DNA of 64,000 bases, from positions 1,074,035 through 1,138,034 of the forward strand of contig AGIF02000001.1 in the NCBI GenBank assembly GCA_000227505.4. Reading direction: 5' to 3'. The notes beneath the pieces were generated by a model. It was not told the origin of the DNA. It did not search any database and saw only the letters and a list, made by a program, of their open reading frames with translations. A program made the position numbers and the translations under genes. Shown piece by piece: positions 1-64,000 of this stretch (positions are counted from its first letter, which is position 1; the number at the start of each line of letters is the position of its first letter). The stretch comes from a gamma proteobacterium HIMB55 (lineage in GTDB: Bacteria > Pseudomonadota > Gammaproteobacteria > Pseudomonadales > Halieaceae).

Positions 1-958
1 TTACTGTTGTGGTGCTTCCAGTGGGACTCCTAGGTTTAGCCATAACTGAAGCGCATTTTGAGTTGGGTGGATGGCTATTGACCGGCATCGCTGCGCTGGT
101 GAATGAACTGCTCTCGATGATGCTTGCGGCTACTACAATCAGCGGCCTAGGGCGACTAGAGTCCGTTTATGTTCACTCCGGCATTATTTTATACCTTGCA
201 GTAGCTGCAATGGCTGGCACACTGCCCAAGAAATTAAGCACACTAATTATCTTATTGCTCCCCTGTTCCATTAGCGGATCTAATCACCTTACTAACGCGG
301 CAGAGATGGTTGTCAGTGATGTGGGGCAGGGGACCATGGTTCTCTTCTCTAGCGATGATCATTACCTTCTCTACGATACCGGAGGGCTAATTGGCTCTGG
401 AGTTTCGATTGCCGAACGGGAAGTGATTCCATGGCTTAAATCACGCGGTATTAGCGAGATCGATCTTTTGGTGGAGCGCCTTGCGCTATGGGTCGGAAGC
501 TACCTCTCTCAATGGCTTTCAGCGTATCTGTGATGACAGGTACGGGACAGGGCATTGCCAATACGAACGCCGACTCCTGCGTGGTCCTAATCGAATATCA
601 CGGTCAGCGGATAATCCTTGCAGGGGATATTCCAGCATCAACCGAGCTTGAATTAATCGCCGGTGGATCGCTTCCACCAAAAGTCGATATTTTGGTTGCC
701 GCGCATCACGGCTCGGCGACATCGAGCTCGCAGACCTTTATAGACAAGGTAGACCCCGCTCATACTGTATTCACGACAAAACGGGCTAATCGCTTTAACC
801 ATCCTCATGATTCGGTGTTGCGCCGCTTCTTAAATACAGAGACAAAACTATGGGACACGGCTCAAGACGGTGCCGTGACCTTCAAGCTGGTGGGATCCAG
901 GACTTTTTCAGCAAGTGGTATGCGAAGCGTAAACTCACCCTACTGGGCTCAATTTTGA
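1..958 (+). pseudogene. comEC: ComEC/Rec2 DNA-uptake channel, C-terminal part, disrupted
   Basis: The frame is open from the window edge, so the N-terminal part lies outside. ComEC is the inner-membrane channel that passes single-stranded DNA during natural transformation; its C-terminal metallo-beta-lactamase domain is a putative nuclease. Frame 3 (to 533) shows two hydrophobic segments and the domain start DVGQGTMVLFSS...YDTGG, then EIDLLV, after which the family has a metal-binding S-H-x-D-x-D-H stretch. Here it is absent, and the frame runs into unrelated residues and a stop at 531-533. The rest of the domain (NTNADSCVVLIEYHG, ILAGDI, AAHHGSATSS, NRFNHP) reappears in frame 2 and ends at 958. 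The join is near 470-480. Some tens of residues are lost and the frame is shifted. The family assignment is firm. Whether the break is biological or an assembly error is open. Confidence 0.8.
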
Positions 959-973
959 TTGAGAAGTCGTTGC

Positions 974-1001
974 TTGGCTCCACCTGATAGCGGGGTATAC
1001 T
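974..1001 (+). promoter_or_regulatory. Candidate sigma70 promoter of the exbB-murB run
   Basis: TTGGCT (974-979) and TATACT (996-1001) are separated by 16 bases, in the gap between the broken comEC and exbB. Transcription would start about 20 bases before the exbB start codon at 1028, and a purine-rich GGGAGA lies just before that codon. A separate promoter here would explain how the essential genes downstream survive disruption of comEC. Assigned by eye only. Confidence 0.45.
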
Positions 1002-1027
1002 CTGATTGAGTTCTGGGAGAACCAATC

Positions 1028-1645
1028 ATGTTAGATCTACTCATCGCCGGTGGTTGGGTGATGCCTGTTATCGTTTGTTGTTCGATAGTGGCAGTAAGCA
1101 TCTGTATCGAACGTTATTTTGCCTTAGATCGCCAAAAGATTGCGCCGCCTCATTTGCTTGCAACGGTTTGGCGAGACCTTAAACAAGGCGAGCTTAATGC
1201 CAAAAAGCTGAATGAGCTTCGCGCAGGTTCGCCTTTGGGTGCCATTTTGGCGGCTGGCATATCGAATAGGGCGCAAGGTCGGGATGTTATGAAGGAGAGC
1301 ATCTCTGAGGCTGCGAGTCACGTAGTTCACGACCTCGAAAAGTACCTGAACTCCCTGGGTACAGTTGCGGCTGTGACGCCGCTCTTGGGTCTTCTTGGGA
1401 CCGTTGTTGGGATGATTGATGTATTTACTCAAATCACTACTGTCGGGACGGGAAACGCAAATGCGCTTGCAGGCGGTATTTCAGAGGCATTATTGACCAC
1501 CGCAGCCGGCCTTATAGTGGCCATTCCAGCGCTGGTGATGCATCGGTATTTCACGGGATTGGTTGAGTCGTTAGTCGTTAGTCTTGAACGTGAAGCTATA
1601 AAGCTGGTGGATGCGCTGCACAGCGGAGCGCAGCAGGAATACTGA
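1028..1645 (+). CDS. exbB: MotA/TolQ/ExbB proton-channel family protein
   Basis: Inner-membrane proton channel subunit that works with ExbD to pass proton-motive force to a periplasm-spanning partner. The 205 residues show the ExbB/TolQ pattern: one N-terminal helix (about 9-27), a cytoplasmic loop, and two further helices (about 111-133 and 155-175) carrying the conserved TPLLGLLGTVVGM and glycine/alanine-rich ISEALLTTAAGL motifs. The start at 1028 has a GGGAGA ribosome site 9 bases upstream. exbD follows after 2 bases. No TonB or receptor gene is adjacent; in this comEC-exbB-exbD-msbA-lpxK arrangement, known from many gammaproteobacteria, the pair is linked to envelope lipid genes and its energised partner is not established. 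The family is certain, the specific partner unknown. Confidence 0.88.
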   Translation: MLDLLIAGGWVMPVIVCCSIVAVSICIERYFALDRQKIAPPHLLATVWRDLKQGELNAKKLNELRAGSPLGAILAAGISNRAQGRDVMKESISEAASHVVHDLEKYLNSLGTVAAVTPLLGLLGTVVGMIDVFTQITTVGTGNANALAGGISEALLTTAAGLIVAIPALVMHRYFTGLVESLVVSLEREAIKLVDALHSGAQQEY

Positions 1646-1647
1646 GG

Positions 1648-2067
1648 ATGAATTTCAAGCGCCAGAGAAAAGAGTCTCTTGCGGTTAATTTGACACCGCT
1701 TATCGACGTGGTGTTTTTACTGCTGATTTTTTTCATGGTCTCAACAAGTTTTACGGATTTGAGTGAATTGGTAGTCAATCTCCCCGAGGCGGAGGGTGAG
1801 CAGCGTCAAGCTGAGAGCAAGGGATTAGAGATTGTTATTACGGCAAACGAGGAAATGTTTTTAAACGGAACGCCATTTCCTGCCGACGATAAAAATTTAC
1901 GGTTAATTCTCGTTGAAAAGGCGGGATCGCGTCGCGATATTCCTATATCAATCATCGCTGACGCCGATACGCGACATGCAATGGTCGTTATGTCGATGGA
2001 TACAGTGAGCCAGTTGGGGTTCAAACAACTATCGATCAGTACCCAAAAACCGCTAGCGAGTGAATAA
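1648..2067 (+). CDS. exbD: ExbD/TolR family biopolymer transport protein
   Basis: Partner of the upstream ExbB. The 139 residues contain a short cytoplasmic N-terminus (KRQRKES), a single membrane helix (about 17-34) with the conserved NLTPLIDVVFLLLIFF motif, and a periplasmic domain of about 100 residues. Asp20 sits where the family's proton-carrying aspartate lies (Asp25 in E. coli ExbD). It starts 2 bases after the exbB stop and ends 2 bases before msbA, so it is translated as part of the same message. By sequence alone it could be called ExbD or TolR; the absence of TolA, TolB and Pal nearby argues against TolR. Confidence 0.88.
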   Translation: MNFKRQRKESLAVNLTPLIDVVFLLLIFFMVSTSFTDLSELVVNLPEAEGEQRQAESKGLEIVITANEEMFLNGTPFPADDKNLRLILVEKAGSRRDIPISIIADADTRHAMVVMSMDTVSQLGFKQLSISTQKPLASE

Positions 2068-2069
2068 CA

Positions 2070-3893
2070 TTGTCAAAGAAGACTCAACACGCGACGAATG
2101 ACGCCCAGCTTTATGGGCGACTCTTGTCGTACGCGTTTCAGTATAAGTGGTCGCTAATCCTCAGTTTTCTTGGGTTTGTTGTTTACTCACTCGGCAATGT
2201 CCTGCTCGCGGACTTAACGCAGTTTCTGCTTGACTCGCTGGGTGGCCAACAAATGATGAGCCTTGGGTTTGTTGCTCAAGCGTCTCAGTGGTTATGGCCC
2301 CCTGGTGATAAATCAGCAACCGACTACGCACGCATCGCCGTGCCTATTGCGGCAGTGGTTCTCTCACTGGGTCGTGCACTTGGTTTCTTCGCGGGTTCTT
2401 ATTTTATGAATAAGGTGGCTCGGTCAGTAGTCCATACGGTGCGAACCGAACTCTTTGGTGCGCTAGTCCGAGCTCCAAAGGTGCATCTCGATCAATTTTC
2501 GACGGGTGAGCTTTTGTCGAAGGTGACTTTTAATGTAGAGCAGGTGAGTGGTGCTGCGTCGGATGCACTCAAAACGCTGCTAAGAGAGGGGCTGACCATC
2601 GTTGCACTCGTCTCTTACATGCTCTATCTGAATTGGGAATTAACCGCTGTATTTTTCGTCGTAGCGCCTGCGATTGGTCTTGTCGTGCATGTTGTGGGCA
2701 AACATTTTCGACGGTATAGCCGTCGTATTCAGGATTCTATGGGGTCGGTTACCGAGGTTACAGCTGAAAGCCTAGCAGGACTTGATGATGTGAGAATCTA
2801 TGGCGCCACAACGCAAGTAAGCGAGCGGTTTGAGTCAGCTAGCGCATTCAATAAACAGCAAAGTCTCAAGCTCGCCTTCGTACAGGCAGCCTCCACCCCT
2901 ATTATGCAAACCCTATTGGCGCTCGCTTTGGGAGCGCTGTTTTGGTTCGCTCTTGATCCCGAGGTCCTTACCGAGTTCAGTGCGGGTTCATTGGTTGCAT
3001 TCATTACCGCCGCGGCGCAGTTGGGCAAGCCCATTAGAACCTTAAGTAGCATTCAGAGCATCATTCAGCGAGGACTTGCGGCTGCCGAAGATATCTTTAT
3101 CCAGCTCGATACCCCGCCCGAAAGCGACGAGGGTTCTGCAAGGCCTGCCCAGGTGAAAGGTAAGGTTGAATTCCGCGCTATCGATTTTAAGTACCCAAGT
3201 GCGCAAACAAACGCGATCTCGGACGTCAGTTTTTTGATCGAGCCAGGTCAAACGGTTGCGGTGGTGGGTAGGTCAGGTAGTGGTAAGAGCACGCTCGTTA
3301 AGCTGTTGGCGAGATTTTACTTGCCGACATCTGGAGAAATCCTGCTTGACGGAAAGAACGTGAAAGACATCGCTCTAGCGCATTATCGTGAACAGCTCGC
3401 TTTTGTACCCCAGAACATAACTATTTTTAGCGACTCTGTTGCGGGCAACATTGCCCTTGGTGCGATGAACCAGTCAGAGAGGAAAGCGATCGAGAGCGCA
3501 GCTGAGCAAGCTCAGGCAGCCAAGTTCGTGCAAGACCTTGAGGATGGCTACGACACGTTAATCGGCGATCAAGGTCTTGGGTTGTCGGGTGGGCAGCAAC
3601 AGCGCATTGCGATAGCGCGGGCTTTGCTCAAGCAAGCGCCAGTGCTGATATTGGACGAGGCGACGTCGGCATTAGACACCGAGTCAGAGGCGCTGATTCA
3701 GTCTGCATTGGATAAGAGCCGAGAGGGTCGGACAACGTTTGTTGTTGCGCACAGGCTATCGACAATTGAGTCCGCCGACTCGGTTCTGCTTATGGATGAG
3801 GGTAGGGTCGTTGCTCAAGGAAGTCATCAGCAATTACTGGACAGCGAGCCACTTTATCGCTCGCTCCATCAGCAAGGATTTACCGCCGAATGA
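2070..3893 (+). CDS. msbA: Lipid A export ATP-binding/permease protein MsbA
   Basis: ABC half-transporter that flips core-lipid A across the inner membrane. The 607 residues begin with a six-helix exporter domain (about 1-340), followed by a nucleotide-binding domain with Walker A GRSGSGKST (near 400), Q-loop FVPQN, signature LSGGQQQR (near 505), Walker B VLILDEATSALD (near 527) and a switch histidine in VVAHRLST. Its position directly before lpxK supports MsbA over other lipid or peptide exporters. The start is TTG at 2070, two bases after the exbD stop; an in-frame stop at 2061-2063 rules out an upstream start, and the ribosome site is weak, suggesting translational coupling. The stop overlaps lpxK by four bases. 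Confidence 0.93.
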   Translation: MSKKTQHATNDAQLYGRLLSYAFQYKWSLILSFLGFVVYSLGNVLLADLTQFLLDSLGGQQMMSLGFVAQASQWLWPPGDKSATDYARIAVPIAAVVLSLGRALGFFAGSYFMNKVARSVVHTVRTELFGALVRAPKVHLDQFSTGELLSKVTFNVEQVSGAASDALKTLLREGLTIVALVSYMLYLNWELTAVFFVVAPAIGLVVHVVGKHFRRYSRRIQDSMGSVTEVTAESLAGLDDVRIYGATTQVSERFESASAFNKQQSLKLAFVQAASTPIMQTLLALALGALFWFALDPEVLTEFSAGSLVAFITAAAQLGKPIRTLSSIQSIIQRGLAAAEDIFIQLDTPPESDEGSARPAQVKGKVEFRAIDFKYPSAQTNAISDVSFLIEPGQTVAVVGRSGSGKSTLVKLLARFYLPTSGEILLDGKNVKDIALAHYREQLAFVPQNITIFSDSVAGNIALGAMNQSERKAIESAAEQAQAAKFVQDLEDGYDTLIGDQGLGLSGGQQQRIAIARALLKQAPVLILDEATSALDTESEALIQSALDKSREGRTTFVVAHRLSTIESADSVLLMDEGRVVAQGSHQQLLDSEPLYRSLHQQGFTAE

Positions 3894-4900
3894 CGACGGG
3901 TAGAGATTGGCTAGAGGATGCGGTCAATCGTTCATGGTACGGCCGCATCGGTGTCACTTATCTCCTCTTGCCATTACAACCCATCGCTGCTCTGGTGATT
4001 TGGTGGCGGCGTAGGTTCCGCCCTCGTGCAAAATTCGCTGCACTCGGCGCACCGATTATCGTCGTTGGCGGACTCACTGCGGGCGGTACGGGCAAGACCC
4101 CAACGCTTATAGCCCTGGTGCGTTACCTTTCGGGGAAGGGGCTCAAGGTGGGCGTTGTCAGTCGGGGGTATGGTCGAGAGGCCGGAAAGAGCGGATTGCT
4201 CGTAGAGGTCGAACATAGTGCTGAAAAAGTTGGCGATGAACCTCTATTGATTAAGCGTTCAGTGCCTACCGCATCGGTTATGGTGGGTGATTCTAGACTT
4301 GCCGCGGCAAGAAGCCTCTTCAGAGAGCAGGGCGTCAGCGTCATATTGTCCGACGACGGTTTACAGCATTATGCCTTACCTCGAGACTTTGAAATTGCGG
4401 TGCTCGATGCTAATCGGCGGTTTGGAAACGGTTGGCTGCTGCCGGTGGGCCCATTGCGAGAGCCCATAAAGCGTCTTCAATCTGTGGATTTTGTGCTTGA
4501 ACGTAATGGTTCAGATCCTGCCAGTGCGTTTCACTACGTACCTACGCGGTTGGTCACTGTAGACGGTAAAGAGCGGCTTTCTGTTTCAGACGCGTCGAAC
4601 CAATGGGCCGGGAAAAAGGTGGTTGCAGCAACGGGTTTGGGGCAGCCAAGCCAGTTTTTTAGTTTGCTGAGTGACCTTGGTCTGGAGTGTGAAACGGTCA
4701 ATGTTGCTGATCATGCAGTCCTAGATCTTTGGGCTATCGAAACTCATTTCCAACCCGATATTGTCGTCGTTACAGCCAAAGACGCGGTAAAACTCGAGGT
4801 GGAGTCGTGCCATAATGTTTGGGTGTTAGAGGTTGAGGCAGAGCTGCCCGATTCCTTGTATTTAGCCATCGAGCAATCCTTAAAGCAGGTTTCTATCTAA
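3890..4900 (+). CDS. lpxK: Tetraacyldisaccharide 4'-kinase
   Basis: Phosphorylates the 4' position of the lipid A disaccharide at the inner membrane, the step before Kdo addition. 336 residues: an N-terminal hydrophobic helix (about 22-38) anchors it, then a P-loop GLTAGGTGKT at 61-70 and the SDDGLQH motif near 146-151, both typical of LpxK. The start ATG overlaps the msbA stop (ATGA), so the two are translationally coupled. kdsB follows after 10 bases. Many gammaproteobacteria have a small ycaR/Trm112-like gene between lpxK and kdsB; there is no room for one here. Confidence 0.93.
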   Translation: MTTGRDWLEDAVNRSWYGRIGVTYLLLPLQPIAALVIWWRRRFRPRAKFAALGAPIIVVGGLTAGGTGKTPTLIALVRYLSGKGLKVGVVSRGYGREAGKSGLLVEVEHSAEKVGDEPLLIKRSVPTASVMVGDSRLAAARSLFREQGVSVILSDDGLQHYALPRDFEIAVLDANRRFGNGWLLPVGPLREPIKRLQSVDFVLERNGSDPASAFHYVPTRLVTVDGKERLSVSDASNQWAGKKVVAATGLGQPSQFFSLLSDLGLECETVNVADHAVLDLWAIETHFQPDIVVVTAKDAVKLEVESCHNVWVLEVEAELPDSLYLAIEQSLKQVSI

Positions 4901-4910
4901 AGGTGTTTTC

Positions 4911-5654
4911 ATGTACCACGTTGTGATTCCAGCTCGATATGGCTCCACTCGGCTTCCTGCCAAAGCCCTGGCCGATATTAATGGTAAACCTATGGTCTAC
5001 TGGGTTTGGCGTCAGGCTTTGCAGAGCAAGGCGCTGAGCGTGACGGTTGCTACTGATGATGAGCGAATTCGATCGGCGCTCAGTCCGCACGGTGTCGATG
5101 TGGCAATGACTGCCTCCGATCACCCATCGGGTACTGATCGATTAGCCGAGGTGGCTAGAGCGAAGGCGTGGGCGGCAGATACCGTGGTCGTCAATCTACA
5201 AGGCGATGAGCCATTGATGCCTGTGGCTAATGTTGAGCAAGTGGCCGAATTAATGCTGTCTCATCCAGAGGCCTCTATCTCAACGTTGTGCGAGCCTATT
5301 GCTTCTTACGCGACGTTTGTTGACCCCTCGGTTGTGAAAGTTGTCGCAGATAGTGACGGCAGAGCCCACTACTTTTCTCGTGCGCCGATACCGTTTGACA
5401 GAGACGGTGATGCCACGAGCGCTCCTGCCGAGGCTCGGAGGCATATTGGTCTTTACGCGTACCGTGTCGGATTTTTGGAAGGCTTTAGCTTGGGGTCCGT
5501 CGCACCCTACGAGCGTCTCGAATCGCTTGAGCAGCTCCGTGCATTGCACAGTGGCCATGAAATTCGAATCGCGGACGCAAAAGAGACTGTCCCTGCAGGC
5601 GTTGATACGGAAGCTGACCTCGAGGCCGTCAGAGCTATCATGGCGGGGCAATGA
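4911..5654 (+). CDS. kdsB: 3-deoxy-manno-octulosonate cytidylyltransferase (CMP-Kdo synthetase)
   Basis: Activates Kdo with CTP to give CMP-Kdo, the donor for the inner core of LPS. The 247 residues open with the nucleotide-binding signature IPARYGSTRLPAKAL (6-20) and carry the metal-binding LQGDEP around Asp99, plus HPSGTDRL and a C-terminal GVDTEADL stretch, all standard for KdsB; length matches E. coli (248). It sits in the LPS run between lpxK and murB, and its TGA overlaps the murB ATG by four bases. Its product and LpxK's feed the same pathway. Confidence 0.95.
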   Translation: MYHVVIPARYGSTRLPAKALADINGKPMVYWVWRQALQSKALSVTVATDDERIRSALSPHGVDVAMTASDHPSGTDRLAEVARAKAWAADTVVVNLQGDEPLMPVANVEQVAELMLSHPEASISTLCEPIASYATFVDPSVVKVVADSDGRAHYFSRAPIPFDRDGDATSAPAEARRHIGLYAYRVGFLEGFSLGSVAPYERLESLEQLRALHSGHEIRIADAKETVPAGVDTEADLEAVRAIMAGQ

Positions 5655-6673
5655 GCGCGCTCCACGCCAATGTTTCATTACGCGATCTGAATAGCTTGCG
5701 ACTGCAATCTAAGGCCGCCTGGTTTGTGTCCGCCACCTCAGCGGATGAAGTGCGAACAAGTGTTCGGGAGGCCCGCGCCAAAGGGGTCCCGCTTGTACCT
5801 CTAGGCGGAGGAAGCAATGTAATCCTGGGCCCAGAAATTGCCGCGCTCGTGGTTCATGTGAACATTTTGGGCCGAGAGGTGATCGAAGACGCTGAGGATC
5901 AGGTGATCGTCCGTGTCGGCGCTGGCGAAAGCTGGCACGAAACCGTTTTGTGGGCGCATCAGAATGGCTATTACGGTCTGGAAAATCTCGCGTTGATACC
6001 GGGCAGTGTCGGGGCGGCACCCGTGCAAAATATTGGTGCTTACGGGGTCGAAGTTGAGAGCTTCATCACGCAGGTAAACGTCGTCGATAGTTTGTCGGGT
6101 GAATCGGAAACGCTGAGTGGTGAAGACTGCGGATTCGGCTACCGTAACAGTGTTTTTAAGCGCGAGGGCGGTAAGCACTGGGTGATAACTTCGGTCGATT
6201 TTCGTCTCTCCAAGGGACCGGTCTGCTGTATTGAATATCCGGACTTGCGGGAGATGAGCGGTGATAAACCGGTTACCCCAGCAAGTATTCTCAAGGAGGT
6301 GGTAGCTATTCGCACCAGAAAGCTCCCGGATCCTAATGTGCAGCCAAATGTCGGTAGCTTCTTTAAAAACCCTATCGTCAGTCGCGAGCATGCTCGAACG
6401 CTGCAAGATGAGCACGATGCCATGCCACAGTTTCCCGTTCAGGGGGGTGGAATAAAGCTGTCAGCTGCTTGGATGATCGATTATTTGGGCTGGCGCGGTG
6501 TCGAAGAGGGGGGAGTCAGGGTGGCTGACCAGCATGCGCTTGTCTTAATAAACGAATCTGCAATCTTTGCGTCAGAAATCATTGTTTTAGCTAACAAAAT
6601 TCGGACGTCCGTAAAGAGCGTTTTTAACGTAGAGTTAGAAATCGAACCGCAAACGATAGCGTTGGATTCCTAA
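5651..6673 (+). CDS. murB: UDP-N-acetylenolpyruvoylglucosamine reductase
   Basis: FAD-dependent, NADPH-using enzyme that makes UDP-MurNAc for peptidoglycan. In 340 residues it has the FAD-binding GGGSN (52-56) and IPGSVGAAPVQNIGAYG (116-132), then GYRNSVFK (163-170) and the catalytic serine in GSFFKNP (Ser236; Ser229 in E. coli). The length and the long middle loop fit the E. coli-like type I enzyme. It overlaps kdsB by four bases and ends 2 bases before uvrC, so peptidoglycan and LPS precursor genes share one message here. The low-molecular-weight phosphatase gene often found between kdsB and murB is absent. Confidence 0.94.
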   Translation: MSALHANVSLRDLNSLRLQSKAAWFVSATSADEVRTSVREARAKGVPLVPLGGGSNVILGPEIAALVVHVNILGREVIEDAEDQVIVRVGAGESWHETVLWAHQNGYYGLENLALIPGSVGAAPVQNIGAYGVEVESFITQVNVVDSLSGESETLSGEDCGFGYRNSVFKREGGKHWVITSVDFRLSKGPVCCIEYPDLREMSGDKPVTPASILKEVVAIRTRKLPDPNVQPNVGSFFKNPIVSREHARTLQDEHDAMPQFPVQGGGIKLSAAWMIDYLGWRGVEEGGVRVADQHALVLINESAIFASEIIVLANKIRTSVKSVFNVELEIEPQTIALDS

Positions 6674-6675
6674 AA

Positions 6676-8508
6676 ATGACGAAGGCTGGCTTTGACGCAG
6701 AGTCCTTTCTTAAGCAGCTGACTACACGTCCCGGCGTGTATCAGATGTACGACAGTGCTGGCGGTCTTCTATACGTTGGCAAGGCCAAGAACCTAAAGAA
6801 TCGTGTGACCAGCTATTTCAGGGCGAGTGGTCTCTCGGCGAAGACGATGGCCCTTGTGGCGCGCATACGTGATATTCAAGTCACTGTTACGACCACCGAG
6901 CGCGATGCCTTGCTACTTGAGCACAACCTAATCAAGGAATATCACCCACCGTACAACATTCTCTTAAAAGACGATAAGTCTTACCCCTACATCTACCTGT
7001 CATCGGAAGATAAATGGCCAAAACTGGGATTCCATAGGGGACCTAAACGTCGGAAGGGTGAGTACTTTGGGCCGTATCCGAGTGCTGGTGCGGTGCGCTC
7101 GACGCTTCACCTGATGCAGAAGGTGTTTAAGGTCCGCCAATGCGAAGAGTCATACTTTAGAAACCGCTCTCGCCCTTGTTTGCAGTATCAGATTGGGCGT
7201 TGCTCGGGCCCCTGCGTAGGGCTTGTGAGTGACGAGGATTACAAAAAACAGGTGGAAAACTCCGCGTTGTTCCTGAGCGGTAAATCGCAAAAGGTGATGA
7301 AGCGACTAGCAGATGATATGGAGCAAGCCGCGGAGAAGCTCGAGTTCGAAAAGGCGGCGGAATATCGCGATCAACTTCAGCGCTTGCAGGATGTTCAGGC
7401 GAGCCAGGGTATTGAGGGCTCTCGTGGGGAACTTGATTTGCTGGCAGTTAAGCAAGCCCACGGCCAGGCCTGCGTTCAAGTCTTGTTCGTCAGAGAGGGC
7501 CGCGTTTTAGGTTCTCGGACCTATTATCCCGCCACGCAGCTTGAGGAAGACGAAACGTCGGTTCTCGACGCTTTCATCCCTCAGTTCTATTTGTCGGGCA
7601 GGCAGACGATCCCACAAGAGATTGTTGTAAGCCATAAGCCCAACTATGCAGAGTTACTTGCTGACACCTTGATGGAGGAGAGCAAGCGCAAGGTTGTGAT
7701 TAAGACATCAGTCCGTGATGCAAGGGCGCGCTGGCTGCAACTCGCAAAACAGACTGCTGAAAGCAATTTAGACTCTTTCCTGAGTGGGAAGCAGACGATG
7801 GCAGGGCGACTGGAGGCGCTTCGCAGAGAGTTGGATTTGGAGATGTCCCCAACGCGAATGGAGTGTTTTGATATTAGTCATAGCTCGGGGGAGGCAACCG
7901 TTGCGTCCTGCGTCGTGTTTGATAGCAATGGGGCCCGCAAGGCCGACTATCGAAAGTTTAATATCGAAGGCATCACAGGCGGCGACGACTACGCGGCTAT
8001 GCAGCAGGCGTTGGAGAGGCGCTACCGTAGATTGTCAAAGGGCGAGGGCACATTGCCCGATGTGCTGTTCATCGATGGCGGAAAAGGACAGGTATCACAG
8101 GCGCAACAGGTGCTCGAGCAGTTCGAGCTCACGTCGGTCAAGGTGGTTGGTGTTGCAAAGGGTACAACCCGAAAAGCAGGTTTCGAGACATTGATCGACG
8201 GTGATACTGGGGCTGAGACACAACTACGAGGCGATAATCCCGCCCTGCACTTGATTCAGCAGATTCGTGATGAAGCTCACCGATTTGCCATCAGTGGGCA
8301 TCGAGGTCGGCGCTCGAAGGCGCGCAAGCAGTCCACGCTAGAAGGCATTGCGGGTGTTGGCTCAAAGCGCCGGCGTGATTTGCTACGCCATTTTGGCAGT
8401 ATCCGCGGTGTTGAGAACGCTTCGGTTGATGAAATTTGCAAAGTAGAGGGGATCAGTGCGACTCTCGCGCAGAGTATTTACGATCACCTACACACCGTTG
8501 AACATTAA
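6676..8508 (+). CDS. uvrC: Excinuclease ABC subunit C
   Basis: Makes both incisions in UvrABC nucleotide excision repair. The 610 residues match the family length and order: an N-terminal GIY-YIG nuclease (PGVYQMYD...LLYVGKAKNLKNRV, about 19-95), a UVR/UvrB-binding helix pair (EKLEFEKAAEYRDQL, near 215-230), the RNase H-like second nuclease (ECFDISHSSGE, FIDGGKGQ) and a C-terminal tandem helix-hairpin-helix (LEGIAGVGSKRRRDLLRHFGS). It starts 2 bases after murB and is followed by pgsA and a glycine tRNA, the same uvrC-pgsA-glyW order as in E. coli. Confidence 0.96.
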   Translation: MTKAGFDAESFLKQLTTRPGVYQMYDSAGGLLYVGKAKNLKNRVTSYFRASGLSAKTMALVARIRDIQVTVTTTERDALLLEHNLIKEYHPPYNILLKDDKSYPYIYLSSEDKWPKLGFHRGPKRRKGEYFGPYPSAGAVRSTLHLMQKVFKVRQCEESYFRNRSRPCLQYQIGRCSGPCVGLVSDEDYKKQVENSALFLSGKSQKVMKRLADDMEQAAEKLEFEKAAEYRDQLQRLQDVQASQGIEGSRGELDLLAVKQAHGQACVQVLFVREGRVLGSRTYYPATQLEEDETSVLDAFIPQFYLSGRQTIPQEIVVSHKPNYAELLADTLMEESKRKVVIKTSVRDARARWLQLAKQTAESNLDSFLSGKQTMAGRLEALRRELDLEMSPTRMECFDISHSSGEATVASCVVFDSNGARKADYRKFNIEGITGGDDYAAMQQALERRYRRLSKGEGTLPDVLFIDGGKGQVSQAQQVLEQFELTSVKVVGVAKGTTRKAGFETLIDGDTGAETQLRGDNPALHLIQQIRDEAHRFAISGHRGRRSKARKQSTLEGIAGVGSKRRRDLLRHFGSIRGVENASVDEICKVEGISATLAQSIYDHLHTVEH

Positions 8509-8522
8509 TTTTCGGAGCTAAT

Positions 8523-9092
8523 GTGCGTTGGACGCTTCCTAATATCCTCACTTTATTGCGCGTTGGCTGTATCCCGCTAATGGTGGCGGCGTTTTATCTG
8601 GCGGGACCTTACTCTGGCTTTCTGTCGGCGCTCATTTTTTTGATAGCGGCGATCACTGATTGGTTCGACGGTTGGCTTGCGCGTACGCTAAACCAGGAGA
8701 GTGAGTTCGGTGCCTTTATGGACCCGGTGGCAGACAAATTAATCGTCGCTACAGCGTTGGTTCTGTTAGTGGCGCATTACGACAATATGTGGATAACGCT
8801 CGCGGCGATGGTCATCATCGGTCGTGAAATTCTGGTCAGCGCATTGCGCGAGTGGATGGCTCGTAGCGGGCGTAGCGAGTCTGTGGCCGTGACCATCGTT
8901 GCGAAATTCAAGACAACGCTTCAAATGACGGCCATAACCATTTTACTGTGGCGCTCCGATGAGGGCCCCAGTGATACGTGGCTATTGGCGGGTTACGTCG
9001 CCATGGTCATTGCTGTTGTTTTGACGCTGTGGTCAATGTGGAGCTACTTACAGGTCATGCTGGGCAGCTCAGGTAACAACGAAACTGCTTGA
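8523..9092 (+). CDS. pgsA: CDP-diacylglycerol-glycerol-3-phosphate 3-phosphatidyltransferase
   Basis: Integral membrane enzyme making phosphatidylglycerol phosphate, the committed step to PG and cardiolipin. The 189 residues contain the complete CDP-alcohol phosphotransferase motif D-G-x2-A-R-x8-G-x3-D-x3-D from Asp49 to Asp71, and about five hydrophobic helices. The start is GTG at 8523; the ATG two bases earlier (8521) is out of frame and soon reaches a stop. A GGAG-like ribosome site lies at 8514-8517. It follows uvrC by 14 bases. Confidence 0.93.
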   Translation: MRWTLPNILTLLRVGCIPLMVAAFYLAGPYSGFLSALIFLIAAITDWFDGWLARTLNQESEFGAFMDPVADKLIVATALVLLVAHYDNMWITLAAMVIIGREILVSALREWMARSGRSESVAVTIVAKFKTTLQMTAITILLWRSDEGPSDTWLLAGYVAMVIAVVLTLWSMWSYLQVMLGSSGNNETA

Positions 9093-9116
9093 CCGTTAGG
9101 GCACAGCGAATACACT
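9089..9116 (+). promoter_or_regulatory. Candidate promoter of the glycine tRNA
   Basis: TTGACC (9089-9094) and TACACT (9111-9116) are 16 bases apart and overlap the pgsA stop codon. A start about 7 bases downstream would fall just before the mature tRNA end at 9126. The placement suits a stable-RNA promoter. Assigned by eye. Confidence 0.45.
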
Positions 9117-9125
9117 CCGACGTAT

Positions 9126-9201
9126 GCGGGAATAGCTCAGCTGGTAGAGCGCAACCTTGCCAAGGTTGAGGTCGCGAGTTCGAACCTCGTTTCCCGCTCC
9201 A
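9126..9201 (+). tRNA. glyW: tRNA-Gly (anticodon GCC)
   Basis: 76 bases fold as a standard cloverleaf. Acceptor GCGGGAA pairs with TTCCCGC, the D-arm is GCTC/GAGC, the anticodon stem CAACC/GGTTG holds loop TTGCCAA with anticodon GCC, and the T-arm loop is TTCGAAC. The discriminator is T and the 3' CCA is encoded (9199-9201). The anticodon reads GGC and GGU. It lies 33 bases after pgsA, as glyW does in E. coli, but the cysT and leuZ tRNAs that follow there are missing. Confidence 0.97.
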
Positions 9202-9271
9202 ACTTCCTTGAGGTGGTTATTTACGCGACCTCATACCCATTAAGCACACTTTTTCCTAATAGGCTTGCTAG

Positions 9272-9925
9272 ATGAGTGCTGAGACGTGGTTATTGCTCTC
9301 CCTGACTCTGTTTGCCGGTGCAGCATCTCCTGGGCCGTCTCTGGCGCTCGTGGTCCGTACTGCGCTCGCTCACGGTCGATTGGCAGGCGTGACTGTCGCC
9401 TTGGCCCATGGGGTAGGTGTCACCATCTATGCCTTAGCTGTCGTGTTTGGTGTATCTGGCTTGGTGACACGAGTCGATGGCGCGATGCTTGTGATTCAGG
9501 TCCTCGGCGCGTCATTCATCATCTATCTTGGGGCCAAAATGCTTCGTGCAGGCCTAAAGGGTTTGATGGTCGGTGATACGGGTCCTCTGCATCCAGAAAA
9601 TAAGTACTCGGACAAAGTAACTGCGGCGGTCCACGCACGAGATGGTTTACTTATTGTTGTCCTCAACCCCAAAGTCATCATCTTTTTCGTCGCTATCTTT
9701 AGCCAGTTCTTATCGCCATCACTAAGCTTGAGTTCGCAACTAGTAGCCGCTGCGTTGGCAGGTATCATCGATGCGTCTTGGTATGGTGTGATGGCTCTTA
9801 TCGTTAGTAAGAAAGGCGTGCGTGACAAGCTCCAACGAGCTGCTAACCCTTTTGATGTCTTCTTCGGCGTATTGTTAATAACGGTTGCCTTGCTGGTCTT
9901 GTGGAGTGTTGTTGGCACTAACTAA
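9272..9925 (+). CDS. LysE/RhtB family amino-acid exporter
   Basis: Inner-membrane efflux protein. The 217 residues show the LysE fold: an N-terminal helix with the family motif AASPGPSLALVVRTALAHGR (18-37), then about five more helices ending in a C-terminal hydrophobic stretch. Members export lysine, arginine, threonine, homoserine or related metabolites; the substrate cannot be told from sequence. It stands alone between the tRNA and a convergent gene on the other strand. Confidence 0.85.
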   Translation: MSAETWLLLSLTLFAGAASPGPSLALVVRTALAHGRLAGVTVALAHGVGVTIYALAVVFGVSGLVTRVDGAMLVIQVLGASFIIYLGAKMLRAGLKGLMVGDTGPLHPENKYSDKVTAAVHARDGLLIVVLNPKVIIFFVAIFSQFLSPSLSLSSQLVAAALAGIIDASWYGVMALIVSKKGVRDKLQRAANPFDVFFGVLLITVALLVLWSVVGTN

Positions 9926-10037
9926 GCCTCAAGACTTCCTCACCACGACTGGTCCGTGGAAGTCGGTCATCGCGCCAATATTCATCATCGCACCGATTAT
10001 TATCTTTGAGCGTCAAGTGATACTGGGCGCAATAGGT

Positions 10038-11399
10038 TTATGGAGCGAGTGCCGAGACCACCCTTGCATGAAACTCTTCGATGAAGAAGGTGGAGGGTGC
10101 TGCGATCGCCATGGCGTTAGGTACGGAGCCGAGCCAATTAGATTCAGCCACCGAGCCGGGGACCAGATTCATTTTAAAGTCGTCTGATTGATTGAGATAA
10201 GCCTTGTACAAGCTTGCCCGCACGATAATCAGATTGTGCTTGAAATCCATGGCGATGAACTGGCCATCAAAACCGCGCGTTACAACGACACGATTTAGGC
10301 AAGTATTGTCGTCATCCTGCTCTGCACAGAAACTCCAAAACTGTTTGTCGTAGAAATCGGACATGGCACGGATTTCCGACACATAGCTACTGTATTGAGT
10401 TCCGCTTTCAAGTTCGATGCCGCCTAAATGCAATAGGTATCCAAATTTGGCGAAGTCTCGGGGGGTGGCATCGAGGCAACAATAGGTCAGGTAGTTACCG
10501 TTTGCTTGACCACTCTCGACGTCATCGCGCCACCAAGTTGCACTCATGTTGATCGGTTCAAAGAGCTCAGTCTGTGCAAACGTGCCCGCATCCTGTCCCG
10601 TTGCGCGAAACAGTATTTCACCCAGTATTTGGGTGTCACAGTTGGAATACAGGAATTCACCTGCGGTGTAGATGCCGTCTGGATCCCAAGGGTAGGTTGC
10701 CCCGTCTACCGCGAGCCCCCGGTCGATGCAGGCCGTCATCTGGTCGGGATAAAAGACAATATTGCCCCCGGCTGCTGCATCGCCTTGGTTCATGCATTCC
10801 CCCAGGTCGCCTGTATTGGGCAAGAAACACACAGGAACCAGACCCGAGCGCATGTCTAATAGCTGCTCAATCGTAATATCGGCGCGATCGTCTGCCTGCC
10901 ACTCAGTTATGAAGTCCGACGCCAATTGATCGGTAGAGCTGATAAACCCTTTCTCAATAGCTATACCTATCAGCATGCTAGTGAAGGATTTTGCGGTCGA
11001 CCACGACGTCATCAGGCTTGAGCTATCGCGAGTCCCATAATTTTCAGCCCAAAACGCAGGATCTTGTGCTCCCGGGTCAGACGCTAGAGAGACCAAGGTG
11101 TTTACCTCGCCGTCTGAAATACCTCGGTACTGCTCCCCGACGATCTTGCCATTGCGGACAACGAGTGCTGCTTGAGTGAATGAGCCGTCTTGCATCGCGT
11201 AATCGAAGGCATCTGACAAAGCGCTTTCGTCAAAACCAGCATCGGTGGCGGATTGGGTTTCCCAGTTATCGGGATGCGGTGATTGAAAGCTTGGTGGCGG
11301 CGTCACGACAGGTGCCGGAGCAGGGGAAGAAGAGCCACCGCCTCCGCAGGCTTGTAGTGTTAAGGCTGCGAGAAGCGTGAAGTATTCGATTCGATTCAT
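10038..11399 (-). CDS. Serine beta-lactamase-like hydrolase, probable lipoprotein
   Basis: 453 residues with a lipoprotein signal: a hydrophobic N-terminus ending LQAC, lipidated Cys18, then a Gly/Ser/Pro linker. The catalytic domain has the class C/esterase pair S-T-A-K (134-137) and Y-S-N (251-253) and a late R-G-F-D-G-Q motif in the place of the third KTG/HTG element, so it is a serine hydrolase of the Beta-lactamase superfamily (esterase EstB, 6-aminohexanoate-dimer hydrolase and PBP4-like relatives). Several cysteines (near 191, 202, 224, 254 and a CC pair) suggest disulfides outside the cytoplasm. The substrate is unknown; antibiotic hydrolysis should not be assumed. It lies 18 bases downstream of the acyl-CoA synthetase and may be co-transcribed with it. 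Confidence 0.8.
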   Translation of the reverse strand: MNRIEYFTLLAALTLQACGGGGSSSPAPAPVVTPPPSFQSPHPDNWETQSATDAGFDESALSDAFDYAMQDGSFTQAALVVRNGKIVGEQYRGISDGEVNTLVSLASDPGAQDPAFWAENYGTRDSSSLMTSWSTAKSFTSMLIGIAIEKGFISSTDQLASDFITEWQADDRADITIEQLLDMRSGLVPVCFLPNTGDLGECMNQGDAAAGGNIVFYPDQMTACIDRGLAVDGATYPWDPDGIYTAGEFLYSNCDTQILGEILFRATGQDAGTFAQTELFEPINMSATWWRDDVESGQANGNYLTYCCLDATPRDFAKFGYLLHLGGIELESGTQYSSYVSEIRAMSDFYDKQFWSFCAEQDDDNTCLNRVVVTRGFDGQFIAMDFKHNLIIVRASLYKAYLNQSDDFKMNLVPGSVAESNWLGSVPNAMAIAAPSTFFIEEFHARVVSALAP

Positions 11400-11417
11400 A
11401 GGCAGCCTTTTGACACT

Positions 11418-13043
11418 TTATTGATGTGCTTCTGCTGTCGCCTTAGCCCATTTGTAGTCTGCTTTGCCATTAGGCGCGCGCTGCACTACATCCACCAAGA
11501 TGCATTGCTTTGGCGCCTTGTAGCCCGCTAACTGCGTTTTGACATGCTCTCGAAGGCCATCCTCACCGATCGGTACTGTGCCGGGCTTTTGTGAGTAAAC
11601 GGCAATCACACGGTTACCGAGGCGCTCGTCAGGCAGACCTACAACCAAGCAGTCCTCGACGTCGTCGTGGCGCTTAATCGATTCTTCAACTTCCTCGGTG
11701 AAGACCTTCTCGCCACCTGTATTGATGCACTGCGAGCCACGACCTAGCAGTGTAATGGTGCCATCGGCCTCAACGGTCGCGAAGTCGCCTGGGAAGGAAT
11801 AACGAATGCCATCCACAACACGGAAGGTTCGCGCTGATTTCTCCTCGTCTTTGTAATACCCGCGGGGAACGATTCCTGCAGTGGCGACCATGCCCATCTC
11901 ACCCGAGCCCGGTTGTACGGGTTTGTCGTCCTCGTTAAAGACTTTGACATAGTCGGCAATCATGAACTTCGCCGTCTTGGCGGCGCCTTCGCGGGTACTA
12001 ATAGACGCACCCATAGAGCCCTCGGTTGAGCCCATAATGTCGTTGAGTACCATATTCTGATGCCTGAGGAGGCCTTCCTTGATCTCCGAGGACCACATTA
12101 CGCCCGAGGAGGCGATTTGACCCACACGCGACAAGTCGTAGGGCTTTCCAGCCGCTTTGGCCGCATCAAGGGCTGCCAGAATTGGACGCGCAAACGCATC
12201 ACCCACAATCGTAAGGTCAGTCACCTTGTTATCAACGACGCACTGCAAGAGCGCGTCCGCGTCGAGGTGCTGTGTTCGCTGAGTAACGACAGTACCGCCG
12301 CAGTTAAGCGCAACCATGGTACCGATCCACATACCGGTACCGTGCATTTGCGGACAGGCAGGGAGGCTACAGTGGACAGCGCTCATTTCCGTTATCGCTC
12401 GGGCACCTGCAAGTACCTCATCGATGGATGTGGGTGGTGCGAGGCCTCGAGAAGTGTAGCCGCCAATACAGAGCCAGTGGGCGAGGGCGCCGTTGTCGTA
12501 CATGACACCCTTGGGCATGCCTGTCGTGCCGCCCGTGTACAGCATATAGCGGTCGTCAAAGGCACTCGGTGTAAAGGGCAGAGGATCGGAGCTTGTTAAC
12601 GCTGTTTCATAATCCAGAGCGCCGTCTAGCAGCGGTTCGCCACATCCGTCATCGACTTGGATGTAGAGCTTAATCTTCGGCAGTGAATCCCGAATTTCCT
12701 TAATTCGCGGTGCATAGCTTGCGTGGAAAATCACCACCTCGGAGTCACTGTTATCGAGCAGGTAGATGAGCTCCTCGGCACGATAGCGATAATTCACGTT
12801 TACGGGGCAAACAGACTGCTTGAAACAGCCAAAATGCGCTTCGGTGTACTCGTTACAGTTAAGCATGTACATACCCACTGACGCGCCATTGGTGACACCG
12901 TTCGCCGCGAAAAGACCTGCTAGTCGAGCAGCTCTGTCATTGAACTCTGACCATGTAACCGTTTTACCTTCGCAGATGAGGGCAGGTCGGTCAGGGAACT
13001 CCTCTGAGAGTGCCGTCCAAACGTTATTGAAGTGAAATTCCAT
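11418..13043 (-). CDS. Acyl-CoA synthetase (AMP-forming, FadD family)
   Basis: Activates a carboxylic acid to its CoA thioester through an acyl-adenylate. The 541 residues carry the AMP-binding P-loop YTGGTTGMPKG (169-179), the adenylate motif GSTEGSMG, the hinge region YSFPGDFA...GRGSQCINTGGEKV and the C-terminal catalytic lysine context PNGKADYK. Overall it resembles the actinobacterial/proteobacterial FadD3/FadD19-type synthetases used for branched, sterol side-chain or medium-chain acids, but the substrate is not fixed by sequence. The serine hydrolase gene follows closely. A short palindrome lies about 70 bases upstream of the start. Confidence 0.85.
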   Translation of the reverse strand: MEFHFNNVWTALSEEFPDRPALICEGKTVTWSEFNDRAARLAGLFAANGVTNGASVGMYMLNCNEYTEAHFGCFKQSVCPVNVNYRYRAEELIYLLDNSDSEVVIFHASYAPRIKEIRDSLPKIKLYIQVDDGCGEPLLDGALDYETALTSSDPLPFTPSAFDDRYMLYTGGTTGMPKGVMYDNGALAHWLCIGGYTSRGLAPPTSIDEVLAGARAITEMSAVHCSLPACPQMHGTGMWIGTMVALNCGGTVVTQRTQHLDADALLQCVVDNKVTDLTIVGDAFARPILAALDAAKAAGKPYDLSRVGQIASSGVMWSSEIKEGLLRHQNMVLNDIMGSTEGSMGASISTREGAAKTAKFMIADYVKVFNEDDKPVQPGSGEMGMVATAGIVPRGYYKDEEKSARTFRVVDGIRYSFPGDFATVEADGTITLLGRGSQCINTGGEKVFTEEVEESIKRHDDVEDCLVVGLPDERLGNRVIAVYSQKPGTVPIGEDGLREHVKTQLAGYKAPKQCILVDVVQRAPNGKADYKWAKATAEAHQ

Positions 13044-13111
13044 CTAATTGCTCCGCTGACTTTATTTTTGTTAACAGCGCGGCGCAGATAATGAATCAAA
13101 CGCCGATCCAT

Positions 13112-13124
13112 GAGTCAGAGACTC
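13112..13124. promoter_or_regulatory. Perfect 13-base inverted repeat upstream of the acyl-CoA synthetase
   Basis: GAGTC-AGA-GACTC lies in the 200-base gap between the acyl-CoA synthetase and deaD, about 70 bases upstream of the synthetase start. It could be a binding site for a dimeric repressor of fatty-acid genes, but the sequence matches no operator I recognise and may be chance. Confidence 0.2.
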
Positions 13125-13244
13125 TCATGAGCCGGCGGAGATTTCTAGCCCGTTTGAGGGTGTTTGCCGCAGTCGGTTCGGCGGCGTTTTAGGTAGAGTC
13201 GAGGGTTGGCGGCAAGGGGCTTATCTACCGCTACTCTACCGGCA

Positions 13245-14984
13245 CTACGCAGAGTACGAATCGACGACCCTAACGATGCCGAGATTCGTTCCTCGCACGC
13301 GTGTTTTCTTCAAATGCTTGAGAATCGGTTTGGGCATGCCCTCGGGCAGATCAATAGTCGCGTAGTGCTCAAAAATATTGATTTTGCCAATGAATTCGCC
13401 TTCGATGCCGGCTTCATTGGCAATGGCACCCATGATCTCGCTGGGCTTAACACTCTGCTTTTTCCCAACGCCCAGCCAGAAGCGCTCCATTACTACATCG
13501 GGATGCTCCTCAAGCGGGCGAGCGCGTCCGAGCTCTTTTACGGTGTAAGAGAGTGGAACTTCGCGCTCTTTTCCGTGCTTGTCCTTGAGTGGACGCGGCT
13601 CCTTGCGCGCATCTCGTGGAGGCTTCTGTTCTGCCTCAGCGCGGGATTTCCCTCCCTTGGCTGGCTCTGGGGGCAGCTCTACACCGTCCATTACCATGGC
13701 CGCTAAAGCTAGAGCGATATCTTTGTGGCTGTGTCCGTCTTTTAAAAGCTGCTCGACCGCGTCATTCGCTTTCGGGTGCGTGGGTGCTCCCATAGCATCG
13801 CGCAGCTTGTTGACAAGCCGCTCCCTCGCTTTCGCATCAATTTCCGCATAGGTCGGCAAGTCGATGGGCTGAATTTTCTGCTTGGTTACTTTCTCGATGT
13901 TATGGAGCATTCGACGTTCGCGCGGTGCAACAAACAAGATTGCTTTACCCGCGCGTCCTGCTCGACCCGTGCGACCAATGCGATGAACATAAGACTCACG
14001 ATCGAAAGGAATGTCGTAGTTGATGACGTGAGTTATGCGCTCTACGTCTAAGCCCCGAGCGGCAACATCAGTGGCAACGACGATATCGAGGCGACCGTCC
14101 TTCAGCTGCTCCACGGTTTTTATTCGTGTCTTTTGATCAATATCGCCGTTGAGCGGAGACGCATTAAAGCCTCGCTGGCGCAATTGATCTGCAATGGCCG
14201 AGGTCGACTCGCGCGTCCGCACAAAAATAATGACGCCTTGAGTGTCCTCTACCGCCATAAATCGCGTGAGGGCATCGAGCTTGTTTGTTCCCTTTACCAA
14301 CCAATAACGCTGCTCGATATTGGTATTGGTTGTCGCTTGAGAGGCGATAGAGACCTCGACAGGGTCCACAAGGTGCACGTTGGCAATTTCACGTATGCGA
14401 GGCGGCATGGTGGCTGAGAACAAAGCGACGCGCCGACCTTTGGGCGTCTGCGAGAGGATCTCGTCGACATCGTCGATGAAACCCATGCGGAGCATTTCAT
14501 CAGCTTCGTCCAGCACAACGGTCTTAATCTGGCTGAAGTCAGCCGACTTTCGATTGAGGTGGTCGAGCAGACGGCCAGGTGTAGCAACAATGACGTGGAC
14601 ACCTTCTCTCAATTGCTTGAGTTGCTGGCGCATATCGTTACCACCACAGAGGGCAACGACCCTGCACCCCTTGGAGCGCTTGGCATAGCTTCTGAATGCA
14701 TCCGCCACTTGCATCGAAAGCTCGCGCGTCGGGCAAAGAACAAGAATCTGCGGTACAACTGCGTCAAAATCTAGGCTAGCCAATGAGGGCAGTGCAAAAG
14801 CAGCCGTTTTACCAGTGCCTGTTTGTGCAATCCCGACGACGTCTTGTCCGCTGAGCATGGCAGGTATCGTTTCTGCTTGGATCGGTGTTGCAGCCTCGTA
14901 GCCCAACTCAGTGAGGGAATTCAGCAAAAAATGGGGCAAACCAAGGCTATCGAAAGCCGTTGGCGCGGAATCAGTATCGGTCAT
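13245..14984 (-). CDS. deaD: ATP-dependent DEAD-box RNA helicase DeaD/CsdA
   Basis: Unwinds RNA in ribosome assembly and mRNA decay, especially in the cold. The 579 residues give all helicase motifs in order: Q motif (TPIQ, 33-36), AQTGTGKT (53-60), PTRELSMQ, TPGRLLDH, DEAD (near 158), SAT, RGLDVERITHVINYD and HRIGRTGRAG. After a charged linker, residues about 500-575 form the DbpA/CsdA-type RNA-binding domain (GAIANEAGIEGEFIGKINIF; LPEGMPK; LKKTRVRG), which separates DeaD from RhlB, RhlE and SrmB. It appears to be a single-gene unit, transcribed toward the acyl-CoA synthetase. Confidence 0.93.
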   Translation of the reverse strand: MTDTDSAPTAFDSLGLPHFLLNSLTELGYEAATPIQAETIPAMLSGQDVVGIAQTGTGKTAAFALPSLASLDFDAVVPQILVLCPTRELSMQVADAFRSYAKRSKGCRVVALCGGNDMRQQLKQLREGVHVIVATPGRLLDHLNRKSADFSQIKTVVLDEADEMLRMGFIDDVDEILSQTPKGRRVALFSATMPPRIREIANVHLVDPVEVSIASQATTNTNIEQRYWLVKGTNKLDALTRFMAVEDTQGVIIFVRTRESTSAIADQLRQRGFNASPLNGDIDQKTRIKTVEQLKDGRLDIVVATDVAARGLDVERITHVINYDIPFDRESYVHRIGRTGRAGRAGKAILFVAPRERRMLHNIEKVTKQKIQPIDLPTYAEIDAKARERLVNKLRDAMGAPTHPKANDAVEQLLKDGHSHKDIALALAAMVMDGVELPPEPAKGGKSRAEAEQKPPRDARKEPRPLKDKHGKEREVPLSYTVKELGRARPLEEHPDVVMERFWLGVGKKQSVKPSEIMGAIANEAGIEGEFIGKINIFEHYATIDLPEGMPKPILKHLKKTRVRGTNLGIVRVVDSYSA

Positions 14985-15139
14985 GGAATATGTACGGGCT
15001 GGGAAAGCGCGCAGACTACGCTCACATGCTGAACTGAGAAAGGTAAATCCTGCCTATATCTACCGTTTTTATTCGTAAAGAACGAGATTAGCCTCGAAAC
15101 GGCGCCGTTGAGGCTCTTGCCACTCGCGAGCGCCTTTAC

Positions 15140-16459
15140 TCAGTTTGCTTCAAGCGTACCCTTGGTCTTTTCAATGTCACTGAGCAGGGCTCGCTGCGCT
15201 TTCCAAAAAAAGAAAACGCCCGATGTGCCAATCGTGAGTGCTGTAACCATGGCATACCGTAAATTCTCAGCACCAAAATATGTGCTGAAGGAATCTGATA
15301 GCGCCCCCACGAATAACGGGCCCAAGCCAAGGCCGATCATGTTAATGACGAATAGCAGAATGGCGGAGGTACTGGCGCGCATGCCGGCCGGTACGAGCGT
15401 ATGGCAAATGGCGATGCAGGGCCCCAAATAAAGCGTGCCCAAAATGTGGCCAGGCGCGTAGGCCATAATCACGTAAAACGGCTCAGTCCCCAGTAGAGTG
15501 ATATAGGAAAGCGGCAGGGATAGCAGGATCCCGTAGAGCGCAATACGGACATACCAACGCTTATCTTTTTTCCCCCAGCGATCAGCTAAATAGCCCCCGA
15601 GGAAGGTGCCTAACATGCCTGTTGTCCCGCCAATGATGCCAAGGACTACACCTACTTCCGTGACGGATAATCCATAGTTACGGATTAGCAGGGAAGGGAA
15701 GAAGTTACCGTTGCCATACCCGACAAAAGACGCGGTGGAGCATCCCAGCGCTATCCACCAGAACGAAGGACGCTTGGCCAAAACAGCCATGGTGTCTTTA
15801 AAGCTAGCCTTATCCTGGCTAGTTGCCGAAGCCAGGGTGCGCTTTGGCTCCTTAACTAAAATGAGCAGTAGGAATGCCAGGACAATGCCAGGGATACCTA
15901 CAATGAAGAAAGCGTTTCGCCACCCAAAAGTTTCCGCAATCCACCCGCCAGCGAAATAGCCGAAAAATATCCCGAAGTAGATGCCAGTCGTATAAATTGA
16001 TATGGCTGTCCCGCGTTTCTCCTCGGGGAAATAGTCGCTTAGCATCGAGTGCGATGGCGGCGATCCGCCGGCTTCACCGAGCCCAACACCGAGACGTGCG
16101 AGCAACAACTGCGTGTAGTTTTGGACCATTCCCGAGAGGGTGGTCATAACACTGAAGATGCCTAGCGAGGCTGCGACGATGTTTCTCCGATTACTGCGAT
16201 CAGCGAGCCAGGCGATCGGAATTCCTGCGGTTACATAGACAATCGCAAAGCTAAAGCCGGTTAACAGGCCTAACTGTGTGTCACTGAGGCCGAGATCGGC
16301 TTTTATAGGCTCTTGAAGAATGACAAGAATCTGGCGGTCGATAAAGTTGAAGGTGTACACCAACGTTAGAATACCCAGCACAAACCATTTGTAGTTTGAG
16401 GAATGGCTGGGCGAGGCGTTAGGGGCGGCGCTGGATGAGTCTTGGGTCACTTCTTCCAC
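15140..16459 (-). CDS. MFS transporter, spinster-like
   Basis: 439 residues with about twelve membrane helices in two halves. The early loop motif (LTGFSFAIVYVTAGIPIAWLADRSNR, near 65-90) and the LGVGLGEAGGSPPSHSMLSDYF stretch are typical of the spinster/YjjL-like branch of the major facilitator superfamily, which is abundant in OM60-type bacteria. The branch has been linked to organic acids and lipids, but the substrate here is unknown. It reads away from moaC across a 108-base gap that contains a short tandem repeat. Confidence 0.8.
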   Translation of the reverse strand: MEEVTQDSSSAAPNASPSHSSNYKWFVLGILTLVYTFNFIDRQILVILQEPIKADLGLSDTQLGLLTGFSFAIVYVTAGIPIAWLADRSNRRNIVAASLGIFSVMTTLSGMVQNYTQLLLARLGVGLGEAGGSPPSHSMLSDYFPEEKRGTAISIYTTGIYFGIFFGYFAGGWIAETFGWRNAFFIVGIPGIVLAFLLLILVKEPKRTLASATSQDKASFKDTMAVLAKRPSFWWIALGCSTASFVGYGNGNFFPSLLIRNYGLSVTEVGVVLGIIGGTTGMLGTFLGGYLADRWGKKDKRWYVRIALYGILLSLPLSYITLLGTEPFYVIMAYAPGHILGTLYLGPCIAICHTLVPAGMRASTSAILLFVINMIGLGLGPLFVGALSDSFSTYFGAENLRYAMVTALTIGTSGVFFFWKAQRALLSDIEKTKGTLEAN

Positions 16460-16504
16460 CGTTTCATGTTGTGCAAATTATCTTTATCGTTATGACGGAG
16501 CTTT

Positions 16505-16524
16505 CATGCCACAGCATGCCACAG
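16505..16524. repeat. Two tandem copies of a 10-base unit
   Basis: CATGCCACAG occurs twice head-to-tail in the divergent gap between the MFS gene and moaC. It may be a regulatory site or simple slippage. No molybdenum-cofactor riboswitch is recognisable in this gap. Confidence 0.7.
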
Positions 16525-16567
16525 TTGCGGTAAGCTTCCAGTTTTAAGCTCTGCGATACAAAAGATA

Positions 16568-17056
16568 ATGAGTAACGAGCAATCATTGACGCACCTCGAC
16601 AACCGCGGTGAAGCCCACATGGTGGATGTGGGCGATAAGGAAGTGACGCAGCGCATAGCAGTTGCGCGGTCGAAGATTCGTATGGCGGCGTCGACACTCG
16701 CAGCCATCGAGTCCAGCGAACTGAAAAAGGGCGACGCGCTCGCCACAGCAAGAATTGCGGCGATTCAGGCAGCAAAAAAGACAAGCGACTTGATTCCTCT
16801 ATGCCATCCCTTACCGATCACTAAAGTGTCTGTCGATATGCAGTTAGATCGCGAGCTCCCGGGAGTAGTGACCGAGGTGACGTGTAAAGTACGCGGCCAA
16901 ACAGGTATCGAAATGGAGGCGCTCACCGGAGCCTCAGTCGCTGCGCTCACAATCTACGATATGGCGAAGGGGCTTGATAGAGGCATGGTGATAGAGGAAG
17001 TCACTTTGCTCGAAAAAACCGGTGGTAAATCAGGAGAGTGGCGTCATGACGGTTAA
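16568..17056 (+). CDS. moaC: Cyclic pyranopterin monophosphate synthase
   Basis: Converts the MoaA product to cyclic pyranopterin monophosphate, the first stable intermediate of molybdenum cofactor. The 162 residues (E. coli 161) include the family signatures [31 protein letters not shown] and [20 protein letters not shown]. moaD overlaps its end. No moaA or moaB is in the window, so the first enzyme must be encoded elsewhere. Confidence 0.95.
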
Positions 17057-17300
17057 AGTGAAGTTTTTTTCTCTCATCAGAGAGGCCGTAGAAACCGAGG
17101 AACTGACACTCGATTTTGCCCAGGAAATATCGACAGTGGCAGGTCTTAAGTCATTGCTTGGCGAACGTGGTGAAGCGTGGGTGGAGGCCTTATCTCACCC
17201 GAACCTCATCCAGGCCGTCAATCAGCGTGTCGTGTTTCAAGAGGAGGCGATCAATGACGGTGATGAGGTCGCCTTTTTCCCTCCCATGACCGGGGGCTAA
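17046..17300 (+). CDS. moaD: Molybdopterin synthase sulfur-carrier subunit
   Basis: Small ubiquitin-like protein whose C-terminal thiocarboxylate donates sulfur to make molybdopterin. I start it at ATG 17046 (84 residues, [15 protein letters not shown]), preceded by AGGAGAG at about 17032-17038; an upstream GTG at 17022 would add eight unlikely residues. It ends in the required Gly-Gly (PPMTGG). It overlaps the end of moaC by 11 bases, and moaE begins one base after its stop, which fits tight coupling of the two synthase subunits. Confidence 0.92.
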
Positions 17301-17301
17301 G

Positions 17302-17766
17302 GTGTCGGTTACCGTCACTGACAACGATATCTCTCCCGGGGACCTTGCAACGGCATTTTACGCCAGTAACCCGCACGGTGCTGTGACCACATTTACCGGA
17401 TTTGTTCGCGACTTCAACTCGCAAGGCGATGTCGAGACACTGCATCTAGAGTGTTACGTAGAAATGGCAGAACGGGTGTTAAACGATCTTGGCGCCGAGG
17501 CAAGAAGGCGTTTTGACCTCAAAGCCTGGCAGATTGTCCACCGTTTTGGCAGCCTCTCGAGTGAGACGCCCATCGTTTTTGTTGCGACAAGCGCCGATCA
17601 TCGCGCCGAGGCTTTTAGTGCCTGTGAGTTTGTCATGGACACACTCAAAACAGACGCACCGTTTTGGAAGCGAGAAGATTCCGAGGGTGATGGGCAATGG
17701 GTTACAGTGGCTGCACGAGATATTGACCGCAGACAGCGGTGGGATACAAAGGATCTGGTTTCATGA
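17302..17766 (+). CDS. moaE: Molybdopterin synthase catalytic subunit
   Basis: Large subunit that transfers two sulfurs from MoaD to cyclic pyranopterin monophosphate. The 154 residues have the MoaE pattern: GAVTTFTGFVRDFN near the start, then LHLECYVEMAERVL and HRFGSL, and the catalytic lysines in MDTLKTDAPFWKRE. The start is GTG at 17302. Its stop overlaps the start of the following Nudix gene by four bases (ATGA). Confidence 0.94.
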   Translation: MSVTVTDNDISPGDLATAFYASNPHGAVTTFTGFVRDFNSQGDVETLHLECYVEMAERVLNDLGAEARRRFDLKAWQIVHRFGSLSSETPIVFVATSADHRAEAFSACEFVMDTLKTDAPFWKREDSEGDGQWVTVAARDIDRRQRWDTKDLVS

Positions 17767-18311
17767 AGTATTGTTCCAAGTGCGCCACCGAGGTCGAGCG
17801 AAAAATCCCCGAGGGCGAAGATCGCGAACGCGATGTTTGCCCGGCCTGTCACGAGATTTTCTACGTTAATCCCAAAATTATTTGCGGCTGTATTCCGACG
17901 GTCGGCGACAAGGTGCTGCTCTGCAAGCGAGCGATTGAGCCTCGCTACGGTAAGTGGACACTGCCTGCGGGTTTCATGGAAAACCGTGAGACGACCGAGG
18001 AGGGCGCTGCTCGGGAGATGTGGGAAGAGGCTGAGGCGCGCGCCGTTGATATGAGTCTTTATCGTATCTTCGATGTGCCTCACATCAGCCAGGTATATGT
18101 TTTCTATCGCTGCGAAGTGCTCGATGGAAAATTTGGTGCCGGCTCAGAGAGCCTCGAGAGTCGCTTGTATTCTGAAGACGAAATTCCATGGGATGAGCTC
18201 GCGTTTCCAGTCGTCATTGAAATGTTGCGGGAGTTTTTTGAGGATCGGAAGACGCAAGAATTCCCCATCCGCAACAGTACAATCAGATATCAACACCGTC
18301 GTACAGGCTAA
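17763..18311 (+). CDS. Nudix hydrolase with N-terminal zinc ribbon
   Basis: 182 residues, started at ATG 17763 because it overlaps the moaE stop and begins directly with the zinc ribbon. Two Cys pairs (YCSKC and VCPAC) form the ribbon, followed by YVNPKI and a Nudix box built on GFMENRE...REMWEEAEA with the expected glycine, glutamates and arginine. This layout matches the NudC-like family that hydrolyses NADH, ADP-ribose or FAD-type dinucleotides, but it lacks the SQPWPFP signature that marks true NudC (present in the gene at 58599). Substrate is unknown. Coupling to moaE may reflect only gene packing. Confidence 0.8.
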   Translation: MKYCSKCATEVERKIPEGEDRERDVCPACHEIFYVNPKIICGCIPTVGDKVLLCKRAIEPRYGKWTLPAGFMENRETTEEGAAREMWEEAEARAVDMSLYRIFDVPHISQVYVFYRCEVLDGKFGAGSESLESRLYSEDEIPWDELAFPVVIEMLREFFEDRKTQEFPIRNSTIRYQHRRTG

Positions 18312-18362
18312 GACCTTCGTGTTACGACACTTTTGAAAATTCAGTTACAAGAGGGTTTATAA

Positions 18363-18839
18363 ATGGGTTTACCAACTACCGGTGCACCGGCACCTGCATT
18401 CTCACTTCAAGATCACACTGGCGCTGAGGTTTCTCTCAGTGATTATCGGGGTAAAAAGAATGTGCTGGTCTACTTTTACCCCAAAGCCATGACGCCGGGG
18501 TGCACGGTACAAGCGCAAGGTCTTCGCGATATTGCGGAACAACTCGCTTCCCACGATACCGTTGTTTTTGGCATTAGCCCCGATCCCGTAAAACGCCTAG
18601 CAAAGTTTGTTGAACGCGATGCGCTCAACTTTCAGCTGTTGAGTGATGAGGATCACTCGGTAGCTGACGCCTACGGCGCATGGGGACCCAAGAAGTTCAT
18701 GGGTAAGGAGTTTGACGGCATTTTGCGCACCAGCTATCTCGTCGATAAAGACGGCAATCTCTGCCAGATCATCAACAAATTTAAGACAAAAGATCACCAC
18801 GAAGTTGTATTAAACACGCTTCAAGAACTGGGACTATGA
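18363..18839 (+). CDS. bcp: Peroxiredoxin, BCP/PrxQ type, apparently one-cysteine
   Basis: Thiol peroxidase that reduces hydrogen peroxide and organic peroxides. 158 residues. The peroxidatic cysteine is Cys47 in [10 protein letters not shown]. In E. coli BCP the resolving cysteine lies five residues later ([10 protein letters not shown]); here that position is Gln52, so the usual intramolecular disulfide cannot form. Cys133-Cys135 region (GNLCQI) holds the only other obvious cysteine. Reduction by glutathione or by another thiol protein is therefore likely, and the adjacent glutathione transferase (four-base overlap) may be relevant. A good AGAGGG ribosome site precedes the start. Confidence 0.9.
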
Positions 18840-19537
18840 TCGATCTATTCACATCGCCAACGCCCAACGGGCACAAAGTGTCCATAGCCTTGGAGGAGAT
18901 GGGTCTCGATTACGAGGTTCATACCATCGACCTGAGGTCAGGCGAGCAAAAGCAGGAACCTTTCTTGACGCACTCGCCGAATGGAAGGATTCCGGCGATT
19001 TACGATCGGGAATACGACCTATCTATCTTCGAATCGGGTGCGATCATGATCTACCTCGCAGAAAAAAGCGGCAAATTCCTGCCGAGCGATGTGGTCGGTC
19101 GATCGCGCGTTATCCAATGGCTTATGTTCCAGATGGGTGGTGTTGGGCCGATGATGGGACAGGCCAACGTGTTTTTCCGCTATTTCCCTGAGAAAATTCA
19201 GCCAGCGATCGATCGCTACCAGAGCGAAGGCCGTCGCCTTTTCGAGGTGTTAAATACGCAGCTGGGTAAGACCGAGTATTTGGCAGGCGATTACAGTATC
19301 GCCGATATGGCGAACTGGGCTTGGGTCCGCTCGCATCGGTGGAGCGGCATCGAGATTGATGGCCTCGAGCATTTACAGCGTTGGCACAACGCCATCAAAG
19401 TGCGTCCAGCGGCTGAGAAAGGCATCACGGTCCCAGTTGATATGCGATTGCTGCGAGATGGCAACGAGGACTCGAAAGAGACTCAAGACTTTATTAAGGG
19501 CGCACAAACGATGGTTCAGGGTATAAAGAAGGACTGA
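18836..19537 (+). CDS. Glutathione S-transferase family protein (YfcG/Nu-class like)
   Basis: 233 residues: an N-terminal thioredoxin-like domain ([18 protein letters not shown], then [11 protein letters not shown] and [12 protein letters not shown]) and an all-helical C-terminal domain ([17 protein letters not shown]). The TSPTPNGHK start, with Thr rather than Tyr/Cys at the active site, matches the YfcG/YghU group that act as disulfide-bond oxidoreductases with glutathione. It begins inside the bcp stop (ATGA overlap), so the two are made together; a role in recycling the one-cysteine peroxiredoxin is a reasonable but untested inference. Confidence 0.87.
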
Positions 19538-19541
19538 TGCC

Positions 19542-20312
19542 GTGTTTAGAGTGATTACCTGCAATACCAACGGAATTAGGGCCGCGCAGCGAAAAGGCTT
19601 CTTCGAATGGCTCGCAAACCAAGACGCTGACGTCGTGTGTATTCAGGAAACCAAGGCGCAGGAGCATCAGCTAGTTGACGATGCTTTCCGACCCGAGGGT
19701 TTCCACTGCTACTACAACGATGCAGAAAAGAAGGGCTATAGCGGTACCGCGCTGTATGCGAAGCAGGCGCCTTCCGCAATCCAAACTAGAGTTGGTTGGG
19801 AGCCTGTCGACTCTGAAGGCCGCTATCTGAGGGCGGATTTTGACGGTCTCAGTGTCATTTCGCTCTATGTTCCATCGGGGTCGAGCAATGACGCTGCGCA
19901 GGCGCGCAAAGACGTGTTCATGGAGAAGTTCACGCCACATATGAAGGCGCTTATAGAGGAAGATCGCGAGTTCATCATCTGCGCGGACTGGAATACCTGT
20001 CACCAAAATATTGATATCAAGAACTGGCGAAGCAACCAGAAAAATTCAGGTTTTATGCCGCATGAGCGGGAGTGGCTGACACACCTCTATGAGCAGCAGG
20101 GTTGGGTGGACATCTTTCGGCAAATGACAACCGAACCGGACCTTTACACCTGGTGGTCCAACCGAGGGCAGGCATGGGCCAACAATACGGGGTGGCGCCT
20201 CGATTACATGCTTGTGACACCCGGATTGTCGGGTAAAGGTGAGGGTTTTGCGATTTATCGCGATGAGCGCTTCTCTGACCACGCGCCGGTTACCATCGAT
20301 TTCAACATCTAG
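19542..20312 (+). CDS. xthA: Exodeoxyribonuclease III / AP endonuclease family protein
   Basis: Repairs abasic sites and trims 3' blocked ends. The 256 residues show the metal-dependent exonuclease III motifs in order: NTNGIRAAQRKGF, the catalytic glutamate in QETKAQ, GYSGTALY, CADWNTCH and the C-terminal SDHAPV. The start is GTG at 19542 with AAGGA about 9 bases upstream. It resembles the shorter ExoA-type enzymes of this superfamily, so strict XthA orthology is likely but not certain. Confidence 0.88.
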   Translation: MFRVITCNTNGIRAAQRKGFFEWLANQDADVVCIQETKAQEHQLVDDAFRPEGFHCYYNDAEKKGYSGTALYAKQAPSAIQTRVGWEPVDSEGRYLRADFDGLSVISLYVPSGSSNDAAQARKDVFMEKFTPHMKALIEEDREFIICADWNTCHQNIDIKNWRSNQKNSGFMPHEREWLTHLYEQQGWVDIFRQMTTEPDLYTWWSNRGQAWANNTGWRLDYMLVTPGLSGKGEGFAIYRDERFSDHAPVTIDFNI

Positions 20313-20360
20313 TTCCTATAGATTCACACCATAAAATATTGATTTAAATGAGGTTTAATC

Positions 20361-20693
20361 ATGTTTATTAGTCAGGCACACGCACAAGCTGGAGCCCCAC
20401 CACCTGCGGGCGGCGAATGGTTCCTTCCGATTATGATGATCGGGTTGCTGGTCTTTATGTACTTCACAACCATCAGGCCACAGCGCAAGCGCCAAAAGGA
20501 GCACGCGGAGCTTGTGAGCTCGTTGGGCAAAGGTGACGAAGTGCTGATGAGCTCAGGACTGATGGGCAAGATTGTTGACCTGACTGATCTCTACGTTGTC
20601 GTCAACGTTTCTGACAGAGTCGATCTCAAGTTCCAGCGTACGCATGTAACGGCAACGTTGCCGAAGGGCACCATTAAGAATCTTGGAGCCTAA
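20361..20693 (+). CDS. yajC: Preprotein translocase accessory subunit YajC
   Basis: Small single-helix inner-membrane protein that associates with SecDF. The 110 residues have a short periplasmic N-terminus, a hydrophobic helix (about 21-39, WFLPIMMIGLLVFMYFTTI), the family motif RPQRKRQKEH and a soluble beta domain with GDEVLMSSGLMGKI. It is normally encoded as tgt-yajC-secD-secF; here it is followed instead by a PLP enzyme that overlaps its end by 11 bases, and no secD or secF is in the window. Confidence 0.9.
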   Translation: MFISQAHAQAGAPPPAGGEWFLPIMMIGLLVFMYFTTIRPQRKRQKEHAELVSSLGKGDEVLMSSGLMGKIVDLTDLYVVVNVSDRVDLKFQRTHVTATLPKGTIKNLGA

Positions 20694-21702
20694 GACCATT
20701 ATTCAGTATCCATCCAGAGAGCCGTTGGCGATTCTTCCATCGCCGTTTCAGCTGCTCACCCGTGCAACCGAGCGCTGGGGGCAGGGGCGTCGTATCTGGT
20801 GCAAACGAGATGACCTGACGGGTTCGCTGCTCACCGGCAATAAAGTCAGAAAACTCGAGTTTTTGGCGGCTGAAGCGCGTCAAACGGGTTGTACGGTCTT
20901 GGTGACGGCTGGCGCATTGCAGAGTAACCACTGTCGCGCCACAGCGGCGGTTGCTGCCCAACTGGGGCTTAAGTGCGAGCTGATCCTTAGGGGGCAGGAG
21001 CAGGAGCTAAGTGGAAATTACCTGCTGAGTCGTATGCTCAACGCTGAGATTACCTATGTGTCTCGAGGGACAACCGGTGACGAGATGACCGTTCACCTGG
21101 CTGACGCCGAAAGACGTTGGGCGGCGCGCGGTGAGAAGGCGCTGACCATTCCGATTGGTGGCAGCGATGCCATGGGCATCTGGGGTTACATTGCTGCCGT
21201 GGAAGAGCTCGCTGAAGACATGAAGCGTAATGATCTGTCCTCAGCTGCGATTGTTCACGCTACGGGCTCAGGTGGCACGCAAGCGGGTCTAAATGCCGGT
21301 GTGTTACTTCATGAGGTGAATGCCGATGTCATTAGCTATGCGGTTTGTGATGACGAGGCCTATTTCAACGCCAAGGCCCAAGAAGACTGGTCTAACCTCC
21401 GTGCACGCCGACCAGAGCTTCCGTCGGCGCCCATCAAGACGCTAACGAACGACAAATACATTGGACCGGGCTACGGAAAAGCGGGCGAGGAGATCTTTGA
21501 TGCGCTCGCTGAGCTAGCTCAGCTTGAGGGTATTACGCTTGATCCCGTTTACACCGGTAAGGCGTTTTATGGCTTGATCACCGATTTAGCGAGTGGCGCA
21601 TTTGCCTCTCATGCATCGGACATCATTTTTATGCACACCGGTGGGGTTTTCGGTATCTTCCCCCATGCATCGGCAGTTGAGGCCGCGCTGGGGCGCGTCT
21701 GA
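20683..21702 (+). CDS. D-cysteine desulfhydrase / ACC deaminase family PLP enzyme
   Basis: 339 residues of fold-type II PLP enzyme. The PLP lysine lies in LTGNKVRKLEFL (Lys54), followed by the substrate-carboxylate motif GALQSNHCRATAA and the phosphate-binding HATGSGGTQAGL. These features define the D-cysteine desulfhydrase (DcyD) and 1-aminocyclopropane-1-carboxylate deaminase family. In bacteria most such proteins act on D-cysteine, and only a minority are true ACC deaminases. The TTG start at 20683 overlaps yajC; a later internal start cannot be excluded. A sodium:amino-acid symporter follows. Confidence 0.82.
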   Translation: MEPKTIIQYPSREPLAILPSPFQLLTRATERWGQGRRIWCKRDDLTGSLLTGNKVRKLEFLAAEARQTGCTVLVTAGALQSNHCRATAAVAAQLGLKCELILRGQEQELSGNYLLSRMLNAEITYVSRGTTGDEMTVHLADAERRWAARGEKALTIPIGGSDAMGIWGYIAAVEELAEDMKRNDLSSAAIVHATGSGGTQAGLNAGVLLHEVNADVISYAVCDDEAYFNAKAQEDWSNLRARRPELPSAPIKTLTNDKYIGPGYGKAGEEIFDALAELAQLEGITLDPVYTGKAFYGLITDLASGAFASHASDIIFMHTGGVFGIFPHASAVEAALGRV

Positions 21703-21739
21703 ACTGCTAAATACAAGACGATAACGAAGAGGCAGTTCG

Positions 21740-23104
21740 ATGCTTGAGACTATTATCCGTGAAGTGAATGCTGTTGCCTGGGGACTTCCCATGCTCATTC
21801 TTCTGCTCGGCACAGGAATCTATTTGACGCTGGGCCTCGGTTTTATGACGCTCCGGAAGGTGCCTCGTGCCGTTTCATTATTGTTCTCGGGAGTGTCTGG
21901 TCGCGGTGAGGGCGATATCGTTCCTTTCAAGGCGCTGATGACATCACTTTCGGCCACCATTGGCACGGGAAATATCGCAGGCGTGGCAACCGCTATCACT
22001 TTGGGCGGTCCCGGCGCCTTGTTCTGGATGTGGATCACCGCGTTGTTCGGCATGGCAACAAAATACGCCGAGGGTGTCTTAGCGGTGCGTTTTCGAGAAC
22101 AAGATGACCAAGGTGGTTATTCGGGCGGCCCCATGTACTACATCCGAAACGGGCTTGGCGAGCGATTTGGTGGCTTTGCGACAGGTCTCGCTTTCGCCTT
22201 TGCCTTGTTCGGCGCTACAGCCGGATTCGGGCTTGCTAACACGGTTCAGTCAAACTCGGTCGCTCAGGTGTTGACAGACAACGCCGGCGTTCCTTGGTGG
22301 ATAACCGGCGTCGTTCTGATGTTGATGGTCGGTGCTGTCATTCTTGGTGGAATCAAGCGCATTGCAGATACCGCAGGCGCCGTTGTTCCTGCCATGGCAA
22401 TTTCGTACATCGTCATGAGTCTGATTGTCATTTTGATGAATATTTCTGAGGTGCCAGCAGCCTTTGCAACGATTGTCGACAGCGCCTTTAACGGTGCCTC
22501 TGCTGCTGGAGGCTTTGCTGGCGCTACTGTCTGGGCCGCTATTCGATTTGGTGTTGCACGCGGGATCTTCTCGAACGAGGCAGGTTTGGGTAGTGCACCG
22601 ATTGCACACGCCGCGGCGCAAACAAACGAGCCGGTAGAGCAGGGACTCGTTGCGATGTTGGGGACGATGATCGATACCCTCATTGTCTGCACCATGACAG
22701 GTCTGGTTATTGTTCTCACTGGGGTGCTCGAGTCGGGCGTCTCGGGTGCGAGCCTGACCTCTATGGCCTTTGGCGCTGTCTTACCTGGCGGAGAGTGGGT
22801 CGTGACGATTGGTGTAGTGGTTTTTGCTACAACGACGATGATGGGTTGGGCATTCTACGGCGAGCGCTGTGTGGTTTACCTGTTTGGTACCAAGGGCATC
22901 ATGCCATTTCGGGTGTTGTGGGTTCTTGCAATACCTGTTGGCGCGGGCGCGGACTTGGGTCTCATTTGGCTAGTGGCGGATACCTTGAACGCCTTTATGG
23001 CGATACCGAACCTCGTAGGTCTCTTGCTCTTGTCTCCCATTGTCTTCGCCTTGACGCGCGAGTACTTCGCGCGCAAGCCAACCGGCAAAGAGGCGACCAG
23101 CTGA
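21740..23104 (+). CDS. Sodium:alanine symporter family protein (AGCS)
   Basis: Imports alanine, glycine or a related small amino acid with sodium. The 454 residues form about ten membrane helices and hold the AGCS signatures GKGDIVPFKALMTSLSATIG-like (here RGEGDIVPFKALMTSLSATI, 54-73), GTGNIAGVATAITLGGPGALFWMW and the later IFSNEAGLGSAPIAHAAA. A GAGGCAG ribosome site precedes the ATG at 21740. Lying directly after a D-amino-acid-type PLP enzyme, it may supply that enzyme, though this is only context. Confidence 0.9.
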   Translation: MLETIIREVNAVAWGLPMLILLLGTGIYLTLGLGFMTLRKVPRAVSLLFSGVSGRGEGDIVPFKALMTSLSATIGTGNIAGVATAITLGGPGALFWMWITALFGMATKYAEGVLAVRFREQDDQGGYSGGPMYYIRNGLGERFGGFATGLAFAFALFGATAGFGLANTVQSNSVAQVLTDNAGVPWWITGVVLMLMVGAVILGGIKRIADTAGAVVPAMAISYIVMSLIVILMNISEVPAAFATIVDSAFNGASAAGGFAGATVWAAIRFGVARGIFSNEAGLGSAPIAHAAAQTNEPVEQGLVAMLGTMIDTLIVCTMTGLVIVLTGVLESGVSGASLTSMAFGAVLPGGEWVVTIGVVVFATTTMMGWAFYGERCVVYLFGTKGIMPFRVLWVLAIPVGAGADLGLIWLVADTLNAFMAIPNLVGLLLLSPIVFALTREYFARKPTGKEATS

Positions 23105-23143
23105 TAGGCTTACAGGCGGGTCAGATGGAGTTAGACTAGATCC

Positions 23144-24046
23144 ATGCCAACGCTTGCACCGGAAAAGCTTGTTATCGCAATCTCCTCGAGAGCACTGTTC
23201 AATCTCGATGCGGAACATTTGGTCTACGAGAAAGAGGGGCTCGAAGCCTACTCTGCGTACCAGATCGAGCACGAGGATACGCCTTTGGAACGTGGCCAAG
23301 CGTTCACTTTGGCTAAAAAGCTACTCAGGTTGAACGAGACGCTCGAGGATCCGTTGGGTGTGGAGATCGTTCTTCTTTCACGAAACTCAGCTGATACCGG
23401 CTTGCGAATATTTAATTCGATTGAGCATTATGGTCTGCCGATTACCCGCGCTGCTTTCTGCGGCGGGGAGTCACCCTGGCGCTACATACAAGCCTTCGGC
23501 TGTCATCTATTTTTGTCATCAGAACCAGGGGATGTCCGCAAGGCACTCGAAAACAATGTTGCAGCCGCGACATTGGTATCAAAGCCAGTGACTGATTCGG
23601 ATGATGCAGTTATCAGGTTTGCTTTCGATGGCGATGCCGTTCTGTTTTCGGATGAAGCGGAAAAGATCTACAAAGCTGAGGGACTGGAGGCGTTTACCGA
23701 GAGCGAACGTGCACAGCGTAATCAGCCGCTGACCGGTGGACCGTTTAAAAGCTTCTTGAGCGCGCTGCACCTACTTCAGCAATCGTTGCCCGAGGCGTCG
23801 CCACTGATCCGTACGGCACTGGTTACTGCTCGGTCCGCTCCTGCCCACGAGCGTGTCATCCGCACTCTGCGTGCATGGGATGTGCGATTAGATGAGTCGA
23901 TTTTCCTCGGTGGGTTACCCAAAGTGGAGTTTCTTAAGGCCTACGATGCAGATGTCTTCTTCGATGATCAGGAGACGCACTGTCACTTGGCCGCAGATCA
24001 TGTTGCCACAGGGCATGTACCGCACGGTGTTGCCAACGAATCCTGA
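23144..24046 (+). CDS. 5'-nucleotidase (cytosolic NT5C1-like family)
   Basis: 300 residues related to the cytosolic 5'-nucleotidase-1 family (Pfam 5-nucleotidase, PF06189). Characteristic stretches are LVIAISSRALFNLDAEH at the start, EIVLLSRNSADTGLRIFNSIEHYGL, AFCGGESPWRYIQAF, FLSSEPGDVRKAL and the late DVFFDDQETHC. Members remove phosphate from nucleoside 5'-monophosphates. It stands between the symporter and cysB; a possible hairpin follows its stop. Confidence 0.85.
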   Translation: MPTLAPEKLVIAISSRALFNLDAEHLVYEKEGLEAYSAYQIEHEDTPLERGQAFTLAKKLLRLNETLEDPLGVEIVLLSRNSADTGLRIFNSIEHYGLPITRAAFCGGESPWRYIQAFGCHLFLSSEPGDVRKALENNVAAATLVSKPVTDSDDAVIRFAFDGDAVLFSDEAEKIYKAEGLEAFTESERAQRNQPLTGGPFKSFLSALHLLQQSLPEASPLIRTALVTARSAPAHERVIRTLRAWDVRLDESIFLGGLPKVEFLKAYDADVFFDDQETHCHLAADHVATGHVPHGVANES

Positions 24047-24083
24047 TCTGGTCTGTACAGCCGCTTAGAACCAAAGTATCTTT

Positions 24084-24105
24084 CAGGGCCTGTTTTAATG
24101 CCCTG
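24084..24105 (+). terminator. Hairpin between the 5'-nucleotidase gene and cysB
   Basis: CAGGGC (24084-24089) and GCCCTG (24100-24105) form a perfect 6-bp stem with a 10-base loop. No T-run follows, so it is a weak candidate for a rho-independent terminator. The 3' arm ends 8 bases before the cysB ATG, in the place of a ribosome site, so it could instead affect cysB translation. Confidence 0.3.
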
Positions 24106-24113
24106 TGATTATT

Positions 24114-25088
24114 ATGAAGCTACAGCAGCTCAAATACATTTGGGAGGTTGCACATCATGACCTCAATGTTTCTGCGACCGCGCAGAGTTTATTTACGTCA
24201 CAACCCGGAATCAGTAAGCAGATTCGGCTTTTAGAGGGGGAGCTCGGGGTAGAGATCTTCTCTCGCAGTGGAAAGCACCTCACGCACATCACACCTGCTG
24301 GCGAGGCAATTATTGAAATGGCGGGTGAGATTCTTCGCCAGACCGAATCAATTAAGCGTATTGCGCAAGATCACTCGGACAATGTGTCAGGCAGCATGTC
24401 GCTCGCAACCACGCACGGACAGGCGCGATATGTGCTGCCAGAGTCTATTGCTCGGTTCTCGGCTGAGCACCCCGAGGTATCGCTCGAGATGCGTCAGGGC
24501 AGCCCCCAGCAAATCGCGGAGATGGCAGCTAAAGGGAGCGTGGACTTCGCCATTGCGACGGAGGCGCTGCAACAATACGCATCATTAGTGACGTTGCCGT
24601 TTTTTCGATGGTCGCACTGCGTGGTGGTTCCCAGCGGGCACCCGCTTGCGGCGCTTGATTCACCGACGTTAGAGCAAATAGCGCATTACCCAATCATTAC
24701 CTATACCGAGGGGTTTACGGGACGGTTCCGTATTGACGAGGGGTTTGAAGCTCGTGGGCTTACGCCTAATTACGTTGTGACTGCAGCCGATGCTGATGTC
24801 ATCAAGACCTATGTACGCAAGGGAATGGGTGTTGGCATCATTTCGACAATGGCCTACGAGGAACAAAGCGACAATGATCTCATCAAGATTGGATCGCCCA
24901 ATTACTTCGCTTCACTGTTGTCATGCATTGCGTTCAGACGTGGGACTTTTTTGCGGGGCTTTATGTACGGCTTCATCGAACAGCTCGCGCCACACCTCAC
25001 GCAAGACATTGTCAAACACGCGATGTCCATTGCGGACCCAGAAGAGCGCAATGAGTTTTGCGCAAGACTGGAAGTTCCACGCATTTAG
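24114..25088 (+). CDS. cysB: LysR-type transcriptional regulator CysB
   Basis: Activates sulfate assimilation and cysteine biosynthesis genes, sensing N-acetylserine or O-acetylserine. With the ATG at 24114 the protein has 324 residues, exactly the E. coli length, and begins MKLQQLKYIWEV; the upstream GTG at 24105 would add only three residues. The N-terminal helix-turn-helix (LNVSATAQSLFTSQPGISKQ, about 17-36) and SRSGKHL are near identical to E. coli CysB, and the rest is the periplasmic-binding-like sensor. No cys structural genes are adjacent. Confidence 0.93.
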   Translation: MKLQQLKYIWEVAHHDLNVSATAQSLFTSQPGISKQIRLLEGELGVEIFSRSGKHLTHITPAGEAIIEMAGEILRQTESIKRIAQDHSDNVSGSMSLATTHGQARYVLPESIARFSAEHPEVSLEMRQGSPQQIAEMAAKGSVDFAIATEALQQYASLVTLPFFRWSHCVVVPSGHPLAALDSPTLEQIAHYPIITYTEGFTGRFRIDEGFEARGLTPNYVVTAADADVIKTYVRKGMGVGIISTMAYEEQSDNDLIKIGSPNYFASLLSCIAFRRGTFLRGFMYGFIEQLAPHLTQDIVKHAMSIADPEERNEFCARLEVPRI

Positions 25089-25250
25089 ACGATGTACGGC
25101 ATAAGAATACGACCATTTGGAGGGGTTTTTTCACAGGGCTTTATGCGATTATTAGGAGATCGGATATCGCTGTCATGCGTATGAACCCTAGCCGCTAATT
25201 TAAAGCGACCGACCACGCCTAGGTGCGGTTTTTAACATTCAAGGATAAGA

Positions 25251-26960
25251 ATGGACACTACTCACACAAACAACGTGATGCCCTCGCTCACGAACCCTTT
25301 TGATACGCAGGGTAACGACCCGTTGCCATCGACGGATTACCAAGCAGCCGTCGCGCGAGGCACTGAATTACAAGCGCTACCGCAAGCTGCGGCATCCGGC
25401 AGAAACATCCAGCGTCAGCACAGCAAAAACCGGATGACTGTCTGGGAACGCATCGAGTTTTTGGTCGATGAAGAACCCACGATTTTGTATCAAAACTGGG
25501 GCCCTAACCTAGACGGTGCGTCACTCGTGACAGCCGTTGGCCGCATCGATGGGCGGGATGTTGCTATTTATGGACACGATTTCACTGTGCGCGCAGGCTC
25601 GATGGATGCCACCAACGGCGAGAAGCTCGCGCGGCTTTTTGAACTCGCGGGCGAACGGGGCATTCCTCTGGTGGGTCTCAATGACTCTGCGGGCGCTTAC
25701 ATCCCCGCGGGTGTCGGTGGCCTAGACGGTTATGCAGAAGCATTTACAGGGCTTCGTAAAATCTCAGGCGTTGTTCCCAGCATTATGTGCATGTTCGGTT
25801 TTAATGCCGGCGGTGGCAGTTACTTGCCTCGACAGGGCAGTTTCTTGATCCAGCCCAAAGATACGTTTTTTGGTCTGACAGGTCCGGGTGTCGTCAAATC
25901 TGTATTGGGCGAGGATATTACGCCTGACGAGCTGGGCGGTCCTGGGGTTCACAGCCAGACGGGTGTAACAGACTTTGTTGTTGAGGATGAAGTTTCGGCA
26001 CTCCGTAAAGTGCGCGAAATACTGCGGTACCTGCCCGATAACAACGCAGCCGCACCCGACGTGCAAGACTGCTCGGATCCCATCGACCGTAGCACTAGCG
26101 ACATCGATACCTTGTTAAAAACAGCGTTCGAGTCGGCCACTGGATTTAATACGCCTGTTGATAGTTCCATCATCATTCAGCAGCTTTGCGACCATGGAGA
26201 CTTCCTCGAGATACAGGAAGAGCGTGCGAAAAACACCATCACGTGTTTAGGCCGAATAGGTGGCCACGTCGTGGGTTTTGTTGCCAATAACTCGGCGGTC
26301 GCATCGGGGCAGATTGACATTGATGCGGCGCTCAAGAACGCACGGTTCATTCGTTTTTGTAACCTCTACAACATTCCAGTGATGTTCCTAGAGGATACAA
26401 CCGGGTTTTTGCCGGGAAGAGAACAGGAGCACCGCGGCATTGTCCAAGCGGGGCGCGCGATGCTCGATGCTATTGTTGACCTCCGAACGCCGCGGTTCTT
26501 GATTCTTATCAGAAACGCCTTTGGCGGCGCGTATGCGTCCTACAACAACTACCCCACGGGTGCCGACTTGGTTGTTGCGCTTCCAACGACTCGGGTGGCG
26601 GTTATGGGTCCCGCAGGGGTTGAGTACGTCTACAAGGACGAGATCAAAGCAATCCGCGGTTCGGTTAGCGAGCGAGTAGCCGCAACCAAGGCCGAGCTGG
26701 TATCGCAGGGTGTCTCGGCGGACGACGCGCAGGTGCAAGCAGAAGCAAGCATTGCTGAGTGGGCTAAAGCAGCGGAGGCAGATTTAGCAAAGCGGTATGA
26801 ACGCGAAATCATGAATCCAGAAGAGGCGCTTAGTCTTGGCTCGGTATCCCAGATTGTGATGCCACAAGATTTACGTGGGGTCATCGCCAAGCATCTCATG
26901 TTCTGCCTACGTCATTACAAGCCTGAGCCCATGAGTGGCGTTCAGCGCGAATTCCATTAA
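25251..26960 (+). CDS. pccB: Acyl-CoA (probably propionyl-CoA) carboxylase, carboxyltransferase subunit
   Basis: Transfers carboxyl from carboxybiotin to an acyl-CoA. The 569 residues hold both crotonase-fold halves: an N-terminal half with [38 protein letters not shown] and the oxyanion-hole-like [14 protein letters not shown], and a C-terminal half with [37 protein letters not shown] and [12 protein letters not shown]. It is longer than usual PccB (about 510-540), mostly from an N-terminal extension. AAGGA lies 6 bases before the ATG. The downstream biotin carboxylase, epimerase, mutase and MeaB make propionyl-CoA the likely substrate. Confidence 0.9.
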
Positions 26961-26989
26961 AAATCAGCGAGTTAAGTTGGAGTTTTACT

Positions 26990-29764
26990 GTGTCAAACGA
27001 ACACTATTTACATAATCCGCTGATTCACCAAGACCGTCGTCTTGGCAGCAGCGATAGCAGCTGGATTAGCCAGTTTGATTGCACCCACATCAAGCCCCTC
27101 ATCATATGCCGTGGTCCCATTCGCAAAGAGGCGATGGATGTCTTCGACGAAATGGGCATGAACAACTACGGAATTTTGCTTTCAGAGAAGGATTCGATTG
27201 TGTACCCGAGGGCGATCGCTCCGGAATTGAGGACAATCACAGACCCATCGCGCGTGCACAGGGTGAGTGACTACTCAGGTGTCGATAAGGCGGACCGAGA
27301 AGCGCGTATTCAAGAGATTATCCAAATTGCCCACGATAACGGCTACAACGCGATCTTCGCTGGTTATGGCTTCATGGCAGAAGACGAGACCATGGTCGCG
27401 TCGATGGAGAATGCCGGCCTTAACTTTATCGGCCCGTGCTCACGCACTGTGCGGCAAGCAGGCCTCAAGGACGAAGCAAAGCGTACAGCGCTTAAAGCGG
27501 GTGTCTCGGTAACGCCGGGCGTCGACAACGCAACTGCGCTTACTTTACTAAAGAAATATCCCTCAGCTGAGGCACTTACAGCATTCTGCAAGGAGCAAGG
27601 CTTTGATGATATCGACCTCGCTGGCGACGACCTAGAAGAACTTGCAGACCGTGTTCTAAACGCATCCTACAAGGCGGGCGTTGATATCTACTCAATCGAT
27701 GAGCTTATCGAGACGCTTCAAGAGGCTGTTGAGGGTATGAATGATAAGTACCCCAATAACCGCGTACGTCTGAAAGCAATCGGTGGTGGCGGTGGTAAAG
27801 GCCAACGCATTGTTGAACGTGGCGATGCTGCGCGCACGGGCGAGTTAGTCAAAGAGATTTTGCAGGAGGTAAAAGCCTCTGGCGTGGGTGACAACAAGAA
27901 CGTTCTTGTTGAACTCAATATTGAATCGACTCGACACCAAGAAATCCAGGTGATCGGTAACGGCGACTGGTGTATGACGCTGGGCGGTCGTGATTGTTCG
28001 CTGCAAATGCACGAGCAAAAGCTTTTGGAGGTGTCGGTTACTCGCGAATCACTGCTTGAGGCGGCGGAAGAGGTCGCGGCGGCGGGGCTGACCACCGAAG
28101 CAGAGGTGCTGAAAGCTGACGTAGTCACGCTGGATACGATGGAAGAGGAAGCGTCACGATTTGGCGCTGCGGTTGGACTGGATTCGGTCTCGACCTTCGA
28201 GTGTATCGTTGACACAGATAGTCACTTCTTTATGGAGATGAATACGCGGATTCAGGTGGAGCACCGTGTTTCTGAGCTGTGCTATGCGCTGAAGTTTAGT
28301 AATCCAGAGGATGCAAGCCAGAGCTTTGTCGTGAACTCCCTGGTGGAGGCTATGGTCTTGCTTGCAGCACATGGAGCGAAACTGCCCAAGCCGGAGCGAG
28401 TTTTACGTAATAACGACAGCCTAGAGGCCCGGATGAATGCAACCAATGACGCGTTGCAGCCACATGCCGGCGGACAGATCGAGCACTGGTCAGATGCGGT
28501 TGAGGGTGAGATTCGTGACGACCAGGGTATTTGCGTTCATAACCCTGATACCGATGTATTCATGAAATACACCTTGGCGGGCGCCTACGATTCAAATATC
28601 GCATTGATCTTGAGCGTTGGTGATTCACGAGAAACCTCTTATGAGAGGATGGCAGAAATACTGCGAGTCACGACCTTGCGTGGCCGGGACCTGAGTACCA
28701 ACCTCAACTTCCATTACGGCTTGGTACATTGGTTCTTGAATCGTACGGTACACGCGCGACCAACGACGAAATTCATTGTCCCCTACTTGACCGCAGTCGG
28801 TGAGCTTGCTGCAGGCGCTCAGAAGATTGACCTTGAGGCAGCGTGGAAGGCTTATACCAAGGGTTACGGGAAGAACGCAGGGGCTGTTTTAGAGGCGAAG
28901 AAAACGTTAATACTGCGGCCACTGCAGCAGCTCTTAGATTGTCCGCACACACTTTCCGGCTGGTTGAGTGCCAATAAGGGTGCATTTACGACGAACGGCG
29001 GAAAAATTGCATTCGCCGAGAACCCGGTTGACGTGCTGACAGACACCTATCATTTCCTCAATCTAGACAATGAGGGCAGTGCGGCCGCTTCAGAGCAAAT
29101 ATGGTCACACGACGCGAAGATGCTCGATACGGCTGATGCATTCTACCTAGACGCGATCAACGAGCTAGATGTCGATGCGTGGGCTGATCTGTCTGCGAAG
29201 CTTGAAGGTGATGCTCCAACCGGTATGGATGAGGATACATGGGCTGCGATTCAGGGTGCTCACCAAGGGCATCAGGCAGGTTTGTCCTTGCTCTTGTTAT
29301 TGCCTGCACTCGCCCAGCAAACAGGCTTTTATGAGCTTGAGGTGAATTCCGACCTCAGCATATTTATTCCGGACCGCCTCTTGGACGACGACCATCAGGA
29401 TGCAATGGCGAAGGCGCTAGCACCGCCGCCTGTAGCAAATGCAGACGAAATCGTCGCCACCAGCGGCGGTATGTTCTACGGCCGTGAGGCACCAGGCGAG
29501 CCGCTTTATGTGCAGGCCGGTTCGAGCTTTAAAGTGGGTGACCCACTGTTCATTGTTGAGGTCATGAAGATGTTCAACAAAGTGAATGCTCCGTTCGATG
29601 GTGTTGTTGACGAGGTGTTGGTAGAAGGCGATGGCGTCATCATTAAGAAAGGCCAGCCTATTTTTAAAGTGACACCCAACGAGCGCCCAGAAGTCTTGTC
29701 GGAGAGCGAGATTCGCGCGCGTCGTGCCGCGAGTACTGCCGTGCTGATGGACGCGATAGCGTAA
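26990..29764 (+). CDS. Biotin carboxylase/biotin carrier protein of unusual architecture
   Basis: 924 residues, GTG start. The N-terminal part (about 30-530) is an ATP-grasp biotin carboxylase. It retains the glycine loop GGGGGKG (265-271) after Lys262, HEQK, the metal ligands in STFEC (Glu404) and MEMNTRIQVEH (Glu416, Asn418, Arg420). Between PGVDN (176-180) and the glycine loop there are about 85 residues instead of about 30, including an acidic DDIDLAGDDLEELAD stretch. The usual RRHQK and EEAPA become QMHEQK and LEVSV. A biotinyl domain with E-V-M-K-M (Lys860) closes the protein. About 250 residues join the two parts. Typical PccA is about 670 residues. Genome context makes it the partner of the upstream carboxyltransferase. 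Confidence 0.85.
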   Translation: MSNEHYLHNPLIHQDRRLGSSDSSWISQFDCTHIKPLIICRGPIRKEAMDVFDEMGMNNYGILLSEKDSIVYPRAIAPELRTITDPSRVHRVSDYSGVDKADREARIQEIIQIAHDNGYNAIFAGYGFMAEDETMVASMENAGLNFIGPCSRTVRQAGLKDEAKRTALKAGVSVTPGVDNATALTLLKKYPSAEALTAFCKEQGFDDIDLAGDDLEELADRVLNASYKAGVDIYSIDELIETLQEAVEGMNDKYPNNRVRLKAIGGGGGKGQRIVERGDAARTGELVKEILQEVKASGVGDNKNVLVELNIESTRHQEIQVIGNGDWCMTLGGRDCSLQMHEQKLLEVSVTRESLLEAAEEVAAAGLTTEAEVLKADVVTLDTMEEEASRFGAAVGLDSVSTFECIVDTDSHFFMEMNTRIQVEHRVSELCYALKFSNPEDASQSFVVNSLVEAMVLLAAHGAKLPKPERVLRNNDSLEARMNATNDALQPHAGGQIEHWSDAVEGEIRDDQGICVHNPDTDVFMKYTLAGAYDSNIALILSVGDSRETSYERMAEILRVTTLRGRDLSTNLNFHYGLVHWFLNRTVHARPTTKFIVPYLTAVGELAAGAQKIDLEAAWKAYTKGYGKNAGAVLEAKKTLILRPLQQLLDCPHTLSGWLSANKGAFTTNGGKIAFAENPVDVLTDTYHFLNLDNEGSAAASEQIWSHDAKMLDTADAFYLDAINELDVDAWADLSAKLEGDAPTGMDEDTWAAIQGAHQGHQAGLSLLLLLPALAQQTGFYELEVNSDLSIFIPDRLLDDDHQDAMAKALAPPPVANADEIVATSGGMFYGREAPGEPLYVQAGSSFKVGDPLFIVEVMKMFNKVNAPFDGVVDEVLVEGDGVIIKKGQPIFKVTPNERPEVLSESEIRARRAASTAVLMDAIA

Positions 29765-29777
29765 CGAGGAAGATACA

Positions 29778-30188
29778 ATGATTACTGGCTTGGACCACAT
29801 AGCGATTGCTGTCCCTGATTTAGAGGCGGCTATTGAGCGTTTCATGACTGACTTCCAGCTCGATTATGAGGGCACGGAACCGGTAGAGGCCGCTAAGACT
29901 TCTACCGCTTTCTTTCCCTTACCGCCCTCAAGCATAGAGCTGGTACATCCGCTACGTGGTGAGGGTCCTATTGCGAAGTATCTCGAAAAACGCGGAGGCG
30001 GCATTCATCACTTGTGCTTCAGAACCAACGATATCGACGCCGACGTTGAGCGTCTAAAGGCAAAGGGCTATCAGTTCCTCAGCGATGCACCGACACCAGG
30101 TGCGCATGGAGCGCGCGTCATCTTTATTCACCCCAAGAGCTGTGACGGTGTTCTCGTTGAACTCTCTCAGCCGCAGGAAGACCATTAA
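29778..30188 (+). CDS. mce: Methylmalonyl-CoA epimerase
   Basis: Interconverts (S)- and (R)-methylmalonyl-CoA so that the carboxylase product can enter the mutase. 136 residues of the vicinal-oxygen-chelate fold with paired beta-alpha-beta modules: metal ligand His7 in GLDHIAIAV, His77/His78 in GGGIHHLCF, and the final glutamate in VLVELSQ. GAGGAAG precedes the start. Its stop shares one base with the mutase start (TAATG), so the two are translated as a pair. Confidence 0.93.
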
Positions 30189-32335
30189 TGTCGATTTATG
30201 ATCCTAGTAAGGCAAACAAAGAAAATTGGGCGTCGCTCGTAGAAAAGCAGAGTAAAGGCCTTACGCCAGACGAATTCACTTGGTTTACACCCGAAGATAT
30301 TCCCATGAAGGTACTCTACACCGCGGAGGACACGGCTGAACTGCCCTATACGGATACGATGCCGGGCATGAGTCCCTACATTCGCGGCCCACAGGCAACG
30401 ATGTATGCCGGTCGACGTTGGACGATTCGGCAGTATGCGGGCTTCTCAACGGCAGAAGAGAGCAACGCGTTCTATCGTAAGGCCCTGGCTGCAGGCGGAC
30501 AGGGTGTGTCGGTTGCCTTTGACCTCGCTACACACCGCGGTTACGACTCAGATCACCCTCGTGTCGCAGGTGATGTTGGTAAAGCGGGAGTTGCGGTTGA
30601 TTCTGTCGAAGATATGAAGGTGCTATTCGACGGTATTCCCCTCGACAAGGTGTCAGTCTCGATGACGATGAATGGCGCGGTTCTGCCTGTTCTCGCAGGT
30701 TATATCGTTGCCGCCGAGGAGCAGGGCGTTGGACCAGAGGCTCTGGCTGGCACCATTCAGAACGATATTCTGAAAGAGTTCATGGTGCGCAATACCTACA
30801 TCTACCCGCCATCGCCCAGCATGCGCATCATCGGTGACATCATTGCTTATTGCTCCAAGAACATGCCTCGGTTTAACACCATATCGATTTCTGGCTATCA
30901 CATGCAGGAAGCGGGCGCGAATGCAGCGCTCGAGCTGGCTTACACACTTGCTGATGGTAAGGAATATATCCGTACCGCGATCGCGGCAGGACTCAATATC
31001 GACGATTTCGCACCCAGACTGTCGTTTTTCTGGGGCATCGGCATGAATTTTTACATGGAAATCGCCAAGATGCGTGCCGCGCGACTCTTGTGGGCGGAGA
31101 TCGTTGGCGAGTTCTCACCGAGCAATCCGAAAAGCTCGATGTTGAGAACACACTGCCAGACGTCCGGTTGGTCACTGACAGAGCAGGATCCTTACAACAA
31201 TATTGTGCGAACAACTATCGAGGCGATGGCCGCCGTATTTGGAGGCACGCAAAGCCTTCACACGAATGCTCTCGACGAAGCGATCGCTTTACCCTCAGAT
31301 TTTGCGGCAAGAATCGCGCGCAATACGCAGTTAGTCCTTCAAGAAGAAACAGGCATTAGCCAGGTGGTAGACCCTTGGGGTGGCTCCTACATGATGGAGT
31401 CACTAACCAACGAGATTGCCGAGAAAGCTCGAGCGCTAATTGCTGAGGTAGAGGACGCTGGCGGTATGGCACAGGCCATCGAGACGGGCCTACCAAAGCT
31501 CCGAATCGAAGAAGCTGCAGCTAAAAAGCAAGCACGTATCGACCGGGGCGAAGACGTCATCGTTGGCGTAAATAAATATCAAGTCGATGAACAGGATGAG
31601 GTGGATATTCTTGAGGTCGATAACGATGCAGTGCGCGACTCCCAAATCGCGAGTCTAAAGCAGATCCGTGATGCGCGCGATACTGCAGCGGTCACTGCGT
31701 GTCTTGAGGCTCTTTCAGCAGCGGCAGAGACGGGTGAGGGCAATCTTCTCGAGCTTGCGGTGAACGCCACACGACACCGTGCTACGGTAGGAGAGATATC
31801 GGATGCACTAGAAAAGCATTTCGGCCGTTTCGTGGCGAGCGCACAAACTGTATCGGGTGTGTATGGTGCTGCGTACGAACAGGATGAAGACTGGAAGCAA
31901 ATTGCTATGGACATCGAGAGCTTTGTTGCACAACACGGCAGACGTCCTCGCTTGCTCGTTGCCAAAATGGGGCAGGACGGTCACGACCGTGGTGCAAAAG
32001 TGGTTGCCACAGCGTTTGCCGACGTTGGTTTTGACGTCGATTTGTCGCCGATGTTCTCGACGCCCGAAGAAGTAGCCCGACAAGCCATTGAGAACGATGT
32101 ACATATCGTTGGAGCGTCGAGTCTCGCGGCAGGCCATAAGACACTCGTACCGCAACTGATTGAAGCGCTTAAGGCCGAGGGTGCGGACGATATTGTTGTG
32201 ATCGCAGGGGGCGTTATTCCTCAGCAGGATTACCAGTACTTGTACGACGCCGGGGTGACGCTAATCTTTGGCCCGGGGACGCCAATTCCTGAAGCCGCAC
32301 GAAAGGTCCTTGATGCCGTTAACGCTAACAGCTGA
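30188..32335 (+). CDS. scpA: Methylmalonyl-CoA mutase, adenosylcobalamin-dependent
   Basis: Rearranges (R)-methylmalonyl-CoA to succinyl-CoA, feeding the TCA cycle. The single 715-residue chain holds the TIM-barrel substrate domain ([19 protein letters not shown]-like stretch near 75, [44 protein letters not shown]) and a C-terminal B12 domain with Asp597-Gly-His599-Asp-Arg-Gly602, where His599 is the lower cobalt ligand. Length and order match E. coli Sbm/ScpA. It is therefore a homodimeric type. It overlaps the epimerase by one base and MeaB by about 23. Confidence 0.95.
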
Positions 32336-33287
32336 GAGCGTACTTTCGGGTAATCGTCGAGCGCTTGCTAAGGCGATTACCCTAGTAGAAAGCTCACGCC
32401 CTGAGGATCGTGAGGCCTCACAGGTTCTGCTCAATCAATTATTGCCACATACCGGGAAGAGCCTACGCATCGGCATAACAGGCGTTCCCGGCGTCGGTAA
32501 ATCGACTTTTATCGAGGCATTCGGGCAGCATCTAATCTCGGAAGGACATAAAGTCGCTGTGCTGGCCGTCGATCCCAGCTCGCCCATGGCGGGTGGCTCC
32601 ATTTTGGGTGATAAAACGCGGATGGAACTCTTGTCGCGCGATCCCAACGCCTTCATTCGCCCCTCGCCAGCGGGTAGAGCACTGGGTGGCGTGGCACTCA
32701 AAACGCGAGAATCCATGTTGTTGTGTGAGGCCGCAGGCTTCGATGTGGTGCTCGTTGAGACGGTTGGCGTGGGTCAGTCGGAACATCAAGTTTCGAGTAT
32801 GGTCGATTTCTTCTTAATGCTATTGCTCCCCGGTGGGGGTGATGAGCTTCAAGGCATCAAGAAAGGCATTTTGGAACTCGCCGACGCCATTATGATCAAC
32901 AAGGCCGATGGCGAGAGCGCGAGCTTAGCGCGTAAGACCAAACTGCATTACCAGAGCGCCATGTCGTTACTGGCAAGTAACGACTTTTGGAAGCCTGAGG
33001 TACACACCTGCTCCGCGCTTGAGCATGATGGCATTGCTGATTGCTGGTCGATGATGAAGCGCTACCAGCAGGAGGCCACTGAGCGTGGTGCGCTGTCTCA
33101 GACTCGCGCTGAGCAGAACTTGCAGTGGATGACGCAGCTCATGGATGAAATGCTGCGTCAGCAACTCACGGACAATACGACCATTCGTGAGTCGCTGCCT
33201 GCTATTAAAGAGCAGGTTAGTGCGGGCACGCTGACACCGGTGAGTGCCGCCGTGAATGTCATCAACATGTTGAACGAGCACCCGTAG
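32313..33287 (+). CDS. meaB: Methylmalonyl-CoA mutase-associated GTPase MeaB (ArgK family)
   Basis: G-protein chaperone that loads and protects the B12 cofactor of the mutase. I start it at ATG 32313 (324 residues, [13 protein letters not shown]) because GAAAGG lies about 10 bases upstream; the longer frame from 32268 lies wholly within the mutase and adds no family residues. P-loop GVPGVGKST is at 57-65, followed by DPSSP, GDKTRM, the Walker [11 protein letters not shown] and the guanine-specificity NKAD. It overlaps the end of the mutase gene by 23 bases. Confidence 0.93.
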
Positions 33288-33291
33288 GTAC

Positions 33292-33600
33292 ATGCGTTTC
33301 TTGGCCTTGGATAAATTGATTAATCTCGAGGACGGCTACCGAAGACGCTTCAAGATTGATTCTCTCGATCTCATCCTTGCAAAGGAGGGTGGCGATATCT
33401 TCGCGTTTGCTGCCGTGTGTCCGCATCAAGAGCAGTCATTGGATGACGCGATCATTGAAAATGAGGTTGTGACCTGTCCGCGCCACGGCTTTGGCTTCTC
33501 TCTTAGGTCTGGTGCACACGTCGAAGGTTTTTGCGCATCACTGCCCGTTTATGAAGTGCATTTCGAGGGCAACGAGGTTGGGGTTTTACTCGGACATTAA
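33292..33600 (+). CDS. Small Rieske [2Fe-2S] protein
   Basis: 102 residues with a complete Rieske cluster site: Cys43-Pro-His45 and Cys62-x2-His65 (CPRHGFGF). No signal peptide or membrane helix is seen, so it is a soluble cytoplasmic ferredoxin of the NirD/BphF type. It begins 4 bases after meaB and ends 6 bases before the convergent roxA. Small Rieske proteins normally carry electrons to an oxygenase or reductase, but no such partner is next to it, so its job is unknown. Co-transcription with the propionyl-CoA genes is inferred from spacing. Confidence 0.85.
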   Translation: MRFLALDKLINLEDGYRRRFKIDSLDLILAKEGGDIFAFAAVCPHQEQSLDDAIIENEVVTCPRHGFGFSLRSGAHVEGFCASLPVYEVHFEGNEVGVLLGH

Positions 33601-33606
33601 TGTGTC

Positions 33607-34716
33607 TCAATGCGTGTCGTTGAGAAACCGCTCCTCAAGGAACCCGAGTGCCCACCACTGCTTGATAATGTCGACCTGATAATCGTCAAGCGCACTGACC
33701 TCAATGAATTCGCCCCCGCAGATAGCGCACAATAGCGGCTCATCTTGCAGGCGGAATTCGTATCGCTCGCCGCCTAAGTAAGCAAAAATGTGGTGGTTAC
33801 CCTCCCGCCAAAGCAATCGTTGACTGGGATTAAGTTCAACAAAGTTAGCAATCGGCTCGTCGGTTTGCTCGGGCTGCTGGCTAAGGTCCGACAATAACTC
33901 TGCATACCAATCATCATCGGTGTCCAGCGCCTTTAGTGCGTTGAAAACAGCCTGCCGAGCATTGTCAGCATGCGTGCTCAAGATTTCGCCCGGTCTTGGC
34001 TGGATTTTCATTGAGTCCCCGTCCTCGAGTAAAAGCTCGTCCTCAAGTCGATCGATGACGGTATCGGATAAGCGTGCAATGAGGTCGGTTACTCTCGGCG
34101 CTCTAAATCCCAAAGAATAGGTCATGCTCTCACCAACGGCTTCTCCCCAGTGCGCAAACCCAGGTGGCACATAGAGCACATCGCCGGGTTGAAGCACGAA
34201 TGTCTCGGTGGGCTCAAACTCATCAATCAACCGCAGATCGCTTTCTCTAACGGTGGGCGTGTTTGCGTCGCATTTTGGGCCAATTTTCCAGCGTCTTTGC
34301 CCCGCACCCTGAAGTAAAAAAACATCATATTGATCGAAGTGCGGACCCACACCAGCACCGTCAGTGGCGTAGCTGACCATGATGTCATCGAAGCGCCACT
34401 GCGGAAGAAAATCGACGCACCCACGGAGTGCCATAACCTCGGGAAACCATTCATCTACCCGCTGGACCAAAAGACTCCATTGTCCCTTTCGTTGAAAGTC
34501 ATGCTCGGTGAACGGTCCATGCTCAAGCGACCAAGCCCCGTCTTCTAAACGAACTATGCGAGAATCAGCCTCGGGCTCCATAGCGAGCCCGCCTAACTCC
34601 TCAGGCGTAATCGGAGATTGAAATCCCGGTATGGCGCCTCGGATGAGCATGGGTTTTTTTTGCCAGCAGTCGACCAGAAAAGCTTGCGCGTCGAACTGAA
34701 AGCGCGGCGAGATCAA
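33607..34716 (-). CDS. roxA: Ribosomal protein uL16 3-hydroxylase (cupin/JmjC type)
   Basis: Fe(II)/2-oxoglutarate oxygenase that in E. coli (YcfD) hydroxylates an arginine of ribosomal protein uL16. The 369 residues match YcfD in length. The iron site is His126-x-Asp128 (GPHFDQYDVFLLQ) and His189 in PPGFAHWGEAV, close to the E. coli positions 125, 127 and 187; the C-terminal half is the helical and winged-helix region of the family. It lies three bases after purB, and this neighbourhood is conserved in pseudomonads. It converges with the Rieske gene. Confidence 0.9.
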   Translation of the reverse strand: MISPRFQFDAQAFLVDCWQKKPMLIRGAIPGFQSPITPEELGGLAMEPEADSRIVRLEDGAWSLEHGPFTEHDFQRKGQWSLLVQRVDEWFPEVMALRGCVDFLPQWRFDDIMVSYATDGAGVGPHFDQYDVFLLQGAGQRRWKIGPKCDANTPTVRESDLRLIDEFEPTETFVLQPGDVLYVPPGFAHWGEAVGESMTYSLGFRAPRVTDLIARLSDTVIDRLEDELLLEDGDSMKIQPRPGEILSTHADNARQAVFNALKALDTDDDWYAELLSDLSQQPEQTDEPIANFVELNPSQRLLWREGNHHIFAYLGGERYEFRLQDEPLLCAICGGEFIEVSALDDYQVDIIKQWWALGFLEERFLNDTH

Positions 34717-34719
34717 CGA

Positions 34720-36789
<2,070 letters not shown>

Positions 36790-36793
<4 letters not shown>

Positions 36794-37905
36794 TGCCAGC
36801 CACCGTTCAAGCGCTCCGAGACCCTCTCGATAACGCCGCCACCCAGACATACTTCGCCTTGATACAGAACTAACGATTGACCCGGGGTAATTGCACGCTG
36901 GGGATTATCGAAATGAACCACGTAGCCGTTCCCCTGACGTGATACCTCACAGGCTTGATCAGCCTGCCGATACCTGACTTTTGCATTGCACGTAAAGGGC
37001 ACCTCAGGTGCTGCGCCGCTTATCCAGAAAAGGTCTCCCGTATGTAGAGTGGAGGCAAAAAGTGCGGGGTTGTCATTACCTTGGCAGACCCATAGCGTAT
37101 TGGTTTCTACTTCTTTGTCTACGACATACCAAGGGGCTTCCGAGGCGTTTTTAAGCCCCCCAATACCCAATCCTTGGCGCTGACCAATGGTGTGGTACAT
37201 CAATCCCTGATGCTCTCCTATGACGGCACCGTCGACACTTTTAATGGGGCCCGGGTTTTTCTTCAGATATTGCGCTAAGAAATCAGAGAACCGCCTTTCC
37301 CCGATAAAGCAGATTCCTGTGCTGTCTTTTTTGGTGGCAGTGCCAAAGTTATGCTCGCTAGCGATCGAACGGACTTCGGTTTTTTCGAGTTCACCGATTG
37401 GAAACAGTGTGTCCTGCAGTGCCGTATGTTCTACCTGGTGTAGAAAATAGCTTTGGTCTTTACCTGCATCACGACCTTTGACCAACGTCGCTTTATCGTC
37501 ATGTGTCCCAGTCTTGACGTAATGACCCGTGGCAATTTTGTCTGCGCCGAGTGCTTTGGCATAGTCGAGAAAGGCGCGAAACTTGATTTCTTTGTTGCAG
37601 AGAATATCGGGGTTGGGGGTGCGCCCCGCGCCATACTCTTCGAGGAAGTGCTCGAAGACGTTGTCCCAATATTCTGCCGCGAAGTTGGCAGCGTGCAGCT
37701 TTATACCCAACGCGTCAGCGACGCCCTGAGCGTCGGCTAAATCCTCTTTAGCGGTACAGTATTCCGTCCCATCGTCCTCGTCCCAATTCTTCATGAATAG
37801 GCCCTCGACGGTGTAGCCTTGCTGCTTCAACAGCAACGCCGATACAGAGGAATCCACACCGCCCGACATGCCGACGATGACTTTTGTAGCGTTGTTATAG
37901 CTCAT
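36790..37905 (-). CDS. mnmA: tRNA-specific 2-thiouridylase
   Basis: Adds sulfur to uridine 34 of tRNA-Glu, -Gln and -Lys using persulfide relayed from the Tus system. The 371 residues include the PP-loop SGGVDSS (14-20), the family insert [12 protein letters not shown], and the two catalytic cysteines in [10 protein letters not shown] and [12 protein letters not shown], followed by the C-terminal beta barrel. Its ATG overlaps the nudJ stop by four bases and its stop overlaps hflD likewise, so nudJ-mnmA-hflD is one coupled unit. Confidence 0.95.
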
Positions 37906-38384
37906 AGATAGCGGACAAGACTTAAGGGCACAGCACTATTTTCTAAATACTGATCGACGATGTCGAGTACTACGGCGTGTCTGAGATCAATTGATGACGT
38001 TGCAATCTCATCGCGGGTAAGCCAATGCGTATCCAAGATACTGCTGTCTCGCGTTGCAGCATCACAAAATTTGAGAGGCTCTGCCGTGAAGCTATGACGA
38101 AGATAGCAAACCCCATTTGCCGCGTTGACTATTGTGACGCCCAGGTAGCCTGTGAGCGCTACCTCCCAACAGGTTTCCTCCAAGGTCTCGCGGATAGCAG
38201 CCTCAATTAAGCTCTCGTTGGGCTCCAGGTGACCGGCGGGTTGATTGAGAACGCGTCTGCCTTGGCTGAACTCCTCAACAAGTAGGAACTTGCCGTCGTG
38301 TTCTACGACTGTTGCAACCGTCGCGTGGGGGGTAAATCGATTGTCAGTCACTGTCAGTCCTTCGGTTGCGTCACTTTTGAACAT
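37902..38384 (-). CDS. nudJ: Nudix phosphatase NudJ-like
   Basis: 160 residues with a Nudix box from Gly51 (GHLEPNESL...[11 protein letters not shown]). The family glycine after EE-x is Cys72 here, a small deviation that some Nudix proteins tolerate. In E. coli NudJ releases phosphate from nucleoside di- and triphosphates and hydroxymethylpyrimidine pyrophosphate. Position between rluE and mnmA is exactly that of E. coli nudJ. The first dozen residues ([12 protein letters not shown]) are outside the family core and the true start could be slightly later. Confidence 0.87.
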
Positions 38385-38416
38385 TATCTAACGAGTGTGC
38401 CATTGTCGAAGCAGCG

Positions 38417-39091
38417 TTATCTCTCTTTCTTATTAACAGCAGATCGCGACCGAGAGAGTGTTTTGCGTTTGCCAGGAGCCCCGGCAACGCTAGTTCGTCG
38501 GCCACTGACTGCTTTTTTGTGGCAGCCTGAATCATCAACCGCGGGGTTAATATACATGTACTCGCCAGGCGCGAGACTGCCGAGTGAGTAGGGGCCGATA
38601 CTCCTTCGGATTAAACGCAAGGTCGGGAACCCAACCGCTGCTGTCATTCGGCGAACCTGACGATTTCGTCCTTCGCATATCGACAGTTCAATCCAGCTAT
38701 CTGGAACCGAGGCGCGGTAGCGTATCGGTGGATTTCGTTCCCAAATAGTCGGTATTTGCAAAAGTTTGCAACGTGCAGGTCGTGTCATCCCATCCTTTAA
38801 CTTCACACCTCGCTCGAGCGCCGCGCACATCTCGATCGTCGCCTGACCTTCAACTTGGACCCAATATGTTTTCCACGCCTTGTGCTTTGGGTTTGCGATC
38901 TGATCCTGCAAAGTCCCGTCATTAGTGAGGATGAGTAGCCCCTCGGAGTCGTAATCTAATCGACCAGCCGCGCGGTAACCCGGGGCACTCAAATACTGTG
39001 CAAGGGTATCGCGCGGCGCATGAGGTTGATCGCGATCGGTGAATTGCGACAGTACTTGGAATGGTTTGTTAAACAATAACAGGCGATTCAT
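38417..39091 (-). CDS. rluE: 23S rRNA pseudouridine(2457) synthase
   Basis: Isomerises U2457 of 23S rRNA. Started at ATG 39091 (MNRLLLFNKPFQVLSQF) it has 224 residues. The RsuA-type catalytic motif GRLDYDSEGLLILTND has the nucleophilic Asp46, followed by TYWVQVEG and the uridine-binding EGRNRQVRRM. There is no N-terminal S4 domain, which fits RluE rather than RluB or RsuA. The C-terminus is a basic Arg/Lys/Ser tail. It heads the nudJ-mnmA-hflD-purB-roxA run and is divergent from icd, as in E. coli. Confidence 0.92.
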   Translation of the reverse strand: MNRLLLFNKPFQVLSQFTDRDQPHAPRDTLAQYLSAPGYRAAGRLDYDSEGLLILTNDGTLQDQIANPKHKAWKTYWVQVEGQATIEMCAALERGVKLKDGMTRPARCKLLQIPTIWERNPPIRYRASVPDSWIELSICEGRNRQVRRMTAAVGFPTLRLIRRSIGPYSLGSLAPGEYMYINPAVDDSGCHKKAVSGRRTSVAGAPGKRKTLSRSRSAVNKKER

Positions 39092-39240
39092 CGCGTTAGT
39101 CTGCGGCAAAAAGTGGTAAACTTACGACATAAGAGAGGCGGCGCACCGCCACACAATAAACGAATCACTTTGCATGATTCAATCGGGGGCGAGCTTTAGC
39201 TCAGCCAGCCAGTCAATCAAACGGAAAGGATCTGACTATC

Positions 39241-40497
39241 ATGGCCTATCAGCACATCAAAGTTCCTGCAGAGGGAACACCCATTACTGCAAACGAGGAT
39301 CACAGCCTCAACGTACCCAATACGCCCATCATCCCTTACATCGAGGGTGACGGCATCGGTATCGATATCAGCCCCGTTATGATCAAGGTTGTCGATGCCG
39401 CTGTGGAGAAAGCATACGGTGGTGACAAGAAAATCGCGTGGATGGAGATCTACACCGGCGAGAAAGCCGCTGAGCTTTACGAGGGCGACTGGTTCCCTCA
39501 AGAGACACTAGACGCTATTAAGTCTTACCTCGTCGCGATTAAGGGCCCACTGACAACACCTGTCGGTGGTGGTTTTAGATCACTCAACGTAGCTCTGCGT
39601 CAGGAGCTCGACCTCTACACCTGTTTGCGACCCGTGCGTTGGTTTGAGGGTGTTCCCTCGCCACTCAAAGCGCCTGGCGACACCAATATGGTGATCTTCC
39701 GTGAGAACTCAGAAGACATTTACGCTGGCATCGAATACCAAGCGGATTCTGAAGAAGCGAATAAAGTCGTTGATTTCCTGATTAACGAAATGGGTGCCAC
39801 CAAGATTCGTTTCCCTCAAAACGTAGGCATTGGCATCAAGCCTGTTTCTGTCGAAGGGACAAAGCGTTTGGTGCGCAAGTCGATCCAGTACGCAATTGAC
39901 CAAGATCTGCCCTCAGTAACTTTGGTTCACAAGGGCAACATCATGAAGTTCACCGAAGGTGGATTCCGCGACTGGGGATATGAGCTTGCGATGGAAGAAT
40001 TTGGTGGTGAGCTTCTGGACGGTGGTCCATGGGTCAAAATCACCAACCCAAATAATGGTAAAGAGATCATTATCAAGGATGTCATCGCTGACGCAATGCT
40101 TCAGCAGGTGCTGTTGCGCCCGCGCGAGTACAGCGTGATTGCAACGCTCAACCTGAATGGTGACTACCTATCAGACGCACTGGCAGCTCAGGTCGGCGGT
40201 ATCGGTATTGCACCGGGTGCGAACTTGTCGGACGACATCGCGTTGTTCGAAGCAACGCACGGCACAGCACCGAAGTATACCGGGCAAGACAAAGTAAACC
40301 CGGGCTCTTTGATCTTGTCGGCTGAAATGATGCTTCGTCACCTCGGCTGGAACGAAGCTGCAGATTTGGTCATTGATGGCATGAACGGTGCCATCCAGGC
40401 GAAGACCGTAACCTACGATTTCGCGCGATTGACAGATAACGCAACTGAGGTTTCTTGTTCTGCGTTTGGCGACGCCATTATTGCGCACATGAGCTAA
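39241..40497 (+). CDS. icd: Isocitrate dehydrogenase (NADP-dependent)
   Basis: Oxidative decarboxylation of isocitrate to 2-oxoglutarate. The 418 residues follow E. coli Icd closely (416): [26 protein letters not shown] with Ser114 at the position of the AceK phosphorylation site (Ser113 in E. coli), [28 protein letters not shown] and [11 protein letters not shown]. The conserved serine implies control by phosphorylation if an AceK homologue exists elsewhere. AAAGGA precedes the ATG by 8 bases, and a strong terminator follows. Confidence 0.97.
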
Positions 40498-40520
40498 GCA
40501 AAGCGCTAGACCTCTCATGA

Positions 40521-40546
40521 AAGCCCGCACAAGCGGGCTTTTTTTT
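40521..40546 (+). terminator. Rho-independent terminator of icd
   Basis: AAGCCCGC and GCGGGCTT form an 8-bp GC-rich stem with an ACAA loop, followed by a run of T (8 including the stem end). It lies 24 bases after the icd stop. This is the clearest intrinsic terminator in the window. Confidence 0.9.
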
Positions 40547-40743
40547 GCCTTTCGCATTCACCGTGTGTGGGGTTGGTCCTCACAGCGTCCTGTTGGGCAT
40601 TCCAGTCCCTGACCTTTTCGAAGTTACCAATCCCTACCTGACCGATTTCTATCCAACACTTTTCTCTCTGACAAGGTATCGACCAGAACGCAGTACCCTG
40701 CGTACTAGACTATACTGTGGCAACGCTGTTACACATACGTACG

Positions 40744-41121
40744 ATGACTTATCAAATGAACCAATTGTCAGTTAATGCCATGGCATCGTCCCCAAATCGA
40801 GGAGACGAAGAGGGTGATCTCGCTGTTGCGCCCGCAAAACCTAAAGTTAAGCGGCCACCGCTTTACAAAGTCGTTTTGCTAAACGATGACTACACGCCTA
40901 TGGAGTTTGTGGTTGAGGTGCTGGAGCATTTCTTTTCGATGAATCGCGAAAAGGCCACTCAAGTCATGTTGGCGGTTCATACACAGGGCAAAGGTGTCTG
41001 CGGGATTTACACTCGTGACGTGGCGGAAACGAAGGCCGAATTGGTTAATCAAGCGGCAAGAGACAACGGCCATCCGCTCTTATGCGAGGTTGAACCCTCG
41101 CAAGACGACGAAGGAGAATAA
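40744..41121 (+). CDS. clpS: ATP-dependent Clp protease adaptor ClpS
   Basis: Recognises N-degron residues (Leu, Phe, Trp, Tyr) and hands substrates to ClpA. The core is very close to E. coli: [45 protein letters not shown] and [10 protein letters not shown]. The start is uncertain. ATGs occur at 40717, 40744, 40756 and 40780, none with a clear ribosome site. TATACT at 40711-40716 looks like a -10 box; if so, the message begins near 40722 and the 40717 start is excluded, so I use 40744 (125 residues). clpA starts 3 bases after the stop. Confidence 0.92.
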
Positions 41122-41124
41122 ACA

Positions 41125-43407
41125 GTGCTAAGCAAAGACCTCGAGCGAGCGTTAAACGAGTCCTTTAAGCAGGCGAGGGCGCAGCGCCATGAATTTATTA
41201 CTGTAGAGCACCTCCTGCTCGCGCTACTCGACGATCCAGCAGCGTTGAAAGTTTTGTCAGCCTGCAGTGCAAACGTCGAAGCCTTAAGAGGCGATCTCGC
41301 CGAGTTCATCGACGGGACGACGCCAATGGTGTCGGGCGAAGATGAGGTCGATACACAACCAACGCTGGGTTTCCAAAGGGTTCTTCAGCGCGCTGTTTTC
41401 CACGTACAGAGTTCGGGTAAAGCCGAGGTGACAGGCGCCAACGTATTGGTTGCGATTTTCTCAGAGCAGGAGAGCCAGGCGGTCTACTTTCTCAAGACGC
41501 AGGATATCTCACGACTCGATATCGTTAATTACATTACACACGGCGTCAGCAAGTCAGAGGGAGAGGAAGACAGTTCTGGCGATGAATTCGCGGCGAGTGG
41601 AGATTCCGCGGACGCTGCGGATGAAGAAGAAAGCCCACTTGCGAAGTACGCAACCAACTTGAACGAAGAGGCGATACAGGGACAAATTGATCCCTTGATT
41701 GGTCGTTTAGACGAAGTTGAGCGTGTGGCGCAAATCCTGGCTCGACGCCGTAAAAACAATCCCTTGCTTGTGGGTGAGTCGGGAGTAGGCAAGACAGCCA
41801 TTGCAGAGGGCTTGGCCAAACTTATCGTAGACGGCCAAGTTCCAGACACGCTCAAGGCGGCAGAGGTGTTCTCACTGGATTTGGGCGCGCTTTTAGCAGG
41901 CACGAAATACCGAGGCGACTTTGAAAAGCGTTTTAAAGGCGTACTTGCGGACCTGAAGCGTCGCGAAGGGTCGATCCTGTTTATTGATGAGATTCACACT
42001 ATCATCGGCGCCGGTGCGGCATCAGGCGGCGTAATGGACGCTAGCAACCTGCTCAAGCCGCTGCTTAGCTCGGGAAAGTTACGCTGCATTGGGTCAACCA
42101 CTTACGCCGAGTACCGCGGCATCTTCGATAAGGATAAGGCCCTCAGCCGTCGTTTCCAGAAGGTCGATGTGCTCGAGCCCTCTGTAGAGGACGCGTACAA
42201 AATATTGAAAGGACTGAAGTCTCGCTTTGAGGAACATCATGGCCTTCGTTACACCGATAAGGCTCTTCGGACGGCGACAGAAATGGCCGCCCGCTACATC
42301 ACGGACCGTTTCTTGCCCGACAAGGCGATCGACGTCATCGACGAGGCCGGTGCTTATCAACAGCTCCAGCCAGCCAGCAAGCGCAAGAAGGTTGTGGGGC
42401 CGAGTGATATCGAGGCCGTCATTGCGAAAATCGCGCGCATTCCGCCCAAAACGGTCAACAGCGACGATAAAGAACTCCTCGAGAAGCTCGAGTCGAATCT
42501 TTCACTAGTGGTATTTGGCCAGAACAAAGCGGTTAGCCAGCTAGTAAGCTCGATTAAGCTAGCGAGAGCGGGCCTGCGTTCTGGTGACAAGCCGATCGGC
42601 AGTTTTTTGCTTGCAGGTCCGACAGGTGTCGGTAAAACCGAGGTGACTAAGCAACTCGCTATGCAGCTTGGCTTGGAGCTACTGCGTTTCGACATGTCGG
42701 AGTACATGGAACGGCACACCGTCTCGCGACTTATTGGCGCTCCGCCTGGGTATGTTGGCTACGATCAAGGCGGCTTGCTGACTGATGCGGTAACTAAACA
42801 CCCACATTCAGTGGTCTTGTTAGACGAGATTGAAAAAGCCCACCCAGAGGTCTTTAACTTGCTGCTGCAGGTGATGGATCATGGAACGCTGACCGACAAT
42901 AACGGTCGCAAGGCAGATTTCCGTAACGTTATCTTTGTCATGACGACCAATGCCGGTGCTGAGAGTATTTCCAAGCGCTCGATCGGTTTCTCTGTGCAGG
43001 ACAACAGCACGGATGCGATGGAGGCGATCAACAAGCTCTTCACACCGGAGTTCCGAAATCGTTTGGATGCTATTGTTCCTTTCGAACCACTCGACCAGGA
43101 AGTGATTCTCACTGTGGTGGATAAGTTCCTTACTGCACTGCAAACGCAACTCGATGAAAAGCGCGTTCAACTGCAGGTGGACGAGAGTGCACGAGAATGG
43201 CTTGTGGAAGAGGGCTACGACCGCAACATGGGTGCGAGACCCATGGAGCGAGTTATCCAAGAGCACATCAAAAAGCCGCTTGCTGACATGGTCCTCTTCG
43301 GGGATCTTTCAAAGGGTGGTACTGCTCAGGTCAGCGTCAATAAGGACGGCGACGGCCTGACTGTTTCTGCGGTCGTGGAAGCGACTGAAGAAGCGGTCCC
43401 CGCGTAA
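41125..43407 (+). CDS. clpA: ATP-dependent Clp protease ATP-binding subunit ClpA
   Basis: Hexameric AAA+ unfoldase that feeds ClpP. The 760 residues hold the N-domain (LNESFKQARAQRHEFITVEHLLLALL, near 8-33) that binds ClpS, then two AAA+ modules with Walker A GESGVGKT (near 217) and GPTGVGKT (near 499), Walker B SILFIDEIHTIIGAG and VVLLDEIEKAHPEVF. The start is GTG at 41125 with AAGGAGA 7 bases upstream. A ClpA-type IGF loop segment needed to bind ClpP is expected near ISKRSIGF. clpP itself is not in the window. Confidence 0.96.
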   Translation: MLSKDLERALNESFKQARAQRHEFITVEHLLLALLDDPAALKVLSACSANVEALRGDLAEFIDGTTPMVSGEDEVDTQPTLGFQRVLQRAVFHVQSSGKAEVTGANVLVAIFSEQESQAVYFLKTQDISRLDIVNYITHGVSKSEGEEDSSGDEFAASGDSADAADEEESPLAKYATNLNEEAIQGQIDPLIGRLDEVERVAQILARRRKNNPLLVGESGVGKTAIAEGLAKLIVDGQVPDTLKAAEVFSLDLGALLAGTKYRGDFEKRFKGVLADLKRREGSILFIDEIHTIIGAGAASGGVMDASNLLKPLLSSGKLRCIGSTTYAEYRGIFDKDKALSRRFQKVDVLEPSVEDAYKILKGLKSRFEEHHGLRYTDKALRTATEMAARYITDRFLPDKAIDVIDEAGAYQQLQPASKRKKVVGPSDIEAVIAKIARIPPKTVNSDDKELLEKLESNLSLVVFGQNKAVSQLVSSIKLARAGLRSGDKPIGSFLLAGPTGVGKTEVTKQLAMQLGLELLRFDMSEYMERHTVSRLIGAPPGYVGYDQGGLLTDAVTKHPHSVVLLDEIEKAHPEVFNLLLQVMDHGTLTDNNGRKADFRNVIFVMTTNAGAESISKRSIGFSVQDNSTDAMEAINKLFTPEFRNRLDAIVPFEPLDQEVILTVVDKFLTALQTQLDEKRVQLQVDESAREWLVEEGYDRNMGARPMERVIQEHIKKPLADMVLFGDLSKGGTAQVSVNKDGDGLTVSAVVEATEEAVPA

Positions 43408-43447
43408 GAATTTAGCTGCATTGCTTACAACTGATGGTTTTCCCAGG

Positions 43448-43470
43448 GCGCACTTTGATATAGAGTGCGC
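43448..43470. other. Hairpin between clpA and infA
   Basis: GCGCACT (43448-43454) and AGTGCGC (43464-43470) form a perfect 7-bp stem with a 9-base loop. No T-run follows on the plus strand. It may end the clpA message or sit in the infA leader. Confidence 0.35.
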
Positions 43471-43496
43471 GCCATCAAATCAATTAGGTAGGTTTA

Positions 43497-43715
43497 ATGG
43501 CTAAAGAAGATCAAATCGAAATGGAAGGGGAGATCATTGATACGCTTCCCAACACCACGTTCCGCGTACGCTTAGAAAACGGCCACGTAGTTACAGCGCA
43601 TATATCTGGAAAGATGCGCAAAAACTACATCCGTATTCTCACAGGCGATAAAGTACGCGTTGAGGTGACGCCATACGATTTGACTAAGGGCCGTATTACT
43701 TACCGAGAGCGGTAA
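43497..43715 (+). CDS. infA: Translation initiation factor IF-1
   Basis: Binds the ribosomal A site during initiation. The 72 residues are the full length of bacterial IF-1 and match closely across the S1-like OB fold: [53 protein letters not shown] and the C-terminal GRITYR. It follows clpA by 89 bases, as in Pseudomonas. It ends two bases before the convergent bpt gene. Confidence 0.97.
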
Positions 43716-43717
43716 GC

Positions 43718-44485
43718 TCAGAGCTCAGGCGGTATATTCACCACAGGGATAGCGGACAGCTCGCTCGGCTGCGTATTGGCTTCTCCGTGCCATCTACCGC
43801 CCACAAGCATCTCCAGCGGTTTAAACCGCGTCTTATAGCTCATCTTCTGGCAATTCTCTATCCAATACCCGAGATAGACATAGGGTAGGCCGCGCCGCTT
43901 AGCGTGTGAGATCTGCAGTAATACGGCAAATGTTCCCAGGCTCCGTTTCTCGAGATCCGGGTCATAAAACGTATATATCGCCGCCAAGCCGTCGAGCATC
44001 TCGTCTGACACAGCGACGCATACTAGCTTGTCATTGTCGTACAATCTGAAATACCGAGTCGCTCCGAGGCTGTTGTTTAAGAACGATTCGTATTGATCCC
44101 TGTCCGGCGGGTACATGTCGCCGTCAGCATGCTTGCCCGAAATGTAGCGTTCGTAGAGTTCATAGGCCTCGTCGTCAACAACCGAGTCGGTTATTTCGAG
44201 GCGCAGGTCTTGATTCGCATTAATTACACGACGCTGACTTTTACTGGGCTTAAAATCCGACGCAACAACGCGGGCGGCAACGCATGCATTGCAGTTGTTA
44301 CAGTGCGGCCGATAAATGTGATCGCCGCTGCGCCGAAACCCCATTAGCGACAACTCTGTATACAATTCAGGGCTTATGGTCTGCCTAGGATCGACAAAGA
44401 GGGTAGTCGCCTCTTTTTCGGGGAGGTAGGAACACCGGTGTGGGAACGTGGTGAAAACCTTTATTTCTCGGAGGTTAGCCGTCAC
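43718..44485 (-). CDS. bpt: Aspartate/glutamate leucyl-tRNA-protein transferase
   Basis: Adds leucine from Leu-tRNA to N-terminal Asp or Glu, turning these into N-degrons read by ClpS. The 255 residues match the Bpt/ATE family: N-terminal HRCSYLPEKEATTLFVDP, the cysteine-rich YRPHCNNCNACVAARV, SKSQRR and the C-terminal acetyltransferase-like fold (YVYLGYWIENCQKMSYKTRF). Often annotated as arginyl-transferase (ate); the bacterial enzyme studied in Vibrio uses leucine. It converges on infA with a 2-base gap. Confidence 0.92.
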   Translation of the reverse strand: MTANLREIKVFTTFPHRCSYLPEKEATTLFVDPRQTISPELYTELSLMGFRRSGDHIYRPHCNNCNACVAARVVASDFKPSKSQRRVINANQDLRLEITDSVVDDEAYELYERYISGKHADGDMYPPDRDQYESFLNNSLGATRYFRLYDNDKLVCVAVSDEMLDGLAAIYTFYDPDLEKRSLGTFAVLLQISHAKRRGLPYVYLGYWIENCQKMSYKTRFKPLEMLVGGRWHGEANTQPSELSAIPVVNIPPEL

Positions 44486-44774
44486 TGCATCAATCGCTTG
44501 TTTTGTTTTTACCGAACGGCTTTTATGACATCTGCGTCAAAGCCCCCTTGGGTGTTTAGTGTAGTCAGATCTGTCGTTTTGGCAAAGAAAGGCGTGTAAA
44601 AAAGATGCGGGGGCTGAGTCCCTTTATAGCCACTTGAAGCCCTGTTTGTAGCGCAGAGCTGGTGTGTTATCTCATCTGCATTCGCCTGTTACACTCGGGT
44701 TCCACGAGTTGGCTTCCACGCTAAAATAAACGCTACTGGAGTAGGGCCTACGCTCTCCCGAGATAGAAAAACAC
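44486..44774. other. Divergent intergenic region between bpt and an unknown membrane-protein gene
   Basis: This 289-base stretch is the longest gap in the window. It should hold the promoters of both flanking genes. I find no RNA gene or reading frame that looks coding. A T-rich tract near 44505 lies next to bpt and a TAAAAT box near 44722 may serve the downstream gene, but neither has a convincing -35 element. Confidence 0.5.
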
Positions 44775-45437
44775 ATGAGGTCAGTAATGAGTGAGCGTGA
44801 AACAATATATTTTCGATACTACGGTTTTGTAGCAGTAGGTCTCGCCGTTTTGGCAGGCATCGTTCTGGGCTTTAGAGAGTCTGTCGAAGATATATTACTG
44901 ACGGAATCAGGCCTGATTGAGAGAGCCTCTGCACTCGGATACTTCGCTTGTGCGTTGTACATGATGGCTAAAGGTGGCAGTGAGTTCATCCGAACACGGG
45001 GATACTTCGTGGTTTTGGTGACATTATTTGGCTGTCGCGAGCTTGATTTTGATAAGGCCTTTACGACGATTGGCATTCTGAAATCCCGTTTTTTTGTAAG
45101 CCCTGACGTGCCGTTAGGTGAAAAGCTTGCTGGTTTTATAGTCATATCGATTCTGATCTGGTCGGTCTACAAAATCCTGTCTCAGCACTTCGGATCGTTT
45201 TTATCGGACTTGCGAGAGAGAACACCGGAGGCAATCGGCGTTGCTATCGTGTTTTTCCTGCTCGCGTTCTCGAAATCAATCGACGGTCTGCCCCGTAAAT
45301 TGCAACCCTTGGGTATTGAAGTTAGCGCAGAAACAAACGCTTTTTTCGGTGCGCTGGAAGAAGTGCTTGAGCTGGGCATTCCGATCTATATCGCATTGGT
45401 GGCTCATGCATGGTTCAAGAGGCAGACGTCGCAGTAG
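44775..45437 (+). CDS. Six-helix membrane protein of unknown function
   Basis: I do not recognise a named family. The 220 residues predict about six membrane helices (roughly 16-33, 48-66, 76-88, 117-137, 153-168 and 196-213). Acidic residues recur at helix ends: ESGLIE (44-49), RELDFDKAF (88-96), and EEVLELG before the last helix. These intramembrane acidic and arginine residues suggest a polar site within the bilayer rather than a plain structural protein. A second ATG at 44787 is an equally possible start. It is on the opposite strand from both neighbours, bpt and aat, and so is not in their operons. Reading-frame length, hydrophobic pattern and codon use similar to neighbours support it as a real gene. 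Confidence 0.75.
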   Translation: MRSVMSERETIYFRYYGFVAVGLAVLAGIVLGFRESVEDILLTESGLIERASALGYFACALYMMAKGGSEFIRTRGYFVVLVTLFGCRELDFDKAFTTIGILKSRFFVSPDVPLGEKLAGFIVISILIWSVYKILSQHFGSFLSDLRERTPEAIGVAIVFFLLAFSKSIDGLPRKLQPLGIEVSAETNAFFGALEEVLELGIPIYIALVAHAWFKRQTSQ

Positions 45438-45513
45438 GATTACTCAGTGATTAACAACGTGCTTGTCCCGTAAGTAGTCTGGTGACTTACTTTGTGCGCG
45501 ACTCACACGAGGG

Positions 45514-46152
45514 TTAATCGAGCTCTAAATGCTCTTGCAGGAGATGTTCAAACTCCTGCCTCGGAATGAGTGTCATGCCTAATGATTCCAAGTGCGGATT
45601 GGGCATTTGGCAGTCTATGAGCGCTAAATCAGGGAAGGGGGCTTTCGAGCACAAGTAGTGCAGTGCCACCTTAGAGGCGTTTGTTTGCCTCGAGAACATT
45701 GACTCACCAAAAAATACTCGCCCCAGCGTTACCCCGTAGAGTCCACCTACGAGCTCGTCACCGTCGAAGACCTCGATACTTTGCGCGTAGCCCATACGGT
45801 GCAAGTTGGTATAAGCCATTGCGATGTCGCTGCTTATCCAAGTGGCTGATCGCTGCTCAGTCAGCTCAGCACAGGCGGCAACAACCTCTTCAAAGCAGCG
45901 ATTGACAGATAACGTCCAAGTGCTTCTGTTAAGAAACTTTTTTAGCGATCGCGAGATGTGTAAATCACTGGGAAACAGCACCGCTCGGGGATCGGGCGTC
46001 CACCACAAAATGGGCTCTCCCTCCTCATACCAGGGAAATATGCCCCGCTGATAAGCATGCAGTAACCGTTCGGCACTCAGATCCCCCCCGACAGCTAACA
46101 ACCCATTAGGATCAGATAGCGCGTTCTCAGTGGGAGGGAAGGGCTCGATCAC
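45514..46152 (-). CDS. aat: Leucyl/phenylalanyl-tRNA-protein transferase
   Basis: Adds Leu or Phe to N-terminal Arg or Lys, making N-degrons for ClpS-ClpAP. The 212 residues start close to the conserved FPPTENAL and include GLLAVGGDLSAERLLHAYQRGIFPW, ILWWTPDPRAVL, and VGGLYGVTLGRVFFGESMFS, all signature L/F-transferase segments. It lies 13 bases downstream of trxB on the same strand, so the two are probably co-transcribed. Confidence 0.95.
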   Translation of the reverse strand: MIEPFPPTENALSDPNGLLAVGGDLSAERLLHAYQRGIFPWYEEGEPILWWTPDPRAVLFPSDLHISRSLKKFLNRSTWTLSVNRCFEEVVAACAELTEQRSATWISSDIAMAYTNLHRMGYAQSIEVFDGDELVGGLYGVTLGRVFFGESMFSRQTNASKVALHYLCSKAPFPDLALIDCQMPNPHLESLGMTLIPRQEFEHLLQEHLELD

Positions 46153-46165
46153 GTCGAGAGGCCGA

Positions 46166-47170
<1,005 letters not shown>

Positions 47171-47265
47171 TTAACGAAATATTATTAGGGGGCTTTAGTC
47201 TTGAGGTTTCACTTTAAGTTATTGATAAATAATAGTAATTTTTTGAAATTCGAACAAATTCTTTG

Positions 47266-47274
47266 TGGTATGAT
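47266..47274 (+). promoter_or_regulatory. ftsK: Candidate extended -10 promoter of ftsK
   Basis: TGGTATGAT is an extended -10 element (TG, one base, TATGAT at 47269-47274). A TTGAAA lies at 47243-47248, 20 bases away, which is too long for a good -35; the extended element could compensate. The surrounding 60 bases are markedly AT-rich. Transcription would start about 20 bases before the ftsK start. Confidence 0.4.
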
Positions 47275-47300
47275 GCTGCAAACCACTGGGGGATTCACAA

Positions 47301-49634
47301 TTGCCGACTAAGTCCACTCCGTCAAAGGCATCGCAAACGGACACACAAGCGAGCGTGCCCGGAGCGATGGCCAGTGTAGGCTTCATCGCGGGCCTCGCAG
47401 CTGCTTCATTTGTCCTAGTCAGTTTGCTGACCTTCAGCACGTCTGACCCGAGCTGGAGCTCCTCTGGCGCGGGTGACGCGCTCAGCAATCAGGGCGGTGT
47501 CGTCGGTGCCTATTTATCTGATTTTGGCTACTCGCTTGTAGGCTTTTTGGCTCTCGGCGTTCCGGTTTTACTACTTTGGTTGGCGTATCGGTCGATTCGT
47601 CCACTCACACGAAGCGTAACGAGCTCCACTGATCGCGTTATCACCTCCTTAGGCTGGGTAACCTTTCTCGCTGCGAGTGCTGGGCTGGTCCAGTTAGCCA
47701 TTCCACAGAGCGCATTCCTACCGCAAGGCACCGGAGGCATCGTCGGGTACGGAGTCGCGTCTTGGTTCACAGCAGCATTTTCGGACTTTGGTGCGAGACT
47801 ACTGTTAAGTTTTTGCGCACTCCTTGGTGGCACTCTGGCGTTTGATATTGATTGGATGCAAGTCGCTGAGCGTGTTGGCAGTCTGACCCTCAACGCGATC
47901 AATGCAGTACGGACGCGTATCGACGACTTCAATGACCGGAGAAGATTACGTCAAGAGAAAGCCAAGCGCGGTGTTCAAATCGCCGCTCATGTAGAAAAAG
48001 AGAAGCGTAGAGCTCCACCTAAGATTAAGGCACCTAAGCTCCTTGAGAATGTCGGTAAGAAAGCTGAGCGTGAGAAACAGCAGCATTTGTTCGAATCGGC
48101 TGAGCTAATGCCTATGCCGCCATTGGAATTACTTGATGCACCCAAACAGTCGGGTCCACGGGGTTATTCGGCGTCAGAACTGGAGTCGCTGTCTCGGTTA
48201 CTAGAGATCAAGTTGGCGGACTTTGGCATCACCGCAGAGGTTGTGTCGGTATATCCCGGTCCCGTTGTTACACGCTTTGAAATTCAACCTGCCGCGGGTG
48301 TTAAGGTCAGCCGAATCTCGAACTTGGCCAAAGATCTGGCGAGATCGTTGGCTGTCATCTCGGTTCGAGTTGTTGAGGTGATACAGGGCAAGAGTGTTGT
48401 TGGTATTGAGATTCCTAATGCCGACAGACAGACCGTGAACTTTAGAGACGTCCTGAGCTCTGTCGAATTTGATGATGCAAAGTCACCGCTGACCATTGCA
48501 TTAGGGCACGATATTGCAGGCTCTCCAGTGGTCGCAGATCTTGGCAAAATGCCCCATGTTTTGGTGGCGGGAACTACCGGCTCAGGTAAGTCGGTAGGCG
48601 TCAACTGTATGCTGGTGAGTCTTCTATACAAGGCGACCCCTGAAGATCTGAGATTGATTCTGGTAGACCCCAAAATGCTCGAGCTCTCGGTTTATGACGG
48701 AATTCCACATCTGCTTACCCCGGTTATTACAGACATGAAGGATGCCGCCAACGGTTTGCGCTGGTGTGTGGCGGAGATGGAGCGTCGCTACAAGCTTATG
48801 TCCTTGCTCGGAGTGCGCAACCTTGCAGGCTATAACCGCAAGGTGAAAGACGCTGAGAAGGCCGGCACGCCAATTGATGACCCGCTCTGGATACCTGATC
48901 CTGTCCTCGAATTAACAGGCGAAGAGCAGTCAGCGCCAGCGCTTGAGACACTGCCAAGCATTGTTGTTGTGATCGACGAATTCGCTGACATGATGATGAT
49001 TGTCGGGAAAAAGGTCGAAGAGCTCATTGCCCGGATTGCGCAAAAGGCAAGGGCGGCGGGAATCCACTTGGTGTTGGCGACCCAGCGTCCCTCTGTGGAC
49101 GTTATTACGGGCCTTATCAAAGCCAACATTCCGTCACGAATGGCGTTCTCTGTATCGTCAAAAATAGATTCAAGGACAATTTTAGATCAGGGTGGTGCAG
49201 AGCAATTATTGGGTTACGGAGACATGTTGTACCTGCCGTCAGGCTCGAGTACTCCGACCCGAGTTCATGGCGCATTTTGCTCTGACGACGAGGTGCACCG
49301 CGTGGTCGCCGATTGGCGTCGTCGCGGCACACCGGATTACATCGATGGACTGCTCGATGAAGGAGGGCAGACGCCCGTCACTGCACAAGAGTTACAGTCT
49401 GCCGCTTCTTCTGAGGAAGATCCCGAGAGTGATGCACTCTACGACGAGGCGGTGCATTACGTCTGCAGTAGCCGTCGCGCCTCCATATCATCAGTACAGC
49501 GAAAACTGAGAATTGGCTACAACCGTGCGGCACGTTTGATCGAGACGATGGAAGCTGCGGGTGTTGTTTCGGCTATGGGTAGTAACGGTCAGCGCGAAGT
49601 TCTCGCGCCACCACCGCCGGGAGGCGAGGATTGA
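47301..49634 (+). CDS. ftsK: DNA translocase FtsK
   Basis: Septum-bound hexameric motor that moves chromosome dimers to XerCD at dif during division. The 777 residues contain four N-terminal membrane helices (within about 22-185), a short charged linker (about 200-260), the RecA-like motor with Walker [13 protein letters not shown] (near 424) and Walker [13 protein letters not shown], and the C-terminal winged-helix gamma domain ([23 protein letters not shown]) that reads KOPS. The linker is short compared with E. coli FtsK (1329 residues) but normal for pseudomonad-type proteins. The start is TTG at 47301 with GGGGGA about 9 bases upstream. Confidence 0.95.
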
Positions 49635-50230
49635 TTCGGTTCCTTCTGTGTCTTTTATTACTGGGGTATGGGGTTTCGGGCTACGCAGAGAAAGCAGTGC
49701 CATGGCCCTTAGAAGGCCTTAGTGGGGTAAGCGGTTCGTTCTTGAGTGAGACGCACGGCACCTCCTCAGGCACCATGTTTATTAGCACCGGGCGTTTTTC
49801 AAGCCTCAAGCCAGATTATTACCTCTGGGAAATACAAACACCGGACCGGCAAGTGCTCCTGATCAATCCAGAGGGTTTTTGGCAGGTCGATTTAGACCTC
49901 GAGGTTGCGATTGTCCGCGACGTGCCGGACGCTAGCGAGCTGCCTCTTGCCTACATTTGGTTGGACCAAGCGGAGCTTCAAGGGTTTTCAGACAAGGTGG
50001 CGCAGGGACAAATCGAGGCAATCAGCGAATTCAATCTCAAGGTATTGAATCCCGCTGCCTTGGAAATGCACATTGTGGACCCGCTCGGTCGCACTACGAG
50101 GTTCGAGCTCAATATCGAATCTACGGACGAGCCGGAGCCTTCGCTATTCCAGCCCAACATTCCTGGAGGTGCAGACTTTTTTGACGAGCGAACTCGCCCA
50201 TCACCCATGATTGGCAGGGGCATCCAATGA
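49631..50230 (+). CDS. lolA: Outer-membrane lipoprotein carrier protein LolA
   Basis: Periplasmic chaperone carrying lipoproteins from LolCDE to LolB. The 199 residues start with a cleavable signal peptide (about 1-19, ending GYA-EK) and continue with the LolA fold: SLSGVSGSF-type N-terminus, [34 protein letters not shown]. The start is TTG at 49631, overlapping the ftsK stop by four bases. Sequence similarity is modest but the ftsK-lolA position is strong support. crcB overlaps its end by four bases. Confidence 0.85.
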
Positions 50231-50601
50231 TTGCATTTTCGATAGCCCTAGGCGGTGCATTTGGTGCCTTAGCTCGATTCTTGGTGAATGAGCTCATGGT
50301 TGCTAGCGGCTTAGGTGCTGCAGGCTTATCGACCCTGACGATAAATGTGGCGGGCTCTTTCGCTATTGGCTGTTGCTTCGTAATCTTTGAGCGCTTCAGT
50401 GCTTCGGATGCGCTACGCCTCGGATTGATGGTTGGTTTTCTTGGGGCGTTTACAACCTTTTCCACCTTTTCTTTAGAGCTCGTTAACGACTTACAGGGGG
50501 GGAATTTCTTAAGGTCTGCTCTGTATGCTGCGGCCTCGGTGCTGTTTTGTTTATTTGCTTGCTATGCGGGCATTGGTGTTGCGCGGTCAATCATCGACTA
50601 A
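50227..50601 (+). CDS. crcB: Fluoride exporter CrcB/Fluc
   Basis: Dual-topology dimeric fluoride channel of the inner membrane. 124 residues, four helices, with the conserved GGAFGALARFLV (9-20), TLTINVAGSFAIG with the pore asparagine, and GFLGAFTTFSTFSLE. Both phenylalanine-box residues of the last motif are present. It overlaps lolA by four bases. No fluoride riboswitch is visible upstream, which is expected since the gene lies inside an operon. The rarA gene often found between lolA and crcB is absent. Confidence 0.93.
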   Translation: MIAFSIALGGAFGALARFLVNELMVASGLGAAGLSTLTINVAGSFAIGCCFVIFERFSASDALRLGLMVGFLGAFTTFSTFSLELVNDLQGGNFLRSALYAAASVLFCLFACYAGIGVARSIID

Positions 50602-50658
50602 TTCAATTTAGGCGTTAAACTAGCGCCCCTCATGTACTAGGTAAATTCCCATTTTCGT

Positions 50659-51954
50659 ATGCTAGATCTGAAGCTTGTTCGTAAAGACCCGGAAGCCATA
50701 GCCAATCTTTTAAAGAAGAAGAATTATGAGTTCCCTGCCGCGCAATTTGTCTCACTCGATGCAGAGCGCAAGGAGGCTGATGTGCGGTCGCAAGAGCTTC
50801 TTGCGGAGCGTAAAAAAGCCTCTAAGCAGATCGGCGCACTGATTGCCTCAGGTAAATCGGTCGACGAGGCGAAAGCCGAAGTTGATGAGATCCTAAATCA
50901 TATTTCTGCTGAGCTTGATACTGCGGTGGCGCGTGCCAAGGAAATTCAGCAGTCACTTGATGATCTCATGATGCAGACGCCCAATATTCCTGATGAGGCC
51001 GTGCCTGCAGGGCGAGATGAGGAAGACAATGAAGAAGTGCTTAAGTGGGGTGCACCTACCGATCTAGCATTCGAGCCAAAAGACCATGCGGACTTAGGTG
51101 AAGCTCTGGGTCAACTAGATTTTGAAATGGCCGGTAAAATCACGGGCAGTCGTTTTGCTGTTATGCAAGGCTCTTTAGCGAGGCTGCAGCGCGCATTGAC
51201 ACAGTTCATGCTCGATATGCACACACAAAGTCATGGTTATACCGAGGTTTACGTGCCGTTCATTGTGAACTCTGATTCATTGTACGGCACCGGACAGTTA
51301 CCCAAGTTCGCTGAAGACTCGTTCAAGCTCGAGGGGGATTCCGGGTACTACTTGATCCCCACGGCAGAGGTCCCTGTCACCAACATGCTTAGAGACCGCA
51401 TTATTGAAGACGCCGAGCTGGGTGAGGGCGGTCTCAAGTACACCGCGCATACGCCTTGCTTTCGCAGCGAGGCAGGAAGTTATGGACGAGATACCCGCGG
51501 CCTTATTCGACAGCATCAGTTTGAAAAGGTTGAATTGGTGCAGGCTGTGCGCCCAGATCAGTCAGATGACGCCTTAGAGGCTCTCACAGGGCACGCAGAA
51601 GCGATTTTGCAGGCGTTGGAGTTGCCTTACCGGAAAGTACGTCTGTGCGGCGGGGACTTAGGCTTCTCGGCGGCCCTGACCTACGATTTGGAGGTGTGGT
51701 TACCAGGGCAGGGTACTTACAGGGAGATCTCCAGTTGCTCTAACTTCCGCGACTATCAGTCGCGCCGGATGCAGGCGCGTTGGCGCAACCCTGCCACGGG
51801 CAAGCCTGAGCTTCTGCACACGCTGAATGGCTCGGGACTCGCTGTGGGAAGAACGCTCGTTGCAGTTATCGAGAATGGCCAGCAAGCCGACGGCTCCATT
51901 GCTCTGCCACAGGCAATTGCTAGCTACATGGGTGCCGATTCCATCAATCTGTAG
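50659..51954 (+). CDS. serS: Seryl-tRNA synthetase
   Basis: Charges tRNA-Ser and tRNA-Sec with serine. The 431 residues match E. coli (430): an N-terminal two-helix coiled coil that grips the tRNA long arm (about 30-100), then the class II catalytic core with motif 2 [28 protein letters not shown] (split by position: FRSEAG and GLIRQHQF) and motif 3 [14 protein letters not shown]. It follows crcB by 57 bases in the ftsK-lolA-crcB-serS order. Confidence 0.96.
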
Positions 51955-51968
51955 GGTGATCACCTGTA

Positions 51969-52073
51969 GTGCGAACTGAGCCCTATAAGCCCATTAATTG
52001 GGATCAACTACGCAAGGGTTTGTGGCGACTCGGAGCGCCTGCACGGTCCACAGTTGCGCGTCAGTGGTTCTAA
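51969..52073 (+). CDS. Possible 34-residue protein or gene remnant
   Basis: GTG at 51969 opens a frame of 34 codons ending at TAA 52071-52073, between serS and the convergent prc. The product is rich in Trp, Arg and Pro (contains INWDQLRKGLWRLGAPARS) and looks more protein-like than chance. An in-frame stop at 51957-51959 limits the frame upstream. There is no clear ribosome site. It may be a real small protein, a remnant of a longer gene, or chance. I do not recognise a family. Confidence 0.3.
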   Translation: MRTEPYKPINWDQLRKGLWRLGAPARSTVARQWF

Positions 52074-52090
52074 TCGAGTGTTTCCTGACC

Positions 52091-54013
52091 CTATCTAACG
52101 TCCGCTCGCGCCATAACTGGACCTGATAGGTTTATAGCATCAACCAGAATTCGTGCTGTCTCAGTAATGAGTGCGTCTTCCTCTTTATCACCACTCTCAT
52201 CATCGCTATGCGGAGATGCTGCGTCAGGATCGGTCGAACTATCCAACGTCCCCTCGTCGTCCTCGTCCGATCCAAACATATCATCAAGAGACGCTAATTC
52301 TTCAAGGCCTTTGGCTTTTCTACGCGTGTTTTCGATGGCGAGGTACTGAGTTTCTTGGGACTCCCGCTGTGCAATCCGAGCATTTTCGTTTAGCGGCACT
52401 TGTTCTGCGCTACTGATCGTTTCCGCCAATGCCTTTTGATCCCAAATGTATTGGAAATCAGCATCGCTATTCGCGCGCTCGGTATGCTTCGCAACGAGTG
52501 TGGGTAGAATCGCATCGATTGCCGCGTAGTTTTTGTGTCTGACGGGTGCTATCCGGTCCCAATCGAGTGCTTTTTCGAGCGAACTCTCGCCAATTTCATC
52601 GTGTTGTAGCAGGGAAGGGTAGCTAATATCTGGGATAACGCCCCGATGTTGTGTGCTGTCGCCTGATATTCGATAGAACTTGCTCTCAGTAATCTTCAAT
52701 TGACCTTCGGGAAGATCTAGTAACGTTTGGACCGTTCCCTTACCGAAACTTCGATCGCCCACGATGATAGCCCGGCCGTAGTCTTGCAACGCGCCTGCAA
52801 AAATCTCAGAGGCTGATGCGCTCAGCCGATCGATCATAATCGCCAGCGGTCCCTCGTAAAACGGCCCCCTGCGACGCTTACCGTCACGCCAAATACGTGC
52901 GCCAGTGCCCTTGATCTGAACGGTTGGCCCGTACTCAATGAACAGTCCTGTCAGTTCATTGGCTTCTCTGAGTGAGCCTCCACCGTTACCTCGCAAGTCA
53001 ATCACCAAGCCGTCGACTCCGGCTCCATCTAACTCCTCGACAAGCTTTGCTACGTCACGAGTCGTAGAGCGGAAATCGGGATCACCACGGCGGTAGGCGT
53101 CAAAGTCTAGGTAGAAAGCGGGGACATCAATGACACCAATCTTCCGAGGAGAGCCCTCCAAATCATTGATTTCAATAATTTTTGACTGCGCGGCCTGTTC
53201 TTCTAAGCGGACTTCGTTTCTCGTAATGACTAAACGTCGAACCTCATCTGCACGCCCAGCCGCCGGAATCACGTCTAAGCGGACCACTGTGCCTTTTTTG
53301 CCGCGAACTAAGTCGACAACATCGTCCAAGCGCCAGCCAATAACATCGGTCATTGGTCCTTCATCACCTTGACCGACACCGATAATCAACTCAGCCGCCT
53401 TTAAGTCGCTCTGTTGGTCTGCAGGGCCAGCGGGTACAACGCGGACAACCTTGACGTATTCGTCTTCGTTCTGAAGGACCGCACCGATACCTTCCAAACT
53501 GAGACGCATATCAATATCAAAATTTTCAGCGCGTCTTGGAGAAAAATAACTGGTGTGCGGATCAAATTGGGAGGTGAGGGCGTTTGCGTAGACGGCAAAA
53601 ACGTCCTGCGCGTTGTATTGCTCAAGCCGCTTGAGTTGGTTCTCGTAGCGCTTTTTAAGAGTTGGCGCGATTTCAGAGGCTTCCTTATCTGCAAGTTTGA
53701 GGCTTAAAACCTGGCTTTTCAGACGCTTACGCCCGAGGTCATCAAGCGCTGTCTCGAACTTTGCGAAGTCATCGACATCCGATTGCGTGAAATACAGACG
53801 CGAGGGATCTAGTCGTTCCAGGTAGGTCGCAAGGTGTGCACGCGACATCGCGTCGTTGTATCGCTTGTCGACAAAGTGTGTGTCCTCGAGTTCCGTTATC
53901 AACGCTCTCAGCGTCCAGGTTTGCTCGCGAGTGGTTTCTAGCGCTGCCTGAGATAATGGAGCGGCAAATGCCACAAGGATTGGGATGACAAGGTATTTAG
54001 CGAGGTATTGCAT
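52091..54013 (-). CDS. prc: Tail-specific protease Prc/Tsp with an N-terminal internal deletion
   Basis: Periplasmic serine protease that processes or degrades proteins from their C-terminus. The 640 residues have a signal peptide (about 1-23), a helical N-terminal part, a PDZ domain (about 175-265) and a catalytic core with Ser400 in RLSASASEIF and Lys425 in FGKGTVQ. Their 25-residue spacing equals Ser430/Lys455 of E. coli, and Asp411 also fits. Compared with E. coli Prc, about 60 residues are missing after Asp92: the sequence passes straight from DDFAKFETALDD to LGRKRLKSQVLSLKLADK. The frame is intact. The C-terminal tail is very acidic. Confidence 0.92.
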   Translation of the reverse strand: MQYLAKYLVIPILVAFAAPLSQAALETTREQTWTLRALITELEDTHFVDKRYNDAMSRAHLATYLERLDPSRLYFTQSDVDDFAKFETALDDLGRKRLKSQVLSLKLADKEASEIAPTLKKRYENQLKRLEQYNAQDVFAVYANALTSQFDPHTSYFSPRRAENFDIDMRLSLEGIGAVLQNEDEYVKVVRVVPAGPADQQSDLKAAELIIGVGQGDEGPMTDVIGWRLDDVVDLVRGKKGTVVRLDVIPAAGRADEVRRLVITRNEVRLEEQAAQSKIIEINDLEGSPRKIGVIDVPAFYLDFDAYRRGDPDFRSTTRDVAKLVEELDGAGVDGLVIDLRGNGGGSLREANELTGLFIEYGPTVQIKGTGARIWRDGKRRRGPFYEGPLAIMIDRLSASASEIFAGALQDYGRAIIVGDRSFGKGTVQTLLDLPEGQLKITESKFYRISGDSTQHRGVIPDISYPSLLQHDEIGESSLEKALDWDRIAPVRHKNYAAIDAILPTLVAKHTERANSDADFQYIWDQKALAETISSAEQVPLNENARIAQRESQETQYLAIENTRRKAKGLEELASLDDMFGSDEDDEGTLDSSTDPDAASPHSDDESGDKEEDALITETARILVDAINLSGPVMARADVR

Positions 54014-54153
54014 CTATTGGGTTCCGTTTGCGAGCAGAAGTAAACAACAGCTATTAGCCGGCTCATGTCCTAGCGTAGCGCAAATAGGGCACATACCACA
54101 GATACGATCCCGACATCTTGTTGGACTGATATTCATCCTTGCACTTAATTTAA

Positions 54154-54169
54154 CATAATATACATTATG
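54154..54169. promoter_or_regulatory. Palindromic candidate operator upstream of the metallo-hydrolase gene
   Basis: CATAAT (54154-54159) and ATTATG (54164-54169) are perfect inverted repeats separated by ATAC, in an AT-rich stretch in the prc/metallo-hydrolase divergent region. AT-rich palindromes of this size are typical targets of small ArsR-family repressors, and BigR/SqrR-type members of that family control persulfide dioxygenase genes. No regulator gene is adjacent, so the assignment is inference. The site lies about 75 bases before the chosen start at 54245. Confidence 0.35.
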
Positions 54170-54244
54170 CGCATTTATTACATTGGGGATAGAGGGTGTA
54201 TAGTTGCTCTTGGTTACCTCTCTCTCGGCCCCCTCCAACGAAAC

Positions 54245-55162
54245 ATGTCATCAGATAACGCCACACCTGCAGTAACTGCTTTCTTCGACAAGACGACATC
54301 AACACTCTCGTACGTAGTTGCGGACATGGAATCTAAGGTCTGCGCGATTATCGACCCTGTGCTGGAATATGATGAAACCTCTGCTGAGATCACAACTCTC
54401 GGCGCAGAAAAAATTCTAGAACACCTGCAAGTGCATGGACTGTCGTGTGAGTACATTTTGGAAACGCACGTACACGCTGATCACTTGAGCGCAGGCTACT
54501 TTCTCAGACAGCGTGCAGCTGCACCTATCGGTATCGGCCAGTTTATTGTGGATGTCCAGCACGTTTTCGCAGAAATGTATTCTGAGTCACCTAACTTTAA
54601 ACGTGACGGTTCACAGTTCGATCTCTTACTGAAAGACGGCCAAAAATTAGCGCTAGGGCTCTTGTCTATCGAAGCGATTCACGTTCCTGGTCACACGCCC
54701 GCTTGTATGGCCTACAAGATTGGTAACGCGGTTTTTGTGGGCGACACTTTGTTTATGCCCGATTCAGGCACCGCGAGATGTGATTTCCCCGGAGGCAGCG
54801 CGAGCGCGCTTTATCATTCGATACAGCGTTTATTGAAGCTTGCAGCCGAAACACGGGTTTTTGTGTGTCACGACTATCAACCAAACGGACGTGAATTAGC
54901 ATTTGAAGCAACGATCAGCGCTCATAAAAACGAGAACGTACACGTGGGTAACGGTATTAACGAGTCCGAGTTCGTTGCCATGCGAACAGCAAGAGACACT
55001 CAACTGCAGATGCCTCGACTCATGCTTCCGTCCATGCAGGTAAACATTCGTGCGGGCGCCCTTCCCGCTCATCCAGTCTCTTCTCGGCCCGTTATAACTA
55101 TGCCGATAAATGCGTTTAGCGACAGTGATGTGGAAGAATTAGTAGAGAAACCAATCACTTAG
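54245..55162 (+). CDS. Metallo-beta-lactamase-fold hydrolase, persulfide dioxygenase (ETHE1/Blh)-like
   Basis: I start at ATG 54245 (305 residues, MSSDNATPAVTAFFDK). The frame also has an ATG at 54167, but that lies in the palindrome and adds a stretch outside the family. The metal site is THVHADH (His75, His77, Asp79, His80), then VPGHTPACMAY, FVGDTLFMPDSG and VCHDYQPNGR. These match the ETHE1/Blh branch, which oxidises glutathione persulfide to sulfite in sulfide detoxification, and distinguish it from GloB (present separately at 63167). The single-iron site cannot be proved from sequence. Confidence 0.85.
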   Translation: MSSDNATPAVTAFFDKTTSTLSYVVADMESKVCAIIDPVLEYDETSAEITTLGAEKILEHLQVHGLSCEYILETHVHADHLSAGYFLRQRAAAPIGIGQFIVDVQHVFAEMYSESPNFKRDGSQFDLLLKDGQKLALGLLSIEAIHVPGHTPACMAYKIGNAVFVGDTLFMPDSGTARCDFPGGSASALYHSIQRLLKLAAETRVFVCHDYQPNGRELAFEATISAHKNENVHVGNGINESEFVAMRTARDTQLQMPRLMLPSMQVNIRAGALPAHPVSSRPVITMPINAFSDSDVEELVEKPIT

Positions 55163-55225
55163 AACCCCATATTCACGTTTTTTGGACTCTCGAGGCGCAC
55201 AGCGCGATGTCTCAGAACTGATCTT

Positions 55226-56446
55226 TCAGCCCGAATAGCGATCGATTATCTGCTTCCCAAGCGCCATCTGGTGCACTTGGTCGGGCCCATCCGCCTGACG
55301 GCACCAGCGGGCGTAGTTGTAGGCTTCCGCCATCATGTAATCCTCAGTCAGCCCCCCTGCCCCATGAATCTGCATGCATCGATCGATCACCTTTTGCACG
55401 AGGAATGGGATGGTGGTCTTGGTGGCTGCGATCATATCGACGGATGCGGGAACACCCTGAGAATCGATTTTATGACATGCCTTCAGGAGAAGTAAGCGAG
55501 CCATTTCGATCTCAGAGAAGCACTTTGAAATGTCTTCTCTGACGCTTTGATGTTTACTCAATAAACGCCCGAAAGTAGTTCGGCTATTGGCTCGTTTGCA
55601 CGCTAGCTCAAGTGAGCGCTGCGCCGCGCCAATAAGACGCATACAGTGATGCATACGCCCAGGTCCCAGGCGTCCCTGAGCAATTTCAAACCCCCTTCCC
55701 TCGCCTAGTAGGATGTTTTCAATTGGCACACGAACATTGTCGAAAATGATTTCCGCATGCCCAATTGGTGCGTCGTCGTAACCGAGTGTCGTAAGTGGTC
55801 GCACCAGCTTCACACCGGGGGTGTTTTTGGGAACTAAAATTTGCGACTGCTGCAGGTGCCGGCTTGGATTTTCAGGATCTGACTTACCCATCACGATGAG
55901 AATTTTGGTTCGCTCATACATGGCGTTAGTAATAAACCATTTATGGCCGTTGAGAACCCATTCGTGGCCCTCTTTGGTAATCCGCAACTCAACGTTTGTT
56001 GCGTCGCTGGACGCCACCTGTGGCTCGGTCATGGCGTAGGAAGAGCGAATCTCACCCGCCAGCAAAGGCCTTAGCCACTGCTCACGTTGGGCATCAGTCG
56101 CGTAATTCATGAAGACTTCCATATTGCCGGTATCAGGTGCATTACAATTGAAGACCTCAGGAGACCAGATCACACGGCCCATGATTTCCGCGAGAGGCGC
56201 GTAATCAAAGAATGACAAGCCCCCGTGGGCGCAATATTCAGCGTGCTCCTCCGGAACAAACAGGTTCCACAGACCGGCTGTTCTCGCCTTTTCTTTAAGT
56301 TCATCCATCAAAGGCAAGGGCGCAAATCGATTCTCTGCGGCCCGCAGTTGCGCGGCATAGGCCTCTTCATTCGGATAGATATGCTCGTCCATAAAGGCAG
56401 TAAGGCGATCGGCTAATGCCTGAGATTTGGGGCTAAATTGATACAT
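55226..56446 (-). CDS. Acyl-CoA dehydrogenase, ACAD10/ACAD11-like
   Basis: FAD-dependent first step of beta-oxidation for an acyl-CoA. The 406 residues contain FNCNAPDTGNMEVF (near 98-111), which is characteristic of the ACAD10/11 branch, the FAD motif YAMTEPQVASSDATN, WFITNAMYERTKI, and the C-terminal QIHGAGGLTEDY and RQADGPDQVHQM. ACAD11-type enzymes in some bacteria and animals handle 4-hydroxy acids or long-chain acyl-CoAs; the substrate here is unknown. The SDR gene lies 110 bases upstream on the same strand and may share its pathway. Confidence 0.88.
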   Translation of the reverse strand: MYQFSPKSQALADRLTAFMDEHIYPNEEAYAAQLRAAENRFAPLPLMDELKEKARTAGLWNLFVPEEHAEYCAHGGLSFFDYAPLAEIMGRVIWSPEVFNCNAPDTGNMEVFMNYATDAQREQWLRPLLAGEIRSSYAMTEPQVASSDATNVELRITKEGHEWVLNGHKWFITNAMYERTKILIVMGKSDPENPSRHLQQSQILVPKNTPGVKLVRPLTTLGYDDAPIGHAEIIFDNVRVPIENILLGEGRGFEIAQGRLGPGRMHHCMRLIGAAQRSLELACKRANSRTTFGRLLSKHQSVREDISKCFSEIEMARLLLLKACHKIDSQGVPASVDMIAATKTTIPFLVQKVIDRCMQIHGAGGLTEDYMMAEAYNYARWCRQADGPDQVHQMALGKQIIDRYSG

Positions 56447-56556
56447 ATCTACCTCTTTGTCTTCTTTGAAAGCACCTAATAGATCAGCTTAAACATTGAG
56501 CGGCAGCTATTTATGACGGCAGCGTCAGAACCACTGCTAAGCTCTCATAGCAGCCA

Positions 56557-57342
56557 TTAAATGGGGCTATGAACACTCCCACCATCCACAACTAGGGACG
56601 CACCATTCACATAGGAACCAGCATCGCTGACCAGTAACAATAGTGGCCCTGTGAGCTCATGATATTGACCTGTTCTGCGCGGTACTAAGCGGTCTATGTA
56701 AGCGCGGCCTTGTTCGGTTGCGAACTCTTTCTCGTTAATCGCTGTCTCAAAGTAGCCGGGGCAAAGCGAATTCACCCTGACGCCTGAGCGGGCGAGCTCT
56801 AGTGCCATATTTTTGGTGAGTTGATCCACCGCCACTTTGGAAACATTGTAGTCTGCCTTGTGGGTTCCTGAGACGTGACTGTATATGGAGCCTGTATTAA
56901 CTACCGCGCCTGAGCCCTGCTTCTTCATCCGTATAGCGGCTGCCTGTGCAACACGCCATGCACCAATGAGATTGACGTCCAAAACCCCACCCCACTCCTC
57001 TTCTGTGGCATCGACAAAACGCAGAGGACGGTTAGCGATACCTGCGTTGTTGATGACAATGTCGAGGCTGGAGATCATCCGATCAAGTTCCTCGAATGCG
57101 CTATCGACACTCGATCGTGATGTCACATCGAGCGCTATGGAGCTTGCTTCACCACCGGCGGCATTAATGCGATCGACCAAGGCCTCTAGTCGATCGACTC
57201 GTCTAGCCGCAACAATTACCCGTGCGCCTGCGGCCGCAAGCACCTGCGCAAAATGTTCTCCGAGGCCACTCGACGCACCCGAGACCAGCGCCGTTTTTCC
57301 GTTTAAGGCGAAAAGTGAGTGAATATCGAGCGGTGTATCCAT
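56557..57342 (-). CDS. Short-chain dehydrogenase/reductase
   Basis: 261 residues of classical SDR: cofactor-binding SGASSGLG (21-28), NNAG (98-101), and the catalytic Ser152, Tyr165 and Lys169 (YNVSK). An arginine pair after the second strand (AARR) suggests NADP. The C-terminal NGASLVVDGGS is FabG-like. As it lies upstream of an acyl-CoA dehydrogenase on the same strand, it may oxidise or reduce a hydroxyacyl or oxoacyl intermediate, but the substrate cannot be read from the sequence. Confidence 0.87.
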   Translation of the reverse strand: MDTPLDIHSLFALNGKTALVSGASSGLGEHFAQVLAAAGARVIVAARRVDRLEALVDRINAAGGEASSIALDVTSRSSVDSAFEELDRMISSLDIVINNAGIANRPLRFVDATEEEWGGVLDVNLIGAWRVAQAAAIRMKKQGSGAVVNTGSIYSHVSGTHKADYNVSKVAVDQLTKNMALELARSGVRVNSLCPGYFETAINEKEFATEQGRAYIDRLVPRRTGQYHELTGPLLLLVSDAGSYVNGASLVVDGGSVHSPI

Positions 57343-57502
57343 GTTCCAAAACCTCAGAATGTACGGTCCGCCAGTAAACGCGGTCCGAGTTTGTAGCGCC
57401 TAGTTAGTCGCCGGTGCTGTTGTAAGACAAGCTTTCAGAGCAGCTGACAAAAAGGTTCCGCACGTACTCTGACGACTTGTTCCCATCAGACGAGAAAAGG
57501 GA

Positions 57503-58582
57503 TTAAAAATAGCGGGACTCAGTAAGTCGCTGCCAAGCCCTCGCAATGAGCCGATCAACCGTCAACTCGGCGGCAAAACCCATTCTCTCGGCAAACTTCT
57601 GCTTTCGTCGGTAATGCACCTCGTACAGGTCTCTCTCGCCAGTTTGCGCTTGAAGGTAGCTATCCGACGTCGAAACAGCATCAATCAACCCCTCGTCGAG
57701 CGCCTGAGATCCATACCAGACCTCGCCGGTGGCCACCTTATCGACATCCACCGCGGGTCTGTTGGTTGCTACAAACTGTTTGAAAAGCCCGTGGGTCTCT
57801 TCTAACTCGTTTTCAAACTTACGACGACCCTTGTCGGTGTTCTCACCAAACATGGTGACCGTGCGTTTGTATTCCCCAGCTGTGAATTGCTCAAAATCAA
57901 CATCATTTTTCTTCAGAAGACGATGGAAATTGGGGAGTTGAGCAACGACGCCGATGGAGCCAAGAATGGCAAAGGGCGCCGCGAGAATACGATCACCTAC
58001 ACAGGCCATCATGTATCCACCACTGGCTGCCACTTTGTCCACAGCGATCACAAGCGTAACGCCCGCGTCTTTGATCCGTGACAACTGACTCGCGGCTAGA
58101 CCGTATCCGTGCACTACCCCACCAGGACTTTCCAGGCGCAGCACCACCTCGTCGCCTTCTTGGATGTTTGGCAGAATGGCTGAAATCTCCTCACGCAAAG
58201 CATCGACTTGTGAGGCCATAACATCGCCCTCGAAATCAAGAACAAAGGTTCTCGGGCGCTCGCTCGCAATATCGATACTCTCTGAAGAGTCTTTATCAGC
58301 ATCTTTCAAGCGTGCTTTTTCAGCCTTTGCTTTTGCTTTCGCTGACTTCTTATCGTGCTTGGCGCGAAGTTTCGAGGCTTCATCGGTTTCTGATAAATCG
58401 CGGATCGCAGCCGTGTAAGCATCGAATCGATCATTGATCGACTTAACTTCGATGTAGCCCTCATCCGGGCTCTTATTCTTTTGACCTGCCGCGCCCGCAA
58501 CTACCAAGATAATGGCGACTATGGCGACGACGATAAGCAGTGTTTGAGCGGCAAAAAGCCCAAGTTCGTACAAAAATTCCAA
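57503..58582 (-). CDS. sohB: Protease SohB (S49 peptidase family)
   Basis: Inner-membrane-anchored periplasmic serine protease related to signal peptide peptidase SppA. The 359 residues have an N-terminal helix (about 9-31), a charged Lys/Ala linker (about 70-95), and the S49 core with nucleophile Ser187 (VAASGGYMMAC) and general base Lys239 (GEYKRTV), plus ESPGGVVHGYG. Length and anchor match SohB rather than SppA. It begins 16 bases after nudC on the same strand, implying co-transcription. Confidence 0.92.
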   Translation of the reverse strand: MEFLYELGLFAAQTLLIVVAIVAIILVVAGAAGQKNKSPDEGYIEVKSINDRFDAYTAAIRDLSETDEASKLRAKHDKKSAKAKAKAEKARLKDADKDSSESIDIASERPRTFVLDFEGDVMASQVDALREEISAILPNIQEGDEVVLRLESPGGVVHGYGLAASQLSRIKDAGVTLVIAVDKVAASGGYMMACVGDRILAAPFAILGSIGVVAQLPNFHRLLKKNDVDFEQFTAGEYKRTVTMFGENTDKGRRKFENELEETHGLFKQFVATNRPAVDVDKVATGEVWYGSQALDEGLIDAVSTSDSYLQAQTGERDLYEVHYRRKQKFAERMGFAAELTVDRLIARAWQRLTESRYF

Positions 58583-58598
58583 GATGTTTTCCTGTGGC

Positions 58599-59411
58599 TT
58601 AGCCGTTCTGTCCGTCTAAAAAGCTGTTAATGAGCTGACCCGCGATTGAGAAAGCTGGCGGAACTGGTGGTAGGTTATCGGGTTTACACCAGAGCGCCTC
58701 GTCAATCTCCTCTGGATCGATATTGATTTCACCGGACTTCCACTTTGCCGTAAAACCAAGCATGAGCTGCCCCGGGAACGGCCATGGTTGCGAACCGTGA
58801 TACTGGATGTCATCAACCTCTAAACCAACTTCTTCCATCACCTCCCGCTGCACGGCTTGCTCGCAGGTTTCACCCGGCTCGACAAAGCCCGCTAGGCAAC
58901 TGTAGAAGCGCCGATTAGACCCAGCACCCGCAGCGAGGAGCATTTCATCATCACGCGATACCAACACAATGACACAAGGCGATAAGCGCGGGTAAACACT
59001 TAATCGACAGGGCTCACAATGCCGACTCTGTCCCTTGTCGGCCAGTACGGTCTCCGCGCCGCAGCGCCCGCAGTGGCGGTGGTCCCTTTCCCAATTGAGC
59101 AGTTGATAGGCTCGACCAATAACGTCGAACTGGGTCTGGCTTGTTCGACCGAGTAACGCAAAGAGATTGCCACTCATATATTTCATGACATCAATCTGTG
59201 CTGTCTCAACCATGCAGGCATATACCGGCTTATCATCGAGATAGCCTACAGACGTAAGGTCTTTAACCGCGTCGAAGTCCGCTTGTAAGTTACCTAGGCG
59301 AATGGGGGCGCCCTGGCTTCCCATAAGTTCGCTTACCAAATTCCCACCATGGAACGCCCATACGAGGCTGTCTTGGTTCGCGGGTTCAGTGGGTCGTGTA
59401 AAGTTCAGCAT
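58599..59411 (-). CDS. nudC: NAD(+)/NADH diphosphatase NudC
   Basis: Hydrolyses NADH and removes NAD caps from RNA 5' ends. I start at ATG 59411 (270 residues, MLNFTRPTEP) because GAGGAG lies 6 bases before it; the longer GTG start at 59444 lacks this. The sequence has the zinc ribbon (HCGRCG and HCEPC), YPRLSPCVIVLV, a Nudix box (GFVEPGE...REVMEEVGLEV) and the defining SQPWPFPGQLM motif. With the zinc-ribbon Nudix gene at 17763 it forms a pair of related proteins, only this one having the NudC motif. Confidence 0.93.
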   Translation of the reverse strand: MLNFTRPTEPANQDSLVWAFHGGNLVSELMGSQGAPIRLGNLQADFDAVKDLTSVGYLDDKPVYACMVETAQIDVMKYMSGNLFALLGRTSQTQFDVIGRAYQLLNWERDHRHCGRCGAETVLADKGQSRHCEPCRLSVYPRLSPCVIVLVSRDDEMLLAAGAGSNRRFYSCLAGFVEPGETCEQAVQREVMEEVGLEVDDIQYHGSQPWPFPGQLMLGFTAKWKSGEINIDPEEIDEALWCKPDNLPPVPPAFSIAGQLINSFLDGQNG

Positions 59412-59621
59412 GTACATCTCCTCGGGCGACCATACTAGGTCCACAGCACCTCTTGCTCAAGTGCTGTCAACTGCAATCGCAGTCTGACGCTAAAAGCGCC
59501 TTCCAAGGTTCCATCGGTTCGTTTAATCTGGATTTCCACTCACGGGTCCAACCGGGATTTCGCAACGTATACCCCCGGCGTTCTGGGCGCTTGGAAACTA
59601 ACTATAAAAGGACACAGCTGT

Positions 59622-61127
59622 ATGAATACCGCGGTAGCCAACCCTTACTGGCAGAATTTTCTCGGGTCATCGCCCGATTGGTACAAGAAAACGATCATCG
59701 CGTTTTTGATTATCAACCCAATCCTTTTCAACACGGTCGGACCGTTTGTTACGGGATGGGTATTGATCGGCCAGTTCATTTTCACACTTGCGTTGGCACT
59801 GCAGTGCTATCCACTCCAGCCTGGTGGCTTGCTCGCCATTGAAGCGATCGCTATCGGCATGGCAGATCCTCACACCGTTTTCCACGAAGCCGAAGCAAAC
59901 TTCGAAGTGATTCTACTACTGATGTTTATGGTAGCCGGCATTTACTTCATGAAGGAGCTTCTGCTCTTTATCTTCACGAAGATTCTGCTCCGCGTTAAAT
60001 CCAAAAAAGTACTGTCGCTTCTGTTTTCACTGGTCGCAGCTATTCTCTCGGCATTCTTGGACGCACTCACGGTAACCGCCGTGCTTATCAGTGTTGGTGT
60101 TGGCTTCTTTACGGTCTACCACAAAGTAGCCTCGGGTACGGTGTTTGACGATGCGCAACACGACCACACAACCGACGATACGGTGAAGGCGGAAAACGAA
60201 GCAGACCTAGAGCAATTCCGAGCGTTCCTGAGAAGCCTTTTGATGCACGGTGCGGTAGGTACAGCCCTGGGTGGGGTATGCACACTCGTCGGTGAGCCTC
60301 AGAACCTTCTAATTGCTACCGTCGCTGATTGGGACTTCGTCGAGTTCTTCTTACTGATGGCGCCTATTACGATGCCTGTGCTTGTTGCGGGTCTTCTCAC
60401 CTGCTTGATTCTCGAGCAGACGGGCATGTTCGGCTACGGCGCACAGTTGCCGCCCAAGGTTCGAACGGTACTAGAAGAATTTCAAGCGCAGGAAAACGCG
60501 AAGGCAACACCTGTTTCGAATGCGCGGCTTGTCATTCAAGCACTCGTGGCTGTTGTCTTGGTCGTTGGTCTTGCCCTGCACTTGGCAGCGGTTGGTTTGA
60601 TTGGATTGATGATCATTGTCCTTCTGACTGCATTTAATGGCATCGTTGAAGAGCACAAACTGGGTCATGCCTTTGAAGAGGCCCTACCCTTCACAGCACT
60701 TCTCGTGGTCTTTTTTGCCATCGTGGCCGTGATTCACGAACAGCACCTATTCTCGCCTGTCATTGAGGCGGTACTGGCAATGGAGAGCAGTGTGAGACCT
60801 GCCATGTTCTTCCTTGCTAACGGCATTCTGTCAATGATCTCGGACAACGTATTTGTCGCGACTGTCTACATATCCGAAGTGAAGACCGCTCTGGATAACG
60901 GCGTGATCTCACGCGCGGAGTTCGATCAGTTGGCGGTGGCGATTAACACGGGCACCAACTTACCGTCGGTTGCGACGCCGAACGGTCAGGCCGCGTTCTT
61001 GTTCCTACTTACGTCTGCATTGGCACCGCTGATCCGTCTCTCGTACGGACGCATGGTGATCATGGCACTGCCCTACACTATCGTACTAACGGCAGTTGGT
61101 TTAACGGCGGTTATCTACACGCTGTAG
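59622..61127 (+). CDS. nhaB: Na(+)/H(+) antiporter NhaB
   Basis: Exports sodium in exchange for protons, fitting a marine cell. The 501 residues (E. coli 513) form about twelve membrane helices and contain the NhaB stretches [63 protein letters not shown], and [14 protein letters not shown] with an intramembrane aspartate. AAAGGA lies 9 bases before the ATG. It is transcribed alone and converges with dnaQ, with a hairpin between them. Confidence 0.93.
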
Positions 61128-61143
61128 GCGTAGATCTATAGAC

Positions 61144-61170
61144 TGTGTGGCGTCCTAGCGGCGCCACACA
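61144..61170. terminator. Hairpin at the nhaB/dnaQ convergence
   Basis: TGTGTGGCG (61144-61152) and CGCCACACA (61162-61170) form a perfect 9-bp stem with a 9-base loop. It overlaps the last codons of dnaQ. No T-run follows on either strand, so if it ends transcription it is not a classic intrinsic terminator. Its position between convergent genes suits a two-way terminator or RNA 3'-end stabiliser. Confidence 0.4.
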
Positions 61171-61868
61171 GCGCCCTCCTCACATCGATCAGCAAGGACG
61201 TCAAGTCTTGCCTCGTGACTTGCTATCTCGTCATCAGACGGCGTTATAACCTTCAGCTTCGGTCGATCACTGGCCAATCGTCTAATGGCTGAACTGCTCG
61301 CGGCTCCCACGCCTGCGCCCTCTTCATCCGCTGACAGACCGAGGCTTGTCTGACCGCCTGTCATTAGCAGATACACATCCGCAAGGATCTCAGCGTCCAG
61401 CAAAGCGCCGTGGAGCGTACGATTGCTATTATCTACTGCATATCGCTGGCAGAGCGCGTCTAGGTTGTTTCTCTGACCGGGGTGTTTACTTCGTGCCAGC
61501 TGCAGGCTGTCTGTAATCTTGCAGTATGAGGAGACGGGTGAGCTGCTCGGATCGAGTAATTTGAACTCCGCCTCCATAAAGCCGATATCGAAAGGGGCGT
61601 TGTGAATAACGAGTTCCGCTCCTCGAATGAAGTCGAGAAATTCGTCCGCTACCCGCGCGAAAACGGGTTTATCCGCGAGGAACTCTTCGGTAATGCCATG
61701 GACCTCCAAAGCGCCCTGGTCAATAGCTCGCTGTGGCTTGATGTATTGGTGATAGTGACGACCTGTGAGCTTACGGTCGATAATCTCAACACAACCGATT
61801 TCGATAATGCGGTGCCCCTGACTCACTTCGAGGCCCGTTGTCTCCGTATCTAATACAACCTGTCGCAC
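61155..61868 (-). CDS. dnaQ: DNA polymerase III epsilon subunit (proofreading exonuclease)
   Basis: 3'-5' proofreading exonuclease of the replicative polymerase. In 237 residues it has ExoI VLDTETTG (Asp7, Glu9), ExoII HNAPFDIGFM and ExoIII with HGALLDAEILADVYL. The C-terminal tail that binds the alpha subunit is present. It lies one base after rnhA on the same strand, where E. coli has these two genes divergent and overlapping promoters; here they are co-directional. Confidence 0.94.
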   Translation of the reverse strand: MRQVVLDTETTGLEVSQGHRIIEIGCVEIIDRKLTGRHYHQYIKPQRAIDQGALEVHGITEEFLADKPVFARVADEFLDFIRGAELVIHNAPFDIGFMEAEFKLLDPSSSPVSSYCKITDSLQLARSKHPGQRNNLDALCQRYAVDNSNRTLHGALLDAEILADVYLLMTGGQTSLGLSADEEGAGVGAASSSAIRRLASDRPKLKVITPSDDEIASHEARLDVLADRCEEGAVWRR

Positions 61869-61869
61869 A

Positions 61870-62310
61870 CTACCCTCTCTCTAGTGAATCCATGGCTTCA
61901 TTCGCCAGCGCGTCGGCCCGCTCGTTTTCCGCATGCCCCGCATGCCCTTTCACCCAGCGCCACTCCACTTGATGGTGACTACATTGCGCATCCAGTGACT
62001 GCCACAAATCCTGATTCTTTACCGACTTCTTGGCGGCAGTTCGCCAGCCATTAGCCTTCCAATTTTTAATCCACTTGGTGATGCCGTCTTTGACGTAAGT
62101 AGAGTCAGTCGTCAGAACGACGAGGCAGGGCTCGCTGAGTGCTTCGAGTGCACTGATGGCAGCCAAAAGCTCCATACGATTATTGGTTGTCTCTGGCTCA
62201 GACCCAGATAACTCTCGCTCGTGCTCACCAAAGCGGAGAATTGCGCCCCATCCTCCCGGTCCGGGATTGCCTCGACAGCCCCCGTCTGTAAATGCTTCAA
62301 CGCGTTTCAT
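61870..62310 (-). CDS. rnhA: Ribonuclease HI
   Basis: Cuts RNA in RNA-DNA hybrids, removing R-loops. The 146 residues (E. coli 155) hold the catalytic carboxylates: Asp9 in [16 protein letters not shown], the glutamate in [10 protein letters not shown], the aspartate in LTTDSTYV, and the C-terminal [14 protein letters not shown]. Its ATG overlaps the stop of the methyltransferase gene by four bases. Confidence 0.95.
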
Positions 62311-63104
62311 TTAGTAGGATCGTTCCGCTGGTGTGTCTCAGCACCTACAGCAGGTCGCGAGACAGGAATCGCCACTAACTTAGGTCTGACTTTCTGCCGC
62401 TGAAGACCCTTTATGCCCGCACCAACCTGCTTACGAGCGTGCAGTACAAAGGCACCGCCGATAGGAACTTGGTGATCGACCAACCAATCATCAAACCTCG
62501 CCATCCATTTAAAGAGTCGTCCATTGCCAATAGGCCGAATCACGAGTTTGTGTCGAGGTTTGGCGACTTGAAAATTGAGTAAAGACAGCCAATCCATCAA
62601 TTTGGGGATACGCTCGAGCTTCAATCCGCGCCATTTGGCTGGAAAAACAAATCTGTTTATTAACCAGCCGAGCCCGAATAAGGTCTCCGGGTTGAATCCC
62701 ACAATAATCAAATTTCCATTAGGTACCAGCACCCGGTGCGCCTCGCGCAAGGCTTGGTGCGGCTCATCGCACACCTCGAAACCATGAAAGACCACTACCG
62801 TATCAATTGACTCGGTGTCGAAGGGCAGCGCCTCATCAAAGCACAATACCGATTGCGCGCCCTTCACTGGCGTGCCATCGGGAGTTGCGACGAGCTTGGT
62901 TTGTGAATGCGCCAAGTCCTCAACCGAAACATTTGGTGGCACCCCTAAAAACAGCGTGTGGTAGCCGAAGAGTCGTTCTAGCTGGCTGTCTAGTTCGCTA
63001 ATGATCTGGTGGTGTAGCCGCTTACCTACGGCGCTGCCGGCATACCACTCCGCAAGGTGATCCTTTGTGCTAAGGCGCATTTGTTGGTTTGTTTGCTTTA
63101 CCAT
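62307..63104 (-). CDS. SAM-dependent methyltransferase, YafS-like
   Basis: 265 residues of class I methyltransferase. A clear glycine-rich motif I is not seen; that region reads [18 protein letters not shown]. Later elements are good: [28 protein letters not shown] and [20 protein letters not shown]. This degenerate motif I and the position next to rnhA, dnaQ and gloB match E. coli yafS, whose substrate is unknown. It is divergent from gloB with 62 bases between starts. Alternative starts exist at the second or third methionine. Confidence 0.8.
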
Positions 63105-63166
63105 TTGACAAGGGTATCTTCTCTCTGACCCAGTGCAAACACTTGTTACCCTCTGAGGACCTATTT

Positions 63167-63928
63167 ATGAACATTGCTCCGATTCCGGCGTTTTCTGATA
63201 ACTACATCTGGATGTTAGAGCGCGATGGGCGCGTCGCTGTTGTCGACCCGGGTGATGCCAATCCGGTACTGGCGGTCCTGACAGAACGTGGAGTGACACT
63301 TGATACCATCATCATCACCCACCACCACTTCGACCACACTGGCGGTGTAAAGGCGCTCAAGGCTGCGACTAACTGTCGGGTGGTTGGGCCAGATAACCCT
63401 AAAATTGAAGGAATCGACGAGAAATTGGTAGATGGGGATGTTGCCCATGTGCTGGGTTATGGCTTCGATGTTATAGAGGTTCCAGGCCATACGTTGGATC
63501 ATATTGCACTTCATTGTGACGATGAATCAGTGCTGTTTTGTGGGGATACGCTGTTTGTTGGCGGCTGTGGTCGCGTGTTTGAGGGAACCTTCCCGATGAT
63601 GCAGGGCTCTCTGGCAAAACTTGCCGCACTTCCCCCTGAGACCGCCGTTTACTGCACTCACGAATATACGCTGGCCAATCTTGCCTTCGCGCGTAAAGTG
63701 GAGCCGCAAAATGAACACCTTTTGGCACACATTGAAGAATGCGAGCAGATGCGTGCAGAGGGAGTTCCAACGGTGCCTTCTACTATTGGCAGAGAGCTCA
63801 ATATCAATCCTTTCCTGCGGTGGGATTCACCTACAGTGGCGGCTCAGTTGAATGACGAGGGGCGCTATACCGGTCAGGCTCCGGCGGAGATTTTTGGCGC
63901 CGTTCGAGCTTGGAAAGACGAAGGTTAA
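63167..63928 (+). CDS. gloB: Hydroxyacylglutathione hydrolase (glyoxalase II)
   Basis: Second glyoxalase step: hydrolyses S-lactoylglutathione to lactate and glutathione. Started at ATG 63167 (MNIAPIPAFSDNYIW) it has 253 residues (E. coli 251); the longer frame from 63089 would run into the divergent gene. Metal site THHHFDHTGG (His52, His54, Asp56, His57), then VPGHTLDHIALH, FCGDTLFVGGCGRVFEGT and YCTHEYTLANL. The gloB-yafS-rnhA-dnaQ block is shared with E. coli. Confidence 0.96.
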   Translation: MNIAPIPAFSDNYIWMLERDGRVAVVDPGDANPVLAVLTERGVTLDTIIITHHHFDHTGGVKALKAATNCRVVGPDNPKIEGIDEKLVDGDVAHVLGYGFDVIEVPGHTLDHIALHCDDESVLFCGDTLFVGGCGRVFEGTFPMMQGSLAKLAALPPETAVYCTHEYTLANLAFARKVEPQNEHLLAHIEECEQMRAEGVPTVPSTIGRELNINPFLRWDSPTVAAQLNDEGRYTGQAPAEIFGAVRAWKDEG

Positions 63929-64000
63929 TTTGCTACGTATTGAGACTTCAGCACGCAATGATTAAACCAACTCAAATCATTCTGGCAGGACTTCTCTAGA

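Follow-up and report, generated by a model that had tools for sequence, protein, structure and literature searches.

The 924-residue protein encoded in the window, i.e. the complete 64,000-nucleotide stretch of DNA analysed here, is most likely the alpha chain of a propionyl-CoA carboxylase with two subunits that belongs to a deep, apparently undescribed branch, with the 569-residue carboxyltransferase encoded just before it as the beta subunit. We estimate the probability of this reading at roughly 0.78. It is the best reading because the gene is clustered with a methylmalonyl-CoA epimerase, a methylmalonyl-CoA mutase and MeaB, because the family co-occurs with the mutase, and because the host genome contains only three biotin carboxylase proteins: AccC, an MccA/GccA-type protein beside its own carboxyltransferase (locus L130), and the 924-residue protein.

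The genes are ordered carboxyltransferase, 924-residue subunit, epimerase, mutase and MeaB, see Table 1. The initial annotation, which was made from the sequence alone, overlooked this cluster, the clearest functional clue. Linkage to the epimerase and mutase is a usual, although not strictly defining, trait of propionyl-CoA carboxylases (PCC). Most of the relatives that were fetched retain the order, while in some it is partly lost or rearranged, and in SAR324 the carboxyltransferase is located elsewhere in the genome. A PCC-like function is thus well supported by the context, although no BT domain like that of the ordinary enzymes was found by Pfam or in the predicted fold. A small Rieske ferredoxin-like gene (33292-33600) directly follows MeaB, as it also does at another locus, L027.

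In the proposed mechanism the biotin carboxylase (BC) domain would use ATP and bicarbonate to carboxylate the biotin on Lys860, and the carrier domain would swing the carboxybiotin to the beta subunit, where propionyl-CoA would be converted to methylmalonyl-CoA. The epimerase and the B12-dependent mutase, guarded by MeaB, would then form succinyl-CoA. Here we infer the substrate, the docking role discussed below and the oligomeric state.

Table 1. Features of the putative carboxylase cluster, with positions in the window, and one distant relative (positions in its own locus).
Feature	Position	Strand	Evidence or remark
Carboxyltransferase (beta) subunit, 569 residues, PccB-related	25251-26960	+	Pfam Carboxyl_trans, 357.7 bits
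Alpha subunit (biotin carboxylase and biotin carrier)	26990-29764	+	GTG start, 924 residues, uninterrupted frame
BC N-terminal part to the PG hinge, residues 33-180	27086-27529	+	Pfam Biotin_carb_N at residues 102-152; alignment
Hinge insert (residues 181-256), adding about 60 residues as predicted helices	27530-27757	+	Length comparison, model
Remaining ATP-grasp/BC catalytic domain, residues 257-583, all catalytic residues	27758-28738	+	Pfam CPSase_L_D2, 71 bits
K344-E404 stretch, longer by about 22 residues (second insertion)	28022-28198	+	59 vs 37 residues; longer helix 368-395
Helical connector domain, residues 584-813, at the BT position	28739-29428	+	AlphaFold2; no database match
Biotin carrier domain, residues 814-897	29429-29680	+	Pfam Biotin_lipoyl, 48.9 bits
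Lys860 codon, expected biotinylation site (EVMKM)	29567-29569	+	Invariant in family alignment
Methylmalonyl-CoA epimerase	29778-30188	+	TIGR03081, 137.6 bits, above cut-off 114.95
Methylmalonyl-CoA mutase, single chain	30188-32335	+	NF006944, 1281.7 bits, above cut-off
MeaB, mutase-associated GTPase	32313-33287	+	NF006958, 473.2 bits, above cut-off
Distant 740-residue relative, L025	L025:5930-8152		Possible intermediate or reduced form

Catalytic residues, insertions and reading frame

The catalytic residues, the BC fold and the MKM-type carrier domain place the protein in the biotin-dependent carboxylase superfamily. An alignment with E. coli AccC confirms the numbering proposed earlier for the catalytic residues (K262=K159, E404=E276, E416=E288, N418=N290, R420=R292), and further equivalents are retained (K160=K116, H316=H209, K344=K238, E424=E296, R481=R338), as is Q294 of AccC. 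The catalytic residues are present in all 16 family members compared. Lys860, which had been suggested as the biotinyl residue, is found in the context VEVMKMFNK. The altered motifs QMHEQK and LEVSV are also real and are shared by most family members. Compared with E. coli AccC, H236 is replaced by Glu, R234 by Met, R235 by His, K202 by Leu, R16 by Glu and F363 by Gly; His236 contacts the nucleotide in the E. coli enzyme, where R16 and F363 are part of the dimer interface. The change at His236 counts against the favoured reading.

Two insertions are found in the catalytic domain. The spacing between the PG hinge and the GGGG motif is 88 residues here and 86-101 residues in 16 family members, compared to 27-29 in 76 out of 76 ordinary biotin carboxylases, which agrees with the original estimate of about 85 between PGVDN and GGGGGKG against about 30 in AccC. 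The insert had been described as an enlargement of the ATP-grasp B region. It exists, but it is located after the PG hinge and ahead of the Lys159 strand (E. coli numbering), i.e. before the B subdomain proper, and the second insertion, between K344 and E404, had been missed. In the AlphaFold2 model the hinge insert forms helices at residues 181-189, 193-203, 215-229 and 236-253.

Could the unusual layout be an artefact, with sequencing errors, frameshifts or a misplaced start having altered an ordinary PccA? The Pfam scores are indeed weak, with a partial match to Biotin_carb_N and 25.7 bits for Biotin_carb_C, below the cut-off of 32.4. However, the same length and features are preserved in about 90 genomes, and the folded model is confident. 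In comparisons with close relatives, pS is about 0.8 in both the insert and the connector, whereas pN is 0.14-0.23 for the former and 0.14-0.30 for the latter, which shows that the two regions are translated and under constraint. They are less tightly constrained than the catalytic parts; the connector is 57-79% identical among close relatives, compared to 87-94% for the catalytic parts. As the features are in frame, under strong purifying selection and conserved, we reject a frameshift, and the chance that the gene is such an artefact is practically negligible.

The predicted helical connector

A stretch of about 250 residues ahead of the biotin domain was previously regarded as a linker. The long stretch is there, but it comprises about 230 residues and is predicted to be a folded domain. 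It had also been overlooked that ordinary PccA and MccA have a domain between BC and the biotin carrier (BCCP). In PCC and in the 3-methylcrotonyl-CoA (MCC) and geranyl-CoA (GCC) carboxylases this is the BT domain, in which an antiparallel beta barrel encloses a helix and which is in contact with the beta subunit (PMC4673880; PMC10148081). It measures 117-149 residues in ordinary two-subunit enzymes, compared to about 230-250 for the connector here.

AlphaFold2 models the whole chain with a pLDDT of 88.2 and a pTM of 0.89, and the connector alone with 87.6 and 0.83, respectively. According to both predictions the connector is all-alpha, and the isolated domain has about nine helices and one hairpin. 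With Foldseek, the BC part matches AccC structures with a TMt of about 0.83, and for the complete model the hit with the best E-value is 9yx2, a mycobacterial long-chain acyl-CoA carboxylase complex. The connector itself has no match by fold in the PDB (best E 0.29, probability 0.08), and by sequence nothing credible was found for it in Pfam, NCBIfam, PHROGs or the PDB. Searched on their own, neither the hinge insert nor the connector matches Pfam. The BT profiles PF18140 and PF21139 do not match the connector at E<=10, while five of the seven ordinary proteins used as a control match PF21139 at E<=0.01. By both the missing Pfam match and the predicted all-alpha fold, as opposed to a beta barrel, the connector therefore differs from the BT domain of PccA.

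In the model the connector sits where the BT domain would be, and it probably takes over the docking role as well; the extra helices of the hinge are probably part of this particular mode of assembly too. The initial annotation suggested that the branch may have its own regulation or assembly. The assembly part is plausible, because a predicted helical domain of unmatched fold appears to replace the docking domain. Should the connector indeed dock the beta subunit, biotin carboxylases would have acquired their subunit coupling at least twice, through unrelated domains.

In the distant relative L025 (740 residues) the hinge insert is present, but the connector is largely missing. Its BC end is separated from the biotin by 156 residues, compared to 280-308 in other members, so the connector was either lost or not yet gained there, and it is not indispensable in every member. 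As L025 nevertheless adjoins the same type of beta subunit, the connector might be an additional regulatory or scaffolding domain, with docking through the hinge insert, the BCCP or an altered beta subunit, and its faster evolution compared to the catalytic parts would fit such a role. The connector stands precisely at the BT position, however, and BT domains are also poorly conserved in sequence among known enzymes (PMC4673880). We regard a regulatory or scaffolding role as unlikely, and it concerns the connector only, being compatible with a propionyl-CoA carboxylase.

Relationship to known carboxylases

No NCBIfam model reaches its curated cut-off on the 924-residue protein. The highest scores are 188.4 bits for PRK12999 (pyruvate carboxylase; cut-off 965), 171.2 for PRK08591 (597) and 161.9 for accC TIGR00514 (626.5). 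Model-based annotation gives the family no specific name.

We built a tree of the BC domain with the insert columns removed. A branch of about five changes per site (2.56 + 2.48) with support 100 separates the family from the rest. With E. coli CarB as the root, the family is again one clade (100/99); the monophyly of the others is weak (62/87), so the family may lie either outside or among the other biotin carboxylases. The carboxyltransferases of the family likewise group in a single clade (support 100), which joins the PccB/MmdA-type at 86, on a long branch and apart from the MCC-type. That both subunits are deep branches distinct from ordinary AccC, PccA, MccA and PccB is well supported by these trees. 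The proposal of a separate acyl-CoA carboxylase branch is therefore strengthened by single clades on very long branches for both subunits, together with the order-wide distribution. No account of the variant was found in the open-licence PMC papers searched, which is weak evidence of absence.

Among the closest known systems, PccA/PccB (alpha6beta6; Ruegeria/Roseobacter, human, Leishmania) has the same plan of a BC-connector-BCCP alpha subunit and a carboxyltransferase beta subunit, the closest carboxyltransferase branch and the same clustering with a methylmalonyl-CoA mutase module. It differs by having a BT domain where the family has a 230-residue helical connector plus the hinge insert of about 60 residues, and QRRHQK where the family has QMHEQK; the BC domains are at most about 31% identical. 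MCC and GCC share the BC-connector-BCCP layout but have carboxyltransferase signatures unlike those of the family, and the genome encodes an MCC/GCC-type protein in addition (L130); neither a carboxyltransferase of that kind nor a BT domain was found here. E. coli AccC has the fold and the catalytic residues in common, but unlike the 924-residue protein its chain has no connector or BCCP. The actinobacterial acyl-CoA carboxylases, including the mycobacterial complex 9yx2, also show divergent subunit interfaces within one superfamily, but the connector matches no solved structure, 9yx2 included, either in sequence or in fold.

The solved structures nearest to the 569-residue carboxyltransferase are PccB-type, and it carries two family signatures of its own, one of which is GGAYAS(Y/F)N. 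At the position of Asp422 in S. coelicolor PccB, an established determinant of substrate selectivity, the protein has Ala and the SAR324 relative Cys, whereas the ordinary PccB of the order has Asp. Other short acyl-CoAs are therefore possible as substrates.

Distribution and proposed role

Within the order, 88 of the 245 genomes contain the family, and 85 of these 88 also have a full-type mutase. The mutase search gave 110 hits in the 245 genomes; 14 weaker ones, judged from score and frame length to be mostly IcmF-like fused chains, were set aside. Among the remaining 96 genomes with a true methylmalonyl-CoA mutase, 85 carry the family (Fisher p 3e-49, uncorrected for relatedness), and seven of the other eleven have the ordinary BT-type enzyme.

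Ordinary PCC with a BT domain (PF18140) is found in only eight of the 245 genomes. Seven, all without the new type, belong to a single taxonomic family (f122); PccB-PccA adjoin the mutase and MeaB there in all four genomes read, which favours the propionyl-CoA reading of the new type. In the eighth (G597) a fragment of an ordinary PccA lies next to the mutase where a contig ends (L145:5610-6278), and the new type is on another contig, which may reflect a mixed assembly or a replacement.

Named relatives with homologues include, among the matches listed, Zhongshania and a Cellvibrionaceae MAG. Outside the order the family occurs in seven out of eight genomes of the taxonomic family of a Leptospiraceae MAG and, among the matches listed, in SAR324 and in a MAG labelled Deltaproteobacteria. 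As this range comes from a contig scan, the family occurs in at least these groups. One other genome was positive in a sample of 274 from the class. In 398 genomes across the phylum both the family and the connector profile were found only in the host genome, and a plasmid search gave no match. In one Leptospiraceae MAG (UBA2033) the gene is split into two ORFs of 193 and 641 residues (L037:7974-10608), while it is a single frame in the others of the group.

For much of the order, the family appears to be the regular form of the enzyme. In a survey of 69 Gammaproteobacteria from 2011 the alpha and beta subunits of PCC were recorded as absent (PMC3199775, Table 1 therein), and the family is a candidate enzyme for gammaproteobacterial genomes that have methylmalonyl-CoA mutase but no ordinary PCC. 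Going further, we see an even chance for the complete picture, partly based on the models: a deep BC lineage and a matching carboxyltransferase lineage that would dock via a helical domain of unseen fold, forming a different holoenzyme that much of the Pseudomonadales would use as its standard propionyl-CoA carboxylase, with relatives in the Leptospiraceae-labelled group and SAR324.

A carbon-fixation cycle has been proposed for Luminiphilus MAGs (PMC9802188), and the enzyme could instead provide its propionyl-CoA, perhaps acetyl-CoA, carboxylase step. The host genome contains reaction-centre genes and a homologue of 4-hydroxybutyryl-CoA dehydratase, and the selectivity position of the carboxyltransferase holds a small residue. 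Against this, the genome has its own AccC and AccA/AccD-type matches, the family is spread across many families of the order, and the dehydratase homologue lies among catabolic-looking genes. We consider this role quite improbable compared to propionyl-CoA carboxylation ahead of the epimerase and mutase. Still, the family is a candidate for that carboxylase step, so a part of the Luminiphilus proposal can be tested with one purified enzyme.

The reaction-centre genes are two adjacent photosynthetic subunit genes (G000:C1:643428-645090), so the host is probably a photoheterotroph. Taken with the dehydratase homologue and relatives such as Zhongshania and the Cellvibrionaceae MAG, they point to a probable Luminiphilus-like member of the Halieaceae (order Pseudomonadales). 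The homologue of 4-hydroxybutyryl-CoA dehydratase/vinylacetyl-CoA isomerase (L131:11455-13001, G000:C1 ~2199454-2201000) scores 711 bits to PDB 6vjr. Its neighbours are a carboxyltransferase with no BC partner, a BVMO-like flavoprotein and an esterase, a catabolic-looking neighbourhood that bears on the HP/HB cycle proposed for Luminiphilus (PMC9802188). The host genome encodes two very divergent carboxyltransferases (L131:6558-8111 and L132:6113-7636) that have no adjacent BC or BCCP gene.
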